Made by a program: the position numbers and the translations under genes. Shown here in pieces: positions 1-50,477 of a stretch of 50,477 nt of DNA (position 1 is the first letter of the stretch; every line of letters begins with the position of its first letter). The notes beneath the pieces were generated by a model. The model was not told the origin of the DNA and made no database searches. It worked only from the letters and a program-made list of their open reading frames with translations. Source of the stretch: Xenococcus sp. MO_188.B8 (GTDB taxonomy: Bacteria > Cyanobacteriota > Cyanobacteriia > Cyanobacteriales > Xenococcaceae); assembly GCA_030065615.1 (NCBI GenBank), contig JASJDR010000033.1:1-50477 (forward strand). The letters run 5' to 3'.

Positions 1-68
1 TGAGCACTTAAAAGCTTACGTAGAAAACCAAAAATCTCCTCAAAATTAGTCGCTTCGCGGGTTGCTTA

Positions 69-803
69 TTGGTTTTGATTCATCTCACCGTTAAGCCTAG
101 CGGCTTTAACGGGAGTCCTCTCAAAACATTTTCTGATAGTCAATATACCGCAATAGTATCGCTATATGGGCCACAATCTTATTTCCTAAATTCTCATATT
201 ACTTATCATCCCGCTTTTAATAACACTTTGCTGGGTTTGCGCCTGCTTCAAGCAGATCTAATGTTTATAGATTTATATGACTTTTGGCGACTTCCTGTAC
301 TAAATGGAAATGTTATTTTGGGGTATGGAGAATCTATTGAAAACCAACATACTTGGCTTAACTCTTTTCGGGAACTTCGCCAATCTTTTAGAAATGGATG
401 TTTTCAAGCTTTTGATGTAGATAAAAAATGTTTTAATTCTTGGGTTCTTACTGATTATGGATTAAAAATATCGATGCTGATTGATAATAGTGAATTCAAA
501 TTGAATAATTCCCCATACTATTATTTTTGGAAACGAGATGGAGATAAAGCAGTTAGAGTATCTAGCCTTATAGACAGAATGAAATCAAGTATATCAGCTA
601 TAAGAAATTATAATCCAGTCGTTTTTAACGCTGCGACTGACACCATGAGATACGCTGCTTTCTTTAGATATCTGAAACGCACAAATACTAAATCATGGAA
701 CAACTTTTTGCAACAGATCTCAAATGTTCAGATTCAACCTGAAGTCAAAACCCCGACTCGCTGGAAAATCCCTTTGTTCAGTTCACTAGAACCTAGCCTA
801 TAA
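69..803 (+). CDS. Hypothetical protein, probably 5'-truncated
   Basis: Open frame of 244 codons that I do not recognise. The first usable codon is TTG at 69 without a convincing Shine-Dalgarno sequence. The frame is open back to a TAG at 21 with no better start, and the first in-frame ATG is at 261 (residue 65). The product is soluble-looking and rich in aromatic and basic residues (YYYFWKR near residue 160), with no signal peptide or membrane segment. It is convergent with the STAND gene that ends at 865. A lost 5' part is the simplest explanation of the poor start, but a real TTG start cannot be excluded. Confidence 0.45.
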   Translation: MVLIHLTVKPSGFNGSPLKTFSDSQYTAIVSLYGPQSYFLNSHITYHPAFNNTLLGLRLLQADLMFIDLYDFWRLPVLNGNVILGYGESIENQHTWLNSFRELRQSFRNGCFQAFDVDKKCFNSWVLTDYGLKISMLIDNSEFKLNNSPYYYFWKRDGDKAVRVSSLIDRMKSSISAIRNYNPVVFNAATDTMRYAAFFRYLKRTNTKSWNNFLQQISNVQIQPEVKTPTRWKIPLFSSLEPSL

Positions 804-864
804 AAAACTATTTCTAAAAAACATTTCACCTCTTCAAATTTAAATGTTGATAAGGAATAATTTG

Positions 865-3603
865 TTATGGGCGACGAAAATTATTTTTAAGAAACTTTTT
901 AACGATAGTCAACTTATTATAAATAATCATATTTGTTGGATTATTTTTTCCAAAATATTTTTTCCGCATCTCTAGAGCTTGACTATAATAATATGCGGCA
1001 TACTCGTAGTTTTTTTGATAGAAGTGAACTTCTGCTAAATTATTAAGAGTAGTTGCTATATTTGGGTGAAACTCACCAAAGTTTTCTTCTAGTATTTCTA
1101 AGGCTTGTTGATAATAGCGTTTCGCTTTACTATAGAGATCTTGATTGGCATAAATAAGACCTTGGTTGTTAAGAATATTTGCTATATTTGGATGACGCAT
1201 ACCAAATTTTGCTTCTAATATTTCTAGAGCTTGTTGATAAACATGTTCGGCTTCACCATAGCGCTTCTGCTCGGTATAAAGAGAAGCTTGGTTGTTAAGA
1301 ATATTTGCTATGCTGGGATGGAACTTCCCAAAGTTTTCTTTTAATATATCTAGAGCTTGTTGATAAAGATGTTCGGCTTCGGTGTATTTTTCCTGCTGAG
1401 TATATAGATAAGCTAGATTATTAAGACTTTGTGCTACGTCAGGATGCTTATCTGACAATTGAGATTTTCTTAACTCTAGAGCTTGTTGATAAAAATGTTC
1501 GGCTTCAGAGTATTTTTCCTGCTGAGTATATAGATAAGCTAGATTATTAAGACTTTGTGCTACGTCAGGATGCTTATCTGACAATTGAGATTTTCTTAAC
1601 TCTAAAGCTTGTTGATAAAGATGTTCGGCTTCAGAGTATTGTCCTTGTGATACGTAGAATGCTGCTAGATTGTTGAGACTGATAGCGACATCCTGATGCC
1701 CCTCTCCTAGTAACTTTAGTCTCAAGTCTAAAGCTTCTTGATAGAAAGGTTCAGCATCAGAGAATCTTCCCTGCGACTGGTATAATACTGCCAGATCGTT
1801 GAGAGTGGTCGCAACATCGGGGTGTTCCTTTCCTAGTAACTTTAGTCTCAAGTCTAAAGCTTCTTGATAGAGAGGCTCAGCATCAGAGTATCTTCCCTGT
1901 GAATAGTATAATTCTGCCAGGTTGTTGAGACTGGTAGCGACATCTAGATGTTCCTCTCCTAAACGATTACGACAGGTTTGTAAACTTTTTTCTCTCCATT
2001 GTTCTGCCTGATTGTATATTCCCTGACCTTCATAAAATCTTCCTAACCCCTCAAACAACCAGATAAGATTTTCATCTCTGAAATAATCAATTAATTCGGT
2101 TGCTATATTGCTCAGATGAGGAATAGCTAAAGCTACTCTTTTGATATCTTTCTGGGTCGGAGTCTCAGGAATTGATTGCGCAATAACTATCATTGGTTGA
2201 GTGAATTTCTGCTTAAGTAATTCTGTTTGCTCGTGGGACTTACGCTTAAATAGTTGCCCAATCACCCAGTTGAAGTCTGACAGTAAAGGCTGCAGAAGTG
2301 AGATTTTATTTTTATGCGAATTTCCTAAGGTTTCTAATTTAGCTCGAAAATATTGTTGAATTAGGGAATGAAGTTGATATTGTTGATCTTCTTGATTTGA
2401 ATTTTTTTTTAAGAGATTAAATTTGAGTAAATAGATATCTTTTGAGTTTTTTAATTTCTTGATTTTCTCTGGTCTTTGCTCCTGATAATTAATCTCTTGA
2501 GAATCAGATTTTAACAATCTACTAATTAAATTTTGGCTAATTCTTTTCCAGATAGATTTTTGAGTAGTTCTACTATTCTCTGGTAAATCTTCAGGCAATA
2601 AACCATCTTCTACCCATGACCAAATAAAAGGCTCTGAGGAAAATAACCCTAAATAACATCCTAGTTCTTGAGCTTCTGTTGTTAGTTCTTTCCAAGATAA
2701 CTCGAAAGCTTCTGCCAATCCTAATTGAGCTGTCATGTCAGCTTCTTCAGGATGAATCAATGCTTCTGCTTCTAGCCGGTTTTTTTCTAGCTGATGGATA
2801 ACTTCTTGTATACTATCTGTCGGATGTAAATCTAAATATCTTCCCACTAACTCTAATCCTAATGGTAAATATCCTAACCCTTCACATAGTTCTGAAGGAT
2901 AATCCTTTTTCTGTTCGAGATCGCAGACAATTCTTGAAGCTCCAGACAAAGATCTCAGGAGTTCTAATGCTGCTTCAGGAGATAAGACATCTAAGTTGAA
3001 ATCTTCAATATTTTTTCCTGGTTTTTGTCGGCTCGTAATTAATACCTTAAAATTTTGTTTGACAGAATACAGATAGGATTGAATATTGTCCTGATAGTAT
3101 TTGCCATAATTAGGAACATCATCTAAGACAATTAGAGAATTATCTTTTGACCAATGATTCCAACAATATTGGACTTGACATTCTAGATCTGAGTTCTCTG
3201 GAATATTGAGTTTAAAAGAAGAAACTGCAAAATTGACAATTTGTGTACCGATATCTTTTCTGGCTCTTAACCAACAAATACTTCCAGAATATTTCTCTAG
3301 ATATCTTAGAGCATATTGTCTTGCCAACTCAGTTTTACCAATTCCTCCCATTCCAGATATCGCTACGGTTTTGTTATTTTGTAATAACTGATGAAGATGT
3401 TCTAAATCCTCTTCACGTCCAACAAAATGATTACTAGCGAATAAAGGTAAATTATTGGGAATCCCCGTTATTTCATCAACGCGGATGCCTTCATAATGAT
3501 AATGTTTGCTGTTGTCCTTGTAATCACCTTGAATTTTCTCATTGTAATTACCTTGTTCAATATTTATATTTTTCTGATTCTCTGACTTATCTTCACTATT
3601 CAT
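865..3603 (-). CDS. NB-ARC/TPR STAND ATPase
   Basis: STAND-class signalling ATPase of about 912 residues. The Walker A loop GMGGIGKT lies near residue 85, Walker B LIVLDDV near 160, an ITSR sensor near 190 and a GLPL-like GYLPLGLEL near 247, so the NB-ARC switch is intact. From about residue 535 to 890 there are about eight 42-residue kinesin-light-chain-type TPRs (pattern HPDVAxSLNNLAxLYxxQxxYxEAExxYQQAL), the likely sensor. The short polar N-terminus (NIEQGNYNEKIQGDY) is not a known enzymatic effector domain. ATG at 3603 is preferred; an in-frame TTG lies two codons upstream. Proteins of this architecture act in bacterial signalling, and some STAND ATPases are antiphage sensors; that role is inference here. 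Confidence 0.9.
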   Translation of the reverse strand: MNSEDKSENQKNINIEQGNYNEKIQGDYKDNSKHYHYEGIRVDEITGIPNNLPLFASNHFVGREEDLEHLHQLLQNNKTVAISGMGGIGKTELARQYALRYLEKYSGSICWLRARKDIGTQIVNFAVSSFKLNIPENSDLECQVQYCWNHWSKDNSLIVLDDVPNYGKYYQDNIQSYLYSVKQNFKVLITSRQKPGKNIEDFNLDVLSPEAALELLRSLSGASRIVCDLEQKKDYPSELCEGLGYLPLGLELVGRYLDLHPTDSIQEVIHQLEKNRLEAEALIHPEEADMTAQLGLAEAFELSWKELTTEAQELGCYLGLFSSEPFIWSWVEDGLLPEDLPENSRTTQKSIWKRISQNLISRLLKSDSQEINYQEQRPEKIKKLKNSKDIYLLKFNLLKKNSNQEDQQYQLHSLIQQYFRAKLETLGNSHKNKISLLQPLLSDFNWVIGQLFKRKSHEQTELLKQKFTQPMIVIAQSIPETPTQKDIKRVALAIPHLSNIATELIDYFRDENLIWLFEGLGRFYEGQGIYNQAEQWREKSLQTCRNRLGEEHLDVATSLNNLAELYYSQGRYSDAEPLYQEALDLRLKLLGKEHPDVATTLNDLAVLYQSQGRFSDAEPFYQEALDLRLKLLGEGHQDVAISLNNLAAFYVSQGQYSEAEHLYQQALELRKSQLSDKHPDVAQSLNNLAYLYTQQEKYSEAEHFYQQALELRKSQLSDKHPDVAQSLNNLAYLYTQQEKYTEAEHLYQQALDILKENFGKFHPSIANILNNQASLYTEQKRYGEAEHVYQQALEILEAKFGMRHPNIANILNNQGLIYANQDLYSKAKRYYQQALEILEENFGEFHPNIATTLNNLAEVHFYQKNYEYAAYYYSQALEMRKKYFGKNNPTNMIIYNKLTIVKKFLKNNFRRP
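1385..1636 (-). repeat. Near-identical 126-bp tandem repeat encoding two TPR units
   Basis: Positions 1385-1510 and 1511-1636 are almost identical at the DNA level. Each encodes one 42-residue TPR (KSQLSDKHPDVAQSLNNLAY and following residues). The remaining TPRs of this gene have diverged much further, so this copy is recent. Confidence 0.9.
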
Positions 3604-3810
3604 AATCAAATGCGGTTGCTATTAGTTGATTAAGACGTGATCGCAAAAAATGTTAAATGTTCAATGCTCAATGTTAAATTTATTGTAATAAAAATTCTGT
3701 ATTAAATGTCCATAAGTTTGCGATTAGGGAGAAGCGCGATCGCATTTCTTGCTTATCTAATTCCGCGATCGCTTATTGACTTACTGAATCTTGATTCATT
3801 AGTAATAGTA

Positions 3811-4518
3811 TTAAAGCTGGGGAAAACGTGGTTGCCACCATTGATGTAACTCAAGCCAAACTTGTGCCAAATTTTCGTCATTATGATCTAGTTCCCCATC
3901 TTGACTAGAAAGAGCAATATTGACCCATAAACAACGGCGATCTCTGATACTATCTTTTCCCCACAACCAATCCCAGAATAATCTAGGAGTCAACTCAACC
4001 TGATTGAGAACTGCCGAAAACTCTTTGTGAGTCGCAATACTTTCGCCCCCAGAAGTGAGACAACTACTAACGTAAGTAGTCTGAGCTTTCTCACTATTAC
4101 TATTGGGTTCTTCCACTAGCAAATAAGAACCGATACCTGGAATTTTCTTTACTTGTTGGGTTGCCATTATTCTAGGAGCCAGATTCACATGCTCCTTCAA
4201 TAAATTTGCAATATTCCCTCTAGCTCCGACAAGATAACGCATTTCTAAAGCCAGACTAAGATCGTCTTTTCTGTATAAATAGCGTTTAGCAGACTCGATT
4301 GACTCTCCATTCTCATCTGGTTTTGATGATATGGGCAAAGATTCACTGGACAACTGTTGCCAAGTCGCCAAAGAAATCTGCTCAGGAAAGACAAAATCAG
4401 CAACTCGACGATTACCAACATGGGGATCTGTGGTCGAATAAACTGTTAATACAGCAATTCCCATACTGATAGTTGCCAGGAAACTATTACGCAATTTACT
4501 TCCATTAGACATAATCAT
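3811..4518 (-). CDS. Cyanoexosortase A system-associated protein
   Basis: Protein of 235 residues with a single N-terminal hydrophobic segment (about residues 13-28) and an extracytoplasmic body rich in Trp. It follows the cyanoexosortase gene by 8 bp on the same strand, so the two are almost certainly co-transcribed. Position, size and topology match the conserved partner found directly after cyanoexosortases, analogous to EpsI-type proteins next to other exosortases. Its biochemical role in the family is unknown; assisting substrate processing is inference. ATG at 4518 is used; an in-frame ATG two codons later is equally possible. Confidence 0.75.
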   Translation of the reverse strand: MIMSNGSKLRNSFLATISMGIAVLTVYSTTDPHVGNRRVADFVFPEQISLATWQQLSSESLPISSKPDENGESIESAKRYLYRKDDLSLALEMRYLVGARGNIANLLKEHVNLAPRIMATQQVKKIPGIGSYLLVEEPNSNSEKAQTTYVSSCLTSGGESIATHKEFSAVLNQVELTPRLFWDWLWGKDSIRDRRCLWVNIALSSQDGELDHNDENLAQVWLELHQWWQPRFPQL

Positions 4519-4526
4519 TTATCAAC

Positions 4527-5411
4527 TCAAGTTGTATGTGGATGATCTAATAAACCTTCTTTATTTAATATCCAATAGGCAAAACCAGAAAAAATCATAA
4601 TTGCCACAGTAGAAAAAATCTGTGAACCTTCGGCACCATGCCAATAATCAAATGTAGACTGTTCTGGAATTACCAAAGTCAAAATACAAACCCTAATAAC
4701 TCCCAAAAAGAAACCAATGGCAATAGATACCATCGGAATTGAAAAACATTGAGATTTCTCCACAGGAAAAAAACTAACCAGCAATAAAGATAACTTCAGC
4801 ATCAAGAGGATCATTGGCATACCAGCACAAGGATAATCTACTATCGCCTGATACTCTCCAAGATTTGGCAAAGATAATAATACTTCGTTCCCTCGATTAG
4901 TGACATTGAAACCCAGATAGTAAAGAAAATAGGTAGCAAACTTGGCATTGAGAACTGTAATTCTCACTATACTGTCAATAAAATTTCCAATTACTCCCGT
5001 AGGAAAAAATAAAAACCAAGCAAAAAACAACTCTTTCCCATATTGACCTAAATCTTTAAACCCAGAAGCGATTAATGCCAAACTAATAGCAAAACCGAAA
5101 GGAATCAGTGATAATAAATCGGACTCAAAATTAAACAAAAAGATAGCCTTAATAATTAAGATAATTAGTAAGCTTAAACCAATCAAACTAGAAAAAAAAT
5201 TACTTCTTATATTTATTTTTGATTTTCGTTGCCACAGCAACCAAAAAATCGCCCCATAAAATAAGATATTAGTAGTCAACTGATCAATATTATTAGTGAT
5301 TTTCCAAGCTATACTAAGATGAAATATACTCAAAAATAACAAGCTTGTTAATAGCCAAAGTCCATTATTTTTGGCTATTTTCTTATAATCTTTAAACTCT
5401 TGTTTTATCAT
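4527..5411 (-). CDS. crtA: Cyanoexosortase A
   Basis: Polytopic membrane protein of 294 residues, full length for the family, with about eight hydrophobic segments. The catalytic triad of exosortases is visible: Cys195 in DYPCAGMPM, Arg240 in LGVIRVC and His258 in YWHGAEG. Exosortases cut the C-terminal PEP-CTERM-type signal of exported proteins and pass them to the cell surface. A substrate carrying the PFEFSP variant is encoded at 6515-7261. The gene is divergent from the HpsJ-like gene at 5551, sharing a 139-bp promoter region. The symbol follows the exosortase nomenclature and is unrelated to the carotenoid gene of the same name. Confidence 0.88.
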   Translation of the reverse strand: MIKQEFKDYKKIAKNNGLWLLTSLLFLSIFHLSIAWKITNNIDQLTTNILFYGAIFWLLWQRKSKINIRSNFFSSLIGLSLLIILIIKAIFLFNFESDLLSLIPFGFAISLALIASGFKDLGQYGKELFFAWFLFFPTGVIGNFIDSIVRITVLNAKFATYFLYYLGFNVTNRGNEVLLSLPNLGEYQAIVDYPCAGMPMILLMLKLSLLLVSFFPVEKSQCFSIPMVSIAIGFFLGVIRVCILTLVIPEQSTFDYWHGAEGSQIFSTVAIMIFSGFAYWILNKEGLLDHPHTT

Positions 5412-5550
5412 TACATTTCATATTTAATTAAATCTAGTCACTTTATTTACTCACCGTAATAATACTGATGACAAATAGATTGATGGTCAATATAAATGGC
5501 ACTGTATGCCGATAATAATTAAAGATCAACAAAAGATCAACTAGCTCGCT

Positions 5551-6345
5551 ATGTTTTTGTTAAAAAAATCCAAAAAAAAATACCCATCATCCCAGGACGC
5601 AGAAAAATTTCAGGCAGAAAGTTATCAGCACATCAACCGCAAACTTAGAAGTATTCTTGTTGATCCTGAATATACCACTAAGATCATAGATTTGATCCCC
5701 AAAGTAGGTTATTTGATTTTATTACTTTCGTTTTTAGATTATATTTTACTACTCATACCACCTCAATTTTTAAATCCTAACTGGGAGTTAAATACTATGG
5801 GTCGCATAGTAGAATATGTCTGGGCACCATTAATAGCATTTTTAATGATATTTGTCAGACCACCAGAACAAAAAATCTCAGGATTAGAACGAAAATTATT
5901 ATTATGGCTATCGAGATCACTTTTATTAATAGCTATAATATATTTTTTATTTATACCATTAATTATCTCTAACACTATCAGACTACAACAGAAAAGCTAC
6001 ACTCAATATTCTGCGGTCGTAGATCAACAAAAAAATCAAGTAGATAGTCTAGAAAAAAAACTTAAGCAACTATCAGAACAACAAATAAAAAATAATCTAT
6101 CTCGCTCTCCTTTAGTAAAATCAGAGGACTCTCCGCAAGTGATAAGAGAAACTTTATTATCTAGATTAGAAGAAGAAGAAACTAAGAGCCTTAGCAAGAT
6201 CGAAAAACTTTACGCCAAGCAGAAGAAAAATATGTTAAAAAATTCTTTTAAATGGGCTCTTAGTTCATTGTTTTCGGGTTTAGTTTTTCTTGGTTTCTGG
6301 AAAGCTACTGAGTGGACTAGAAAGATAGAAGAAATGCCTTCTTAA
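5551..6345 (+). CDS. HpsJ-like (HpsJ-B type) membrane protein
   Basis: Protein of 264 residues with three hydrophobic segments at about 48-68, 83-103 and 113-140, a charged coiled-coil at about 145-225, and a fourth segment at about 232-252. It starts at ATG 5551. The pattern and sequence resemble the HpsJ family linked to hormogonium and other extracellular polysaccharide synthesis in cyanobacteria, members of which often sit beside cyanoexosortases. A direct function has not been shown for this subgroup. It is divergently paired with cyanoexosortase A, which supports a role in envelope or exopolysaccharide export. Confidence 0.65.
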   Translation: MFLLKKSKKKYPSSQDAEKFQAESYQHINRKLRSILVDPEYTTKIIDLIPKVGYLILLLSFLDYILLLIPPQFLNPNWELNTMGRIVEYVWAPLIAFLMIFVRPPEQKISGLERKLLLWLSRSLLLIAIIYFLFIPLIISNTIRLQQKSYTQYSAVVDQQKNQVDSLEKKLKQLSEQQIKNNLSRSPLVKSEDSPQVIRETLLSRLEEEETKSLSKIEKLYAKQKKNMLKNSFKWALSSLFSGLVFLGFWKATEWTRKIEEMPS

Positions 6346-6514
6346 ATCTCCCTCAGCTTGAAAAACTAAAGTTGTGAGCTCACGAGTCAGGAATTTAGAG
6401 TTTAAAGTATGGGTCTTTTTGAATATTATCGGGTTCGACAAGGTAATTGGTTATGTCCAAATTAATACAAGAATCTTGGTTTTCAAAATAGACCCAGTTT
6501 AATTGAATTAATAA

Positions 6515-7261
6515 TTATTTCTGCTTCGATCTTTTCCTTAAAATATTAAATCCAAGAAAACTTCCACCAATAATAATTCCCAATGTAGGACTAAATTCAA
6601 AAGGGACTTCCTCCGCGGACTGAATAAAATCAAATGTGGTATCAAAAGCAATTGGAGAATTATTAATTTTCAACTCAACCTGTCTAATAGCGTTAAGATT
6701 GATACTAGGATTATTCGTTTCAAAATCATTGTAAGAGAAATATTGAGTTCCTGTACTTTCAATCTGTTGAATTGAACTTAATGCTGAGTGACCACTGCTA
6801 TCTATAACTGTAAATTGAAAATCAGCTCCTTCAACCAAATCAATTGATAAAATTTCTATTGCCAAAGAATCATGTCCGCTAATGTCTCTAAAATTTTGGG
6901 GCGTAGCGCTTTCAGAACCCCAAGTGAATTTTGCGTATTCAATATCACTACCTGAAGTAGCAGAAACAGAAGCAGTAGAACTACTATCATTAGGATTAAA
7001 TAGTACTTCTACAGAACCACTACCATTAAACATCTTCAATTCTATTGTTCTTTCCCCTAAATCTGTTCCAGAAATACCAGTATCCGAATCTGAAACAGGA
7101 TTATTAAACAAATCTGCAGTTATTAAGTGTCTTTTGAATCCAGGAGCAGGTTCTTCAGTTGCATCAGTAAAAGCATCTAGAGTAAAACTTCTCGCAGGAT
7201 TTTGAGACAACCCCAAGAGCAACGCGCTTAATCCCAAACTACTAGCGATGAAAAATTTCAT
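6515..7261 (-). CDS. PEP-CTERM-type (PFEFSP) exported protein
   Basis: Secreted protein of about 248 residues. It has a signal peptide at the N-terminus (MKFFIASSLGLSALLLGLSQ) and a tripartite sorting tail at the C-terminus: the motif PFEFSPTLG, a hydrophobic stretch (about 17 residues) and a basic end (LRKRSKQK). PFEFSP is the cyanobacterial variant recognised by cyanoexosortases. The mature part is Ser/Thr/Asp-rich and beta-like, typical of cell-surface or extracellular proteins. ATG at 7261 is preferred; GTG at 7276 is an alternative. The enzyme predicted to process it is encoded about 1.1 kb away. Confidence 0.85.
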   Translation of the reverse strand: MKFFIASSLGLSALLLGLSQNPARSFTLDAFTDATEEPAPGFKRHLITADLFNNPVSDSDTGISGTDLGERTIELKMFNGSGSVEVLFNPNDSSSTASVSATSGSDIEYAKFTWGSESATPQNFRDISGHDSLAIEILSIDLVEGADFQFTVIDSSGHSALSSIQQIESTGTQYFSYNDFETNNPSINLNAIRQVELKINNSPIAFDTTFDFIQSAEEVPFEFSPTLGIIIGGSFLGFNILRKRSKQK

Positions 7262-7671
7262 TGTTCCAACTTGCACCTAATCTAATCAAGAAATAAATAA
7301 TTTATAATTCATGTATACTACTTAAGCATATCTTGAAAATCAGAAATTGGCAATAATTATAAATCCATAAATATACTTAAATTATTAAAGATATTTCAAT
7401 ATTAATTAAGAATAAGTAAAAGCACCAAAATAGTTTAGTTTTACTTTTGATAATTACGTATAAACAAGTATTTTTGTCCGTAAAAATTACGAAATTATTT
7501 CCCAGTAGTTGAGGCTAAAAGAGAGTTCATAGTATAACTGCAAGAGTATTATCAAGTTCCAGATATTAATCCCTAAAAATCTGAATTTGAGTAGATACTA
7601 AAAAAAGACAATCAACCTAACTCTATCTCAAGGCTTAGTAATAAATAAGTACGACAATATCTGAAAAATTT
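7262..7671. other. AT-rich divergent intergenic region
   Basis: About 410 bp with no credible gene, between the divergent PFEFSP protein gene and the exported-protein operon. It must hold the promoters of both. It is strongly AT-rich, and I could not single out a defined operator. Confidence 0.6.
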
Positions 7672-8655
7672 ATGCGTATATTAACATCTATATGCTGCAC
7701 TACTATTCTTTTGCCTCTAACAAGTTTATCTGCAAAAGCTAATAGTTTAGAAAATCTGACAGTGGAAATAAAAGAATCTCCTTCTATTGTTAGAAAAGCT
7801 GATTTGTTATCCCACAAGCTATGGACGACAAAAGCAGAAGACCTCAAAAATTTTGTTGCTCAAGCAGAAGATAAAAATTCTATTACGGGAGATAGTCTGG
7901 CAGATAATTCTTGGACAAAATCTGATTCTATTGATACAGAAAAAGCTCAAGAAGTAATTTCTCAATTACAAGGTATTAGAAATACAAATTTTGCTCCTAA
8001 TAGGGGGGCTCCAGGTCTGACTCTTGCAAGTCCATATGGTTTTGGTGCAGATGGTGGAGCACTCTATGCTAGTGTTGGCTATCAGCCTGACACCAGAGGT
8101 GGCGGCGATGGTCAGGGAGATGGGACAGCAAATTTTGGCGTTGGCTTGGGTAATGCTAAAAAAGCTGTAGGGTTAGAACTCAACTACACTATGGCGAGCT
8201 TCGGTAATAATCGAGATTTTGGGACTGGTGGTTTTAACGCCAAAATACATCGACAGTTTCCTGGTGCTTGGGGTCTAGCTGCTGGCTGGAATGGATTTCT
8301 CAATATTGGAGATGAGAATGACTTTGCAAACTCATACTATCTCGTAACTTCCAAGATTTTTAAGATGAGAGAAAGTCTAAATTCTCCCTTTAGTCGGATG
8401 GCAGCTACTGTAGGAGTTTTTAATAATAGATTAAATAGCGATCGCGATTGGGAGTTTGATGTCTTTGGGAGTTTAGCATTTCGGATTGCTCGACCTATTA
8501 GTACTGTTGTGGAATGGACAGGAAACGATTTGGCGATGGGCCTATCTGCTTCTCCTTTTAGAAGAGTTCCTTTTACTTTTAACATTGCAGTACGGGATAT
8601 TGTCGGCGAAGGTGATGGCGCACGACTAGTCTTCGGTGCTGGAATGGGATTTTAA
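7672..8655 (+). CDS. Exported protein, putative outer-membrane beta-barrel
   Basis: Protein of 327 residues with a signal peptide (cleavage probably after LSAKANS, near residue 25). An acidic linker of about 80 residues follows, then a Gly- and aromatic-rich region of alternating strands (YASVGYQP, FGVGLGNAKKAVGLELNY, AAGWNGFLNIG). It ends in Phe, as many outer-membrane barrels do. No family is recognised. It is the first of three co-directional genes (38-bp gap to the next), all exported, and faces the PFEFSP gene across the divergent region. A barrel or porin-like role is inferred only from the strand pattern and C-terminal Phe. Confidence 0.7.
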   Translation: MRILTSICCTTILLPLTSLSAKANSLENLTVEIKESPSIVRKADLLSHKLWTTKAEDLKNFVAQAEDKNSITGDSLADNSWTKSDSIDTEKAQEVISQLQGIRNTNFAPNRGAPGLTLASPYGFGADGGALYASVGYQPDTRGGGDGQGDGTANFGVGLGNAKKAVGLELNYTMASFGNNRDFGTGGFNAKIHRQFPGAWGLAAGWNGFLNIGDENDFANSYYLVTSKIFKMRESLNSPFSRMAATVGVFNNRLNSDRDWEFDVFGSLAFRIARPISTVVEWTGNDLAMGLSASPFRRVPFTFNIAVRDIVGEGDGARLVFGAGMGF

Positions 8656-8680
8656 TTTGTTAACCAACTAAAAAAATATT

Positions 8681-8687
8681 AAGGAGG
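8681..8687 (+). promoter_or_regulatory. Strong ribosome binding site that fixes a GTG start
   Basis: AAGGAGG lies 5 bases before GTG at 8693. It supports GTG as the true start of the next gene, because no ATG occurs before the signal peptide. Confidence 0.75.
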
Positions 8688-8692
8688 AATTA

Positions 8693-9559
8693 GTGAATCA
8701 TAAAAAATCACTTCTAGTAAGTATGGGTTTTGCTTTGGCGCTCTTATCTTTTGGAGAAGCAACCTTTGCTTACGATGATTATGGTACACAAGGAAGTATT
8801 TCGTCTCCTGTTACGGACCCTGGTAGTGGGAGTGATTTTGCTCTAGACGGAGATGGATTGGTTGAGACAGCTTTTAATGGTCAGAGCATTAGCGGTGGAA
8901 ATTTTTCTATTCCACAAGATGTAGTTACGGCGATAATTGGTAGCGATCCCAATATTGGATTAGAGAATAATAGCGGCAATTTCAATGATCGAACTATTGT
9001 TGGTACAGATATTGATGTAGGAGACAATAGTTCTTCAGGAGGTAATTCTGATAATACTATTACCAGAAGAAACTCTTTACCAGAAAATAACTCGATTGAA
9101 GCTGCTACTGGAGCAGAAATAGCACCAGATCAAATTGTAATTTGTCTGACAAATTCCTGTAGTCCAGGTGATAGCGGGAATGGCAATATCATTAGTGTCA
9201 ATGAGCTAGCTAAATTAATTGAAAACGATCTAAATCAAGCTTTAACTGATTTAGCTACAGCTGAGCAAAGTGATTTAAATCTTGCCAATTCCAACTCTGA
9301 GGAGCCAACAGATAACTCTCGTAATATTCTTAGAAGACAGACTTCTAATGATATGGACAGGATTGTCAGAGAAAATTGTGGTTGTGTTCCAGGAGAAAGG
9401 AAGATTGTCCGAGAACCTTTAACGCCAGATAATTCGAAGATCGGTCATAATGTCAAGACAGTGGCTGAAGCTCGCGAAATAGTGGAAATAAAGCTAGACG
9501 AATCGAGCAAATTTATTGAACAAATTAATCAGTTAAAACCAGAAAATAGTCTTTGGTAA
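8693..9559 (+). CDS. Exported protein of unknown function
   Basis: Protein of 288 residues starting at GTG with a strong Shine-Dalgarno sequence. The signal peptide ends near AFAYDD (about residue 27). The mature protein is Asn/Ser/Gly/Asp-rich and probably partly disordered. Cys pairs are visible: CLTNSCSPG near residue 150 and ENCGCVPG near 228, which may form disulfides outside the cytoplasm. The C-terminal 50 residues are more helical. No family is recognised. It is the middle gene of the exported operon, 14 bp from the ATG of the next gene. Confidence 0.7.
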   Translation: MNHKKSLLVSMGFALALLSFGEATFAYDDYGTQGSISSPVTDPGSGSDFALDGDGLVETAFNGQSISGGNFSIPQDVVTAIIGSDPNIGLENNSGNFNDRTIVGTDIDVGDNSSSGGNSDNTITRRNSLPENNSIEAATGAEIAPDQIVICLTNSCSPGDSGNGNIISVNELAKLIENDLNQALTDLATAEQSDLNLANSNSEEPTDNSRNILRRQTSNDMDRIVRENCGCVPGERKIVREPLTPDNSKIGHNVKTVAEAREIVEIKLDESSKFIEQINQLKPENSLW

Positions 9560-9573
9560 TAGGAGCAGTCCCC

Positions 9574-10341
9574 ATGAAGCTACAGCAACAAATAGTCAAT
9601 TTTTTAGCCCAGTCCGTAAGCAAATCTCACCTTATGTTGATGGGTGTTTCCCTAGGAACTCTAGGTTTTTTTCATAGTATGACCCTACCTGCGATCGCTG
9701 AAAACTATTTTGGCAATAATAATATTCAGTTTGAACAAGATACTCTGGTGGAATTTGAGTTTATCGAATCTCATGGTGCTTATCAATCAACCTTTGGCGT
9801 CATCGATCTCGATTCTTGTCAAATGCAACCAGGAGGGGAAATCATCTTTGACTCCTGTGACAAGACCGCTTTACTAGTAGAAGCTAAAGCGTCTGATGAG
9901 CGGGACACAGTATTTCGTCGCTCTACTTATGAAGATTCTTTAATTAATCAGTCTTTAGAGCCAGACTTTGTGGGAACACCAGGAAATGCAGTTCCTCGAC
10001 CGATGAGTGAGTTTAGGTTTGAAGCCGGCAAAAGATATGTTTTTTATCTAGAGTCTTTCTATAATGGCAAACTTGCAGGTGTTGTCTATTCAGCAGATGT
10101 CTTAAATAGTCAAGGCAATATCCAAGCTCTCTTTAATGAAGGTTCAATGGCAACAGCTCAAATGGTTTCTCGCCAAAATGTTTCTGATCCCAATGTTAAC
10201 CAATATCAAGCTCTGATTAATGGGGGTGTCGTAATTCGTTTTGACGATACTGGCTCTCAATTAGTGAAGAAAGATTATCAGGATACTGACTTTGATGATT
10301 TTGTAGTCGGCATTGGGGGTTATCAAGTAGATTGTAATTAG
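9574..10341 (+). CDS. Exported protein with DUF4114-like C-terminus
   Basis: ATG at 9574 with AGGAG at 9561 is chosen over an in-frame TTG at 9553. The product has about 255 residues, with a signal peptide ending near LPAIAEN. The C-terminal segment (FDDTGSQLVKKDYQDTDFDD, then FVVGIGG) resembles the acidic end of DUF4114, a domain of secreted calcium-binding-like proteins; this match rests on pattern only. It is the third gene of the exported operon. Its last 125 bp overlap the 3' end of the convergent gene at 10217-11143. Confidence 0.65.
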   Translation: MKLQQQIVNFLAQSVSKSHLMLMGVSLGTLGFFHSMTLPAIAENYFGNNNIQFEQDTLVEFEFIESHGAYQSTFGVIDLDSCQMQPGGEIIFDSCDKTALLVEAKASDERDTVFRRSTYEDSLINQSLEPDFVGTPGNAVPRPMSEFRFEAGKRYVFYLESFYNGKLAGVVYSADVLNSQGNIQALFNEGSMATAQMVSRQNVSDPNVNQYQALINGGVVIRFDDTGSQLVKKDYQDTDFDDFVVGIGGYQVDCN

Positions 10342-11143
10342 TATTACTAGCAACTTGAAACTCAGAACTCACAATACCACCATCTATTTGCATTTGACTA
10401 AGCAAAGATGGTGGTAAACTTTGGGAATTAATATCAAATCCCACTAAAGAAACTTTACCTTTCCCAGAATTCGAATTTGTCAGTTTCCAGCGAAAAGTAG
10501 TTAATACTTCCCATTGAGCTTTTTTCTCAGTTTTGTTATACCTTTTGACACCTACTAAATGGGTAATAAAATCAATTGACTCTTCATCTTTTAGTCTGTA
10601 ATCTGAAGGCATATCTTCAAAGATCAACTCAAATTGATTAAGAACTTTATGATGTTGATAATTATGCCGAGAACGACAATTTTCACAGGATTCGATGTCC
10701 CAATAGAAAGGAAATTCATCGGCTCCGTCATATTGATAACCTCCTGATGGTGGATCATTATAAGGAGTTGACAATTGATTGCCATTGTTATCAGCTATGC
10801 CATAGGGATCTTGTTCGACATAACTCACCCAGTTAAAGTTTTTGTAACCTAAAGTTGCGGCTAAAGATTTTAAGGGAATTTTTTTGCCTTGATGATCTTG
10901 AGGTGCAAATCTAGCTAATATTCTTGAATTTTCTAAATCAACAGAAATATGCTTGGCAAAAGCAAAATTATTAACTGATAAAGTATTTTTACTGAATTTT
11001 TCGGCGGAAAATTCCTGAACGGCAGGACATTGAGATTTACTAAGTATATTTTCAATATTAGAACTATTTGCATTTGCCTTGACTGTCATCGTCAATAAAT
11101 TAGCAACAGTAAGCACAGCAGCGATAGGAGTTGAAAATCTCAT
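10217..11143 (-). CDS. Exported hypothetical protein, convergent overlap
   Basis: Protein of 308 residues with a signal peptide (MRFSTPIAAVLTVANLLTMT, cleavage near KANA). It includes a CENCRSRH segment near residue 152 that could bind a metal or form a disulfide. The final 41 residues or so are read from the strand opposite the DUF4114-like coding region and look low in complexity. The natural stop may have been lost, leaving a read-through tail. No family is recognised. It shares the exported character of its neighbours. Confidence 0.6.
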   Translation of the reverse strand: MRFSTPIAAVLTVANLLTMTVKANANSSNIENILSKSQCPAVQEFSAEKFSKNTLSVNNFAFAKHISVDLENSRILARFAPQDHQGKKIPLKSLAATLGYKNFNWVSYVEQDPYGIADNNGNQLSTPYNDPPSGGYQYDGADEFPFYWDIESCENCRSRHNYQHHKVLNQFELIFEDMPSDYRLKDEESIDFITHLVGVKRYNKTEKKAQWEVLTTFRWKLTNSNSGKGKVSLVGFDINSQSLPPSLLSQMQIDGGIVSSEFQVASNTNYNLLDNPQCRLQNHQSQYPDNLSSLIESQYRQNELRHPH

Positions 11144-11428
11144 GATAATTGTTATACGTAATTTCTATATAAGAACTATCTTATTGCATAAATTTACCTA
11201 AGTAATATTACGTGTATATAAAAAAGAAAAACTTTACTAATTCTTTAAGAAATTTTTTCTAAAATGTAAACTTATTTATGGTTTGTTTACTAAATAAAAA
11301 AAGGCTTTAAAGAATATATATAAATGCCGTAGTTTGCATGAAAAATTTGGGAATTGGGAATAATCTTGGTTGAGATTCTGATGTTGAATCTCTCTAGGTT
11401 TTAGTTTTACTAATAGGTAGGAGTAATA

Positions 11429-12745
11429 ATGCTAAATTTGCTGGGTATATGGCATCAAAACTCAAAAGCAAATTTCCTGAGTAGATTCATCAAAAAGACA
11501 AACAGAGTTGAGCCCAACAAGCAACAATTTTGTTTAACGATAATTACACAATTTTATCCACCAGATTATGCGGCAACTGGACAATTAATTCAGGAACTGG
11601 CAACTCAATTGGGAACGGAGAATATTCGAGTTAACGTATTTACTGGACAACCTGGATATGCCTTCAATAACAGGACAGCACCCAGAATAGAAGAAAAAAA
11701 TCAAGTAAAGGTCAAAAGAACTCGTGCGACACAGTTGTTATCCAAAAAGATTATGGGCAAAGCCTTGAATGGAGTTATTTTTAGTATCAGGGCTGGTTTA
11801 CATATCATCAGACATAGAAAGAGGCATGATGTTTTACTGTTGACGACGGCACCGCCATTTCTATTTACTGTAAGTTATTTGGCTAATCTGTTATTTAATA
11901 TTTCTTATGTTTGTTTGGTCTATGATCTTTATCCAGACGTAGTTGTAGAATTTGGCTTGATTTCTGCAAAACATCCGATCGCGAAATTATGGAATTGGCT
12001 TAATGATCGCATTTGGTCGAGAGCTCAAGGCATTATTGTGCTCAGCGATACGATGAAAGAACGCATTGCCAAGAAGCATCCGCAAGCTAATTCAAAAATA
12101 TCTGTGATTCACAATTGGGCCAATGCCGACTGGATTAAACCGATCGCTAAAGAACAAAACTGGTTTGCTCGTCAGCATGGTACAAACCACAAATTTACCG
12201 TTCTCTATTCGGGCAATTTAGGGCGTTGTCATGATTTAGACACTATGTTGGGAGCAATTCAATTACTCAGAGATGAAGATGTGCGATTTGTGTTTATTGG
12301 TGCGGGGGCCAAACATGAATTATGTCGTCAAACTGTTAAGGAATTGGGTTTGCCCAATTGTACTTTTTTACCCTATCAAGATCGTGCCCATCTTCCCTAC
12401 TCCCTAACCGCTTGTGATTTAGCTTTGGTAAGTATTGCTCCAGGAATGGAAGGGGTAGTTGTGCCCAGTAAGCTTTATGGCGTTATGGCAGCAGGAAGAG
12501 CGATCGCTGCTATTTGTGAATCTCATTCCTATCTACGTGAGCTGATCGATGGCGCTAATTGTGGTGCTTGCTTTAACAATAATGATAGTGAAGGTTTAGC
12601 CAAATTTATTCGCTTTTTAGCTCAAGATCCGCAAATTGCCCGAGAAATGGGTCAAGCTGGACGCCAATATTTGGAAGCTAACTTTACTCCTAAAATTATT
12701 GCTCAACAATATCAAGAAGTTTTAACAAAAAGCTCTCAATCTTAA
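11429..12745 (+). CDS. Glycosyltransferase family 4 (WcaI/WbuB-like)
   Basis: Protein of 438 residues with a GT-B fold. The N-terminal donor/acceptor half begins after about 35 residues with TQFYPPDYAATGQLIQELA, the usual GT4 start. The C-terminal half has VIHNWAN, LYSGNLGRCHDLDTML and the nucleotide-sugar-binding segment MEGVVVPSKLYGVMAAGRAI. Proteins of this type transfer sugars during capsule or exopolysaccharide synthesis on the cytoplasmic side. No other polysaccharide genes are adjacent, but HpsJ and cyanoexosortase lie upstream. ATG is preceded by a GGTAGGAG ribosome site. Confidence 0.85.
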   Translation: MLNLLGIWHQNSKANFLSRFIKKTNRVEPNKQQFCLTIITQFYPPDYAATGQLIQELATQLGTENIRVNVFTGQPGYAFNNRTAPRIEEKNQVKVKRTRATQLLSKKIMGKALNGVIFSIRAGLHIIRHRKRHDVLLLTTAPPFLFTVSYLANLLFNISYVCLVYDLYPDVVVEFGLISAKHPIAKLWNWLNDRIWSRAQGIIVLSDTMKERIAKKHPQANSKISVIHNWANADWIKPIAKEQNWFARQHGTNHKFTVLYSGNLGRCHDLDTMLGAIQLLRDEDVRFVFIGAGAKHELCRQTVKELGLPNCTFLPYQDRAHLPYSLTACDLALVSIAPGMEGVVVPSKLYGVMAAGRAIAAICESHSYLRELIDGANCGACFNNNDSEGLAKFIRFLAQDPQIAREMGQAGRQYLEANFTPKIIAQQYQEVLTKSSQS

Positions 12746-12769
12746 CTAGGAATGGTTTTGAGATGGGAA

Positions 12770-13039
12770 CTATTCCCTAATGGGAGGCTCTATGTTTCTG
12801 GAAATGGTTAATTTTGAAGCAGGGCGATCGCTGCTCCAAGCCCACCAAGCAGTACTACATTGGCAGAGATAAAATTCTTGCCATTTACGACGTTGATCGT
12901 TGCCGACAACTGGGGCGCGGCGATTGAGCCAAACCTTAGTTGCACTATCTGTATTTTCCTTACAGGTAGGACAACAAAATTTGATGGCATGGACTGCTTT
13001 TTCTGTCCAGGCTGGGGGATTGGGAGTAAAGGCATCCAT
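12770..13039 (-). CDS. Small conserved cyanobacterial Cys-rich protein
   Basis: Protein of 89 residues from ATG 13039 (a TTG five codons upstream is also in frame). It begins MDAFTPNPPAWTEKAVHAIK, then FCCPTCKENT, VWLNRRAPV, RRKWQEFYLCQCSTAWWAWSSDRP. The two Cys pairs (CPTC and CQC) suggest a small zinc ribbon. I recognise the sequence as a protein conserved in cyanobacteria without a known role. It is convergent with the glycosyltransferase. Confidence 0.75.
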   Translation of the reverse strand: MDAFTPNPPAWTEKAVHAIKFCCPTCKENTDSATKVWLNRRAPVVGNDQRRKWQEFYLCQCSTAWWAWSSDRPASKLTISRNIEPPIRE

Positions 13040-13079
13040 AGCTTTTTCAATCAAGAATTTTTAGAGCTTATAAGTTAAT

Positions 13080-13205
13080 GTGGGACGGAAATTTACGCCT
13101 CCAGAGATACCTGAAAGGGCATGTATCAGTCGAGTAACTGACTGAGCTTGGGAAACACATTCCCTTGTGGGTGTCGTGCTTCACAGTCTAAAATCTAGGT
13201 ACAAA
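13080..13205 (+). ncRNA. Candidate structured RNA or 5' leader upstream of ndhS
   Basis: This non-coding stretch has several short stems in series: GATAC/GTATC (13106-13128), CAGT/ACTG (13127-13140), GGGAA-ACACA-TTCCC (13150-13164) and TGTG/CACA after it. It is more GC-rich than the surrounding spacer and ends about 30 bp before ndhS. I could not match it to a known cyanobacterial RNA. It may be a leader of ndhS or a separate small RNA. Confidence 0.3.
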
Positions 13206-13231
13206 TAACATAACATAGCTATATTCAAAAG

Positions 13232-13423
13232 ATGATCTTACCTGGTGCAACAGTAAAAGTTACTAACCCCGACGATATCTATTACAATTTCCAAGGACTT
13301 GTACAGCGTATTGATGATGATCGAGTTGCCGTCTTATTTGAAGGTGGCAACTGGGATAAACTCGTCACTTTTAGTCTTTCTGAGCTCGAATCAGTACAAC
13401 TTAAAGTAGGCAAGAAAAAGTAA
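13232..13423 (+). CDS. ndhS: NAD(P)H dehydrogenase subunit NdhS
   Basis: Protein of 63 residues starting [20 protein letters not shown] and including [14 protein letters not shown], the characteristic sequence of the cyanobacterial NdhS (Ssl0352-type) subunit. It has an SH3-like fold and forms part of the ferredoxin-docking site of NDH-1, the complex for cyclic electron flow and respiration in thylakoids. Length is normal for the family. It is a single gene preceded by a leader with stem-loops. Confidence 0.9.
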
Positions 13424-13540
13424 GAATTAAGAGATGAGAGAGATTAGTCGGGTAAGGGAGCAGTTTTTATGCTCTACCCGCTAACTTCCTTGTTTCCTTA
13501 ACTTACTGATAAATGTTAAATGCTCAATGATAAATGAAAT

Positions 13541-14209
13541 ATGCGTTTACCTCTGCCTCAGTTTGCGATAGAAGATCGCCAACCTACTCATATTGGGGAA
13601 GTCATTGAAACTTCCACAACCCAATATACTGCTCAATGTTTAGAACCAGAAGATTTGAAATTCCCCCAAATGCCTCCTTTTGGTAGTTGGGTAAAATCTT
13701 TTGATGAGGAGTCTGGCAATAAAATTTTGTCGGTTGTGACTTATGTTACTACTACCCCGATTGATTCTGTACATCGAGCAAGAGCTTTAGGATTATCTTT
13801 GACAGAGTTGCGAGAACAACAGCCACAGATTTTCGCGATGTTAAAAACCGAATTTAAAGCAGCGATCATCGGTTATGAAACTCCTAATAATTCTCGTAAC
13901 AGTAATGGTCATAATTTAGGGACTGTTTATCAATATTTGCCTCCTCGTCCACCGCAAATCCATCAGGGTGTTTATCGATGTGAGCCAGAGGAAGTAATTC
14001 ACTTTACCGAGAAACTAGATTTTTTAAGAACTCTTTTGCAAGCCAAAGATATTCCTGTGGAGTCTCTAGTTGCAGCTGCAATTCGTGAAGTTTATCGCCT
14101 CAGGAAAGCTAATCGTCAATGGTTGGTTCAAGTTGGGAGAACTCTTAGTACTTTACTCAAAGATGATTATGATCGCTTACGTTACATCTTAAGTCAAATA
14201 CATATTTAG
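13541..14209 (+). CDS. HAS-barrel domain protein, conserved in cyanobacteria
   Basis: Protein of 222 residues. The N-terminal 110 residues (PTHIGEVIETSTTQYTAQCL, FGSWVKS) form a small beta domain of the HerA/ATP-synthase barrel type. A Pro-rich linker (LPPRPPQIHQ) and a helical C-terminus (FLRTLLQAKDIPVESLVAAA) follow. Cyanobacteria carry this protein widely; its function is unknown to me. It is 117 bp downstream of ndhS on the same strand. Confidence 0.75.
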   Translation: MRLPLPQFAIEDRQPTHIGEVIETSTTQYTAQCLEPEDLKFPQMPPFGSWVKSFDEESGNKILSVVTYVTTTPIDSVHRARALGLSLTELREQQPQIFAMLKTEFKAAIIGYETPNNSRNSNGHNLGTVYQYLPPRPPQIHQGVYRCEPEEVIHFTEKLDFLRTLLQAKDIPVESLVAAAIREVYRLRKANRQWLVQVGRTLSTLLKDDYDRLRYILSQIHI

Positions 14210-14347
14210 GAATTGAGAATTAGGGAAATAAATAATACTTCTAACTTGTCGATTCAAAAGAGAGGAATTCTCATTAATCAATAATTAATGAGAATTGACA
14301 AATGAGTAAAATTAATAAATGTTTCTTGTTTTTTAAAACCTTGTTAT

Positions 14348-14914
14348 TCAGTAGTTAGGATAATCTGAATCATTAGAGTCAGACGATTTTGGTTTTGATT
14401 CTAATTCTACCTTTTTCGATGCAATCTTGTCTAAATGATATAGTTGGTTTTTCAGTAAACTTCTCTTATCTGATAAGTTATAGTATTTGTCATATAATCC
14501 CCCTTTCACATGAAGTCTTTTCCAGCTAGTATCTTTTCTTTCCTCTTTACAAGAGTAACCTCCCCCATATTCAACACATAGATCGTATTCATTCTCTATT
14601 TGTTGTTTTGTTTCGTTTAACTCCTGTAAAGTAGTTGATAACTGTCGATCGAGAATAGCGATTTCCTTTTTCAGAGTTAAGATTCTTTCCTCTTGTTTAC
14701 TCAATTTTTTTGGTTCAGGAGTTTTTTGAACTACTTTTGGTTTAGGTATATCAACTGTTGGTACTTCCACATTAAACCTCACTCGTTCAGAGATGGTAGA
14801 AGTAGTTTTATATTTAGGAACAAAAAAGATAACGCATCCAAAAAGAAGACCTATTACAAATAGACCACTTTTAACAAATTTCCAATCAGTTTTAGATTGT
14901 TGTTCATTTTTCAT
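14348..14914 (-). CDS. Hypothetical membrane-anchored coiled-coil protein
   Basis: Protein of 188 residues with one membrane segment at about 15-30 (SGLFVIGLLFGCVIFFV). A Pro/Lys linker (PTVDIPKPKVVQKTPEPK) and a coiled-coil at about 75-110 follow, and the tail is rich in Lys and Ser. Two Cys in the middle (LCVEYGGGYSCKEE) may form a disulfide if the C-terminal part is extracytoplasmic. Not recognised. Confidence 0.6.
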   Translation of the reverse strand: MKNEQQSKTDWKFVKSGLFVIGLLFGCVIFFVPKYKTTSTISERVRFNVEVPTVDIPKPKVVQKTPEPKKLSKQEERILTLKKEIAILDRQLSTTLQELNETKQQIENEYDLCVEYGGGYSCKEERKDTSWKRLHVKGGLYDKYYNLSDKRSLLKNQLYHLDKIASKKVELESKPKSSDSNDSDYPNY

Positions 14915-15076
14915 TTATGTGTTTCATTGAGTAATATAAGCAATATATATAAACAATCTATCCAAGTAATTTACCTAATGGTGTGGTCTAAATCACTTAA
15001 TCTCTTAACCTTCTCTCCTGGTTAACTGACAAAACTTGTATAATCTTTATGTAATCTACCTTTCCCTAACTTGAAG

Positions 15077-15148
15077 TTCACGAAGTCAGAGGAAGCCGAG
15101 GGGCTGATTCCGTCGTCGCACGGCTTTGACGGCGGGGTCTCTCTGACC
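15077..15148 (+). repeat. Dispersed intergenic repeat, short copy
   Basis: The first 48 bases or so are nearly identical to the reverse complement of 25648-25698, including GGGGCTGATTCCGTCGTCGC. The last 20 or so (GACGGCGGGGT through TCTGACC) match the other end of that element. This copy lacks about 45 bp of the middle. It encodes no protein and has the look of a non-autonomous palindromic element. Confidence 0.75.
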
Positions 15149-15176
15149 CTTGCCAGAACGTAGTGCTGGCAAGGGT
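15146..15176. repeat. Perfect 11-bp stem hairpin
   Basis: ACCCTTGCCAG (15146-15156) and CTGGCAAGGGT (15166-15176) are exact reverse complements around a 9-base loop. It directly abuts the dispersed repeat. Without a T-run it is not a clear terminator. Confidence 0.7.
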
Positions 15177-15410
15177 TAAAGTCATCTTTGTAGTTAGTTA
15201 ATCATTGTCTGCGATCGCTAAAAAAATAGAAAATATTACAAGCTATATAGAGTAAGGGTTTTAGCTACTTTTATCAGTTAACCAGGTCAGGTAGTCAAGA
15301 CGCGACTCACTCGTCAAGATTTTAAAAAGCTAAAAGCTAACAGTTAAAAGCTGAAAACTAAGAACTAATATAAACACAACTAATCCACATAAAGCGTAAA
15401 TAATAAAAAG

Positions 15411-16202
15411 ATGTTGATTCTGATTTCTCCCGCCAAAACTCTAGACTTTGAAACACCATCAAATATTTCTCTGTTTACTCAACCAGACTTTCTGGAGGAA
15501 ACTAGTCAACTAGTAAATCAACTTCGGCAATTGTCAGCAACAGAAATATCTGCGTTACTAAAAATTAGCCCCAAGTTAGGAGAATTAAATAGCCAGCGAT
15601 ATCAAACTTGGCAACAACCTTTCGCGCCCAGTAATGCTAAACAAGCTTTATTTGCCTTTAAGGGAGATGTTTATCAAGGACTTGATGTAGAAAGTTTTAG
15701 TCAAGAAGATATTAATTTTTCCCAAGAACATTTAATAATTTTATCGGGACTATATGGAATTTTAAGACCATTAGATCTAATTCAACCTTATCGATTAGAA
15801 ATGGGAACTAAATTCAATCAGGTTAAAAATCCCAATTTCCCAGCTAATCTTTATGAATTTTGGGGTGATCAACTTACTCAAGTAATTAATAGTCAATTAG
15901 ACAAACAAAATAACAAAGTTATTATTAATCTTGCTTCTAACGAATATTTTAAAGTAGTAAATAAAAAAATATTGCAAGGTAAAATTATTACACCAATATT
16001 TAAAGATTGGAAAAATGGCAAATATAAAATAATTAGTTTTTATGCCAAGAAAGCCCGCGGTTTAATGGCTGCTTATATTATTAAGAATCAACTAGAAAAT
16101 TTTGAAGAGATTAAGAATTTTGCTCAAGCTGGATATGCTTATAATTTAGAGCTATCTACAGACAATCAATTAATATTTACTCGTTCTGAAGACAATCTAT
16201 AA
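15411..16202 (+). CDS. yaaA: Peroxide stress protein YaaA
   Basis: Protein of 263 residues, full length for the YaaA (UPF0246) family. It starts MLILISPAKTLDFETP and contains the family landmarks FKGDVYQGLD, LSGLYGILRPLD, YRLEMGTK, NLASNEYFKVV and ARGLMAAYI. In Escherichia coli YaaA limits free iron and oxidative damage under hydrogen peroxide. It is cytoplasmic and monocistronic here. Confidence 0.93.
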   Translation: MLILISPAKTLDFETPSNISLFTQPDFLEETSQLVNQLRQLSATEISALLKISPKLGELNSQRYQTWQQPFAPSNAKQALFAFKGDVYQGLDVESFSQEDINFSQEHLIILSGLYGILRPLDLIQPYRLEMGTKFNQVKNPNFPANLYEFWGDQLTQVINSQLDKQNNKVIINLASNEYFKVVNKKILQGKIITPIFKDWKNGKYKIISFYAKKARGLMAAYIIKNQLENFEEIKNFAQAGYAYNLELSTDNQLIFTRSEDNL

Positions 16203-16381
16203 TCCACATTGCGCAGTAAAAAACTATTATAAAGAACTTCGCAAATTATTTTTACAATTGAGATTGAACTAAAAGAAATATCTAGTTCAAATGAACAATT
16301 ATCTTAAAATGATTAACCAAAATTCATCCATTTCTAAATCCTGGGAAAACCAGATGGGTGCTATTTAGTATTATATCCATA

Positions 16382-18100
16382 ATGAATCATTACTTGTTTA
16401 GCCCTACCATGAAGTTGGCGATACTCTTTGTGATTGCCTTGTGCTTATCGATTATCTATTCCGAAATAGTCTCACCCTCTTATTTCAATATGGCAACTGC
16501 ATCCTCTGTTCTCTTGAGCGATCCTTTCTTACAATTACCAACTTCTGATTCTGTCAGGGTAGTTTGGTTTACTGAATTCTTAGGTGAGCGCTCTTATGTG
16601 AGATATGGAAGTCAATTAGAAAAGGAAACAGAAGCCACTACTACTAAACTTAGTCGCCTCAGAGAAGATCAAGATTCCCTTGTTAACCAAGAATATACTC
16701 AACCTACGGTAAGAGATATTTGGCGACATGAAGCGATTGTAACTGGCTTAACTCCTAACCAGAGAGTTCCCTATCAAGCAGTGAGCCTCAAAGGTCAAGA
16801 AGTAATTAGTAGTAAAGAATTTTCTTTAGCTAGTAACCCCAAACCAGACACGCCCCTCAAGATTTTGCTCACTTCCGATCATCAGTTAATGCCAATGACT
16901 ACTGCTAATTTACAGAAAGTAGTAGAAACAGTAGGAAGAGTAGATGCGGTGTTTTTTGCTGGGGATTTGGTAAATGTTCCAGATCGGGCTTCCGAATGGT
17001 TTGATGATAGTAGAGGTGGCGCTTTTTTTCCTGGGTTACAAGGTCGAGCCAACTATAAGTTAGGTGATACCAGGTACAAAGGAGGAGAGATTATTCAGTA
17101 TGCACCTTTATTTACTGCTTTAGGTAATCATGAAGTAATGGGAAGGTTCGACCCTACTAAATCCCTCAAAGAGCAGTTTTATGATTCTATTCCTCGCTCT
17201 GTAGCAAAGAAACTCTATACCCAAGAAGATCTGAAAAATAATTCCTTTAACACTGATACCTATGAAGAGATATTTACTTTACCTAAAAGTCAGTCAGGAG
17301 GAGAAAAATATTATGCTGTTACCTTTGGTGATATTCGCTTAGTCGTTCTGTATGTTACGAGTATTTGGCGATCGCCGTCAACCAACTCTGAGGTTAAAGG
17401 AAGATATCAAGAAAGCATTCAAGATTTAAACTCTCCCGAAAATTGGGGTTATGGACAGCATATTTTTGAGTCAATAAGCCGAGATAGTCAGCAATACAAT
17501 TGGTTAAAAGCAGAGTTAGCTAGTGATGCGTTTCAGGAAGCCAAATATAAAGTAGTAATGTTTCACCATCCTGCCCATACTTTGGGAGGTAATATTGTTC
17601 CTCCCTATACCGATCCTCAAGCTGTCATTCAAGCTCATCACGATGGTACGATTCAATCTGTTAAATATGAATATCCTATCGAGCAAGACTATATTATTCG
17701 CGATCTGATTCCTTTATTAGAAACTGCTGATGTACAGTTAGTTTATTACGGACATTCCCATCTCTGGAATCGTTTTGCCAGTTCATCGGGAATCGAATTT
17801 TTAGAATCCTCTAATGTGGGTAACAGTTACGGAGCACATTTAACAGATAATAAACGTCCAGTTCCCCTTAATAACCCTAATTATGCAGAACTGGGTAATC
17901 CTAACGGTTTAGAATCAATTATCCCCACTATTGCCCCGTTACAGGATGAAATTGGTAATTATTTACCCTATGTTGCCAGCAATAATATTACTGTTTTTAG
18001 CATTCTCGATACTGAGAAGGGAGTAGTTAGCAGTTATCGCTTTGATACCAGTCAATCAGCTTCGGAAGTAATTAAGTTTGATGAGTTTAGGATTGAGTAG
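16382..18100 (+). CDS. Metallophosphoesterase (calcineurin-like), exported
   Basis: Protein of about 572 residues from ATG 16382; ATG at 16409, just before the signal sequence MKLAILFVIALCLSIIY, is equally possible. A fibronectin-like N-terminal domain (VRVVWFTEF) precedes the catalytic domain. Its metal motifs are visible: SDHQL (first Asp), FFAGDLVN, ALGNHEV, FHHPAHT and YYGHSHLWNR. The first motif reads D-H-Q rather than D-x-H. The architecture resembles purple acid phosphatase or PhoD-type enzymes, probably periplasmic or extracellular. The substrate cannot be told. Confidence 0.85.
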   Translation: MNHYLFSPTMKLAILFVIALCLSIIYSEIVSPSYFNMATASSVLLSDPFLQLPTSDSVRVVWFTEFLGERSYVRYGSQLEKETEATTTKLSRLREDQDSLVNQEYTQPTVRDIWRHEAIVTGLTPNQRVPYQAVSLKGQEVISSKEFSLASNPKPDTPLKILLTSDHQLMPMTTANLQKVVETVGRVDAVFFAGDLVNVPDRASEWFDDSRGGAFFPGLQGRANYKLGDTRYKGGEIIQYAPLFTALGNHEVMGRFDPTKSLKEQFYDSIPRSVAKKLYTQEDLKNNSFNTDTYEEIFTLPKSQSGGEKYYAVTFGDIRLVVLYVTSIWRSPSTNSEVKGRYQESIQDLNSPENWGYGQHIFESISRDSQQYNWLKAELASDAFQEAKYKVVMFHHPAHTLGGNIVPPYTDPQAVIQAHHDGTIQSVKYEYPIEQDYIIRDLIPLLETADVQLVYYGHSHLWNRFASSSGIEFLESSNVGNSYGAHLTDNKRPVPLNNPNYAELGNPNGLESIIPTIAPLQDEIGNYLPYVASNNITVFSILDTEKGVVSSYRFDTSQSASEVIKFDEFRIE

Positions 18101-18432
18101 CAAAAATTATTAAAGAGGAATGGGGACTGATACAAATATCTCATCAATCAGCAATTCGCTACCAGGTTATGATATTTGTACTTCATGCCTTGTATTTCAT
18201 TGCGATTAGATTTCCATCTAATCAATCGTTCATTAATCTATTAGCTTCAGTTAATGAAGAGCATTGACAACCATCTGCATATTGCCTGGTGGCGCAAAAG
18301 TTAACCCATGATTAGGGCAAACGCATCTTATCCAGCTAAAACTTTGAGTAGGTAATCATTATCCCATCCAGCCCGTTTGCGTTTATTTTGAACCCCTAGA
18401 GCGTCGATTCAGTATTTATAAATTACTAGTTA

Positions 18433-18552
18433 GGTGAGAGGGGGGAGTGTGGGAAGAAGGTAGAGAGTGTGGGGAGAGGGGGTGGACAAGGAAGGGTGGG
18501 GGGGTGAGCGAAAAAATGCGTGGGGACTTGGGGACTTGGGGACTTGGGGACT
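18433..18552 (+). repeat. G-rich purine tract with GGGGACTT repeats
   Basis: The plus strand is almost pure purine for over 100 bases and ends in four copies of GGGGACTT (18522-18552). Four runs of four G at equal spacing could fold into a G-quadruplex on this strand. Confidence 0.75.
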
Positions 18553-18725
18553 AATTATCTCCCTATTTCCCTAAATTTGGTATTAGGGATTCGGGAGATA
18601 GGGGGTTGAAAGAAAAGAAAAAGGCAAAAAACGATACTTAATAGTGTTTTTGTTGGATGCGGGGTTTGGTAGAATGCATTTCTCAGCGTAGCGGAAATAC
18701 GTAGTTCATTCGAATTAATACTTTT

Positions 18726-18781
18726 GACCGGGGAATACCGGTCACCGTTACACCGTCGCTTTACGGCGGTGTAACGGTGAC
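18726..18781. repeat. Double hairpin with 15-bp perfect stem
   Basis: GTCACCGTTACACCG (18741-18755) pairs exactly with CGGTGTAACGGTGAC (18767-18781) around an 11-base loop. Immediately before, GACCGG (18726-18731) pairs with CCGGTC (18738-18743), sharing three bases with the larger stem, so the two structures compete. Confidence 0.85.
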
Positions 18782-19003
18782 TTCTAAATCTTCTTGTAAT
18801 TATAGATAGTTATTTGTCCGCAGATCAAAAATAAGTTAGCAGAAGTTTTCCGCTAACTTACCAAACTAACATTGCTGGTTGGCAAGAGTTCTCATCGGGA
18901 GAAAACAACTATTTACCACTATGGGACAATTTAGATTTATCTCACGAAGATGGGACAATCAAGTGCCAGCCTCACTGGAGTGGTATCATTGTCCTACTTT
19001 AAA

Positions 19004-19306
19004 TTACCAGCTAGATTTAACTACCCCAGGCAATAAACCTTCGTGAGCCCATTCGCGAAATACATTACGAGATAGACCAAAATCACGATAATATCCTCTA
19101 GGTCTTCCTGTTACCATACAACGATTACGCTTACGACTAGGTGCGCTATTACGGGGTAATCTTTGGATTTGACGATGAAGATCTAATTTTTCAGCAGCAC
19201 TAGTTGCAGTACGGAACTTTTCTTTTAATTCTGCTCTTTTAGCTGCATATTTCTCTACAAGAAGAGCGCGCTTTTTTTCCCGCTCTACCATACTCTTTTT
19301 TGCCAT
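19004..19306 (-). CDS. rpsN: 30S ribosomal protein S14
   Basis: Protein of 100 residues starting [20 protein letters not shown]. It carries the uS14 signatures [20 protein letters not shown] and [18 protein letters not shown]. This is the long form, without the four-Cys zinc ribbon of short S14. ATG at 19306 is the family start; the frame runs further upstream without meaning. As usual in cyanobacteria, it is not in a large ribosomal operon. Confidence 0.97.
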
Positions 19307-19478
19307 AAATTTTATTTGTATCAATATTTGAATGCACAGCCTCCCATTATACCGCGAACTCAAGAATAAACGTTAATCTAATTTTTGGAGTGCCAGGGCA
19401 AACGCATACATGTCTTTATGTTGAATTAGAAAGAGAATTTGAATTAGAAAGAGAATTAAGAACAAGAGTCAAATAATT

Positions 19479-19879
19479 ACTCGACTGTTGTGATTTAGAT
19501 TGGCGATCGCCAAAAACTCAACTAATCAGACAGGAACCTCCTTGTTTTGCCTCACTACTTAAACGTGAAAAGACCTCGTCCGCAGATTCACCTTGTTGAA
19601 GTTGGTCATGAGCGAACATAATTAACTCAACGGCTAAGGCGATTTTCGTCTTAAATTGAGGTGTAACTCTTGAAATTCTGGGTTTTCAAGTAGCTTCTTA
19701 TCTAAGAGCTTGTGCAGTTTTTGACGTTCCTTTTTCTGTTGGGGAATCTCCTGTTCAGGAAAATGCTTGGTGACAAATTCTGACCCTAGGGTAATTTCTT
19801 CAGTAAAGATCTTAGAGTTTATTGAACCACACTGAATGTCTCATTAGGAAATGGCTTTAGCAAATCACAACAGTCGAGT
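19479..19879. repeat. 18-bp inverted repeats bounding a 401-bp segment
   Basis: ACTCGACTGTTGTGATTT at 19479-19496 is repeated exactly in inverse at 19862-19879. The segment between them contains only a decayed reading frame. This looks like a small mobile element or its remnant, but no target duplication is obvious. Confidence 0.65.
19518..19840 (-). pseudogene. Frameshifted relic of an unknown protein
   Basis: Reading the minus strand gives GSEFVTKHFPEQEIPQQKK, then KLLDKKLLENPEFQE. After a one-base frame change near 19670 it continues RVTPQFKTKIALAVELIMFA, then HDQLQQGESADEVFSRLSSE, and stops at 19518. Both halves are protein-like and join smoothly, so this was one gene. No start remains because a TGA precedes the first half. 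Family not recognised. Confidence 0.55.
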
Positions 19880-20305
19880 TCTTAATATTTTCTTTTGTAA
19901 ATAAAGAGTTGACTTTGGCGATCAGGCAGAGCCTGGCACTTCGTGATCGCTGATGGTATTCTAATTTTAATGCTTCATAATGGGAGTGGTGACTATTGTG
20001 GATAAACATCACTATTTCCATTATGAAATAAATAATATCACAGAAAAGGACAATCTTCAAAATATCTAATTTATTAAATTTTTTCGTTAATAAATATTAA
20101 TAAAAAACGTTATTTGCTTAAGTAATGCCTAATACATCATTTGACTTAATAAATGAGTAAAGACTAGTATTATGTCTCTGTAAAGGTTTTTCCAGAAGTT
20201 AAATATTTAGTAACTAAATATTTTGGAGAAAGAATTGCTATTGGCGTTGAATTATGAATAAGTGATCGCGTAAAATATGTTTCTATTACTAATTAGAAAT
20301 CTCTT

Positions 20306-20710
20306 ATGCTATCTTGCAACTGGTCAATAGATAAATTACCTGGTATAAGTCCTGAAGAAAAAAATTCATTAATAAAACACAGTATTAATACAACCCAAAT
20401 TTTACTCACTAAAGCTTCAACTCCTCTGCAAAAAAATGCCTTAGCAGCTCAACTAAAAATCCCTGTCAAATATATTAATAAATGGGCGGCATTATCAGAT
20501 TTAGCTCGGATTCCTAGTGTCGGTTGTCAATATTGTGGAGTGCTATTGCATTGTGGCATTGCTTCGGTTGCTCAATTATCTCAAACCCCCTTGCAAAAAG
20601 TTTATTCGAGAGTCAGACGTTTGTATGTAGCAAATACGCAACAAAAAGAACTAACTCCTCCTATTTCCCTAGTTCGACAATGGATTACTGAAGCCAAATT
20701 AGTCAGGTAA
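20306..20710 (+). CDS. DUF4332 domain protein
   Basis: Protein of 134 residues with helix-hairpin-helix-like repeats (IDKLPGISPEEKNSLIKHSI, LARIPSVGCQYCGVLLHCGI, VAQLSQTPLQKVYSRVRRLY). This pattern is typical of DUF4332 proteins, common in cyanobacteria and perhaps nucleic-acid-binding. The function is unknown. It stands alone between relic-rich spacers. Confidence 0.75.
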   Translation: MLSCNWSIDKLPGISPEEKNSLIKHSINTTQILLTKASTPLQKNALAAQLKIPVKYINKWAALSDLARIPSVGCQYCGVLLHCGIASVAQLSQTPLQKVYSRVRRLYVANTQQKELTPPISLVRQWITEAKLVR

Positions 20711-20939
20711 TTTGAGAAACAAGAAGCTGCTGCTGATTTGATTTCCCAATTCTTTTGTGAAATAATAAGAAACTTTACAGAGCCGTAAAATTCTCTGGTT
20801 TTATGCTGGTGGTACTAAATTAGTTTAGTTTAACCTAGTTAAAATACTTATAGAGGCAATTCTTACTTGGTAGGATTATCTCCCGATAGAGAAAGGTCAA
20901 CAAGCATTATTAAAGGTAACTATCAGCAAGTTTCTGTTT

Positions 20940-22241
20940 ATGATTTTAATTGTTTTATTCTTAATTATTGGAGGAATATTTTTTACCTTACGTTTTGGTT
21001 TTCTGAATATTCGAGCTTTTAAACAGGCGATCGCGATTTCTCTAAGCCAGCATGATAACGACGATTCAGGAGATGTTTCCCCATTTCAAGCTTTAACCAC
21101 GGCCTTATCTGCCACCGTGGGATTGGGAAATATTGCGGGGGTTGCGATCGCAATTCAAGTAGGTGGTGCTGGAGCGGTCTTTTGGATGAGTATCGGGGCT
21201 TTTTTTGGGATGTCCAGTAAGTTTATCGAATGTACTTTAGGACAACTATTTCGCCGCATCAATCCCGATGGAACGATCTCAGGTGGGCCCATGTATTATC
21301 TAGAAACTGGTTTATCCAAAATCGAAATGGATCGATTAGGCAAAATATTAGCTGTAATCTATGCCGTCTTTTGCGTCGGAGCCTCCTTTGGTGCGGGGAA
21401 TATGTTTCAGGTAAATCAATCTTTCGCTGCTTTAGCGGCTTTATTTCCTGGAGTGGAAAGCTATAATTGGCTATTCGGCTTAGTCATCATGCTGTTAGTG
21501 GGGTTAGTAATTATTGGGGGAATTACTCGCATCGGGATGGTTACCAGTAAATTAGTGCCATTAATGATTGGCATTTATTTACTGGGCTGTTTGTGGGTAA
21601 TCGCCGTCAAGATTACAGAAGTCCCTACGGCGATCGAGACTATCATGCACCAGGCTTTTTCTCCCATCGCAGTAGAAGGGGGATTAGTAGGGTTATTAGT
21701 AACTTCAATGCGTCGCAGTGCCTTTTCTAATGCTGCAGGATTGGGGGTAGCGGCGATCGCTCATTCGGCGGCGAAAAATAAAGAACCAATTCGCGAAGGT
21801 ATTGTGTCAATGTTAGAGCCTTTTATTGACACGATTGTGATTTGTAATTGCACAGCTTTAGTGATTATTTTAACGGGAATCTATGGCGAAAATATTCCCC
21901 CAGGAATTGATGGTTCTAAGTTAACGGCCTTAGCATTTGCCCAAGTCATTAATTGGTTTCCCTATGTCTTAGCAATTATTATCTTTTTATTTGGCTTTTC
22001 CACAATTATTGCTTGGAGTTATTACGGCGAAAAAGCTTGGTATTATTTATTCCAAGATAGTAATGTTTTTATTTATAAAATATTGTTCTTAGTGTTTATT
22101 TTTCTAGGCGCGATCGCGAACTTAGATCTGGTAGTAGATTTTAGTGACTTTATGTTGCTCGCATTATCTGTTCCCAATATCATTGGTTGTATTTTCTTGT
22201 CTGGAGTAGTAGCAGTGGAGTTGAAAAAATACAATTCCTAG
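20940..22241 (+). CDS. Sodium:alanine symporter family protein (AGCS)
   Basis: Polytopic inner-membrane transporter of 433 residues with about ten to eleven hydrophobic segments. Family signatures are TLRFGFLNIRAFKQA, ALSATVGLGNIAGVAIAI, GGPMYYLE and the SMRRSAFSNAAGLGVAAIAH segment. AGCS proteins import alanine or glycine with sodium. The N-terminus is about 20-30 residues shorter than most members. Upstream, the frame stays open to a TAG near 20862 without ATG or GTG, so the start may be slightly truncated. The coding region has four HIP1 sites. Confidence 0.88.
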   Translation: MILIVLFLIIGGIFFTLRFGFLNIRAFKQAIAISLSQHDNDDSGDVSPFQALTTALSATVGLGNIAGVAIAIQVGGAGAVFWMSIGAFFGMSSKFIECTLGQLFRRINPDGTISGGPMYYLETGLSKIEMDRLGKILAVIYAVFCVGASFGAGNMFQVNQSFAALAALFPGVESYNWLFGLVIMLLVGLVIIGGITRIGMVTSKLVPLMIGIYLLGCLWVIAVKITEVPTAIETIMHQAFSPIAVEGGLVGLLVTSMRRSAFSNAAGLGVAAIAHSAAKNKEPIREGIVSMLEPFIDTIVICNCTALVIILTGIYGENIPPGIDGSKLTALAFAQVINWFPYVLAIIIFLFGFSTIIAWSYYGEKAWYYLFQDSNVFIYKILFLVFIFLGAIANLDLVVDFSDFMLLALSVPNIIGCIFLSGVVAVELKKYNS

Positions 22242-22304
22242 GGTGGGCAAAATTATTAGCGTTTAAAGTATTTTTTAATAGTTTTTTATTAATTTGCCTA
22301 CCCT
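22240..22304. terminator. Bidirectional terminator-like inverted repeat
   Basis: AGGGTGGGCAAA (22240-22251) and TTTGCCTACCCT (22293-22304) form a 12-bp stem with one mismatch between the convergent symporter and DoxX genes. The loop is T-rich. It probably ends transcription from both sides. Confidence 0.5.
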
Positions 22305-22318
22305 ACCAGCTAGATAGT

Positions 22319-22738
22319 TTATTCTTCAATTCTTGTTCTAGACTTTTGAGGAGGAAAAGCTAACAAAGTTAGATGACCTACTAAAATTAATAAATCTCTT
22401 TCCAATCCTGCAACTTTTTTGGCATCTGCCAGAAAATTGGGCAGCTGTACGGTAACAATTGCTCCGGCAATGATAAATAATAAAACTAAATTACTAGCCT
22501 TCCAAAAACGACCAAACAAGAGTGAAATACTCGCAATCACCTCAGCAATTCCTGTTATCGGACCCAAGAAACCAGGAAGTCCAAAACCGACAAATTTTTC
22601 GGTTGCCATTGACCAAAAAATTGCTTTGGGTAGTCCATGATATAGAAAAATTGCGACCAAAGTTATACGCAGAATTAATAAAGCATAGGTTTGCAAATTT
22701 GTTTGAGAATTTGTTGTTTGAGCTAGAGTAGTTTTCAT
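22319..22738 (-). CDS. DoxX family membrane protein
   Basis: Protein of 139 residues with four membrane segments (about 18-36, 58-76, 82-102, 114-130) and the DoxX pattern ILRITLVAIFLYHGLPK, GLPGFLGPITGIAEVIAS. A clear ribosome site (AAGGAGA) precedes ATG 22738. DoxX proteins are small redox-linked membrane proteins, sometimes acting with thiosulfate or radical-detoxifying enzymes. It lies 86 bp downstream of the NDH-2 gene on the same strand, probably as the last gene of that operon. Confidence 0.85.
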   Translation of the reverse strand: MKTTLAQTTNSQTNLQTYALLILRITLVAIFLYHGLPKAIFWSMATEKFVGFGLPGFLGPITGIAEVIASISLLFGRFWKASNLVLLFIIAGAIVTVQLPNFLADAKKVAGLERDLLILVGHLTLLAFPPQKSRTRIEE

Positions 22739-22824
22739 GGTTTAATCTCCTTTTGATGTTAGATTAGTTGAATAGATTAAAGTTTTGAATATTATCAACA
22801 GATAAATGCCAATATAGTTGATAA

Positions 22825-24138
22825 TTAATCAATTTTGCTAAGGTTTTGATGGCTCTTGATCTGGCTGCTACTATCTTTATGCCGACTAGTGGTAGCAAAA
22901 ATGAATCGCATCGCGCGATCGCGGATAATATAGGTATGGAGCCAAGTCATGAGAATCATCAGACGATTGCGCCAGTTGGGAAAATAAACTAGATGAACAG
23001 CTAGCCAAAAAAACCAGGGGAAAAACCCTCTAAGTTTTAAGATGCCAATTTTTCCTACTCCGCAATAGCAGCCAATAATAGCCAGTCTTCCTTTGTTGAA
23101 ATATTTAAAAGGTGGCAGTGGTTTTCCTTGAAGCATTTTTTTGATCGCCTTAGCAACATATACTCCTTGCTGCAAAGCTTCTGGTGCTACTCCCGATAAA
23201 GATTGATCGTGAGAAGAGACATGAGCGAGATCGCCAATGGCAAATGCTTCAGGATACCTAGTTAGTTGTAAAGTTGGCGCAACTGTAATTTTTCCTTTGT
23301 TGCCTGTTTGGGGAAAAGGGAAGCTTCTAGGTATGGCTCCTGTGACTCCTACCGCCCAAATAACAGTAGCAGCCGAAAAGAAATTGCCATCATCAATTTC
23401 CAAGCCTTGGGATGTGACCGTAGTAACTTTTGATTGCAACATCACTTTTACTCCCAGACGACGCAGCTTTTTCACGGTGTAATTACTTAAAGAAGGAGAA
23501 AATTCTGGTAATAAGCGATCGCCAGATTGCACTAAGATAATAGTAACTTCCCGAGGATCTAGTCGGGGATAATCTCTGTGCAAAGCATCATTAACTAACT
23601 CGACTAAAGAACCGGCTAACTCCACTCCTGTTGCACCCCCTCCGACAATCGCGATCGTTAGTAGTTTTTGACGTTCGGTAACATTTAATTCCCTTTCCCC
23701 TTGTTCAAAACAGCTTAGGAGATGATTACGCAGATTTATAGCATGAACTAGAGTTTTTAAAGGAAAAGCATATTTCTTTGCCGATTCAATCCCGAAAAAC
23801 TGACTACGGCTACCAGTAGCTAATACCAGATAGTCATAGTTGATAGTTTTGTAAGGGAGTTTAACTATTTTGGCTGCGAAATCGATAGTTTCAACTTCGG
23901 CTTGCAGAAAAGTAATGTTGGGTGATTTGCGCAATAGAGTACGAATTGGTACAGCCACTTGTTCAGGAGCTAACTGGGCGGTGGCAACTTGATATAGTAG
24001 GGGAATAAAACTGTGATAGTTATGGCGATCTATTAAAATAACTTCTACTGCTTTATGAGCTAAGGATTGGGCTGCTTGTAAACCCCCAAAACCAGCTCCG
24101 ACGATGACGACACGATTATAGGGTTGATCTGGTTTCAT
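22825..24138 (-). CDS. Type II NADH dehydrogenase-like FAD oxidoreductase (NDH-2)
   Basis: Protein of 437 residues with two dinucleotide folds: VVIVGAGFGGLQAAQSL at about 10-26 binds FAD, and IAIVGGGATGVELAGSLVEL at about 163-182 binds NAD(P)H. APEALQQGVYVAKAI, typical of NDH-2, follows at about 340. The C-terminal hydrophobic stretch (FFPWFFWLAVHLVYF) anchors it to the membrane. These enzymes pass electrons from NAD(P)H to quinone without pumping protons. Its ATG overlaps the stop of the anti-sigma gene (ATGA), so translation is coupled. Confidence 0.9.
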   Translation of the reverse strand: MKPDQPYNRVVIVGAGFGGLQAAQSLAHKAVEVILIDRHNYHSFIPLLYQVATAQLAPEQVAVPIRTLLRKSPNITFLQAEVETIDFAAKIVKLPYKTINYDYLVLATGSRSQFFGIESAKKYAFPLKTLVHAINLRNHLLSCFEQGERELNVTERQKLLTIAIVGGGATGVELAGSLVELVNDALHRDYPRLDPREVTIILVQSGDRLLPEFSPSLSNYTVKKLRRLGVKVMLQSKVTTVTSQGLEIDDGNFFSAATVIWAVGVTGAIPRSFPFPQTGNKGKITVAPTLQLTRYPEAFAIGDLAHVSSHDQSLSGVAPEALQQGVYVAKAIKKMLQGKPLPPFKYFNKGRLAIIGCYCGVGKIGILKLRGFFPWFFWLAVHLVYFPNWRNRLMILMTWLHTYIIRDRAMRFIFATTSRHKDSSSQIKSHQNLSKID

Positions 24139-24878
24139 AGGGAAAAATAGCCATTCATAATAGGATTGCCTTGGGGTTGTTTGGTATCGGCTTCAGGTTC
24201 AATGGTGATTAAGATAGAATTAGCATCCTTGAGAGCGTTGTTCGATAATTCTAGATGGACAATTCCCTTTTCATCAGGAGTAAAATTAGCACAGCCAGTT
24301 TTTTTTCCTTGAGATACTGCCCAGAGACGATATACTTTGTTTCCAGATAAAGGTGCTAAATTCTGTAAGGCTAAAACAGCTTTCTTTTTCTGAGGGGCAA
24401 TAAATAAACTTCCCGATGCCCTAGATAATTCATCTAATCCCTGGAGAGAAACTAAACGATTATGGGGTTGGCGCAGTAGACTAATTAATTCTTGTTGTTG
24501 TAATAATTGATGATTATTGATCGCTAGTTGTTGCCGTAAACTATAATTATTTACTCCTAACAATAAGGTACTTGCAGCAGTAATCCCGCTAATAATCCAA
24601 GCTAAACGATTGAGTTTCAAAACTTGAGAATGTTTTGGCTGATTACGATCAGCAATTTGGTGATAAATTTTACTCCGTAAATCTGAGCTAGGAACATTCT
24701 GCGGTAAACTATAGGGCATCAAAGCTAAAGTTGACTCTAGTTCTTGAATTTGCTTTTTGAGTTGAGGATTAGTTACTAATTGCTGATTAAGCCAAGTTAA
24801 TTCCTTTTCATCAAGATTTCCGAGAACATATCCCGCTAAAAGTTCTTCTAAATTATAAGATTCATGATTATTTTTCAT
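24135..24878 (-). CDS. Anti-sigma factor, RskA-like
   Basis: Protein of 247 residues. The N-terminal cytoplasmic domain (LEELLAGYVLGNLDEKELTW, about 10-80) is of the sigma-binding type. One membrane segment follows at about 92-110 (LAWIISGITAASTLLLGV), then a periplasmic RskA-type domain with APLSGNKVYRLWAV and SILITIEPE. No zinc-binding HxxxCxxC is seen. It follows the ECF sigma gene by 2 bp, the usual arrangement of sigma and cognate anti-sigma, and is coupled to NDH-2 downstream. Confidence 0.85.
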   Translation of the reverse strand: MKNNHESYNLEELLAGYVLGNLDEKELTWLNQQLVTNPQLKKQIQELESTLALMPYSLPQNVPSSDLRSKIYHQIADRNQPKHSQVLKLNRLAWIISGITAASTLLLGVNNYSLRQQLAINNHQLLQQQELISLLRQPHNRLVSLQGLDELSRASGSLFIAPQKKKAVLALQNLAPLSGNKVYRLWAVSQGKKTGCANFTPDEKGIVHLELSNNALKDANSILITIEPEADTKQPQGNPIMNGYFSL

Positions 24879-24880
24879 TT

Positions 24881-25567
24881 TTAATTAACTAAATTTTGTA
24901 AATTCTTTCTAAGTTTTAGTAGTCCTCGACGACTATGGGTTTTTACGGTTCCTAAAGGAATTTTTAACCGTTCAGCAATTTCTGATTGACTTAATCCTTC
25001 GTAATAAGATAATTCTAAAATTTGCCGCTGATTAGCAGATAAACATCCCAAGGCATTTTTAACTTGAATTTCCCGTTCTTCCGCAGAAGCAATTTCCATG
25101 GGATTAGCATCATTTTGTTTAGCAACTAAATCTTTCATCTTGCCAAGATTCTGCAATAAATTTCCTCGCGAACGTTTATAACGCAACCGATCTATCGTTC
25201 TTGATCTAGTTAAGAGCATTAAATAGGTATAAAAAGAACCCCGTTGCGGATTATAATTTGGTCGTTCTTGAAGAGCCAGAAAAATCTCTTGGGTTAAATC
25301 TTCTGCTTCGGAAGAATTGTTTAACATCCGATAAATCAAACGATAAACTAATAAGCCATAGCGATCGTATAATATTCCTAAAGCAGAACTATCTCCTCTG
25401 ATAAAGGCTGCAAAAATTGCTTCATCTGTTATCGGTTCTGCGCCAGTATTATTCACCTGAATTAAATCACAATCTGTTTTAGTCACATTCTTATTAGATG
25501 GACGAATAATTGCCCTGTAGAAATTACTCCATATCTGAATACGAAGTAACCTCGGATTTGGATTCAA
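24881..25567 (-). CDS. ECF-type RNA polymerase sigma factor
   Basis: Protein of up to 228 residues. Region 2 is DRYGLLVYRLIYRMLNNSSE, with AEDLTQEIFLALQ and LLTRSRTIDRLRYKRSR; region 4 is LELSYYEGLSQSEIAERLKI, with PLGTVKTHSRRGLLKLR. The type is close to the SigK/SigG-like group paired with RskA anti-sigma factors. The start is uncertain: TTG at 25567 gives the longest form, while GTG near 25486 (VTKTDCD) gives a more usual N-terminus. The operon continues with anti-sigma, NDH-2 and DoxX. Autoregulation is likely but no promoter motif was assigned. Confidence 0.88.
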   Translation of the reverse strand: MNPNPRLLRIQIWSNFYRAIIRPSNKNVTKTDCDLIQVNNTGAEPITDEAIFAAFIRGDSSALGILYDRYGLLVYRLIYRMLNNSSEAEDLTQEIFLALQERPNYNPQRGSFYTYLMLLTRSRTIDRLRYKRSRGNLLQNLGKMKDLVAKQNDANPMEIASAEEREIQVKNALGCLSANQRQILELSYYEGLSQSEIAERLKIPLGTVKTHSRRGLLKLRKNLQNLVN

Positions 25568-25584
25568 TTTTTGAGAAATTTAAA

Positions 25585-25698
25585 GGTCAGACAAACCCCG
25601 CCGTCCTCATTCGAGGAGCAATAAAACGACGGACGGGGCGTACGAGTTCCGCCGTGCGACGACGGAATCAGCCCCTTGGCTTCCTCTGATTTCGTGAA
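25585..25698 (-). repeat. Dispersed intergenic repeat, long copy
   Basis: Second copy of the element at 15077-15148, in opposite orientation and about 114 bp long. The two copies share both ends; this one keeps an extra GC-rich middle with self-complementary pieces (CCTCATTCGAGG near 25614). It lies at the 5' edge of the sigma-factor operon, where it could affect transcription. Confidence 0.75.
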
Positions 25699-25900
25699 AA
25701 CTTTACGCGGTTTTTACTATTGTACTAATGCGATCGCTGACATCCCGATCGAGAAGGAATAAGTGAAGCCGTATTAAAACATACTATTATGTGAGTTTAT
25801 CTATCGCTATAGTAAGCTCGCCAATATCCTGATAGTTTCTTCAATTTTTTCACAAGTTCCTCATCTTTTTATCTTTATTGAAGCAATTTTGAAACGAATT

Positions 25901-25954
25901 AGTAATCTTTATAAGAAATTAACAATTTACTAAGTAATCTTTATAAGAGATTAA
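25901..25954 (+). promoter_or_regulatory. Two direct repeats 32 bp apart, possible operators
   Basis: AGTAATCTTTATAAGAAATT (25901-25920) recurs with one change at 25933-25952. The period of 32 bp is about three helical turns, placing both sites on the same face. They are about 110-160 bp before the toroid gene. Confidence 0.4.
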
Positions 25955-26064
25955 TAATCCAGTAATGAGGATTCTGATAATCTTATGTTAAGTAAATTCA
26001 CTTAGATTGCTAATTATATAAAGTAAAAATTAAAAAACATATAGATTAGAGAGGCTAGAAATAA

Positions 26065-27294
26065 ATGCAGATAAGACCTAGGGACTCTGCTCGTCTCACG
26101 ACGGCTGTTACTAGAGAATCATTGATGGCTGCTCCTAAAGAGAAAGAAACTGTCTTCCGTAAATTTACGATTGCTGAGTCACTTCTTCTGTTTAAGGGTT
26201 TTGCTATTAAGACAGCACAAGATCTGTTCCTTGGGCCTCAAGTTGTAGGTACAAAAGAGGAGCATTTGACAGCAGCCATTAGCTGGCTCAAGCGAGCTCA
26301 TGATGTTACTCCTGACGACGGCGTGAGCTGGGGGTATTCTCTTAAGGGTCGATGGCGACCTTCTTACCGTGAGACATCAGGTTATATTGCCACCACATTT
26401 TTTGATACATCTGAGCAGTTGAAAGATGATGATTGCCGACAGCGGGCAGTGGCAATCTCCAAATGGTTAGTGCAAATACAGAATTCTGATGGGTCGATTT
26501 CTGACCCACGCTACGGTTCTGAGGGAATTGTCTTTGATACAGGGCAGGTTCTGCTAGGGTTGGTTCGAGCATTTGAAGAGACAGAAGAACCCTTGTTCCT
26601 AGAAGCGGCTGAAAAAGCAGCAGACTGGCTGGTTGAAGTTGCTGACACCCAAGGACGTTGGCTCCAAAATACCCACTGCGACACCCCACATGTTTACAAT
26701 ACACGCGTAGCTTGGGCTCTTCTGAAGTTGAATGCCCTAAGCCCAACCTTAGACAGGGAGAGAGTTGCGCGAGCCAATTTGGACTGGGCTTTGGATCAGC
26801 AACGCCATGGCTGGTTTGAACAATGCGCTTTTATCCAAGGAGTTGCTCCTTTCACTCACACGATCGCCTATGCTATTCGCGGCTTGCTGGAGTCTGGTCT
26901 GCTACTGGGCGAGCAGAAGTACATCGACGCTGCGGTTAGAGGAGCTGATGTGTCCCTCAAACATCTGCGCTCCGACGGCTTCATTCCAGGTCAAATTGAT
27001 ACTGATGGTAAGGCACAAGGTCGTTATTGCTGTCTGACTGGCAACTGCCAGATGGCAATTGTGTGGCTTATGCTCTTTGAACTGCAAGGCGAACAGCGTT
27101 ACTATCAGGCTGCTGACGATAGTCTTCGGTATGTGATGTCTTGCCAAGATATCCTCACATCCGATCTCAATATTCGGGGCGGAATTAAGGGTTCGCAACC
27201 AATTTGGGGTAAATACACGCGTTTGTCCTATCCTAACTGGGCTACAAAGTTTTTTATTGATGCCTTGCTAATGTTATTGAGACTACAACCATGA
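26065..27294 (+). CDS. Alpha/alpha-toroid protein, putative polysaccharide enzyme
   Basis: Protein of 409 residues made of repeated helical hairpins with conserved aromatic and acidic residues: DDGVSWGYSLKGRWRPSYRE, SDGSISDPRYG, VYNTRVAWALLKL, GFIPGQIDTDGK. This is the (alpha/alpha)6 toroid pattern of glycosidases, polysaccharide lyases and cyclases. It lacks a signal peptide. It overlaps the GT26 gene by 4 bp, suggesting joint work in sugar-polymer synthesis. The precise reaction cannot be assigned. GC content is higher than in most neighbours and HIP1 is absent. Confidence 0.65.
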   Translation: MQIRPRDSARLTTAVTRESLMAAPKEKETVFRKFTIAESLLLFKGFAIKTAQDLFLGPQVVGTKEEHLTAAISWLKRAHDVTPDDGVSWGYSLKGRWRPSYRETSGYIATTFFDTSEQLKDDDCRQRAVAISKWLVQIQNSDGSISDPRYGSEGIVFDTGQVLLGLVRAFEETEEPLFLEAAEKAADWLVEVADTQGRWLQNTHCDTPHVYNTRVAWALLKLNALSPTLDRERVARANLDWALDQQRHGWFEQCAFIQGVAPFTHTIAYAIRGLLESGLLLGEQKYIDAAVRGADVSLKHLRSDGFIPGQIDTDGKAQGRYCCLTGNCQMAIVWLMLFELQGEQRYYQAADDSLRYVMSCQDILTSDLNIRGGIKGSQPIWGKYTRLSYPNWATKFFIDALLMLLRLQP

Positions 27295-28049
27295 ACAGAA
27301 AGAAAATTCTCAACGGCAGTTTTGATTCTATAACAACAGCAGAAACCTCAGACTGGGCGACTCAATTAATTAAGTTGGGCGAGAGGGGCTATATCTGCAC
27401 TGTGAATGTTGCTATTCTGATGATGATGTCTGCCGACTCCCAACTACAAAGATTTGTTGAAAGAGCATCGTTAGTAGTAGCAGATGGCCAACCAATCGTT
27501 TGGGCTTCAAGATTGCTTTCCCAAGCTTTGCCAGAGCGAGTGACCGGCATTGACCTGATCGATTCTTTAGCAGTAAGAGCTGAGAAGGAGCAGTTTCGGA
27601 TTTATCTGTTAGGTGCAACCCAAGAAGTGATAACTACAGCTGCAGCCAACCTCAAATCGCGATACCCGAAACTTGACATTTGCGGTTTTGACGACGGCTA
27701 CTTTTCTGCTAGTGAAACGTCTGAGCGGGTACAGGCGATCCGCCAGAGTGGGGCTCAGATTCTCATCGTCGGGATGGGAGTACCTCGGCAAGAAGTTTTC
27801 CTAGAAGAAAATTGGTCAGATTTAGGTGTAAACTTAGCCATTGGTGTTGGCGGTAGTTTCGATGTGATTGCGGGCAAGAAGAAACGGGCGCCGTCCTGGA
27901 TGCAAACAGCGGGACTGGAATGGTTATACCGATTGATTCAAGAACCCCAAAGACTTTGGAAACGTTACCTAGTGACGAACCTACAGTTTATCTATCGCTT
28001 ACTAAGTTCATCTATCGCTGGTTGGAGGAAATCTATGGCAGTTCGCTAA
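27291..28049 (+). CDS. WecG/TagA/CpsF family glycosyltransferase (GT26)
   Basis: Protein of 252 residues with the family signatures VNVAILMMMSADSQLQRFVE, ADGQPIVWASRLL, ERVTGIDLIDSL, YLLGATQEV, VGMGVPRQEVFLEEN and GVGGSFDVIAGKKKRAPSWM. These enzymes add N-acetylmannosamine(uronic acid) or glucose residues to lipid-linked intermediates of surface polymers at the membrane. Translation is coupled to the toroid protein (ATGA overlap). Like its partner it lacks HIP1, which hints at transfer. Confidence 0.9.
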   Translation: MNRKKILNGSFDSITTAETSDWATQLIKLGERGYICTVNVAILMMMSADSQLQRFVERASLVVADGQPIVWASRLLSQALPERVTGIDLIDSLAVRAEKEQFRIYLLGATQEVITTAAANLKSRYPKLDICGFDDGYFSASETSERVQAIRQSGAQILIVGMGVPRQEVFLEENWSDLGVNLAIGVGGSFDVIAGKKKRAPSWMQTAGLEWLYRLIQEPQRLWKRYLVTNLQFIYRLLSSSIAGWRKSMAVR

Positions 28050-28449
28050 TTTTCTGAAAACAAAAGTAAAATCTACTCAATCCCTGCAATACAGTGGAAT
28101 TAGATTGTCAGCATCATATCTCAACAGGATTTAGCATGATAACAGCGATCGCTGTTATCTTAGTGACATTCGGGTCTGGAACCGCAAAATCAATCAGTTG
28201 AAATGTCTCGTTCAGGACAAAAAATATCATAACTACGGTACTATTCTTAGTAAATCTTGTCTAGTTTGAGAAGTAGAGTTTTGCGGTAGTTAATAGGTAA
28301 ACTAGCAGTAATCAAATGTCTGTAAGGCATTTATGTTCACATTTGCCAGTCCCTAATCACTAATACCAATTATTATATTATCTGTATAACTACAGGTTTT
28401 CGAACTAGATACGGTTTAGTTCCATATTTTTTTGGGTTACACAAATCTC
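28050..28449. other. Intergenic region with HIP1-centred palindrome
   Basis: About 400 bp without a gene between the GT26 gene and the broken kinase. Apart from the palindrome at 28138-28159 it is plain AT-rich sequence. Confidence 0.55.
28138..28159. repeat. 22-bp perfect palindrome centred on HIP1
   Basis: The arms GATAACA and TGTTATC flank GCGATCGC exactly. It could be a terminator stem for the toroid/GT26 operon or a protein-binding site. HIP1 copies normally have no extended symmetry. Confidence 0.6.
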
Positions 28450-28878
28450 ATGTCTAGTGAGCAAAGCCATGTTCCTAAAGCAGATATCTTAGTGATCGAT
28501 GATACGCCAGAAAATTTAGCTTTGTTATCCCAGATGTTGATGGAAAAAGGTTACAAAGTTAAAAGTGTCACCAAAGGTTCTACTGCATTAAGAGGTGCTA
28601 AAGCCGCGCCCCCAGATCTGATTCTGCTAGATGTCAAAATGCCAGAAATGAACGGCTATGAGGTTTGTCAATATTTAAAAGCAGATAAGCGCACGCAGAA
28701 TATTCCAGTTATTTTTATCAGTGCCTTGGGGGATGTTTTTGATAAACTCAAAGCTTTTCAAGCTGGTGGTGTGGATTATATTACTAAGCCATTTCAGGTT
28801 GAGGAAGTTTTGGCCAGATTGGATACGCATTTAACCATTCGTAATTTGCAAATCAAGCTAGAAGAGCAAAATATTTAA
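28450..28878 (+). pseudogene. 5' part of a broken hybrid histidine kinase: receiver domain
   Basis: A complete CheY-like receiver domain: ILVIDDTPENL, the phosphorylated Asp in LILLDVKMPEMNG, PVIFISAL with Ser in place of Thr, and DYITKPF. The linker then meets TAA at 28876. In the same frame after the stop come LSQEIAERTTAEDKFAKAFR and ACPNPIAIAVKKF, the coiled-coil and start of a PAS domain of the usual REC-PAS-kinase hybrid. The receiver piece could still be made as a small response regulator. ATG 28450 is preferred to the upstream TTG. Confidence 0.7.
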
Positions 28879-28978
28879 CTATCTCAGGAAATAGCCGAAA
28901 GAACTACTGCCGAAGATAAGTTTGCCAAAGCCTTTCGTGCTTGTCCTAATCCAATTGCGATCGCGGTCAAAAAATTTT

Positions 28979-29543
28979 AAATGTTGCTATTCGTAACTCA
29001 GAGCGCTTGATTCGTTTAGTCAACGATATTCTGGATTTAGAACGCATGAAGTCAGGTAAGATTACCATTGAACCAGTGCCGTGCAATCTGCAATCGCTTT
29101 TAGTACAAGCTACGGAAACCATCCAAGCAATGGCAGAAAAAGCCCAGGTTAAATTACTGCTAGAATCTTGTACGATCTCTATGAGAATCGATCCAGACCG
29201 CATTTTGCAAACCTTAACTAACTTACTTAGCAATGGGATTAAATTTACTGAACCTGGGGGAACGGTAAAGTTAACAGCAAATCTTGTCAATAGCGATCTC
29301 TGCCATATAGTGGTAGAAGATACAGGTAGAGGTATTCCTGCCGATAAATTAGAGTCTATATTTGAGCGTTTCCCCCAGGTCGATGCCTCAGACTCTCGAA
29401 GTAAAGGAGGAACAGGCTTGGGACTAGCGATCTGTCGCCATATTATCGAGCGACATCAGGGTAAGATTTGGGTAGAAAGTATTTTAGGCACAGGCAGTAC
29501 TTTTCATATTTATTTACCAGTTAATTTTAAAGTTAATAGGTAA
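28979..29543 (+). pseudogene. 3' part of the broken hybrid kinase: HATPase without H-box
   Basis: The frame begins LNVAIRNSERLIRLVNDILD, the second helix of a dimerisation domain, and continues through an intact ATPase: N-box NLLSNGIKF, G1 DTGRGIP, F-box and G2 GGTGLGLAICRHI. The phosphoaccepting His helix and the rest of the PAS domain are missing, and the frame is offset from the upstream half. An internal deletion therefore joined the two pieces. There is no ATG or ribosome site, so expression is doubtful. Confidence 0.75.
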
Positions 29544-29673
29544 AAGTTCTTCATCGTTCATCCTCCCAGATCGATACTTTCATGCTTTTTTTTGATTTTC
29601 CTAATGATTTTTGCTTTAGGATGAGATTACTACTAGAACTACATTAATGCTAGTTACTGGGCAAATAAATCAT

Positions 29674-30054
29674 ATGAGCAAATCTATCTTGATTATTGAT
29701 GATGAAGAGGATGTCAAAGAAATAGCTCAAATGGGATTAGAGATGGCAGCCGATTGGAGTGTTGTTACCGCAAGTTCAGGAACAGAAGGATTGATTTTAG
29801 CCGAAACTAGTCAACCAGATGTCATTCTTTTAGATTTGATGATGCCTGGCTGGGATGGCAAAGAGACCCTAAAGCAGTTAAAAGCTAATCAAAATACGGC
29901 AAATATTCCCGTAATTCTCATGACTGCCAAAACTCAATTAGCGATCGCCTTAGAGTTAAGGGAATTAGATTTAGTGGGTGTGATTACTAAACCCTTTCGT
30001 CCTCTGCAGTTACCGGAACAAATATCCCAAATCCTAGCTCAAAATCATAAATAA
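29674..30054 (+). CDS. Single-domain response regulator
   Basis: Protein of about 126 residues consisting of a receiver domain only: ILIIDDEEDV, DVILLDLMMPGWDG with the phosphorylated Asp, PVILMTAKTQ and VITKPFRP. There is no output domain, so it likely works by protein contacts or as a phosphorelay intermediate. It follows the broken kinase by 130 bp and may once have served it. ATG 29674 is chosen because the upstream nine codons are not receiver sequence. Confidence 0.85.
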   Translation: MSKSILIIDDEEDVKEIAQMGLEMAADWSVVTASSGTEGLILAETSQPDVILLDLMMPGWDGKETLKQLKANQNTANIPVILMTAKTQLAIALELRELDLVGVITKPFRPLQLPEQISQILAQNHK

Positions 30055-30235
30055 AAGAGTTAAAGCTGTTCGCGAAAACCCCGTATCCGGGCTTTACTTA
30101 ATCACAATAACTAATATTTAGTTCATAAAACCCTGTTATTCCTTAAATCCAAAAGCTAAAGTAGATGTTTTAAGGATTTGAAAATTAAGTAGATCTAGAA
30201 ATCCTTTTTAAGTCAGGAATGAGGAATAATCATTT

Positions 30236-31753
30236 ATGCTGAAATGGTTTAGTAAACGGAAAACGGCTGAATCTTCTGTCAAGCTTGCATCTTCTCCCCA
30301 TTCATCTCGTCAGGGCGAGATAATAGGAGGAAACCCAAGTACTGAAAGCTCCATGGAATCACGGGTTAATTATCAAAACCAAGATAACGAAAATTCTTCA
30401 GAAGTCTCTTACTCATCGGATTTAACCGATGCCGATTATGAATTTTTATTTAACCAACTTTTAGATGGTGTTGCTCATGGTTGGAATCAAATAAGGATTA
30501 TTAAATTCTTTCAAGCTCTGGGGACCAGAGGTGAAGAAAGATATTGGGTTGCTTGGTTGTCAAAATTCTCGACCAAAATTCCCGATGTTACTAATGATTC
30601 TCAACGAAGATTGGGGGCAATTATGCTGCGCTTGGCTGAAGTTACCCAATCTGCTGCTGAATTAACTGAACTTAGCCGAATTTCTGCTCAAATTGGTAAG
30701 AAATTATTTTTCGGCAAAACTGCTAATTTAATCTGGGAATATGATGGTTTAGATGTTGTTGCTCCCCTAAATTCAGCCATAGATGACACAATAGAAGATG
30801 GGGATAGCAGTAGAGCAGAAAATATTACATCAATTTCAGAACCAATTCCTGAGTCTCCTGTAGAAGCAAGCTCTGAACTAGAGAAGATAGCATCCCCTTC
30901 CCCAGAGTTATCAACAACGACAATTCCTGAGTCTCCTGTAGAAGCAAGCTCTGAACTAGAGAAGATAGCATCCCCTTCACCAGAGTCATCAACAACGGCA
31001 ATTCCTGAGTCTCCTGTAGAAGCAAGCTCTGAACTAGAGAAGATAGCATCCCCTTCCCCAGAGTTATCAACAACGGCAATTTCTGAGTCTCCTGCAGAAG
31101 CAAGCTCTGAACTAGAGAAGATCGCATCCCCTTCCCCAGATTTATCAACAACGGCAATTCCTGAGTCTCCTGAAGTAACAAGCTCTTATATGGCTTCTAC
31201 TGACCCCAATTTATCAGAAAACCAGGATGTGATTCCCAACCCATTGAATCAATCCGAAACTACTGAAGAAAATAGCGTAGATCCCGAAGTACTTGAATTA
31301 GTAGAAAGTTGGTTTAATCTTGGGTTGAAGCAAGTGAGTACCGAAGATTTCCATGGAGCCATCGACAGTTGGCAGAAGGCTCTGAAGCTAAATCCTCATT
31401 TGGCGGAAATCTGGCACAACCTTGGTAGCGCCTTGGGTCGTTTAGAAAAATATCCAGAAGCTATAGAATCTTTTAATAAGGCGTTAGAAATCGACCCCCA
31501 AAGTTATCAAGCTTGGAATGATCGAGCCCATGCATTCTATCAAATGCACCAATGGGAAGAGGCGATCGCTAGTTGGGATAAAGCGATCGCTATAAACCCA
31601 GGAAACTACCAATTTTGGTATCATCGCGGCTGTGCTTTGGAACAGGTTCAAAGCTTTGATAAAGCGATCGCTAGTTATGAAAAAGCCCTAGAGATTAGTC
31701 CCGATTTTCAACCCGCACGCTCTAGATACGTTAACTTAGTAACAAAGTCGTAA
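30236..31753 (+). CDS. TPR protein with conserved N-terminal domain and Ser/Glu/Pro repeat linker
   Basis: Protein of 505 residues in three parts. An N-terminal helical domain (about 60-185; FLFNQLLDGVAHGWNQIRII) is of a type seen in cyanobacteria. An acidic, low-complexity linker (about 203-320) is built from a 26-residue unit repeated more than four times (PESPVEASSELEKIASPSPE and so on). Four TPRs follow at about 355-500 (AEIWHNLGSALGRLEKYPEA, NYQFWYHRGCALEQ). It is cytoplasmic and probably a scaffold. The linker repeats are near-identical DNA. Confidence 0.8.
   Translation: MLKWFSKRKTAESSVKLASSPHSSRQGEIIGGNPSTESSMESRVNYQNQDNENSSEVSYSSDLTDADYEFLFNQLLDGVAHGWNQIRIIKFFQALGTRGEERYWVAWLSKFSTKIPDVTNDSQRRLGAIMLRLAEVTQSAAELTELSRISAQIGKKLFFGKTANLIWEYDGLDVVAPLNSAIDDTIEDGDSSRAENITSISEPIPESPVEASSELEKIASPSPELSTTTIPESPVEASSELEKIASPSPESSTTAIPESPVEASSELEKIASPSPELSTTAISESPAEASSELEKIASPSPDLSTTAIPESPEVTSSYMASTDPNLSENQDVIPNPLNQSETTEENSVDPEVLELVESWFNLGLKQVSTEDFHGAIDSWQKALKLNPHLAEIWHNLGSALGRLEKYPEAIESFNKALEIDPQSYQAWNDRAHAFYQMHQWEEAIASWDKAIAINPGNYQFWYHRGCALEQVQSFDKAIASYEKALEISPDFQPARSRYVNLVTKS
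30844..31180 (+). repeat. 78-bp tandem repeat, four copies plus a partial one
   Basis: Units begin at 30844, 30922, 31000, 31078 and 31156 with only scattered base changes. Each encodes 26 residues, so changes in copy number keep the frame. Confidence 0.9.
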
Positions 31754-31877
31754 TATATAAATTAGCCATGATGGCGGTAACTTATATTATCGGATAAACT
31801 TCTACATACGAAGATCTTCCTATAAAGATCTTTAAATCTCAAATACTTTATCGCAAATTTTTAAACCATAAATTCTC

Positions 31878-32162
31878 ATGACGGAATTATCTAATAACAC
31901 CAAAGAAGAATTAGTATTGCCAAGGGAACAGAGAGTTGCTCAATTGAGGAATCTAATTGATACTCTTAGAATTGCTGATGAAATAGCCCAAAAAGGCTAT
32001 CTCATTAGTAGTTCTGAGTTAGCAGATCTTATGGACATTAATGCTAGTGCAGTCACCAGTCGAGGAGATCATTGGTCTTGGCGTAACTGGGTTGTCTCTA
32101 GAGTAAGAAGAGAAGGAAATCAAATTCTATGGCAGTTGGAAAACATAGAAGCGATTGACTAA
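31878..32162 (+). CDS. Small conserved protein, HTH-like
   Basis: Protein of 94 residues. The segment SSSELADLMDINASAVTSRG resembles a helix-turn-helix, followed by basic and Trp-rich sequence (WSWRNWVVSRVRREG). DNA binding is possible but unproven. It ends one base before the ATG of the acetyltransferase gene, so the two form an operon. Confidence 0.65.
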   Translation: MTELSNNTKEELVLPREQRVAQLRNLIDTLRIADEIAQKGYLISSSELADLMDINASAVTSRGDHWSWRNWVVSRVRREGNQILWQLENIEAID

Positions 32163-32163
32163 A

Positions 32164-33465
32164 ATGAATATGAATGCAAAAAACGCGAAAATGACTTTAT
32201 CCATACCGGAAAAAACCCAACTAATCGTCCGTCCTCTTCAATATCGAGATGTAGAGGCAATCGAAGCCTTGATTGCTCAAGGTCAAAGACAAGAGATTTC
32301 TCAGCGTCTAGTTTCTATAGACAGAGATCTCAAACAAGTTCGTTCTTGGTATGGACTAAGACAATTTTTGAGTCTTTTGCCCTACTCATATCAAAAAGAC
32401 CGGAGGATTTATGTCGCCGAAAGGAAACAAAAAATTCTCGGTCTCATTCAAGTATCTCCTTTTAATCGAACCGAAACTACTTGGAGAGTGGAAAGGGTTT
32501 TAGTGAATGAAAATTTATCAGAATTAGAAACTCTGGCTAGTCAAAAAGAAGTCGGTTCACAACTATTACGCTATTGTTTAGAAAATATCTGGGAAGCACG
32601 TACCTGGATGTTGGAAGTTAATATCAATGATAAACATAGTTTAGCTCTCTATCGAGAAAATGGTTTTCAACCTTTAGCCCAAATGACCTATTGGGGATTA
32701 CCATCACAGTTGATTACCAAGTTAGCACAGCAAAGTTCTGACTTACCCAATCTGTTACCGATAAGTAATGCTGATGCACCGTTACTTTATCAATTAGATT
32801 GCGTCTCCATGCCTCCTCTATTGCGTCAAATTTTTGATCGCGATGTCCACGATTTTAAAACAGGTTTTGTCGAAGCTACTATTCTGAAGATTCTGCAATG
32901 GTTAGGCAAGACTGAAGATTTTAAAGGTTATATTTTTGAACCTCAAAGAAAAGCCGCGATCGGTTATTTTCAATTAAGATCTTATCCTGACCATTCTAAC
33001 GCTTACCAAGCCAAGTTAACTGTTAATCCTGCCTATACTTGGCTCTATCCAGAATTGATTGTGCGAATGGCTCAAATTGCCTACAAATCGGCAACTAAAT
33101 TTTCTAAGATCGACGATATAACTTGTTCGTTACCTTCTTTGGAGTTAGTTTCTGCTGATTATCAACCAGAAAGAGAAGAGTTTCTCAATGGAATCGGCGC
33201 ATCCCCCATCGAACATACTTTGCTCATGTCTCGCTCCGTATGGCATAAAATTAGGGAAACGAAACGTCTAGAAGGATTACAATTATCGGAAGTATTGCAA
33301 GGACTTAAACCAGCAAGAACCCCAATTCCTTCAAGGATTTCCCTCCTCAAATCAGAATCGAGTCATTATCCAAGATTAGGACATCAAGATTTATTTTCAA
33401 CTCAACCCTCAGATCGAGATACATCTTCAGATGATAATGCTCCTGGTTCCTCAATCAGTAACTAA
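32164..33465 (+). CDS. GNAT family N-acetyltransferase-like protein
   Basis: Protein of about 433 residues. The N-terminal half carries a GNAT fold: LIVRPLQYRDVEAIEALI, IYVAERKQKILGLIQV, VGSQLLRYCLE (acetyl-CoA loop), and MLEVNINDKHSLALYRENGF. The C-terminal half (YIFEPQRKAAIGYFQLR and so on) may be a second, degenerate GNAT unit, and the last 50 residues are disordered. The substrate is unknown. ATG 32164 is used; ATG 32191 also fits. Confidence 0.75.
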   Translation: MNMNAKNAKMTLSIPEKTQLIVRPLQYRDVEAIEALIAQGQRQEISQRLVSIDRDLKQVRSWYGLRQFLSLLPYSYQKDRRIYVAERKQKILGLIQVSPFNRTETTWRVERVLVNENLSELETLASQKEVGSQLLRYCLENIWEARTWMLEVNINDKHSLALYRENGFQPLAQMTYWGLPSQLITKLAQQSSDLPNLLPISNADAPLLYQLDCVSMPPLLRQIFDRDVHDFKTGFVEATILKILQWLGKTEDFKGYIFEPQRKAAIGYFQLRSYPDHSNAYQAKLTVNPAYTWLYPELIVRMAQIAYKSATKFSKIDDITCSLPSLELVSADYQPEREEFLNGIGASPIEHTLLMSRSVWHKIRETKRLEGLQLSEVLQGLKPARTPIPSRISLLKSESSHYPRLGHQDLFSTQPSDRDTSSDDNAPGSSISN

Positions 33466-33548
33466 TAACCAGTAACTGTCGTTAGTCCTTCAAACGATGA
33501 ATTAAACCGCGGCTAGTATGTAAAACTAGAGTTTTTGTTTATCTGTTT

Positions 33549-34028
33549 TTAAGACTTGGCTAATTCTTCTAGTTTTTGTAAAACTTTTTCCGCATGACCT
33601 TTAGCTCTAGCATTATTCCAAATGTGAGCCAACTTACCATCGGGTGCAATTAAAAAAGTCGAGCGGACAACTCCCATATATTCTTTGCCCATAAATTTTT
33701 TAAGTCGCCATACATTGTAAGCTTCTGTGACCTTTCGTTCAGGATCACTTAACAGTTGTAGTCCCAGGTTATGTTTGGCAATAAATTTACCATGGGATTC
33801 TGTTGAGTCAGGACTCACGCCAATAATCGCTGCTCCGAGTTCGGTAAATTGCTCTTTTAAGGCTGTGAAGTCTATAGCTTCTACGGTACAACCAGGGGTA
33901 TCGTCTTTAGGGTAAAAATAAAGTACTAGCCAGCGATCGCGAAAATCGTCTAGACTTACAGTATTACTATTTTGATCTTGAGCTGAGAAATCGGGAGCTG
34001 GTTGTCCTATTTGCAGTAAATCGCTCAT
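33549..34028 (-). CDS. bcp: Peroxiredoxin of the Bcp/PrxQ type, single Cys
   Basis: Thiol peroxidase of 159 residues reducing hydroperoxides. It has the peroxidatic motif YPKDDTPGCTVEAIDF near residues 41-56 and the catalytic Arg in VVRSTFLI. The resolving Cys that usually sits five residues after the peroxidatic one is replaced by Ile, and there is no other Cys in the protein. It must therefore work as a 1-Cys enzyme with an external thiol. It is monocistronic. Confidence 0.92.
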   Translation of the reverse strand: MSDLLQIGQPAPDFSAQDQNSNTVSLDDFRDRWLVLYFYPKDDTPGCTVEAIDFTALKEQFTELGAAIIGVSPDSTESHGKFIAKHNLGLQLLSDPERKVTEAYNVWRLKKFMGKEYMGVVRSTFLIAPDGKLAHIWNNARAKGHAEKVLQKLEELAKS

Positions 34029-34256
34029 ATGCGTGATAAAAGAGACAATAATTTTTCTGTATAAAGAAACACAATAGATAATATCGCCAAGAAAAATTAT
34101 ATTTTCTGACTAATCACAATTTTATAGTGTTTATTGAATTATTTATCTCTCTTCCAAAAGAAGACACTCGGCTACGCCGATGTGATGAATTTTGGTCATT
34201 GATAAAATAATAACACGAAATCTGCTATAATTAGATTAGTAAATATCGGTTTTCAG

Positions 34257-35561
34257 ATGATATCTTTAACTTACGAATACAAGTTAAAACCAACCAAAAA
34301 ACAGATTAAAGATATAGAAATGTATCTTGAAGTTTGTCGGGCGGTTTACAACTGGAATCATAGGGAAAGAAAAGATTGGATACAGTCGAGAAAAAGTCCA
34401 ATTTACCAATGTTCAATTGTTCAAGAATATATCATTCCTGCCGATAAACCTTTTCCCAGCTACAATATTCAAGCTAAGAATCTAACTCAATCTAAAAAGC
34501 AATATCCGCATTTAGCACAAGTTCATTCTCAAGTCTTGCAGTCTACTTTAAAAAGACTAGACCAAGCTTGGGATGATTTCTTTAAAGTAGAGGTTCGAGG
34601 CTTCCCTAAATTTAAAAACCAAAATAGATTTAGAAGCTTTGTCTATCCTCAAATTAAAAGTAGTGACTTAAAGAATACTGAAATTAGATTGCCTAAGATT
34701 GGCTGGTTAAGAATTAGGAAATCTCGGGAATATCCCACAGGATTTAACCCTAAGCAACTGAGGATTGTGAGAAAAGCTACGGGCTATTTTGCTCAGATAA
34801 TATTTGTTTCCACCGAATCAGTTCCTGATATTCTACCAGGAGAAACTAGTTTAGGATTGGATGCGGGAATCAGTTCTTTTGTTGCTAGTTCTAGAGGAGA
34901 ATTAATCAAGACTCCAGAGTTTATTTTAATGGCAGCTAGAAAGTTGAAATCACTACAGCGTCGCTTAAAGAATAAAATTAAGGGGTCAAATAATTGGGTA
35001 AAACTGCAAAAGAAAATAGCACAATTACATTTTAAAGTAGCTAATCGTCGGGAGTATTGGCTATACAAACTGGCTCATCATTTTTGCTCGATTACAGACA
35101 ATATCTTTGTCCTAAAGGATACCGCTTCGCATATCGAAGATATTAACTTTAAATCTTGGCAAAAAGGACTATTTGGCAAACAAGTAGGTAATTCAGCAAT
35201 TGGGAAATTCATCAATCAAATACTCCCATTCATCGCTTGGAAAACTGGGGTTTACTATCAGAAAGTAGACAAAGATTTCACCTCGCAAGAATGCCCAAAT
35301 TGTGGATTACCAACTGGGAAAAAAAGCCTCAGCCAAAGAGTTCATAATTGTCAATGTTGTGGTGTAACTCTCGATAGAGATGTTGCGGCGGCAATAGTGA
35401 TAGAGCGACGGGGAAAAATCGCGGTCGGGCAGCCCGTGACTCTTGGTGCGCGTTCCCATGCTGGGGAAACCCCAGCGGGGTCGCACCGCAAAAACACTTG
35501 TGGAGATCGAGGTGCAGGGATCTTGCAACTAACCTTGTTTGATCTAGTAACTGGTCTGTGA
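34257..35561 (+). CDS. tnpB: TnpB, RNA-guided nuclease of an IS605-type element
   Basis: Protein of 434 residues with an N-terminal helix-turn-helix segment (YKLKPTKKQIKDIEMYLEVC), a RuvC-like nuclease and a zinc ribbon (CPNCG at about 347, CQCCG at about 365). Catalytic acids are Asp202 in SLGLDAGISS, Glu294 in EDINF and Asp375 in LDRDVAAA. TnpB proteins use a right-end RNA as guide to cut DNA near the insertion site. Here eight residues (LKDTASHI) are inserted directly before the catalytic Glu by a small repeat, so activity is uncertain. Confidence 0.9.
   Translation: MISLTYEYKLKPTKKQIKDIEMYLEVCRAVYNWNHRERKDWIQSRKSPIYQCSIVQEYIIPADKPFPSYNIQAKNLTQSKKQYPHLAQVHSQVLQSTLKRLDQAWDDFFKVEVRGFPKFKNQNRFRSFVYPQIKSSDLKNTEIRLPKIGWLRIRKSREYPTGFNPKQLRIVRKATGYFAQIIFVSTESVPDILPGETSLGLDAGISSFVASSRGELIKTPEFILMAARKLKSLQRRLKNKIKGSNNWVKLQKKIAQLHFKVANRREYWLYKLAHHFCSITDNIFVLKDTASHIEDINFKSWQKGLFGKQVGNSAIGKFINQILPFIAWKTGVYYQKVDKDFTSQECPNCGLPTGKKSLSQRVHNCQCCGVTLDRDVAAAIVIERRGKIAVGQPVTLGARSHAGETPAGSHRKNTCGDRGAGILQLTLFDLVTGL
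35112..35135 (+). repeat. Small dispersed repeat inserted in frame in tnpB
   Basis: CTAAAGG-A-TACCGCTTCGCAT at 35112-35132 matches 20 of 21 bases of 48850-48870, which lies in non-coding DNA. Removing exactly 24 bases restores DNIFVEDINF, the normal spacing before the TnpB catalytic Glu. Confidence 0.75.
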
Positions 35562-35674
35562 GACAAGAATCCCCCGCGTCCCGCGGCGGGAGTGTCAATA
35601 GGGGATATCTGATTTAACCGAGAATTACTATGTCTTGACATTGTCCAAAGTCTAGACATACTAGAAAGGAAAAA

Positions 35675-36466
35675 GTGATATATAAAATTGTGCAGTGCGA
35701 TATTAGATATAAGCCGGCCTTTGCAACTATTTTCGTAACTCTTGAGCCAGGCGAAAGTATTACAGCCGAAGCAGGGGCCATGGTAAGTATGGATAGTATG
35801 TTAACGATGACAACCGAATTCTCTGGAGGTTTTTTTCCGGCTTTAGCTAAAAAGTTCTTCGGGGGAGAATCTCTATTTGTCAATATTTTTGCCAATAAGA
35901 CCAGCCAACCATTGCAGGTAGTATTGAGTCAATCAGTAGTTGGTGATATTGCAGAAATCGATCTCCAAGGAAGAGAAATGTATTTTCAACCAGGAGCGTA
36001 TATAGCCCATACTCCTGGAGTACAAATGGGTGTAGGTTGGGCAGGTTTTACAAGTTGGTTCATGGGAGAAGGCTTATTTAAACTCAAGATTGGCGGGAAA
36101 GGAAAAGTATTTTTTGGTGCTTATGGTGGCATTACCAAAAAAACTATCAAAGGACAATTTATCGTTGATAATAGTCATCTAGTAGCTTATGAACCTGGGA
36201 TTAAAATGGGGATTAAACTTTCAGGAGGGTTACTGGGTTCGCTAACTTCTGGAGAAGGGTTAGTCAATCGTCTTTCTGGTTATGGTGATATCTATCTCCA
36301 ATCTCGTAGCTTTGATGGCTTACTGAGATTTCTGCGTCCCCAAATAGGCAAAGTTGCAGCAGCAGCAAGAGGAAGGGCACGAGTTAGAGGAATGGTTCAG
36401 GATCAGGCGATGAATAATCTAGGCAATATGAGGAATATTGCCAGTAATTTTTTTGATGAACGATAA
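35675..36466 (+). CDS. AIM24/TIGR00266 family protein, copy 1
   Basis: Protein of 263 residues starting at GTG 35675 after AGAAAGGA. The AIM24 pattern is clear: GESITAEAGAMVSMDSMLTM, KKFFGGESLFVNIF, YIAHTPGVQMGV, FGAYGGITKKTIKGQFIVDN. The C-terminus is extended (about 30 residues, rich in Ala, Arg and Gly). The family forms a beta-sandwich; its bacterial role is not established. It is the first of three tandem paralogues, 18 bp before the second. Confidence 0.9.
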   Translation: MIYKIVQCDIRYKPAFATIFVTLEPGESITAEAGAMVSMDSMLTMTTEFSGGFFPALAKKFFGGESLFVNIFANKTSQPLQVVLSQSVVGDIAEIDLQGREMYFQPGAYIAHTPGVQMGVGWAGFTSWFMGEGLFKLKIGGKGKVFFGAYGGITKKTIKGQFIVDNSHLVAYEPGIKMGIKLSGGLLGSLTSGEGLVNRLSGYGDIYLQSRSFDGLLRFLRPQIGKVAAAARGRARVRGMVQDQAMNNLGNMRNIASNFFDER

Positions 36467-36484
36467 ATCAGGATTGGATAAGAC

Positions 36485-37165
36485 ATGAAGGTTGAATTAC
36501 TACAACAACCCGACAGCGCGATCGCATGTGTTACTCTAGATGCTGGAGAAGAAGTGATCGCTGAAGCTGGAGCAATGGTGGCAATGGATGCTTCTGTCAG
36601 TGCTAGTACCACTCTCAGGCAAGGGCGCTCTGGTGGGATCTTTGGTAGTGTGGGGCGAGTTTTGGGAGGAGAGTCTTTATTCCTCAGTGTATTTCGTTCT
36701 AGCAAAGCTGGGGATGAAGTCTGGTTAGCTCCCAAGTTGGTGGGGGATTTGCTAGTCTACCAAATGCAAGGACAAGATTTAATTGTTCAGTCAGGTTCCT
36801 ATTTAGCTTGCAGTTCTAGTGTCAATATTGATTTGGGTTTTCAAGGTTTTCAATCCTTTTTTTCTGGGGAGTCAATTTTTTGGTTAACTATCTCTGGTTA
36901 CGGAACAGCAATCATAACTTCTTTTGGCGGTATTTATGAAATTGACGTTGACGGAGAATATATAGTTGATACAGGACATATTGTCGCTTTTGAACGCAGT
37001 CTGAATTTCAGTATTAATAAAGCAGGTTCGAGTTGGTTAGGGGCATTTCTTGGTCGAGAAGGTTTAATTTGTCACTTTAGGGGTCAAGGAAAAGTCTATT
37101 GTCAAACCCACAACCCACGGGCATTTGGTTCTTTTGTTGGTTCGAGACTTCCACCACGAAATTAA
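36485..37165 (+). CDS. AIM24/TIGR00266 family protein, copy 2
   Basis: Protein of 226 residues with the family motifs GEEVIAEAGAMVAMDASVSA, GGESLFLSVF and YEIDVDGEYIVDTGHIVAFE. It has diverged strongly from copy 1, so the duplication is old. It is co-directional with copies 1 and 3 and probably co-transcribed with copy 1. The spacer after its stop is an array of 7-base repeats. Confidence 0.9.
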   Translation: MKVELLQQPDSAIACVTLDAGEEVIAEAGAMVAMDASVSASTTLRQGRSGGIFGSVGRVLGGESLFLSVFRSSKAGDEVWLAPKLVGDLLVYQMQGQDLIVQSGSYLACSSSVNIDLGFQGFQSFFSGESIFWLTISGYGTAIITSFGGIYEIDVDGEYIVDTGHIVAFERSLNFSINKAGSSWLGAFLGREGLICHFRGQGKVYCQTHNPRAFGSFVGSRLPPRN

Positions 37166-37178
37166 GTAATGAGTAGTA

Positions 37179-37227
37179 AGTAATAAGTAATAAGTAATAA
37201 GTAATGAGTAATGAGTAATGAGTAATG
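37179..37227 (+). repeat. Heptamer array AGTAATR, seven copies
   Basis: Three AGTAATA units then four AGTAATG units lie without interruption between the stop of copy 2 and the ATG of copy 3, with degenerate units on both sides (37166-37236). Length changes by slippage would alter the leader of copy 3. Confidence 0.9.
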
Positions 37228-37242
37228 AGTAAGTAAGTCACT

Positions 37243-37941
37243 ATGAAAAACGATATTCCTTATAGAATTGAACATTCTCCTGCTTATGCTTCTTTGGTTT
37301 TAGATGTCCCAGCAAACCAAACAGTATTAGTCGAAGCTTCGGCAATGGCGGCGATGGATGTTTCTTTACAAATGAAATCTAAAATAAGGGGCGGTTTACT
37401 ACAGGGTGTCGGCAGAATGTTTGGGGGAGAATCATTATTTATTAATGAGTTTACTGCCCAAGGAAGAAATGGCGAAATTTATATTTCTCCTGGTGTTCCT
37501 GGAGATATTGCCCATTATTATGTAGAAAATGGACATAATCTGATGGTGCAATCTTCAGGCTTTGTTGCTTGTAGTCCTACAATTGAAATCGATACTCAAT
37601 TTCAAGGTTTTAAAGGATTTTTTAGTGGGGAATCTTTATTCTTATTAAGAGCTACAGGACAAGGAGATTTTTGGTTTAGTTCTTATGGGGGAATATTGGA
37701 AATTGAAGTATCAGAAAACTATATAGTTGACACTAGTTATATTGTAGCTTTTGAAGATAGCCTTAATTATAATGTGGAACTCATTGGTGGACTTTCTTTT
37801 AATAATTTGTTGACTGGAGTATTTGGTGGGGAGGGTTTAGTTTGTCGTTTTAGTGGCAATGGTCGATTGTGGATTCAAACTCGTGCGATGAATCCCTTAC
37901 TTAATTTCTTACATCCTTTTCGTCCTGTTAGTAATAATTAG
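37243..37941 (+). CDS. AIM24/TIGR00266 family protein, copy 3
   Basis: Protein of 232 residues with VLVEASAMAAMDVSLQMKSK, GRMFGGESLFINEF, PGDIAHYYVENGHNLMVQSS and YIVDTSYIVAFEDSLNYNVE. It is closer to copy 2 than to copy 1 in length and motif spacing. ATG 37243 follows the heptamer array directly and no Shine-Dalgarno sequence is visible, so translation may depend on copy 2 or be weak. Confidence 0.9.
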   Translation: MKNDIPYRIEHSPAYASLVLDVPANQTVLVEASAMAAMDVSLQMKSKIRGGLLQGVGRMFGGESLFINEFTAQGRNGEIYISPGVPGDIAHYYVENGHNLMVQSSGFVACSPTIEIDTQFQGFKGFFSGESLFLLRATGQGDFWFSSYGGILEIEVSENYIVDTSYIVAFEDSLNYNVELIGGLSFNNLLTGVFGGEGLVCRFSGNGRLWIQTRAMNPLLNFLHPFRPVSNN

Positions 37942-37992
37942 TTTTTAAAAAATCAACCTATTACTTATGTGCAGGCGTAATATGTTACGTTT

Positions 37993-39936
37993 CTAGTTAT
38001 TACTTAATCTGATACTGATTAAGTTTTCTAGTTTTCTATTATGAGGTTCAAAAAAATCTTTCATTTGCTGAATCAGAGATTCTTGCGCTTGATTATATTT
38101 GCCTCCAGAATTATAAGTTTTATAATTTTTTTTCGTAAATTTACCTAATTCTAGAAAATTAAATACTTTACTCATAGTATTTTGGGGATTTGTAAATAAA
38201 TCTTCGCTTCTGATGATTAACAATTGCTCTCGTGGGAAGACATTTAACCATTGCTGTAGAAAATAAACATAAAGACTATGCCATAAAATACCTTTAGCTT
38301 GCGCCCAATATTTTTGTTTAATTGACCAAATATCATCAATATTTTGCATGATCTCTAATTCTGTTTGCACTACTTCTTCTAAAGAACGATATTCTTTACC
38401 TAGTCTTACTAGCTGATGATAATGGGAAATTGCTCTGGCTACAGGATCTCTAATCACTGCTATTAATTTAATCTTAGGAAATAATTTTAAGACTCTTTGA
38501 GTAGCATTATTGTGACAAGCGATATAAGAAGTACTAGCTTCTCCTGTAAGATAGTTACTATTTTGTGCAACAGGAGAGAAATGGGAACGATACCAGTCTA
38601 ATCCTTTATCAAAATTGTAAGTAAAAAAGTGGATCTCTTTTTCGATCGCCCTTAAAACATGAGGATGTTTGACTATATATTGATACAAAGAACTTGTGCC
38701 ACATTTTTCTGAGCCAATAATCAGGAAATTAGGTTCAGTAAAATAGTCTTGGTTAGACAAAGAAGTGGAGTTTGACTTAATTATTGTCTTAGCAACTTGT
38801 TGATTACATTTAATAGCCCATGCTATTTTTCCTTGACGAGTTAAAATCTTACCTAAGTTTCTTTTAATAACTACAAGATTAGGATATTTGCTAAGAGCTT
38901 TTTGATAAGCCTTAATAATGCGGTCGCAATTGTCTAAATACAAAATACTGTTATAGATTGTCTCGTAAACCTCCAGGAAGTGAGGATTTAGTTCAACAAC
39001 TTTGAGATAACAGTCAATCGCAGTTTCCATTAATCCTTGTTTACTAAGTTTTTTGCCTAATTGATAATAAAATTTTTCATCTTTTCTGCTATCGGATAAT
39101 GCTAATTGATAAGTTTGATATTCTGGATATTTCTCGGGAGATTTTTTGGCTAAACAAGTTTGTAACTTATGAAATGTTTTAACATCATTAGGTTTAAGAT
39201 TTAAAGCCTGACGATAATTCGCGATCGCGTCTTCTAATAAATTTTGTTGGCTAAATATTTCCCCTAAGCCAAACCATGCTACGTGACAATCGGAATTTAT
39301 GTTAATTACTTGGTTATAACTATCAATTGCTTGATGCCAACTAGATTGTTTACCATAAGCAAGACCTAATTGAAGTTGTGGTTCTATAGCTTGAGGATTA
39401 ATTTTAATACTTTGCTGATAGCAGTCAATAGCTAAATCTATTTTATTTTGCTGTAAATAAACATTACCTAACGCTAAATAAAAGTAAAAACTTTTCGCAA
39501 AAGAATGATGAGTAATAGCTTGCTGATAAAAACTTACTGCTAGTTCTAATTGGTTTAACTTACAATAAATATTACCTAAATTGAAATAAGACCAAGGATA
39601 ATCAGATTTTAGGTTAATAGCCTGTTTATAATAATTTATGGCTAATTCCAGCTCATTTTCTTGTGTAGCAATTTGACCTAGATCGTAATATGGTCTAAAC
39701 CATTGAGGGTTTAAAGATATTGCTTGTTGATAATGTTTAATCGCTGCTAGAAAAGATTGAGATTTTGTTAGTAATTGCCCTAATTCATAATGGAGGCGAA
39801 ATTGACAGGGATAAACTGTGAGCGCTTTTTGATAAATCGCGATCGCATCTTGAACCCTATTTTCTTTTTCTAGTAACCGAGCCTTTTGAAGATAAGACTC
39901 TACATTGACCAATTTATCTTCTTTAAGATCTAGCAT
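37993..39936 (-). CDS. TPR protein fused to a sulfotransferase domain
   Basis: Protein of 647 residues. About ten TPRs occupy residues 10-380 (AIAIYQKALTVYPCQFRLHY, GNVYLQQNKIDLAIDCYQQS). A PAPS-dependent sulfotransferase fills about 400-640: the 5'-phosphosulfate loop NFLIIGSEKCGTSSLYQYI near 410, the 3'-phosphate motif AVIRDPVARAISHYHQLV near 490 and EKEIHFFTY between them. It probably sulfates a sugar polymer or protein bound by the TPRs. It is cytoplasmic with no signal peptide and forms a single transcription unit. Confidence 0.88.
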   Translation of the reverse strand: MLDLKEDKLVNVESYLQKARLLEKENRVQDAIAIYQKALTVYPCQFRLHYELGQLLTKSQSFLAAIKHYQQAISLNPQWFRPYYDLGQIATQENELELAINYYKQAINLKSDYPWSYFNLGNIYCKLNQLELAVSFYQQAITHHSFAKSFYFYLALGNVYLQQNKIDLAIDCYQQSIKINPQAIEPQLQLGLAYGKQSSWHQAIDSYNQVININSDCHVAWFGLGEIFSQQNLLEDAIANYRQALNLKPNDVKTFHKLQTCLAKKSPEKYPEYQTYQLALSDSRKDEKFYYQLGKKLSKQGLMETAIDCYLKVVELNPHFLEVYETIYNSILYLDNCDRIIKAYQKALSKYPNLVVIKRNLGKILTRQGKIAWAIKCNQQVAKTIIKSNSTSLSNQDYFTEPNFLIIGSEKCGTSSLYQYIVKHPHVLRAIEKEIHFFTYNFDKGLDWYRSHFSPVAQNSNYLTGEASTSYIACHNNATQRVLKLFPKIKLIAVIRDPVARAISHYHQLVRLGKEYRSLEEVVQTELEIMQNIDDIWSIKQKYWAQAKGILWHSLYVYFLQQWLNVFPREQLLIIRSEDLFTNPQNTMSKVFNFLELGKFTKKNYKTYNSGGKYNQAQESLIQQMKDFFEPHNRKLENLISIRLSNN

Positions 39937-40074
39937 TTAAAATTTAAAATTTAATAGTAAGCCGTTACATTCATAAATAAGAATTCAAGATTTCGCAAGA
40001 GCAACTTTTTAATCTTTTGACAAAATCATCTAACAATCATTTTTTTAGTTTTACATCGAAGGTTCGGTAGAGAC

Positions 40075-40152
40075 TAATTTTTAACATAAGCGATCGCCAT
40101 ATCCATCTCCATATGTAATTGTTTTCTTCCCAAAGAAAATATAGCTTAACCT
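40075..40152 (-). pseudogene. Fragment of a second RAYT transposase
   Basis: The minus strand reads AIFSLGRKQLHMEMDMAIAY, then VKN and a stop, matching VFSLGRKQLDTAIIYVEKQ of the complete RAYT at 40328-40753. A TAA replaces the Tyr codon that precedes it, so this is dead. It shows that another copy was once inserted next to the present one. Confidence 0.75.
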
Positions 40153-40190
40153 TTTTTTTGCAACCATAACTTGGTTTTTAACTAATTACC

Positions 40191-40290
40191 TAACAGCCAA
40201 AGACCGCCAGAGAATAAATTCTCTGTCTGAGATTCTAAGTCCGTTTAAACGGACTTGCTGTTTGAGCCAGGAAATTGATTTCCTGGTGAT
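40191..40290 (+). repeat. REP-like element, copy 1
   Basis: Three palindromes in a row: CAGAGAATAAATTCTCTG (40208-40225), AAGTCCGTTTAAACGGACTT (40237-40256, perfect) and CCAGGAAATTGATTTCCTGG (40267-40286), then TGATGAT. It lies 38 bp downstream of the RAYT stop, in the same orientation as copies 2 and 3. Confidence 0.9.
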
Positions 40291-40327
40291 GATAAGGTTG
40301 AAACTTATTAGTTAATAGGGATAATTA

Positions 40328-40753
40328 TTATCGTGGAGGATTATCATGAAAGTCTGTTGTTTCCAAACCAGTAATCATGGTTCTTTCTTGATGATGAATT
40401 TTTTGCTTTTCAACATAAATGATTGCCGTATCTAATTGTTTTCTTCCCAAAGAAAATACTCCGTAACCTTCTTGCCAGGAAAATTTAGGAAGATCGGGTA
40501 AATTTTGATTGAGATAATGCGAACTACTACCTTTGATTCGTTTAACAAAATCTGCGATTGCTATTTTAGGAGGAATAGAAACAACTAGATGAATATGGTT
40601 TTCTGTACCGTTAATGGCGTGAATAATACAATTTAAAGAATCAGCTTTGCTAACAATGTAGGGATAAAGTTTAGCTTCGCGTTGATTATCAATTAAATGT
40701 TGCCTGTTTTTTGTTCCCCAAACCAAATGATAATATAAACGCCACAAAGCCAT
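40328..40753 (-). CDS. REP-associated tyrosine transposase (RAYT, IS200-like TnpA)
   Basis: Protein of 141 residues with the HUH motif NHIHLVVSIPP near 53-63 and the catalytic Tyr in TAIIYVEKQKIHHQ near 113. It starts MALWRLYYHLVWGTKNRQHL like other Y1 transposases. RAYT enzymes bind and cut REP hairpins as single strands. The gene sits between two directly repeated REP-like elements, and a third lies 0.9 kb on. The enzyme looks intact, so the element family may still be active. Confidence 0.92.
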   Translation of the reverse strand: MALWRLYYHLVWGTKNRQHLIDNQREAKLYPYIVSKADSLNCIIHAINGTENHIHLVVSIPPKIAIADFVKRIKGSSSHYLNQNLPDLPKFSWQEGYGVFSLGRKQLDTAIIYVEKQKIHHQERTMITGLETTDFHDNPPR

Positions 40754-40773
40754 GTTAATTTAATATAATGCGA

Positions 40774-40861
40774 ACAGCCAGAGAATTAATTCTCGCATCT
40801 TATATTTTAAGTCCGTTTAAACGGACTTGTTGTTTAAGCCAGGAAATTGATTTCCTGGTGA
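40774..40861 (+). repeat. REP-like element, copy 2
   Basis: Same structure as copy 1: GAGAATTAATTCTC (40781-40794), the 20-bp palindrome (40809-40828) and CCAGGAAATTGATTTCCTGG (40839-40858). It starts about 20 bp upstream of the RAYT start codon, so it may also bear on expression of the transposase. Confidence 0.9.
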
Positions 40862-41047
40862 CTTGCAATTAAATACTCTTTATATCTTCTGCGATCGTGA
40901 TGCGAATTTTTCCATTTTTCTCTACCGCTTCTTGAAATACGTACTATCTATTGAGTAAAAAATAAAAAAATAAAGGGTAAGAAATAACTCGTTGCGTTTA
41001 TTTCACATAGAATATAAACTAAGAGAACAAGCATTGATTTGAGCATC

Positions 41048-41530
41048 ATGGCAATACTAGATAGACAAAGGAAAATACCTATCCCAACCAAGGCAGATAT
41101 CGAATTATCTGCACGAAGTAGTCGCGTCTTAGCTTCACTAACTAATTCTCACCAGGGAACTCAAAAAATTACGGTTGAATCAGAAAGGGGAAAAGAAGAA
41201 TCGCTTATGATTCCTTCTGTAGCTTATGAGCTTTTAATTGATATTCTGTCACAAATATCTCAAGGTAATGCAGTTACTATAGTCCCAGTCAAAGCTGAAT
41301 TAAGTACACAACAGGCAGCAAATCTACTCAATGTTTCCAGACCATATTTAATCAAGTTGCTGGAATCTAGGGAAATCCCCTATCACAAAGTAGGAAAGCA
41401 CAGACGGGTTTTAGCTCAGGACTTGTATAAGTACAAAACGGATATTGACGCAAAAAGAAGTCAGTCTCTGGACGAACTTACTGCTTTGAGTGAGGAATTA
41501 GATCTATATGAGGAATTAGATCTATCATGA
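41048..41530 (+). CDS. Excisionase-type HTH antitoxin of a PIN-toxin system
   Basis: Protein of 160 residues from ATG 41048 (a TTG three codons earlier is possible). The N-terminal half is an antitoxin-like domain; the C-terminal half holds an excisionase-type HTH (LSTQQAANLLNVSRPYLIKL, EIPYHKVGKHRRVLAQDLY). This architecture is usual for the DNA-binding antitoxin encoded before a PIN-domain RNase in cyanobacteria. Here the toxin is reduced to 19 codons, so the antitoxin is an orphan. It lies between REP copies 2 and 3. Confidence 0.85.
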   Translation: MAILDRQRKIPIPTKADIELSARSSRVLASLTNSHQGTQKITVESERGKEESLMIPSVAYELLIDILSQISQGNAVTIVPVKAELSTQQAANLLNVSRPYLIKLLESREIPYHKVGKHRRVLAQDLYKYKTDIDAKRSQSLDELTALSEELDLYEELDLS

Positions 41531-41543
41531 AGATGATTAAATA

Positions 41544-41603
41544 ATGATTCCCAATTTCACAGTAGTCTATGATGCTTGTGTTCTCTACAAAGAATTGATT
41601 TAA
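41544..41603 (+). pseudogene. Vestige of a PIN-domain toxin
   Basis: ATG 41544 begins MIPNFTVVYDACVLY, the standard N-terminus of PIN toxins with the first catalytic Asp, then KELI and TAA at 41601. The remaining 100 or more residues and the other acidic residues are gone. It follows the antitoxin stop by 13 bp, the expected toxin position. Confidence 0.75.
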
Positions 41604-41673
41604 AAACATTAATTTAATTTAATTGCAATCTTGCTAAAGCGCGATCTCTTGCATTTTGATATTTTAACTTTGA

Positions 41674-41760
41674 CAGCCAGACAGCCAGAGAATTGTCTGA
41701 TATTTTAAGTCCGTTTAAACGGACTTAGTGTTTCAGCCAGGAAATTGATTTCCTGGTGAT
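41674..41760 (+). repeat. REP-like element, copy 3
   Basis: It contains the same 20-bp palindrome (41707-41726) and CCAGGAAATTGATTTCCTGG (41737-41756). The first stem is shortened and its entry sequence ACAGCCAG is duplicated. It lies between the toxin vestige and pheT. Confidence 0.9.
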
Positions 41761-41853
41761 GATTGAACTTTAGAGAATATATTCCTGTTGCATTACAGTA
41801 TAAGGTTAAAATATTTTGGCTGGGTCAGAAATAGAAATTAAATTAAACTATAA

Positions 41854-44286
41854 ATGCGTGTTTCTCTGAATTGGTTAAAAGAATTAGTAGATATCGACCT
41901 GACATCGGAAGAGTTAGGAAAAATTTTGACAATAGCCGGGTTTGAAGTAGAAGCGATTGAAGATTTGCGTCAACAAGCCGATGGCGTGGTGATTGGCAAA
42001 GTCTTAAAGCGTGATCGCCATCCCAATGCAGATAAATTGAGCGTTTGTACCGTAGATATTGGAGCAGAAAATCCTTTAAATATTGTCTGTGGAGCTTCTA
42101 ATGTGTGTGAAAATATTTTTGTTCCTGTGGCAACGGTAGGAACTTATCTACCCGCAGTGGATCTGAAGTTAAAACCGACTAAGTTACGAGGTGTACCTTC
42201 TGAGGGTATGATTTGTTCGCTATCGGAATTGGGTTTAGAAAAAGATTCAGCGGGGATTCATATTTTTGAGGGAGATCTGCAACCAGGGGATGATGTAAGA
42301 CCTCTATTAGGTTTGGATGATGTAATTTTAGACTTGGCAACCACGGCTAATCGTGCCGATGCATTAAGTATGGTGGGCATTGCCAGAGAAGTTGCCGCTC
42401 TTACGGACAAAGAAGTTAGATTACCCGTGGCACCAGAAGTTACGGTATCTGCTAGTGAAAGTTTGAGTTTAGAGATTGCCGATCATTTAGCTTGTCCTGC
42501 TTATATTGGGACAGTAGTAGAAAATTTAAAAATTGCCCCTTCTCCTGATTGGTTGCAATGGCGCTTACAAGCTGCCGGAGTCCGTCCGATTAATAATGTG
42601 GTCGATATCACAAACTATATCTTATTGGAATGGGGTCAACCGCTCCATGCCTTTGATCGCGAACGCTTACAAGCAATAGCAGGCAGTGATAATTTAACCA
42701 TAGGGGTCAGATTTGCCACCGATGAAGAAAGTCTCAAAACTCTTGATGGTCAAGAAAGAACTTTAAACATCCAAAATTTAGTCATTACGGCGAATCATAT
42801 CCCTGTTGCTTTAGCAGGAGTTATGGGAGGCGAAGAAACTGAGGTTTATGACCAAACAGAAAATATTGTTTTAGAAGCAGCTCTGTTTGATCCTGTGACA
42901 ATACGTCGCTCCTCTCGCAGTCAAGGCTTACGCAGTGAAGCTTCGACCAGATATGAAAGGGGAGTTAACCAGGTAGAATTGGCAATGGCTTGTCATCGAG
43001 CGATCGCATTATTTACTGAATTAGCAGGCGGTAAGGTAGTAAATCAGAGCTTTGCCGATTATCGTCCTGATATTAGCAAGAGAACAGCGATTCTCTTACG
43101 TTTAAGCCGAATTAACTCTCTTTTAGGTCAGGTCGTCAAAGGAGAAACCACAACGGATATCGAAAAACAGGAAGTAGAAACTATACTAACAGCGTTAGGA
43201 TGTCAGCTAGAAGCAGTTGTGGATCAGCCGAATACTTGGAAAGTCACGGTGCCTCCCTATCGTTATCGTGATTTAGAAAGGGAAATCGATCTGATCGAAG
43301 AAGTGGCTCGTCTGTACGGTTATGATCGCTTCTGTGATACTTTACCAGATAAAACCGAACCTGGTTATCTTTCGGTTGAATATCAAACTCGCAATAAAAT
43401 TCGCGCTAGTTTCCGAGGAGTTGGTTTAACCGAATTAGTGCAATATTCTTTGGTCAAACCCACAGCCGAAGAAATTACTCTTTCTAATCCTCTGTTTGCT
43501 GAATATTCTGCTTTACGCAGCGATTTAATCTCTGGTTTAATTGATGCCTATGCTTATAATCAGTCCCAAGGAAATGCTGGCCTCAATGGCTTTGAAATCG
43601 GTCATGTTTTCTGGAAAGAGGGGGATGAGTTAAAAGAAGGCGATCTTGTTGCGGGTATTATGGGAGGAGATTTCGCTCCTGAAGGAAATTGGACTCGTAG
43701 TGGCAAACCAGCACCCATGAGTTGGTATGAAGCTAAAGGTATCCTTGATGGGGTATTTTCTGCCCTAGGAGTTAATGTTACCTACAGACCGGACTCGGAA
43801 GATTCCAGATTCCATCCTGGACGCACTGCTTCGGTGTGGTTAGAAGGCAAGCGTCTAGGTATTTTTGGTCAACTCCATCCCCAACTCTGTCAAGAAAAGG
43901 ATCTAACCGATGCGGTATATGTTTTTGAACTAGCTTTTGAAGGTTTACTCCCAGCATTAAATCGCGAGCAGATCACCACTCCCAAATTCCAATCCTATTC
44001 AACTTATCCTGGAAGTCAAAGGGATTTGGCTTTCTTCGCTCCTCTTTCCCTTGCGGTTGATGAGATTGCCAAAATCATGACCAAAGCTGGGGGTAAGTTG
44101 CTCGATAAAGTAGAACTGTTTGATGAATACAGAGGCAAAGGTGTTCCTGAAGGACAACGCAGTCTTGCTTTTAATATCGTCTATAAAGCAAGCGATCGCA
44201 CTTTAACCGATCAAGATGTCGATCCTGTGCATCAAAAAGTTCGCGATACCCTAGTGAAAAAGTTTGATGTCACTCTTCGGAGTTAA
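41854..44286 (+). CDS. pheT: Phenylalanine--tRNA ligase beta subunit
   Basis: Protein of 810 residues, full length. Domains in order: N-terminal tRNA-binding OB fold (about 40-150, [20 protein letters not shown]), B3/B4 editing domain (about 200-390, including [20 protein letters not shown]), B5 (about 405-490), catalytic-like core (about 500-700) and a C-terminal anticodon-binding FDX-ACB domain (about 715-810, [20 protein letters not shown]). It pairs with PheS, which is not in the window, to charge tRNA-Phe. Confidence 0.97.
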
Positions 44287-44788
44287 TTGATTTGTCAGTC
44301 TGGTGTAGGGATGCATCGCCATGTGTACCTACGCCACTTAAACTAATTAATTCTCTTTACAACTATTGGGTGAAAGGGAATGTTAAATCAACTCTAGAAT
44401 CTCTTTGGTCTATTATTCGTAATGTATTAGGCTGGGTAAATTAGAGTATTAGCACTAAATTAACCTCTACTAGATAATAATCGATGAAATCCTAAAGATT
44501 ATTCATGGAAAATCAGAAAAAAAACCTAAACAAATATTAAGTTTGGAGTCATTATCAAAGCAACTATTCTTAATATTAGTGTGCAGAAAGTTGGAATAGT
44601 ATTTACTTAAAGGGCATTTCAAAGTTCATTATTTCAAACTCCTAATTGCATTAACTGTTTTGCCTCAAATAGTGATACTTTAATGTGCAAAATATACCAC
44701 AAGTGGTGAAGCTACTTGTAGCAATAAAAAGTAGAAATAAAATTTTGAAGGATATCCATTTCACAAGTTAGCAAAAGAGGTAAGTAAT
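44287..44788. other. Intergenic region after pheT
   Basis: About 500 bp without a credible gene. Directly after pheT an inverted repeat (TGGTGTAGG at 44301-44309, CCTACGCCA at 44328-44336, one wobble pair) could act as a terminator. The rest is AT-rich, with the promoter of the downstream two-gene module presumably near its end. Confidence 0.5.
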
Positions 44789-45319
44789 ATGGCGCAAATC
44801 ATGGAGAGAACCAAGGAGCAAGCCCTACAAGAGCAAGTCTTACAAAAGTATAGAAGATTAGAGAGACTTGAGAAGTTCGCAAGAGAGGGATTGCCATTAG
44901 ATGAATCTGAGGAAAAGGAATTGATGGAGTTACAGCTACATTATGCGCACTTCATGCTTCAGCCAGAAGTTGTTCGGCTCATAACCCCAGCCTTTGAAGA
45001 TTTCCTACGACAAGCTAGAGAGGGGAATCTCCCAACACGCTCTGATATCGCTAAAGTTATCATACCGATACTACTTGAAGCTGCTGACAATGATCGAATC
45101 TTCATTCCTCATAATCCAGGGATAGTGGGAAGCATTGCTTGTCTATTAATGGATTTCTGTGAATCCTTGAAGCAAGGTAGCCAATTAATTTTGAAAATAT
45201 TTACAGGCGTTGGCGCTTCATCAGGGGCGGTTGCAGGGGAACTATTCATTCCTCCTCGTGGTAATCCTTATCCCGATTATTCTTATAATAGAATGAAAAG
45301 AGAGGAAAACAATGACTAA
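44789..45319 (+). CDS. Uncharacterised protein, first gene of a two-gene module
   Basis: Protein of 176 residues. The N-terminal 70 residues are highly charged and helical (RYRRLERLEKF-like pattern, DESEEKELMELQLHYAHFML). A middle helical part (LTPAFEDFL-like, SDIAKVIIPILLEAA) is followed by a more hydrophobic segment (LILKIFTGVGASSGAVAGEL). It ends in a Pro/Tyr-rich tail (FIPPRGNPYPDYSYNRM). I do not recognise it. A 37-bp gap separates it from the large membrane protein, so they are probably co-expressed. Confidence 0.6.
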   Translation: MAQIMERTKEQALQEQVLQKYRRLERLEKFAREGLPLDESEEKELMELQLHYAHFMLQPEVVRLITPAFEDFLRQAREGNLPTRSDIAKVIIPILLEAADNDRIFIPHNPGIVGSIACLLMDFCESLKQGSQLILKIFTGVGASSGAVAGELFIPPRGNPYPDYSYNRMKREENND

Positions 45320-45356
45320 AAAAAATTAGTATTAACTCTACTAAGTTCCTAGATTT

Positions 45357-47420
45357 ATGTCTTCTCACCCCCTGAGTCAAAAAGTTGTGGATAAGCTTTC
45401 GAGAACTCTATTAGAAAAATGGCAAATTAGTGCTTCTGTACCTGCATTTTTCTTCTGGGGGGGTGTATTTTTGATTTGGTTTTTAACCCATGACTGTGAC
45501 TTTTTACCTAGTACTACTATTAAACCAGACATCATCAGAGGAGTTCTAATAGTTGCACTCTTTTACTTTCTTGTAGTAGTGTCAAGTAACCTTGTGGAGT
45601 GGGCTACATTTCCTGCGTTACGTCTGTTTGAAGGCTACTGGGAATCCGAATGGGATGCTTTCCCTCTTATAGGTGACTGTATCAGCAAAGAAAAAAAAAC
45701 GAAAAAAATCATAAAAGAGCTAGAGGAGAATAGACAATACTTAGAGAAATTAGATACAAGATATACAACACAAGAAGGTGGTCTAAGTCCTGAAGAGCTA
45801 AAGAAGTGTACTAAAATTTACTCTAAAATTACTAACTACCCTGAAGATATAAACTATGTCCGTCCCACTAAATTAGGTAATATTATCACTGCTGCTGAGG
45901 AATACTCTGATCTTCATTACGGGTTACAGTTTAATGTTGTATTCCCGCGATTATTCCTAGTTTTACCTGAACCATTTCAAAAGAAAGTTGAAGAGTCTCG
46001 AAAAGTTCTCAATGAGAGGATTCGCTTAGGAATCTGGGGACTATTGTTTTTGAGTTGTAGCATCCTGCCATTTATCCGTTGCTATCACAACTGGCATGAT
46101 TTTGTCGCGTCTATTCGGTGGAGTTTTATTATTATTTTTATAATTTTAATAGGCATTATATTAGGGATTACATTAAATTTAATCTTTGAGAGAATTATAA
46201 ATTCTTGCGTTGCTGATTTTGTGTATTATTTTTATTTATTGGCGATTACTAAACTATTAAATGACAGATACCTCAGATTATTTAGTTTTTATTTTCATAC
46301 CTTAATTCAGCAACGCCTAAATTCTAGACAGAAAAAAAATATTGACCTTGGACGCTTGGGAGTTAGATGGATAGGCTGGGGAATATTGTTATTTCCGTGT
46401 GTTCTTTTTCCCTTTATCAAGTTTAGCCCAGCTAACTGGAATGACGAAAATCCTCTAATTCTTGCTATTATAGTATCTTTGGCTACTATTTTGGGTTCTA
46501 TTATAGTAATCGCATCGGCTCAACAGGTAGCAACTTCGGCAGCTTTATCCTATGCTGGCATGTTGCGATCTGCTTTCGATCTTTATCGCTTTAATTTATA
46601 CAATGAATTGAAATGGCCATTACCTATTTTTCCAAAAACAGAACGTGATGAGGGCATCAAGCTTACTCAGTATTTAACATATCATGATGTTTCTCCTGGA
46701 AGGAGATTTAAAATGACTGATTTTGAACAATCTGTACAAATAAATACAAATCAGTTCGAATTACAAGATTTTCAATATCTTATTATAGCTGGAAACAAGC
46801 CATTTGAATATCCAATTAATTTAGAAATTGAAACCGTAGATTATCACAACATTTTATTTGTTATATCTCAGGTGAAACCGGCTTTTGAAAAGCTGAAAGA
46901 GAACGAAAGATTTTTTGAAATTCTCCTTCAACATCCAAGACATTTAGAAAATACAAGATATCTTTTTAAACACTTTAAAGAATGGGAAGAAGGACTAATG
47001 AATGATGCTGGTTTTCATCCTGGCTGGAGCGATGCTCTTGCTGCAAAAATAGAGGCATTTATTGAAAAGTTAACTAAACTTTTGGAAATTTCTAATGACG
47101 TATTTCCCTTCTTATCCTGGACTGATTGTCAGAATATAGAGTCACGCAAGCGAGAAATTAAAGATATTAAAAGCAACCTTAGACAACTAGAATCGGATCT
47201 AGAAGAACTAGAAGTCAAGGTAAAAGAGGGATTTTTAGAGCCACAAAAAATTCAAGAAACGCTAGATAGATCTTGTTTTTTCTTAGGAGGAGCCGCTTTA
47301 GTTTTTATTAACTGTAGTACGATAACTAGCAGAAGTGGTTTGAATCAGCAATTTTCGGAATTATCTATCCTTCTGGGAAGTATTCTTTTGGTAAAAATTA
47401 TGGAAATTAACATCGATTAG
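45357..47420 (+). CDS. Uncharacterised large membrane protein, second gene of the module
   Basis: Protein of 687 residues. Membrane segments are at about 28-46 and 60-80. A cytoplasmic-looking charged loop with coiled-coil follows (about 105-215). Further segments lie near 222-240, 255-280, 292-312, 332-352 and 367-392 (LILAIIVSLATILGSIIVIA). A soluble domain of about 200 residues ends in a strong coiled-coil (about 598-635), then a last hydrophobic stretch (about 645-685). No enzymatic motif was found and no family recognised. Confidence 0.65.
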   Translation: MSSHPLSQKVVDKLSRTLLEKWQISASVPAFFFWGGVFLIWFLTHDCDFLPSTTIKPDIIRGVLIVALFYFLVVVSSNLVEWATFPALRLFEGYWESEWDAFPLIGDCISKEKKTKKIIKELEENRQYLEKLDTRYTTQEGGLSPEELKKCTKIYSKITNYPEDINYVRPTKLGNIITAAEEYSDLHYGLQFNVVFPRLFLVLPEPFQKKVEESRKVLNERIRLGIWGLLFLSCSILPFIRCYHNWHDFVASIRWSFIIIFIILIGIILGITLNLIFERIINSCVADFVYYFYLLAITKLLNDRYLRLFSFYFHTLIQQRLNSRQKKNIDLGRLGVRWIGWGILLFPCVLFPFIKFSPANWNDENPLILAIIVSLATILGSIIVIASAQQVATSAALSYAGMLRSAFDLYRFNLYNELKWPLPIFPKTERDEGIKLTQYLTYHDVSPGRRFKMTDFEQSVQINTNQFELQDFQYLIIAGNKPFEYPINLEIETVDYHNILFVISQVKPAFEKLKENERFFEILLQHPRHLENTRYLFKHFKEWEEGLMNDAGFHPGWSDALAAKIEAFIEKLTKLLEISNDVFPFLSWTDCQNIESRKREIKDIKSNLRQLESDLEELEVKVKEGFLEPQKIQETLDRSCFFLGGAALVFINCSTITSRSGLNQQFSELSILLGSILLVKIMEINID

Positions 47421-47586
47421 AGTCGTCTAGAATACCGATCTTGGTTCTACTTCTTAGAAAACACCACGTTTTTAAAATTTATAGTGGTAACCCAAATAGC
47501 GACACCTTAAAAGTCAAGAGAAATGAAGAAAAATTACACACGATAGATAATCTCAAAAGACTTGATTTGATCATAATCTTTCGACT

Positions 47587-47724
47587 CTAAAGTGCTGCCT
47601 CAAAAACTTGTTGCGCTGTTAGGTTTAGTTGAGGAAAGTTAGGTATCGTGTAAGGTAGATTGAGTCGGTCAAACTCCACTGTTAGCTTCCGTGCTATAAA
47701 AATCAAAATCCAACTTCGTTCAAC
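47587..47724 (-). pseudogene. Transposase-like C-terminal relic
   Basis: The minus strand encodes LVERSWILIFIARKLTVEFD, then RLNLPYTIPNFPQLNLTAQQ and VFEAAL before a stop at 47587. It reads like the C-terminus of a cyanobacterial transposase but lacks everything before it. It directly follows, and slightly overlaps, the stop of the DUF29 gene. The family assignment is from memory of similar tails and is tentative. Confidence 0.4.
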
Positions 47725-48145
47725 CAAAATAATCTTTTTTTAAAATTTGCTTCAATTCAATAAAATTATCTTGAGGGATTGTAAATTCAATTTGTTGAGC
47801 AGAGACAGCATCGTTAAATATTTTGGGATAAATATTCTGCATATAGTTTTTTAGACTGGGACTGCGATCTAATAACCTAAAAATACGGTTGCGAAAATTA
47901 ACTACTTCAACTTGCCAGTGTTTGTAATTTCGCTCTTTCTCTGCTTCCCAGTACTTTAATTTAAGAATATGTTCTATCAATCGCTCTAAATAACTCTCAA
48001 GCGATCGTTTTTCCGATTTACCCATATCCTCAATTTCTTCCAACAGATTATTCCAATCCATAGCCTTCATGTCTCTATTTCTCAAAGCGCTCGCCATCTC
48101 TTCCACCCAGAGATTAAAATCGTGATCGTATAATTTATCTTGCAT
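47720..48145 (-). CDS. DUF29 family protein
   Basis: Protein of 141 residues with the DUF29 pattern: LYDHDFNLWVEEMASALRNR, LLEEIEDMGKSEKRSLESYL, LIEHILKLKYW. These small helical proteins are very numerous in cyanobacteria and their role is unknown. It sits between two transposase relics, which suggests arrival with, or survival beside, mobile DNA. Confidence 0.92.
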   Translation of the reverse strand: MQDKLYDHDFNLWVEEMASALRNRDMKAMDWNNLLEEIEDMGKSEKRSLESYLERLIEHILKLKYWEAEKERNYKHWQVEVVNFRNRIFRLLDRSPSLKNYMQNIYPKIFNDAVSAQQIEFTIPQDNFIELKQILKKDYFG

Positions 48146-48394
48146 TCTATTTTTTTTATTGAATAAAAAATTAAAGCTTGTTCGTAATTTAAAGTATATA
48201 GTTGACAGAACTAAAATTAATTAGGAAGGCTTTATTGCGATCACGGATCTTGTTTTTTTCGTTAGTGTGATCGCATTTTAGAATGGATAAGAATTTGCGA
48301 TTAGCTAAAGGCTGGCACTGCTTGATCTCGCAAAGCGAGGCGCTACGCAAGATCTTCGGTAGGCACTACGTGATCGCGTTTACTTGCTTTTTTA

Positions 48395-48636
48395 TTAAGT
48401 GATTACTCTACAATAAAGCGATCGCACTGGAGCTAATGCTTTTTGTTGTAATCGAGTAGGTTGAGTTATTTTGTCAAATGTCACCCTTTCTCCCTGTAAA
48501 TTGATTTGAATTGTATTGTGGGTAATTCTAGATCATCTAATAAACTAGAAAAGCTATGAACAGGCAAGTTTTCTTGATTTCGCTTATTCCTAGCTTTTTG
48601 CTGAGCAATGGGTGAGGGTTGATATCTTAAGAATTG
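48395..48636 (-). pseudogene. Frameshifted C-terminal relic of an IS1634-like transposase
   Basis: The minus strand reads RYQPSPIAQQKARNKRNQEN, LPVHSFSSLLDDL and a stop. Shifted by one frame it reads VTFDKITQPTRLQQKALAPV and then stops at 48395. The parts LPVHSFSSLLDDL and TRLQQKA resemble the C-terminal end of large cyanobacterial DDE transposases. The rest of the gene is absent. Confidence 0.55.
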
Positions 48637-48826
48637 CCGTTAAAATTTAAATTAAGAGCATAAGAATGGTAGATGACCAATCTAACAATCGAACCTGAGC
48701 TAGCAACAGTATAGATTCAATAATCTAGATTGGGACTCAGTAAGATTTTATTGACAGTGGTTATTGTCGCGATCTCATTTTTCCGGTTCAACCTATTGGT
48801 AAAAATTCTTGAACTTTGAATTTTTA

Positions 48827-48960
48827 CCGAGAGGGGTGCCGCCCTAACCCTAAAGGGTACCGCTTCGCATCTTCGGATAAGGTTCCCTCTCGGGGCGCGT
48901 TCCTTAGCCCAGAACACGGAGCTGGGCTTGTCCCCAGAACACGGAGCTGGGTAAACAGAT
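48827..48960. repeat. GC-rich hairpin block with duplicated stem-loop
   Basis: CCGAGAGGG (48827-48835) pairs with CCCTCTCGG (48885-48893) and encloses the small dispersed repeat shared with tnpB. Just downstream, CCCAGAACACGGAGCTGGG occurs twice in tandem; each copy can fold by CCCAG/CTGGG. The GC content is clearly higher than in the flanks. Confidence 0.75.
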
Positions 48961-49040
48961 CGGTGCTCTGGATAAACGGATTAAAAATCCGCAGGGTCGC
49001 CCCGCATAACCAATCGAGGTGTTGAATTTTGAATTCAAAA

Positions 49041-49047
49041 AAGGAGG
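49041..49047 (+). promoter_or_regulatory. Ribosome binding site that fixes the PEBP start
   Basis: AAGGAGG lies 5 bases before ATG 49053. It excludes the longer frame starting at 49029. Confidence 0.75.
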
Positions 49048-49052
49048 TAAAG

Positions 49053-49484
49053 ATGAAAATTACCAGCCCCGCATTCGCTCACAACACGATAATTCCTAAA
49101 CAATATACCTGCCAGGGTCAGGATATTAACCCGCCTTTGACCATCAGCGATATCCCCGAAGCCGCGGTATCTTTAGCTTTAATTGTCGATGATCCGGACG
49201 CACCGATCAGAACTTGGGATCATTGGCTGATCTGGAACCTGAAACCAACAAGAGCAATCCCAGAAGATTCGGCCCCTGGCACCCAGGGAAAAAATAGCTG
49301 GGGTCGTCAAGATTACGGTGGACCATGCCCACCTAGCGGTATACATCGTTACTTTTTCAAGCTTTACGCACTCAATACTGAAATGAATTTACCAGCAGGC
49401 GCAATCAAAGCCGATCTAGAGCAAGCCATGAAAGGTCATCTTCTTGAACAGGCCGAGTTGATTGGTCTGTATCAAAAATCTTAG
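49053..49484 (+). CDS. YbhB/YbcL family PEBP-like protein
   Basis: Protein of 143 residues. It has the phosphatidylethanolamine-binding-protein motifs LALIVDDPDAPIRTWDHWLI and GPCPPSGIHRYFFKLYAL, which form the ligand pocket. It starts MKITSPAFAHNTIIPKQYTC and has no signal peptide. Bacterial members are soluble and poorly understood; a kinase-inhibitor role is only by analogy with eukaryotic RKIP. It is monocistronic. Confidence 0.93.
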   Translation: MKITSPAFAHNTIIPKQYTCQGQDINPPLTISDIPEAAVSLALIVDDPDAPIRTWDHWLIWNLKPTRAIPEDSAPGTQGKNSWGRQDYGGPCPPSGIHRYFFKLYALNTEMNLPAGAIKADLEQAMKGHLLEQAELIGLYQKS

Positions 49485-49963
49485 GATAACTAATTCCCAT
49501 CAAGCCTATAGATTATCTTTTGTTGGTAGGGGATATTGCTAATGAATTGAAGAAGTGAGATCGCTACTTTATCCCCTTTTACCCTAGGTTGACTAAAGTG
49601 AAACAGTTGGCTTTGATTTTAGTTTCAGAGAAGGCGATTGCGCACAGTGACTCTTATCGCTTTCTAGTAGTTTAAACAAACGACTTGGCAATATTGGATT
49701 GATCAAAATCATCCAATTAACGAAATATTGTTATTTGAGTCTCTTTTCATGGTCACTATAACCTCTACTATTTAGTCTCACCAAAACTGTGAAAGGGACA
49801 ATTTACCTTTAAAGTTTAATAATTTCATAAAAATTATGATTTCTATTCCTATATTACTATTACAATTATGGAAAACAAATATATAAAGCAATTTTATTAA
49901 GTGCCGATTAAATTTTTCAAGTAAAAAATCCAGACTGTTATTTTTTACCTTTGGAGAAAAACC
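49485..49963. other. Intergenic region
   Basis: About 480 bp of AT-rich sequence without a recognisable gene or repeat. It contains the promoter side of the exported protein gene at 49964. Confidence 0.5.
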
Positions 49964-50383
49964 ATGAAAACAAAACTGATTAGAAATTTTTGCATCTTTT
50001 GTGTTTCAGTTTTCGCATTTATTACGGTAGCTACGTTTAGTGGTTTTTCTCAGTCTGGTATTAGTATTGGAGAGCAAATTTTTGACTATGGTTTTCAAAA
50101 CACACCTTTACTTGAAATGATGAATGGCTCAACTGGTCTATCATCTTTGGACTTTCTTCTTAGGGTAGGAGGTATAGCGTTTGAAGCAGAATCAACACCA
50201 GAAACTAATTTAAAAAATTCTAAAATATCTATATCTTACGATAGAACACAACCTGATGGTTATAGACTTTCTATTTATATTAATCAAAATCCTTATACTG
50301 ACAATCCATTTATCCCTGATTGGAAATTAATCCCAATTGCCAACTATGCTATTGACACTCCCACCGTTAAGCTGACGCTGTAA
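49964..50383 (+). CDS. Exported protein, apparently truncated by an IS605-type insertion
   Basis: Protein of 139 codons with a signal peptide (cleavage near SGFSQS, about residue 30). GGAG precedes ATG by 9 bases. The mature part is not recognised. The right end of a minus-strand IS605-type element begins at 50352, so about the last ten residues (from IDTPTVKLTL) come from the element. The native C-terminus should lie beyond the left end of the element, outside the window. Confidence 0.65.
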   Translation: MKTKLIRNFCIFCVSVFAFITVATFSGFSQSGISIGEQIFDYGFQNTPLLEMMNGSTGLSSLDFLLRVGGIAFEAESTPETNLKNSKISISYDRTQPDGYRLSIYINQNPYTDNPFIPDWKLIPIANYAIDTPTVKLTL

Positions 50384-50477
50384 CGGGGGATTCTTGTTTC
50401 AGCGCCTCTTGGCTAGACACAGTTGCCTGTGCCCCCGCTAGACCGACTCCACAAGCTTTTTCTCTAACGGTATGTCC
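50352..50477 (-). mobile_element. Right end of a second IS605-type element, continues past the window
   Basis: On the minus strand the sequence ends GGGAGTGTCAA, as in the element at 34160-35598, followed in both cases by TAG in flanking DNA. A terminal hairpin is formed by CCCACCGTTA (50360-50369) and TAACGGGGG (50381-50389). The tnpB end lies just inside. Confidence 0.75.
50367..50477 (-). CDS. tnpB: TnpB, C-terminal end only (partial)
   Basis: The last 36 codons of a minus-strand frame are visible: VREKACGVGLAGAQATVSSQ, EALKQESPVTASA and a stop at 50367. This has the character of the poorly conserved tail of cyanobacterial TnpB proteins, and it sits where tnpB should end relative to the right-end hairpin. 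The nuclease domain lies outside the window. The tail differs from that of the first tnpB, so the two elements are not recent copies. Confidence 0.65.
   Translation of the reverse strand, partial: GHTVREKACGVGLAGAQATVSSQEALKQESPVTASA

What the first reader, a model, noticed from the sequence alone, without database searches (positions are those of the whole stretch)
35103..35150. Small dispersed repeat inserted in frame next to the catalytic Glu of TnpB
TnpB reads DNIFV, then eight extra residues LKDTASHI, then EDINF. Removing 24 bases restores the canonical spacing before the catalytic Glu294. The inserted DNA matches 20 of 21 bases of an intergenic copy at 48850-48870. Very small repeats inserting into genes have been described in Nostoc (small dispersed repeats). 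Here the target is the active site of an RNA-guided nuclease, and the insertion kept the frame, so it may disable or alter TnpB without stopping its synthesis or its guide RNA.
Basis: partly seen in the sequence, partly recalled or inferred. Interest (0 to 1): 0.8.

Follow-up and report, generated by a model that had tools for sequence, protein, structure and literature searches.

The report
Tiny repeat in TnpB's active site
A 24-letter mobile repeat has inserted itself, without shifting the reading frame, right beside a catalytic residue of a DNA-cutting enzyme in a cyanobacterium, and the same repeat sits at exactly the same spot in several other copies of that enzyme.

Summary
Confirmed and extended. 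The window's TnpB (34257-35561) carries an exact 24-nt insertion, TCCTAAAGGATACCGCTTCGCATA (35110-35133), two bases before the Glu294 codon. A same-genus copy (91% identical) has the empty site. The 24-mer is a dispersed repeat: 112 copies in this genome (up to 2 mismatches), 871 in 24 of 27 family genomes, none in 73 other genomes of the order. It inserts at G^T, usually TTG^TGG-like. AlphaFold puts Leu286 of the insert where a control TnpB has its catalytic Glu; I infer a nuclease-dead protein, untested. The tree needs three state changes, the fragment not counted. Target preference alone predicts about 0.004-0.06 such insertions. The site thus looks like a real hotspot; whether by targeting, by selection for dead TnpB, or by recombination between TnpBs is open. 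Small dispersed repeats are a known kind (recalled); the recurrent active-site hit appeared in none of the searches made.

The parts
34257..35561 (+). tnpB of an IS200/IS605-type element, 434 aa, carrying the in-frame insert
   Evidence: ORF; HTH_OrfB_IS605, OrfB_IS605 and Cas12f1-like_TNB domains; kin to ISDra2 TnpB; TnpB fold
35110..35133 (+). 24-nt small dispersed repeat TCCTAAAGGATACCGCTTCGCATA, inserted inside the Val codon before Glu294; supplies LKDTASH and one base of Ile
   Evidence: empty site in L063; 95 core copies in the genome
35136..35138 (+). codon of Glu294, the RuvC glutamate displaced by the insert
   Evidence: invariant in the 26-row alignment
34860..34862 (+). codon of Asp202, first RuvC aspartate
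   Evidence: nearly invariant column
35379..35381 (+). codon of Asp375, third RuvC residue
   Evidence: nearly invariant column
48850..48870 (+). intergenic copy of the repeat core, 20 of 21 bases, inside a composite repeat
35445..35489 (+). a second, unrelated 45-bp hairpin repeat inserted in frame near the C-terminus of the same TnpB
   Evidence: absent from G001 and C305 at this place; 32 copies in the genome

Best explanation
A 24-nt mobile repeat, of a small-dispersed-repeat family confined in our sample to the window's cyanobacterial family, inserted at G^T inside the Val codon just before the catalytic Glu of tnpB. Shown: the exact 24-nt gain, the empty site in a sister copy, the dispersed family, and the same insertion at the same nucleotide in several TnpB lineages. 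Predicted: the native beta-strand keeps its register, so Leu286 of the insert takes the place of the catalytic Glu and Glu294 falls into a poorly ordered stretch. Inferred: the protein is still made and mostly folded but cannot cut DNA. The site is occupied far more often than the repeat's local target preference predicts; I think the likeliest cause is repeated insertion at a favoured site, kept because TnpB copies are dispensable.
For: Empty site, exact 24 nt. 95 core copies, 0 in control; family-confined, 24 of 27 genomes against 0 of 73. Preference G in 65 of 75 and T in 59 of 75 unique contexts. Same insertion in C305, L122 and L232; window plus C305 rejected as a clade, p-AU 1.1e-7, three state changes; empty nearest relatives L063 for the window, L010 and L011 for L122. 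Insert identical in window and C305 although their dS is 0.95. Model: strand 282-286 ends on Leu286, 290-310 under pLDDT 50; control strand ends on its Glu267. Three of the four carriers are broken elsewhere: C305 by a TAG, L122 by loss of about 55 N-terminal residues, L232 by stops.
Against: No activity was measured. The model is weakest exactly at the insert. The window copy itself shows no relaxed selection: 5 nonsynonymous and 11 synonymous changes against 7 and 11 on the G001 branch, though the age of the insertion is unknown. The site ranks only 20th of 1389 and 25th of 1249 open sites by target preference, so preference as measured does not explain the recurrence.
Confidence: 0.72

Rival explanations
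1. One insertion spread among TnpB copies by short-patch recombination (or was lost precisely in G001), so the identical site reflects homology and not repeated insertion.
For: All carriers share TTTG|TYGARRATAT around the site; window and C305 live in one genome; a 24-nt loop in a heteroduplex may be repaired apart from nearby mismatches (inference).
Against: Sites within 75 nt group the window with G001 16 times and with C305 3 times, the nearest at -5 with G001. L122 is 43% identical to the window protein and in another genus. If the insert were ancestral to window and C305, the chance of no synonymous difference in it is about 0.007.
Confidence: 0.2
2. Selection for nuclease-dead TnpB: of many insertions, those in the catalytic site are kept because they stop cutting and leave guide-RNA and DNA binding, as in TldR repressors.
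For: In 146 sampled repeat copies, all 3 insertions within the conserved body of a TnpB are at this nucleotide and 3 more are at or past the C-terminal end; preference alone gives the site about 1% of open insertions in the gene. RuvC inactivation without apparent loss of binding is known (PMC13418256, passages).
Against: Three of four carriers are otherwise broken. Other insertions are not at catalytic sites (InsA, CobN). The window branch gives no clear signal. G010 was sampled after its carrier was known.
Confidence: 0.14
3. The insert is tolerated: the strand slips so that HIED replaces FVED and Glu294 still reaches the metal site, giving an active or altered TnpB.
For: Val before the insert and Ile before Glu294 are both kept by the split codon. 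No relaxed selection seen on the window branch. Rickettsial palindromic inserts can leave an enzyme active (PMC2229807, passages).
Against: The model keeps the native register and leaves Glu294 disordered, although the alignment offered it Glu against Glu.
Confidence: 0.12
4. Coincidence: ordinary insertions into a dispensable multicopy gene that happened to fall at one site.
For: TnpB is multicopy (53 matches in this genome) and the site fits the target preference 16-fold over background. The site was noticed before it was counted.
Against: 0.004 to 0.06 insertions expected over 27 genomes; chance of two or more 8e-6 to 0.002. Two random open insertions in one TnpB coincide with chance 0.014-0.016.
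Confidence: 0.06

Closest known systems
Small dispersed repeats (SDR) of Nostoc and relatives (Elhai et al. 2008; recalled, text not held, seen only as a citation in PMC3116915)
   Same: Very short (24 nt here, 21-27 nt recalled), many dispersed copies, some inside AAAAGTC-type heptamer repeats, confined to one cyanobacterial group
   Different: Sequence and host family differ as far as recalled; here exact filled and empty sites and same-nucleotide hits in TnpB, Uma2 and tRNA genes
Rickettsia palindromic elements (PMC2229807, passages read)
   Same: Repeats inserted in frame in protein genes and also in RNA genes
   Different: 105-146 bp with long stem-loops; here 24 nt with only a short possible stem, and a recurrent catalytic-site target
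TldR, TnpB-like nuclease-dead repressors (PMC13418256, passages read)
   Same: TnpB with its RuvC nuclease site inactivated
   Different: There by mutation and with new gene partners; here by a mobile repeat, in a gene still between shared transposon ends, binding not tested

Membership tests
Cyanobacterial small dispersed repeats | Length of about 21-27 nt (recalled) | tested here: met
   Net gain of 24 nt against the empty site
Cyanobacterial small dispersed repeats | Many dispersed copies in one genome | tested here: met
   95 core copies, control 0
Cyanobacterial small dispersed repeats | Found within heptamer tandem repeats (recalled) | tested here: met
   10 of 113 contexts classed as heptamer by simple flank rules
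Cyanobacterial small dispersed repeats | Confined to a coherent group of cyanobacteria (recalled) | tested here: met
   24 of 27 family genomes, 0 of 73 others of the order
Cyanobacterial small dispersed repeats | Movement, perhaps by an RNA intermediate (recalled) | not testable with these tools
   Filled and empty sites show insertion; the route is unknown
TnpB | TnpB domains and fold | tested here: met
   Pfam; Foldseek to ISFba1 and ISDra2 TnpB
TnpB | Working RuvC D-E-D triad | tested here: inconclusive
   Three residues present, but the model does not place Glu294 in the strand
TnpB | Guide RNA at the 3' end and a TnpA partner | not tested
   No guide-RNA or TnpA search was made
TldR | Inactivated RuvC site | tested here: inconclusive
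   Predicted only
TldR | Guide-RNA and DNA binding kept | not testable with these tools
   Needs a bench test
TldR | Stable association with a non-transposon gene | not tested
   Neighbour conservation was not examined; the 3' flank shared with G001 and C305 suggests that it is still a transposon copy

The most novel reading that the evidence does not exclude
A 24-nt mobile repeat repeatedly homes to, or is repeatedly kept at, the catalytic Glu codon of TnpB, as a ready-made in-frame cassette that turns RNA-guided nucleases into nuclease-dead RNA-guided DNA-binding proteins.
Probability: 0.2. Interest if true: 0.88.

Novelty: new variant of a known kind. Interest (0 to 1): 0.64.

Why it matters
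It gives a defined element (24 nt), a defined target (G^T in TTG^TGG-like sites) and matched filled and empty sites, so the question of how such very small repeats move becomes testable. If the recurrence in TnpB is selected, it shows a one-step natural route from RNA-guided nuclease to RNA-guided binder.

Tried and rejected
A long conversion tract from C305 is not supported by the flanks. A pairing or hairpin preference at the insertion sites was sought in 84 contexts against 400 control sites; z stayed within 2.3 over 31 positions, which I take as none. Viral-contig TnpBs could not be fetched by alignment, so DNA patterns were used to gather rows for folding. Fragments C250 and C156 end on either side of the site and cannot be scored. 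Of the 11 matches, 4 are the TnpB site; of the other 7, one is a Uma2 gene, one a TnpB insertion elsewhere (L234), and for 5 I recognised no gene. Two of ten disrupted ORFs gave no Pfam family, L043 and L201. The tree warns of long branches at L122 and L009. Assembly error was considered and thought unlikely, because C305 and the G010 copy carry the insert in other flanks; reads were not seen.

Full report
What is there. The tnpB gene at 34257-35561 encodes 434 residues with HTH_OrfB_IS605, OrfB_IS605 and TNB domains, sequence kinship to ISDra2 TnpB and a TnpB fold. Its RuvC residues are Asp202, Glu294 and Asp375 by alignment; that these are catalytic is knowledge of the family, not a result. 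Before Glu294 stand eight residues, LKDTASHI, that 74 of the 77 scorable TnpB loci lack (89 loci given, 12 without alignment over the site). The relatives in that count are best matches per genome, and L122 was added because it was known to carry the insert.

The insertion is exact. The copy in a genome of the same genus (G001, locus L063, 91% protein identity) has TTTG|TTGAAG where the window has TTTG|24 nt|TCGAAG. The inserted sequence is TCCTAAAGGATACCGCTTCGCATA, 35110-35133. It splits the Val codon G|TT, rebuilds Val upstream (GTC) and gives Ile downstream, and keeps the frame. In this pair no target duplication is visible beyond one ambiguous T.

It is a mobile repeat family. The 19-nt core is present 95 times in the 8.26-Mb genome with up to one mismatch; the reversed-pattern control gives 0. 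Over 100 genomes, the 24-mer with up to two mismatches is in 24 of 27 genomes of the window's family and in 0 of 73 of other families of the order, 871 copies in all (sum). A named contig of that group is from the MAG Xenococcaceae cyanobacterium MO_167.B52; it holds the G010 copy. Of 113 different contexts, 75 were classed as unique, 28 as nested or repetitive and 10 as heptamer by simple flank rules; among the 75 the base before the insert is G in 65 and the base after it is T in 59, with weaker T, T before and G, G after. The repeat splits a tRNA-Lys(CTT) gene of this genome and a tRNA gene of G010 at the same place, just before the T stem. It lies in a DDE_3 transposase, an ORF with an InsA zinc ribbon, a DDE_Tnp_1 transposase, an IS4/5-type transposase, a CobN/Mg-chelatase gene and a sensor-regulator gene. 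In Uma2 genes of two genera, 65% identical, it sits at the same nucleotide.

The TnpB site is hit repeatedly. The same insertion is in the second copy C305 of this genome (82% identity, with an internal TAG), in a TnpB of G010, L122, that lacks about its first 55 residues, and in a TnpB fragment of G010 with stops, L232. A tree of 22 TnpB rows made without the insert rejects window plus C305 as a clade (p-AU 1.1e-7) and needs three changes of state; the fragment L232 and the two contig-end fragments were not scored. The group of window, G001, C250 and C156 without C305 has support 100/99, window plus G001 itself only 80/54. L122's nearest relatives, L010 and L011 of this genome, are empty. The 24 nt are identical in window and C305 although the genes differ at dS 0.95; inherited from a common ancestor, no synonymous difference would be expected with chance about 0.007. 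Three changes could also be two gains and a loss; I find a loss less likely for that reason. Sites within 75 nt group the window with G001 16 times and with C305 3 times, which speaks against a long conversion tract but does not exclude short-patch repair.

Is it more than target preference? With a position matrix trained on 81 contexts without the TnpB site, the site is 16 times better than background, but only 20th of 1389 open sites in one TnpB and 25th of 1249 in another. With 871 copies and 132 site matches (a pattern count that includes some matches that are not TnpB), 0.004 to 0.06 insertions are expected, depending on how much of the genome tolerates the repeat; four places are seen, at least two and probably more of them independent. 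Among 146 repeat copies, 6 lie in or at TnpB: three at this nucleotide, three at or past the C-terminal end. That sample is 79 copies of G000 out of the list of 95, and 67 of other genomes; most of the latter are from G010, chosen after its carrier was known. The calculation is post hoc, and the matrix treats positions as independent.

What it does. AlphaFold on 26 rows (mean pLDDT 82.5) ends the strand 282-286 on Leu286, an inserted residue, and leaves 290-310 under pLDDT 50. In the control, a viral-contig TnpB without the insert (24 rows, mean 89.1), the strand 263-267 ends on the Glu. I infer loss of the Glu from the metal site, hence no DNA cleavage, with most of the protein folded. Selection data do not decide it: the window branch has 5 nonsynonymous and 11 synonymous changes, G001's 7 and 11; dN/dS between them is 0.20 against 0.08-0.13 for the 11 other pairs compared.

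Known or new. Small dispersed repeats in Nostoc are recalled from Elhai et al. 2008, which is not held and was seen only as a citation in PMC3116915 (passages). In-frame inserts of a larger kind in protein and RNA genes of Rickettsia are described in PMC2229807 (passages). Inactivation of TnpB into RNA-guided repressors is described in PMC13418256 (passages). My searches for small dispersed repeats in cyanobacteria, cyanobacterial repeats, nuclease-dead or inactive TnpB, TldR, and TnpB with cyanobacteria listed no paper whose title or abstract start reports a repeat inserted at a TnpB catalytic site; apart from the passages named, I saw listings only.

Noticed in passing
window 35445-35489: A 45-bp repeat with fixed ends and a variable hairpin core whose stem arms change together; 32 exact-end copies in the genome, control 0, of which 8 lie in or within 100 bp of TnpB matches. 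Here it is in frame near the TnpB C-terminus.
   Followed up: partly
L063 about 1909-1960: The empty-site TnpB of G001 carries a related 51-bp insert in frame at another place, in the other orientation.
   Followed up: no
L139 (reverse strand, 979) and L220: The 24-nt repeat splits a tRNA-Lys(CTT) gene and a tRNA gene of another genome at the same place, just before the T stem; joined flanks are read as tRNAs by ARAGORN.
   Followed up: partly
L093 and L228: The repeat sits at the same nucleotide of Uma2 genes, after ELMSP, in two genera (65% protein identity).
   Followed up: partly
L225: The repeat lies in frame in a CobN/magnesium-chelatase gene of G007, a host gene.
   Followed up: no
L005 (C250) and L013 (C156): Two contigs with 91% TnpB halves end on either side of the insertion site, so the state of that copy is hidden in an assembly gap.
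   Followed up: no
L234: In a TnpB of another clade (G025) the repeat is inserted in frame upstream of the first RuvC aspartate, again at TTTG^T.
   Followed up: no
L237: One viral contig of IMG/VR holds the exact repeat, inside an open frame.
   Followed up: no
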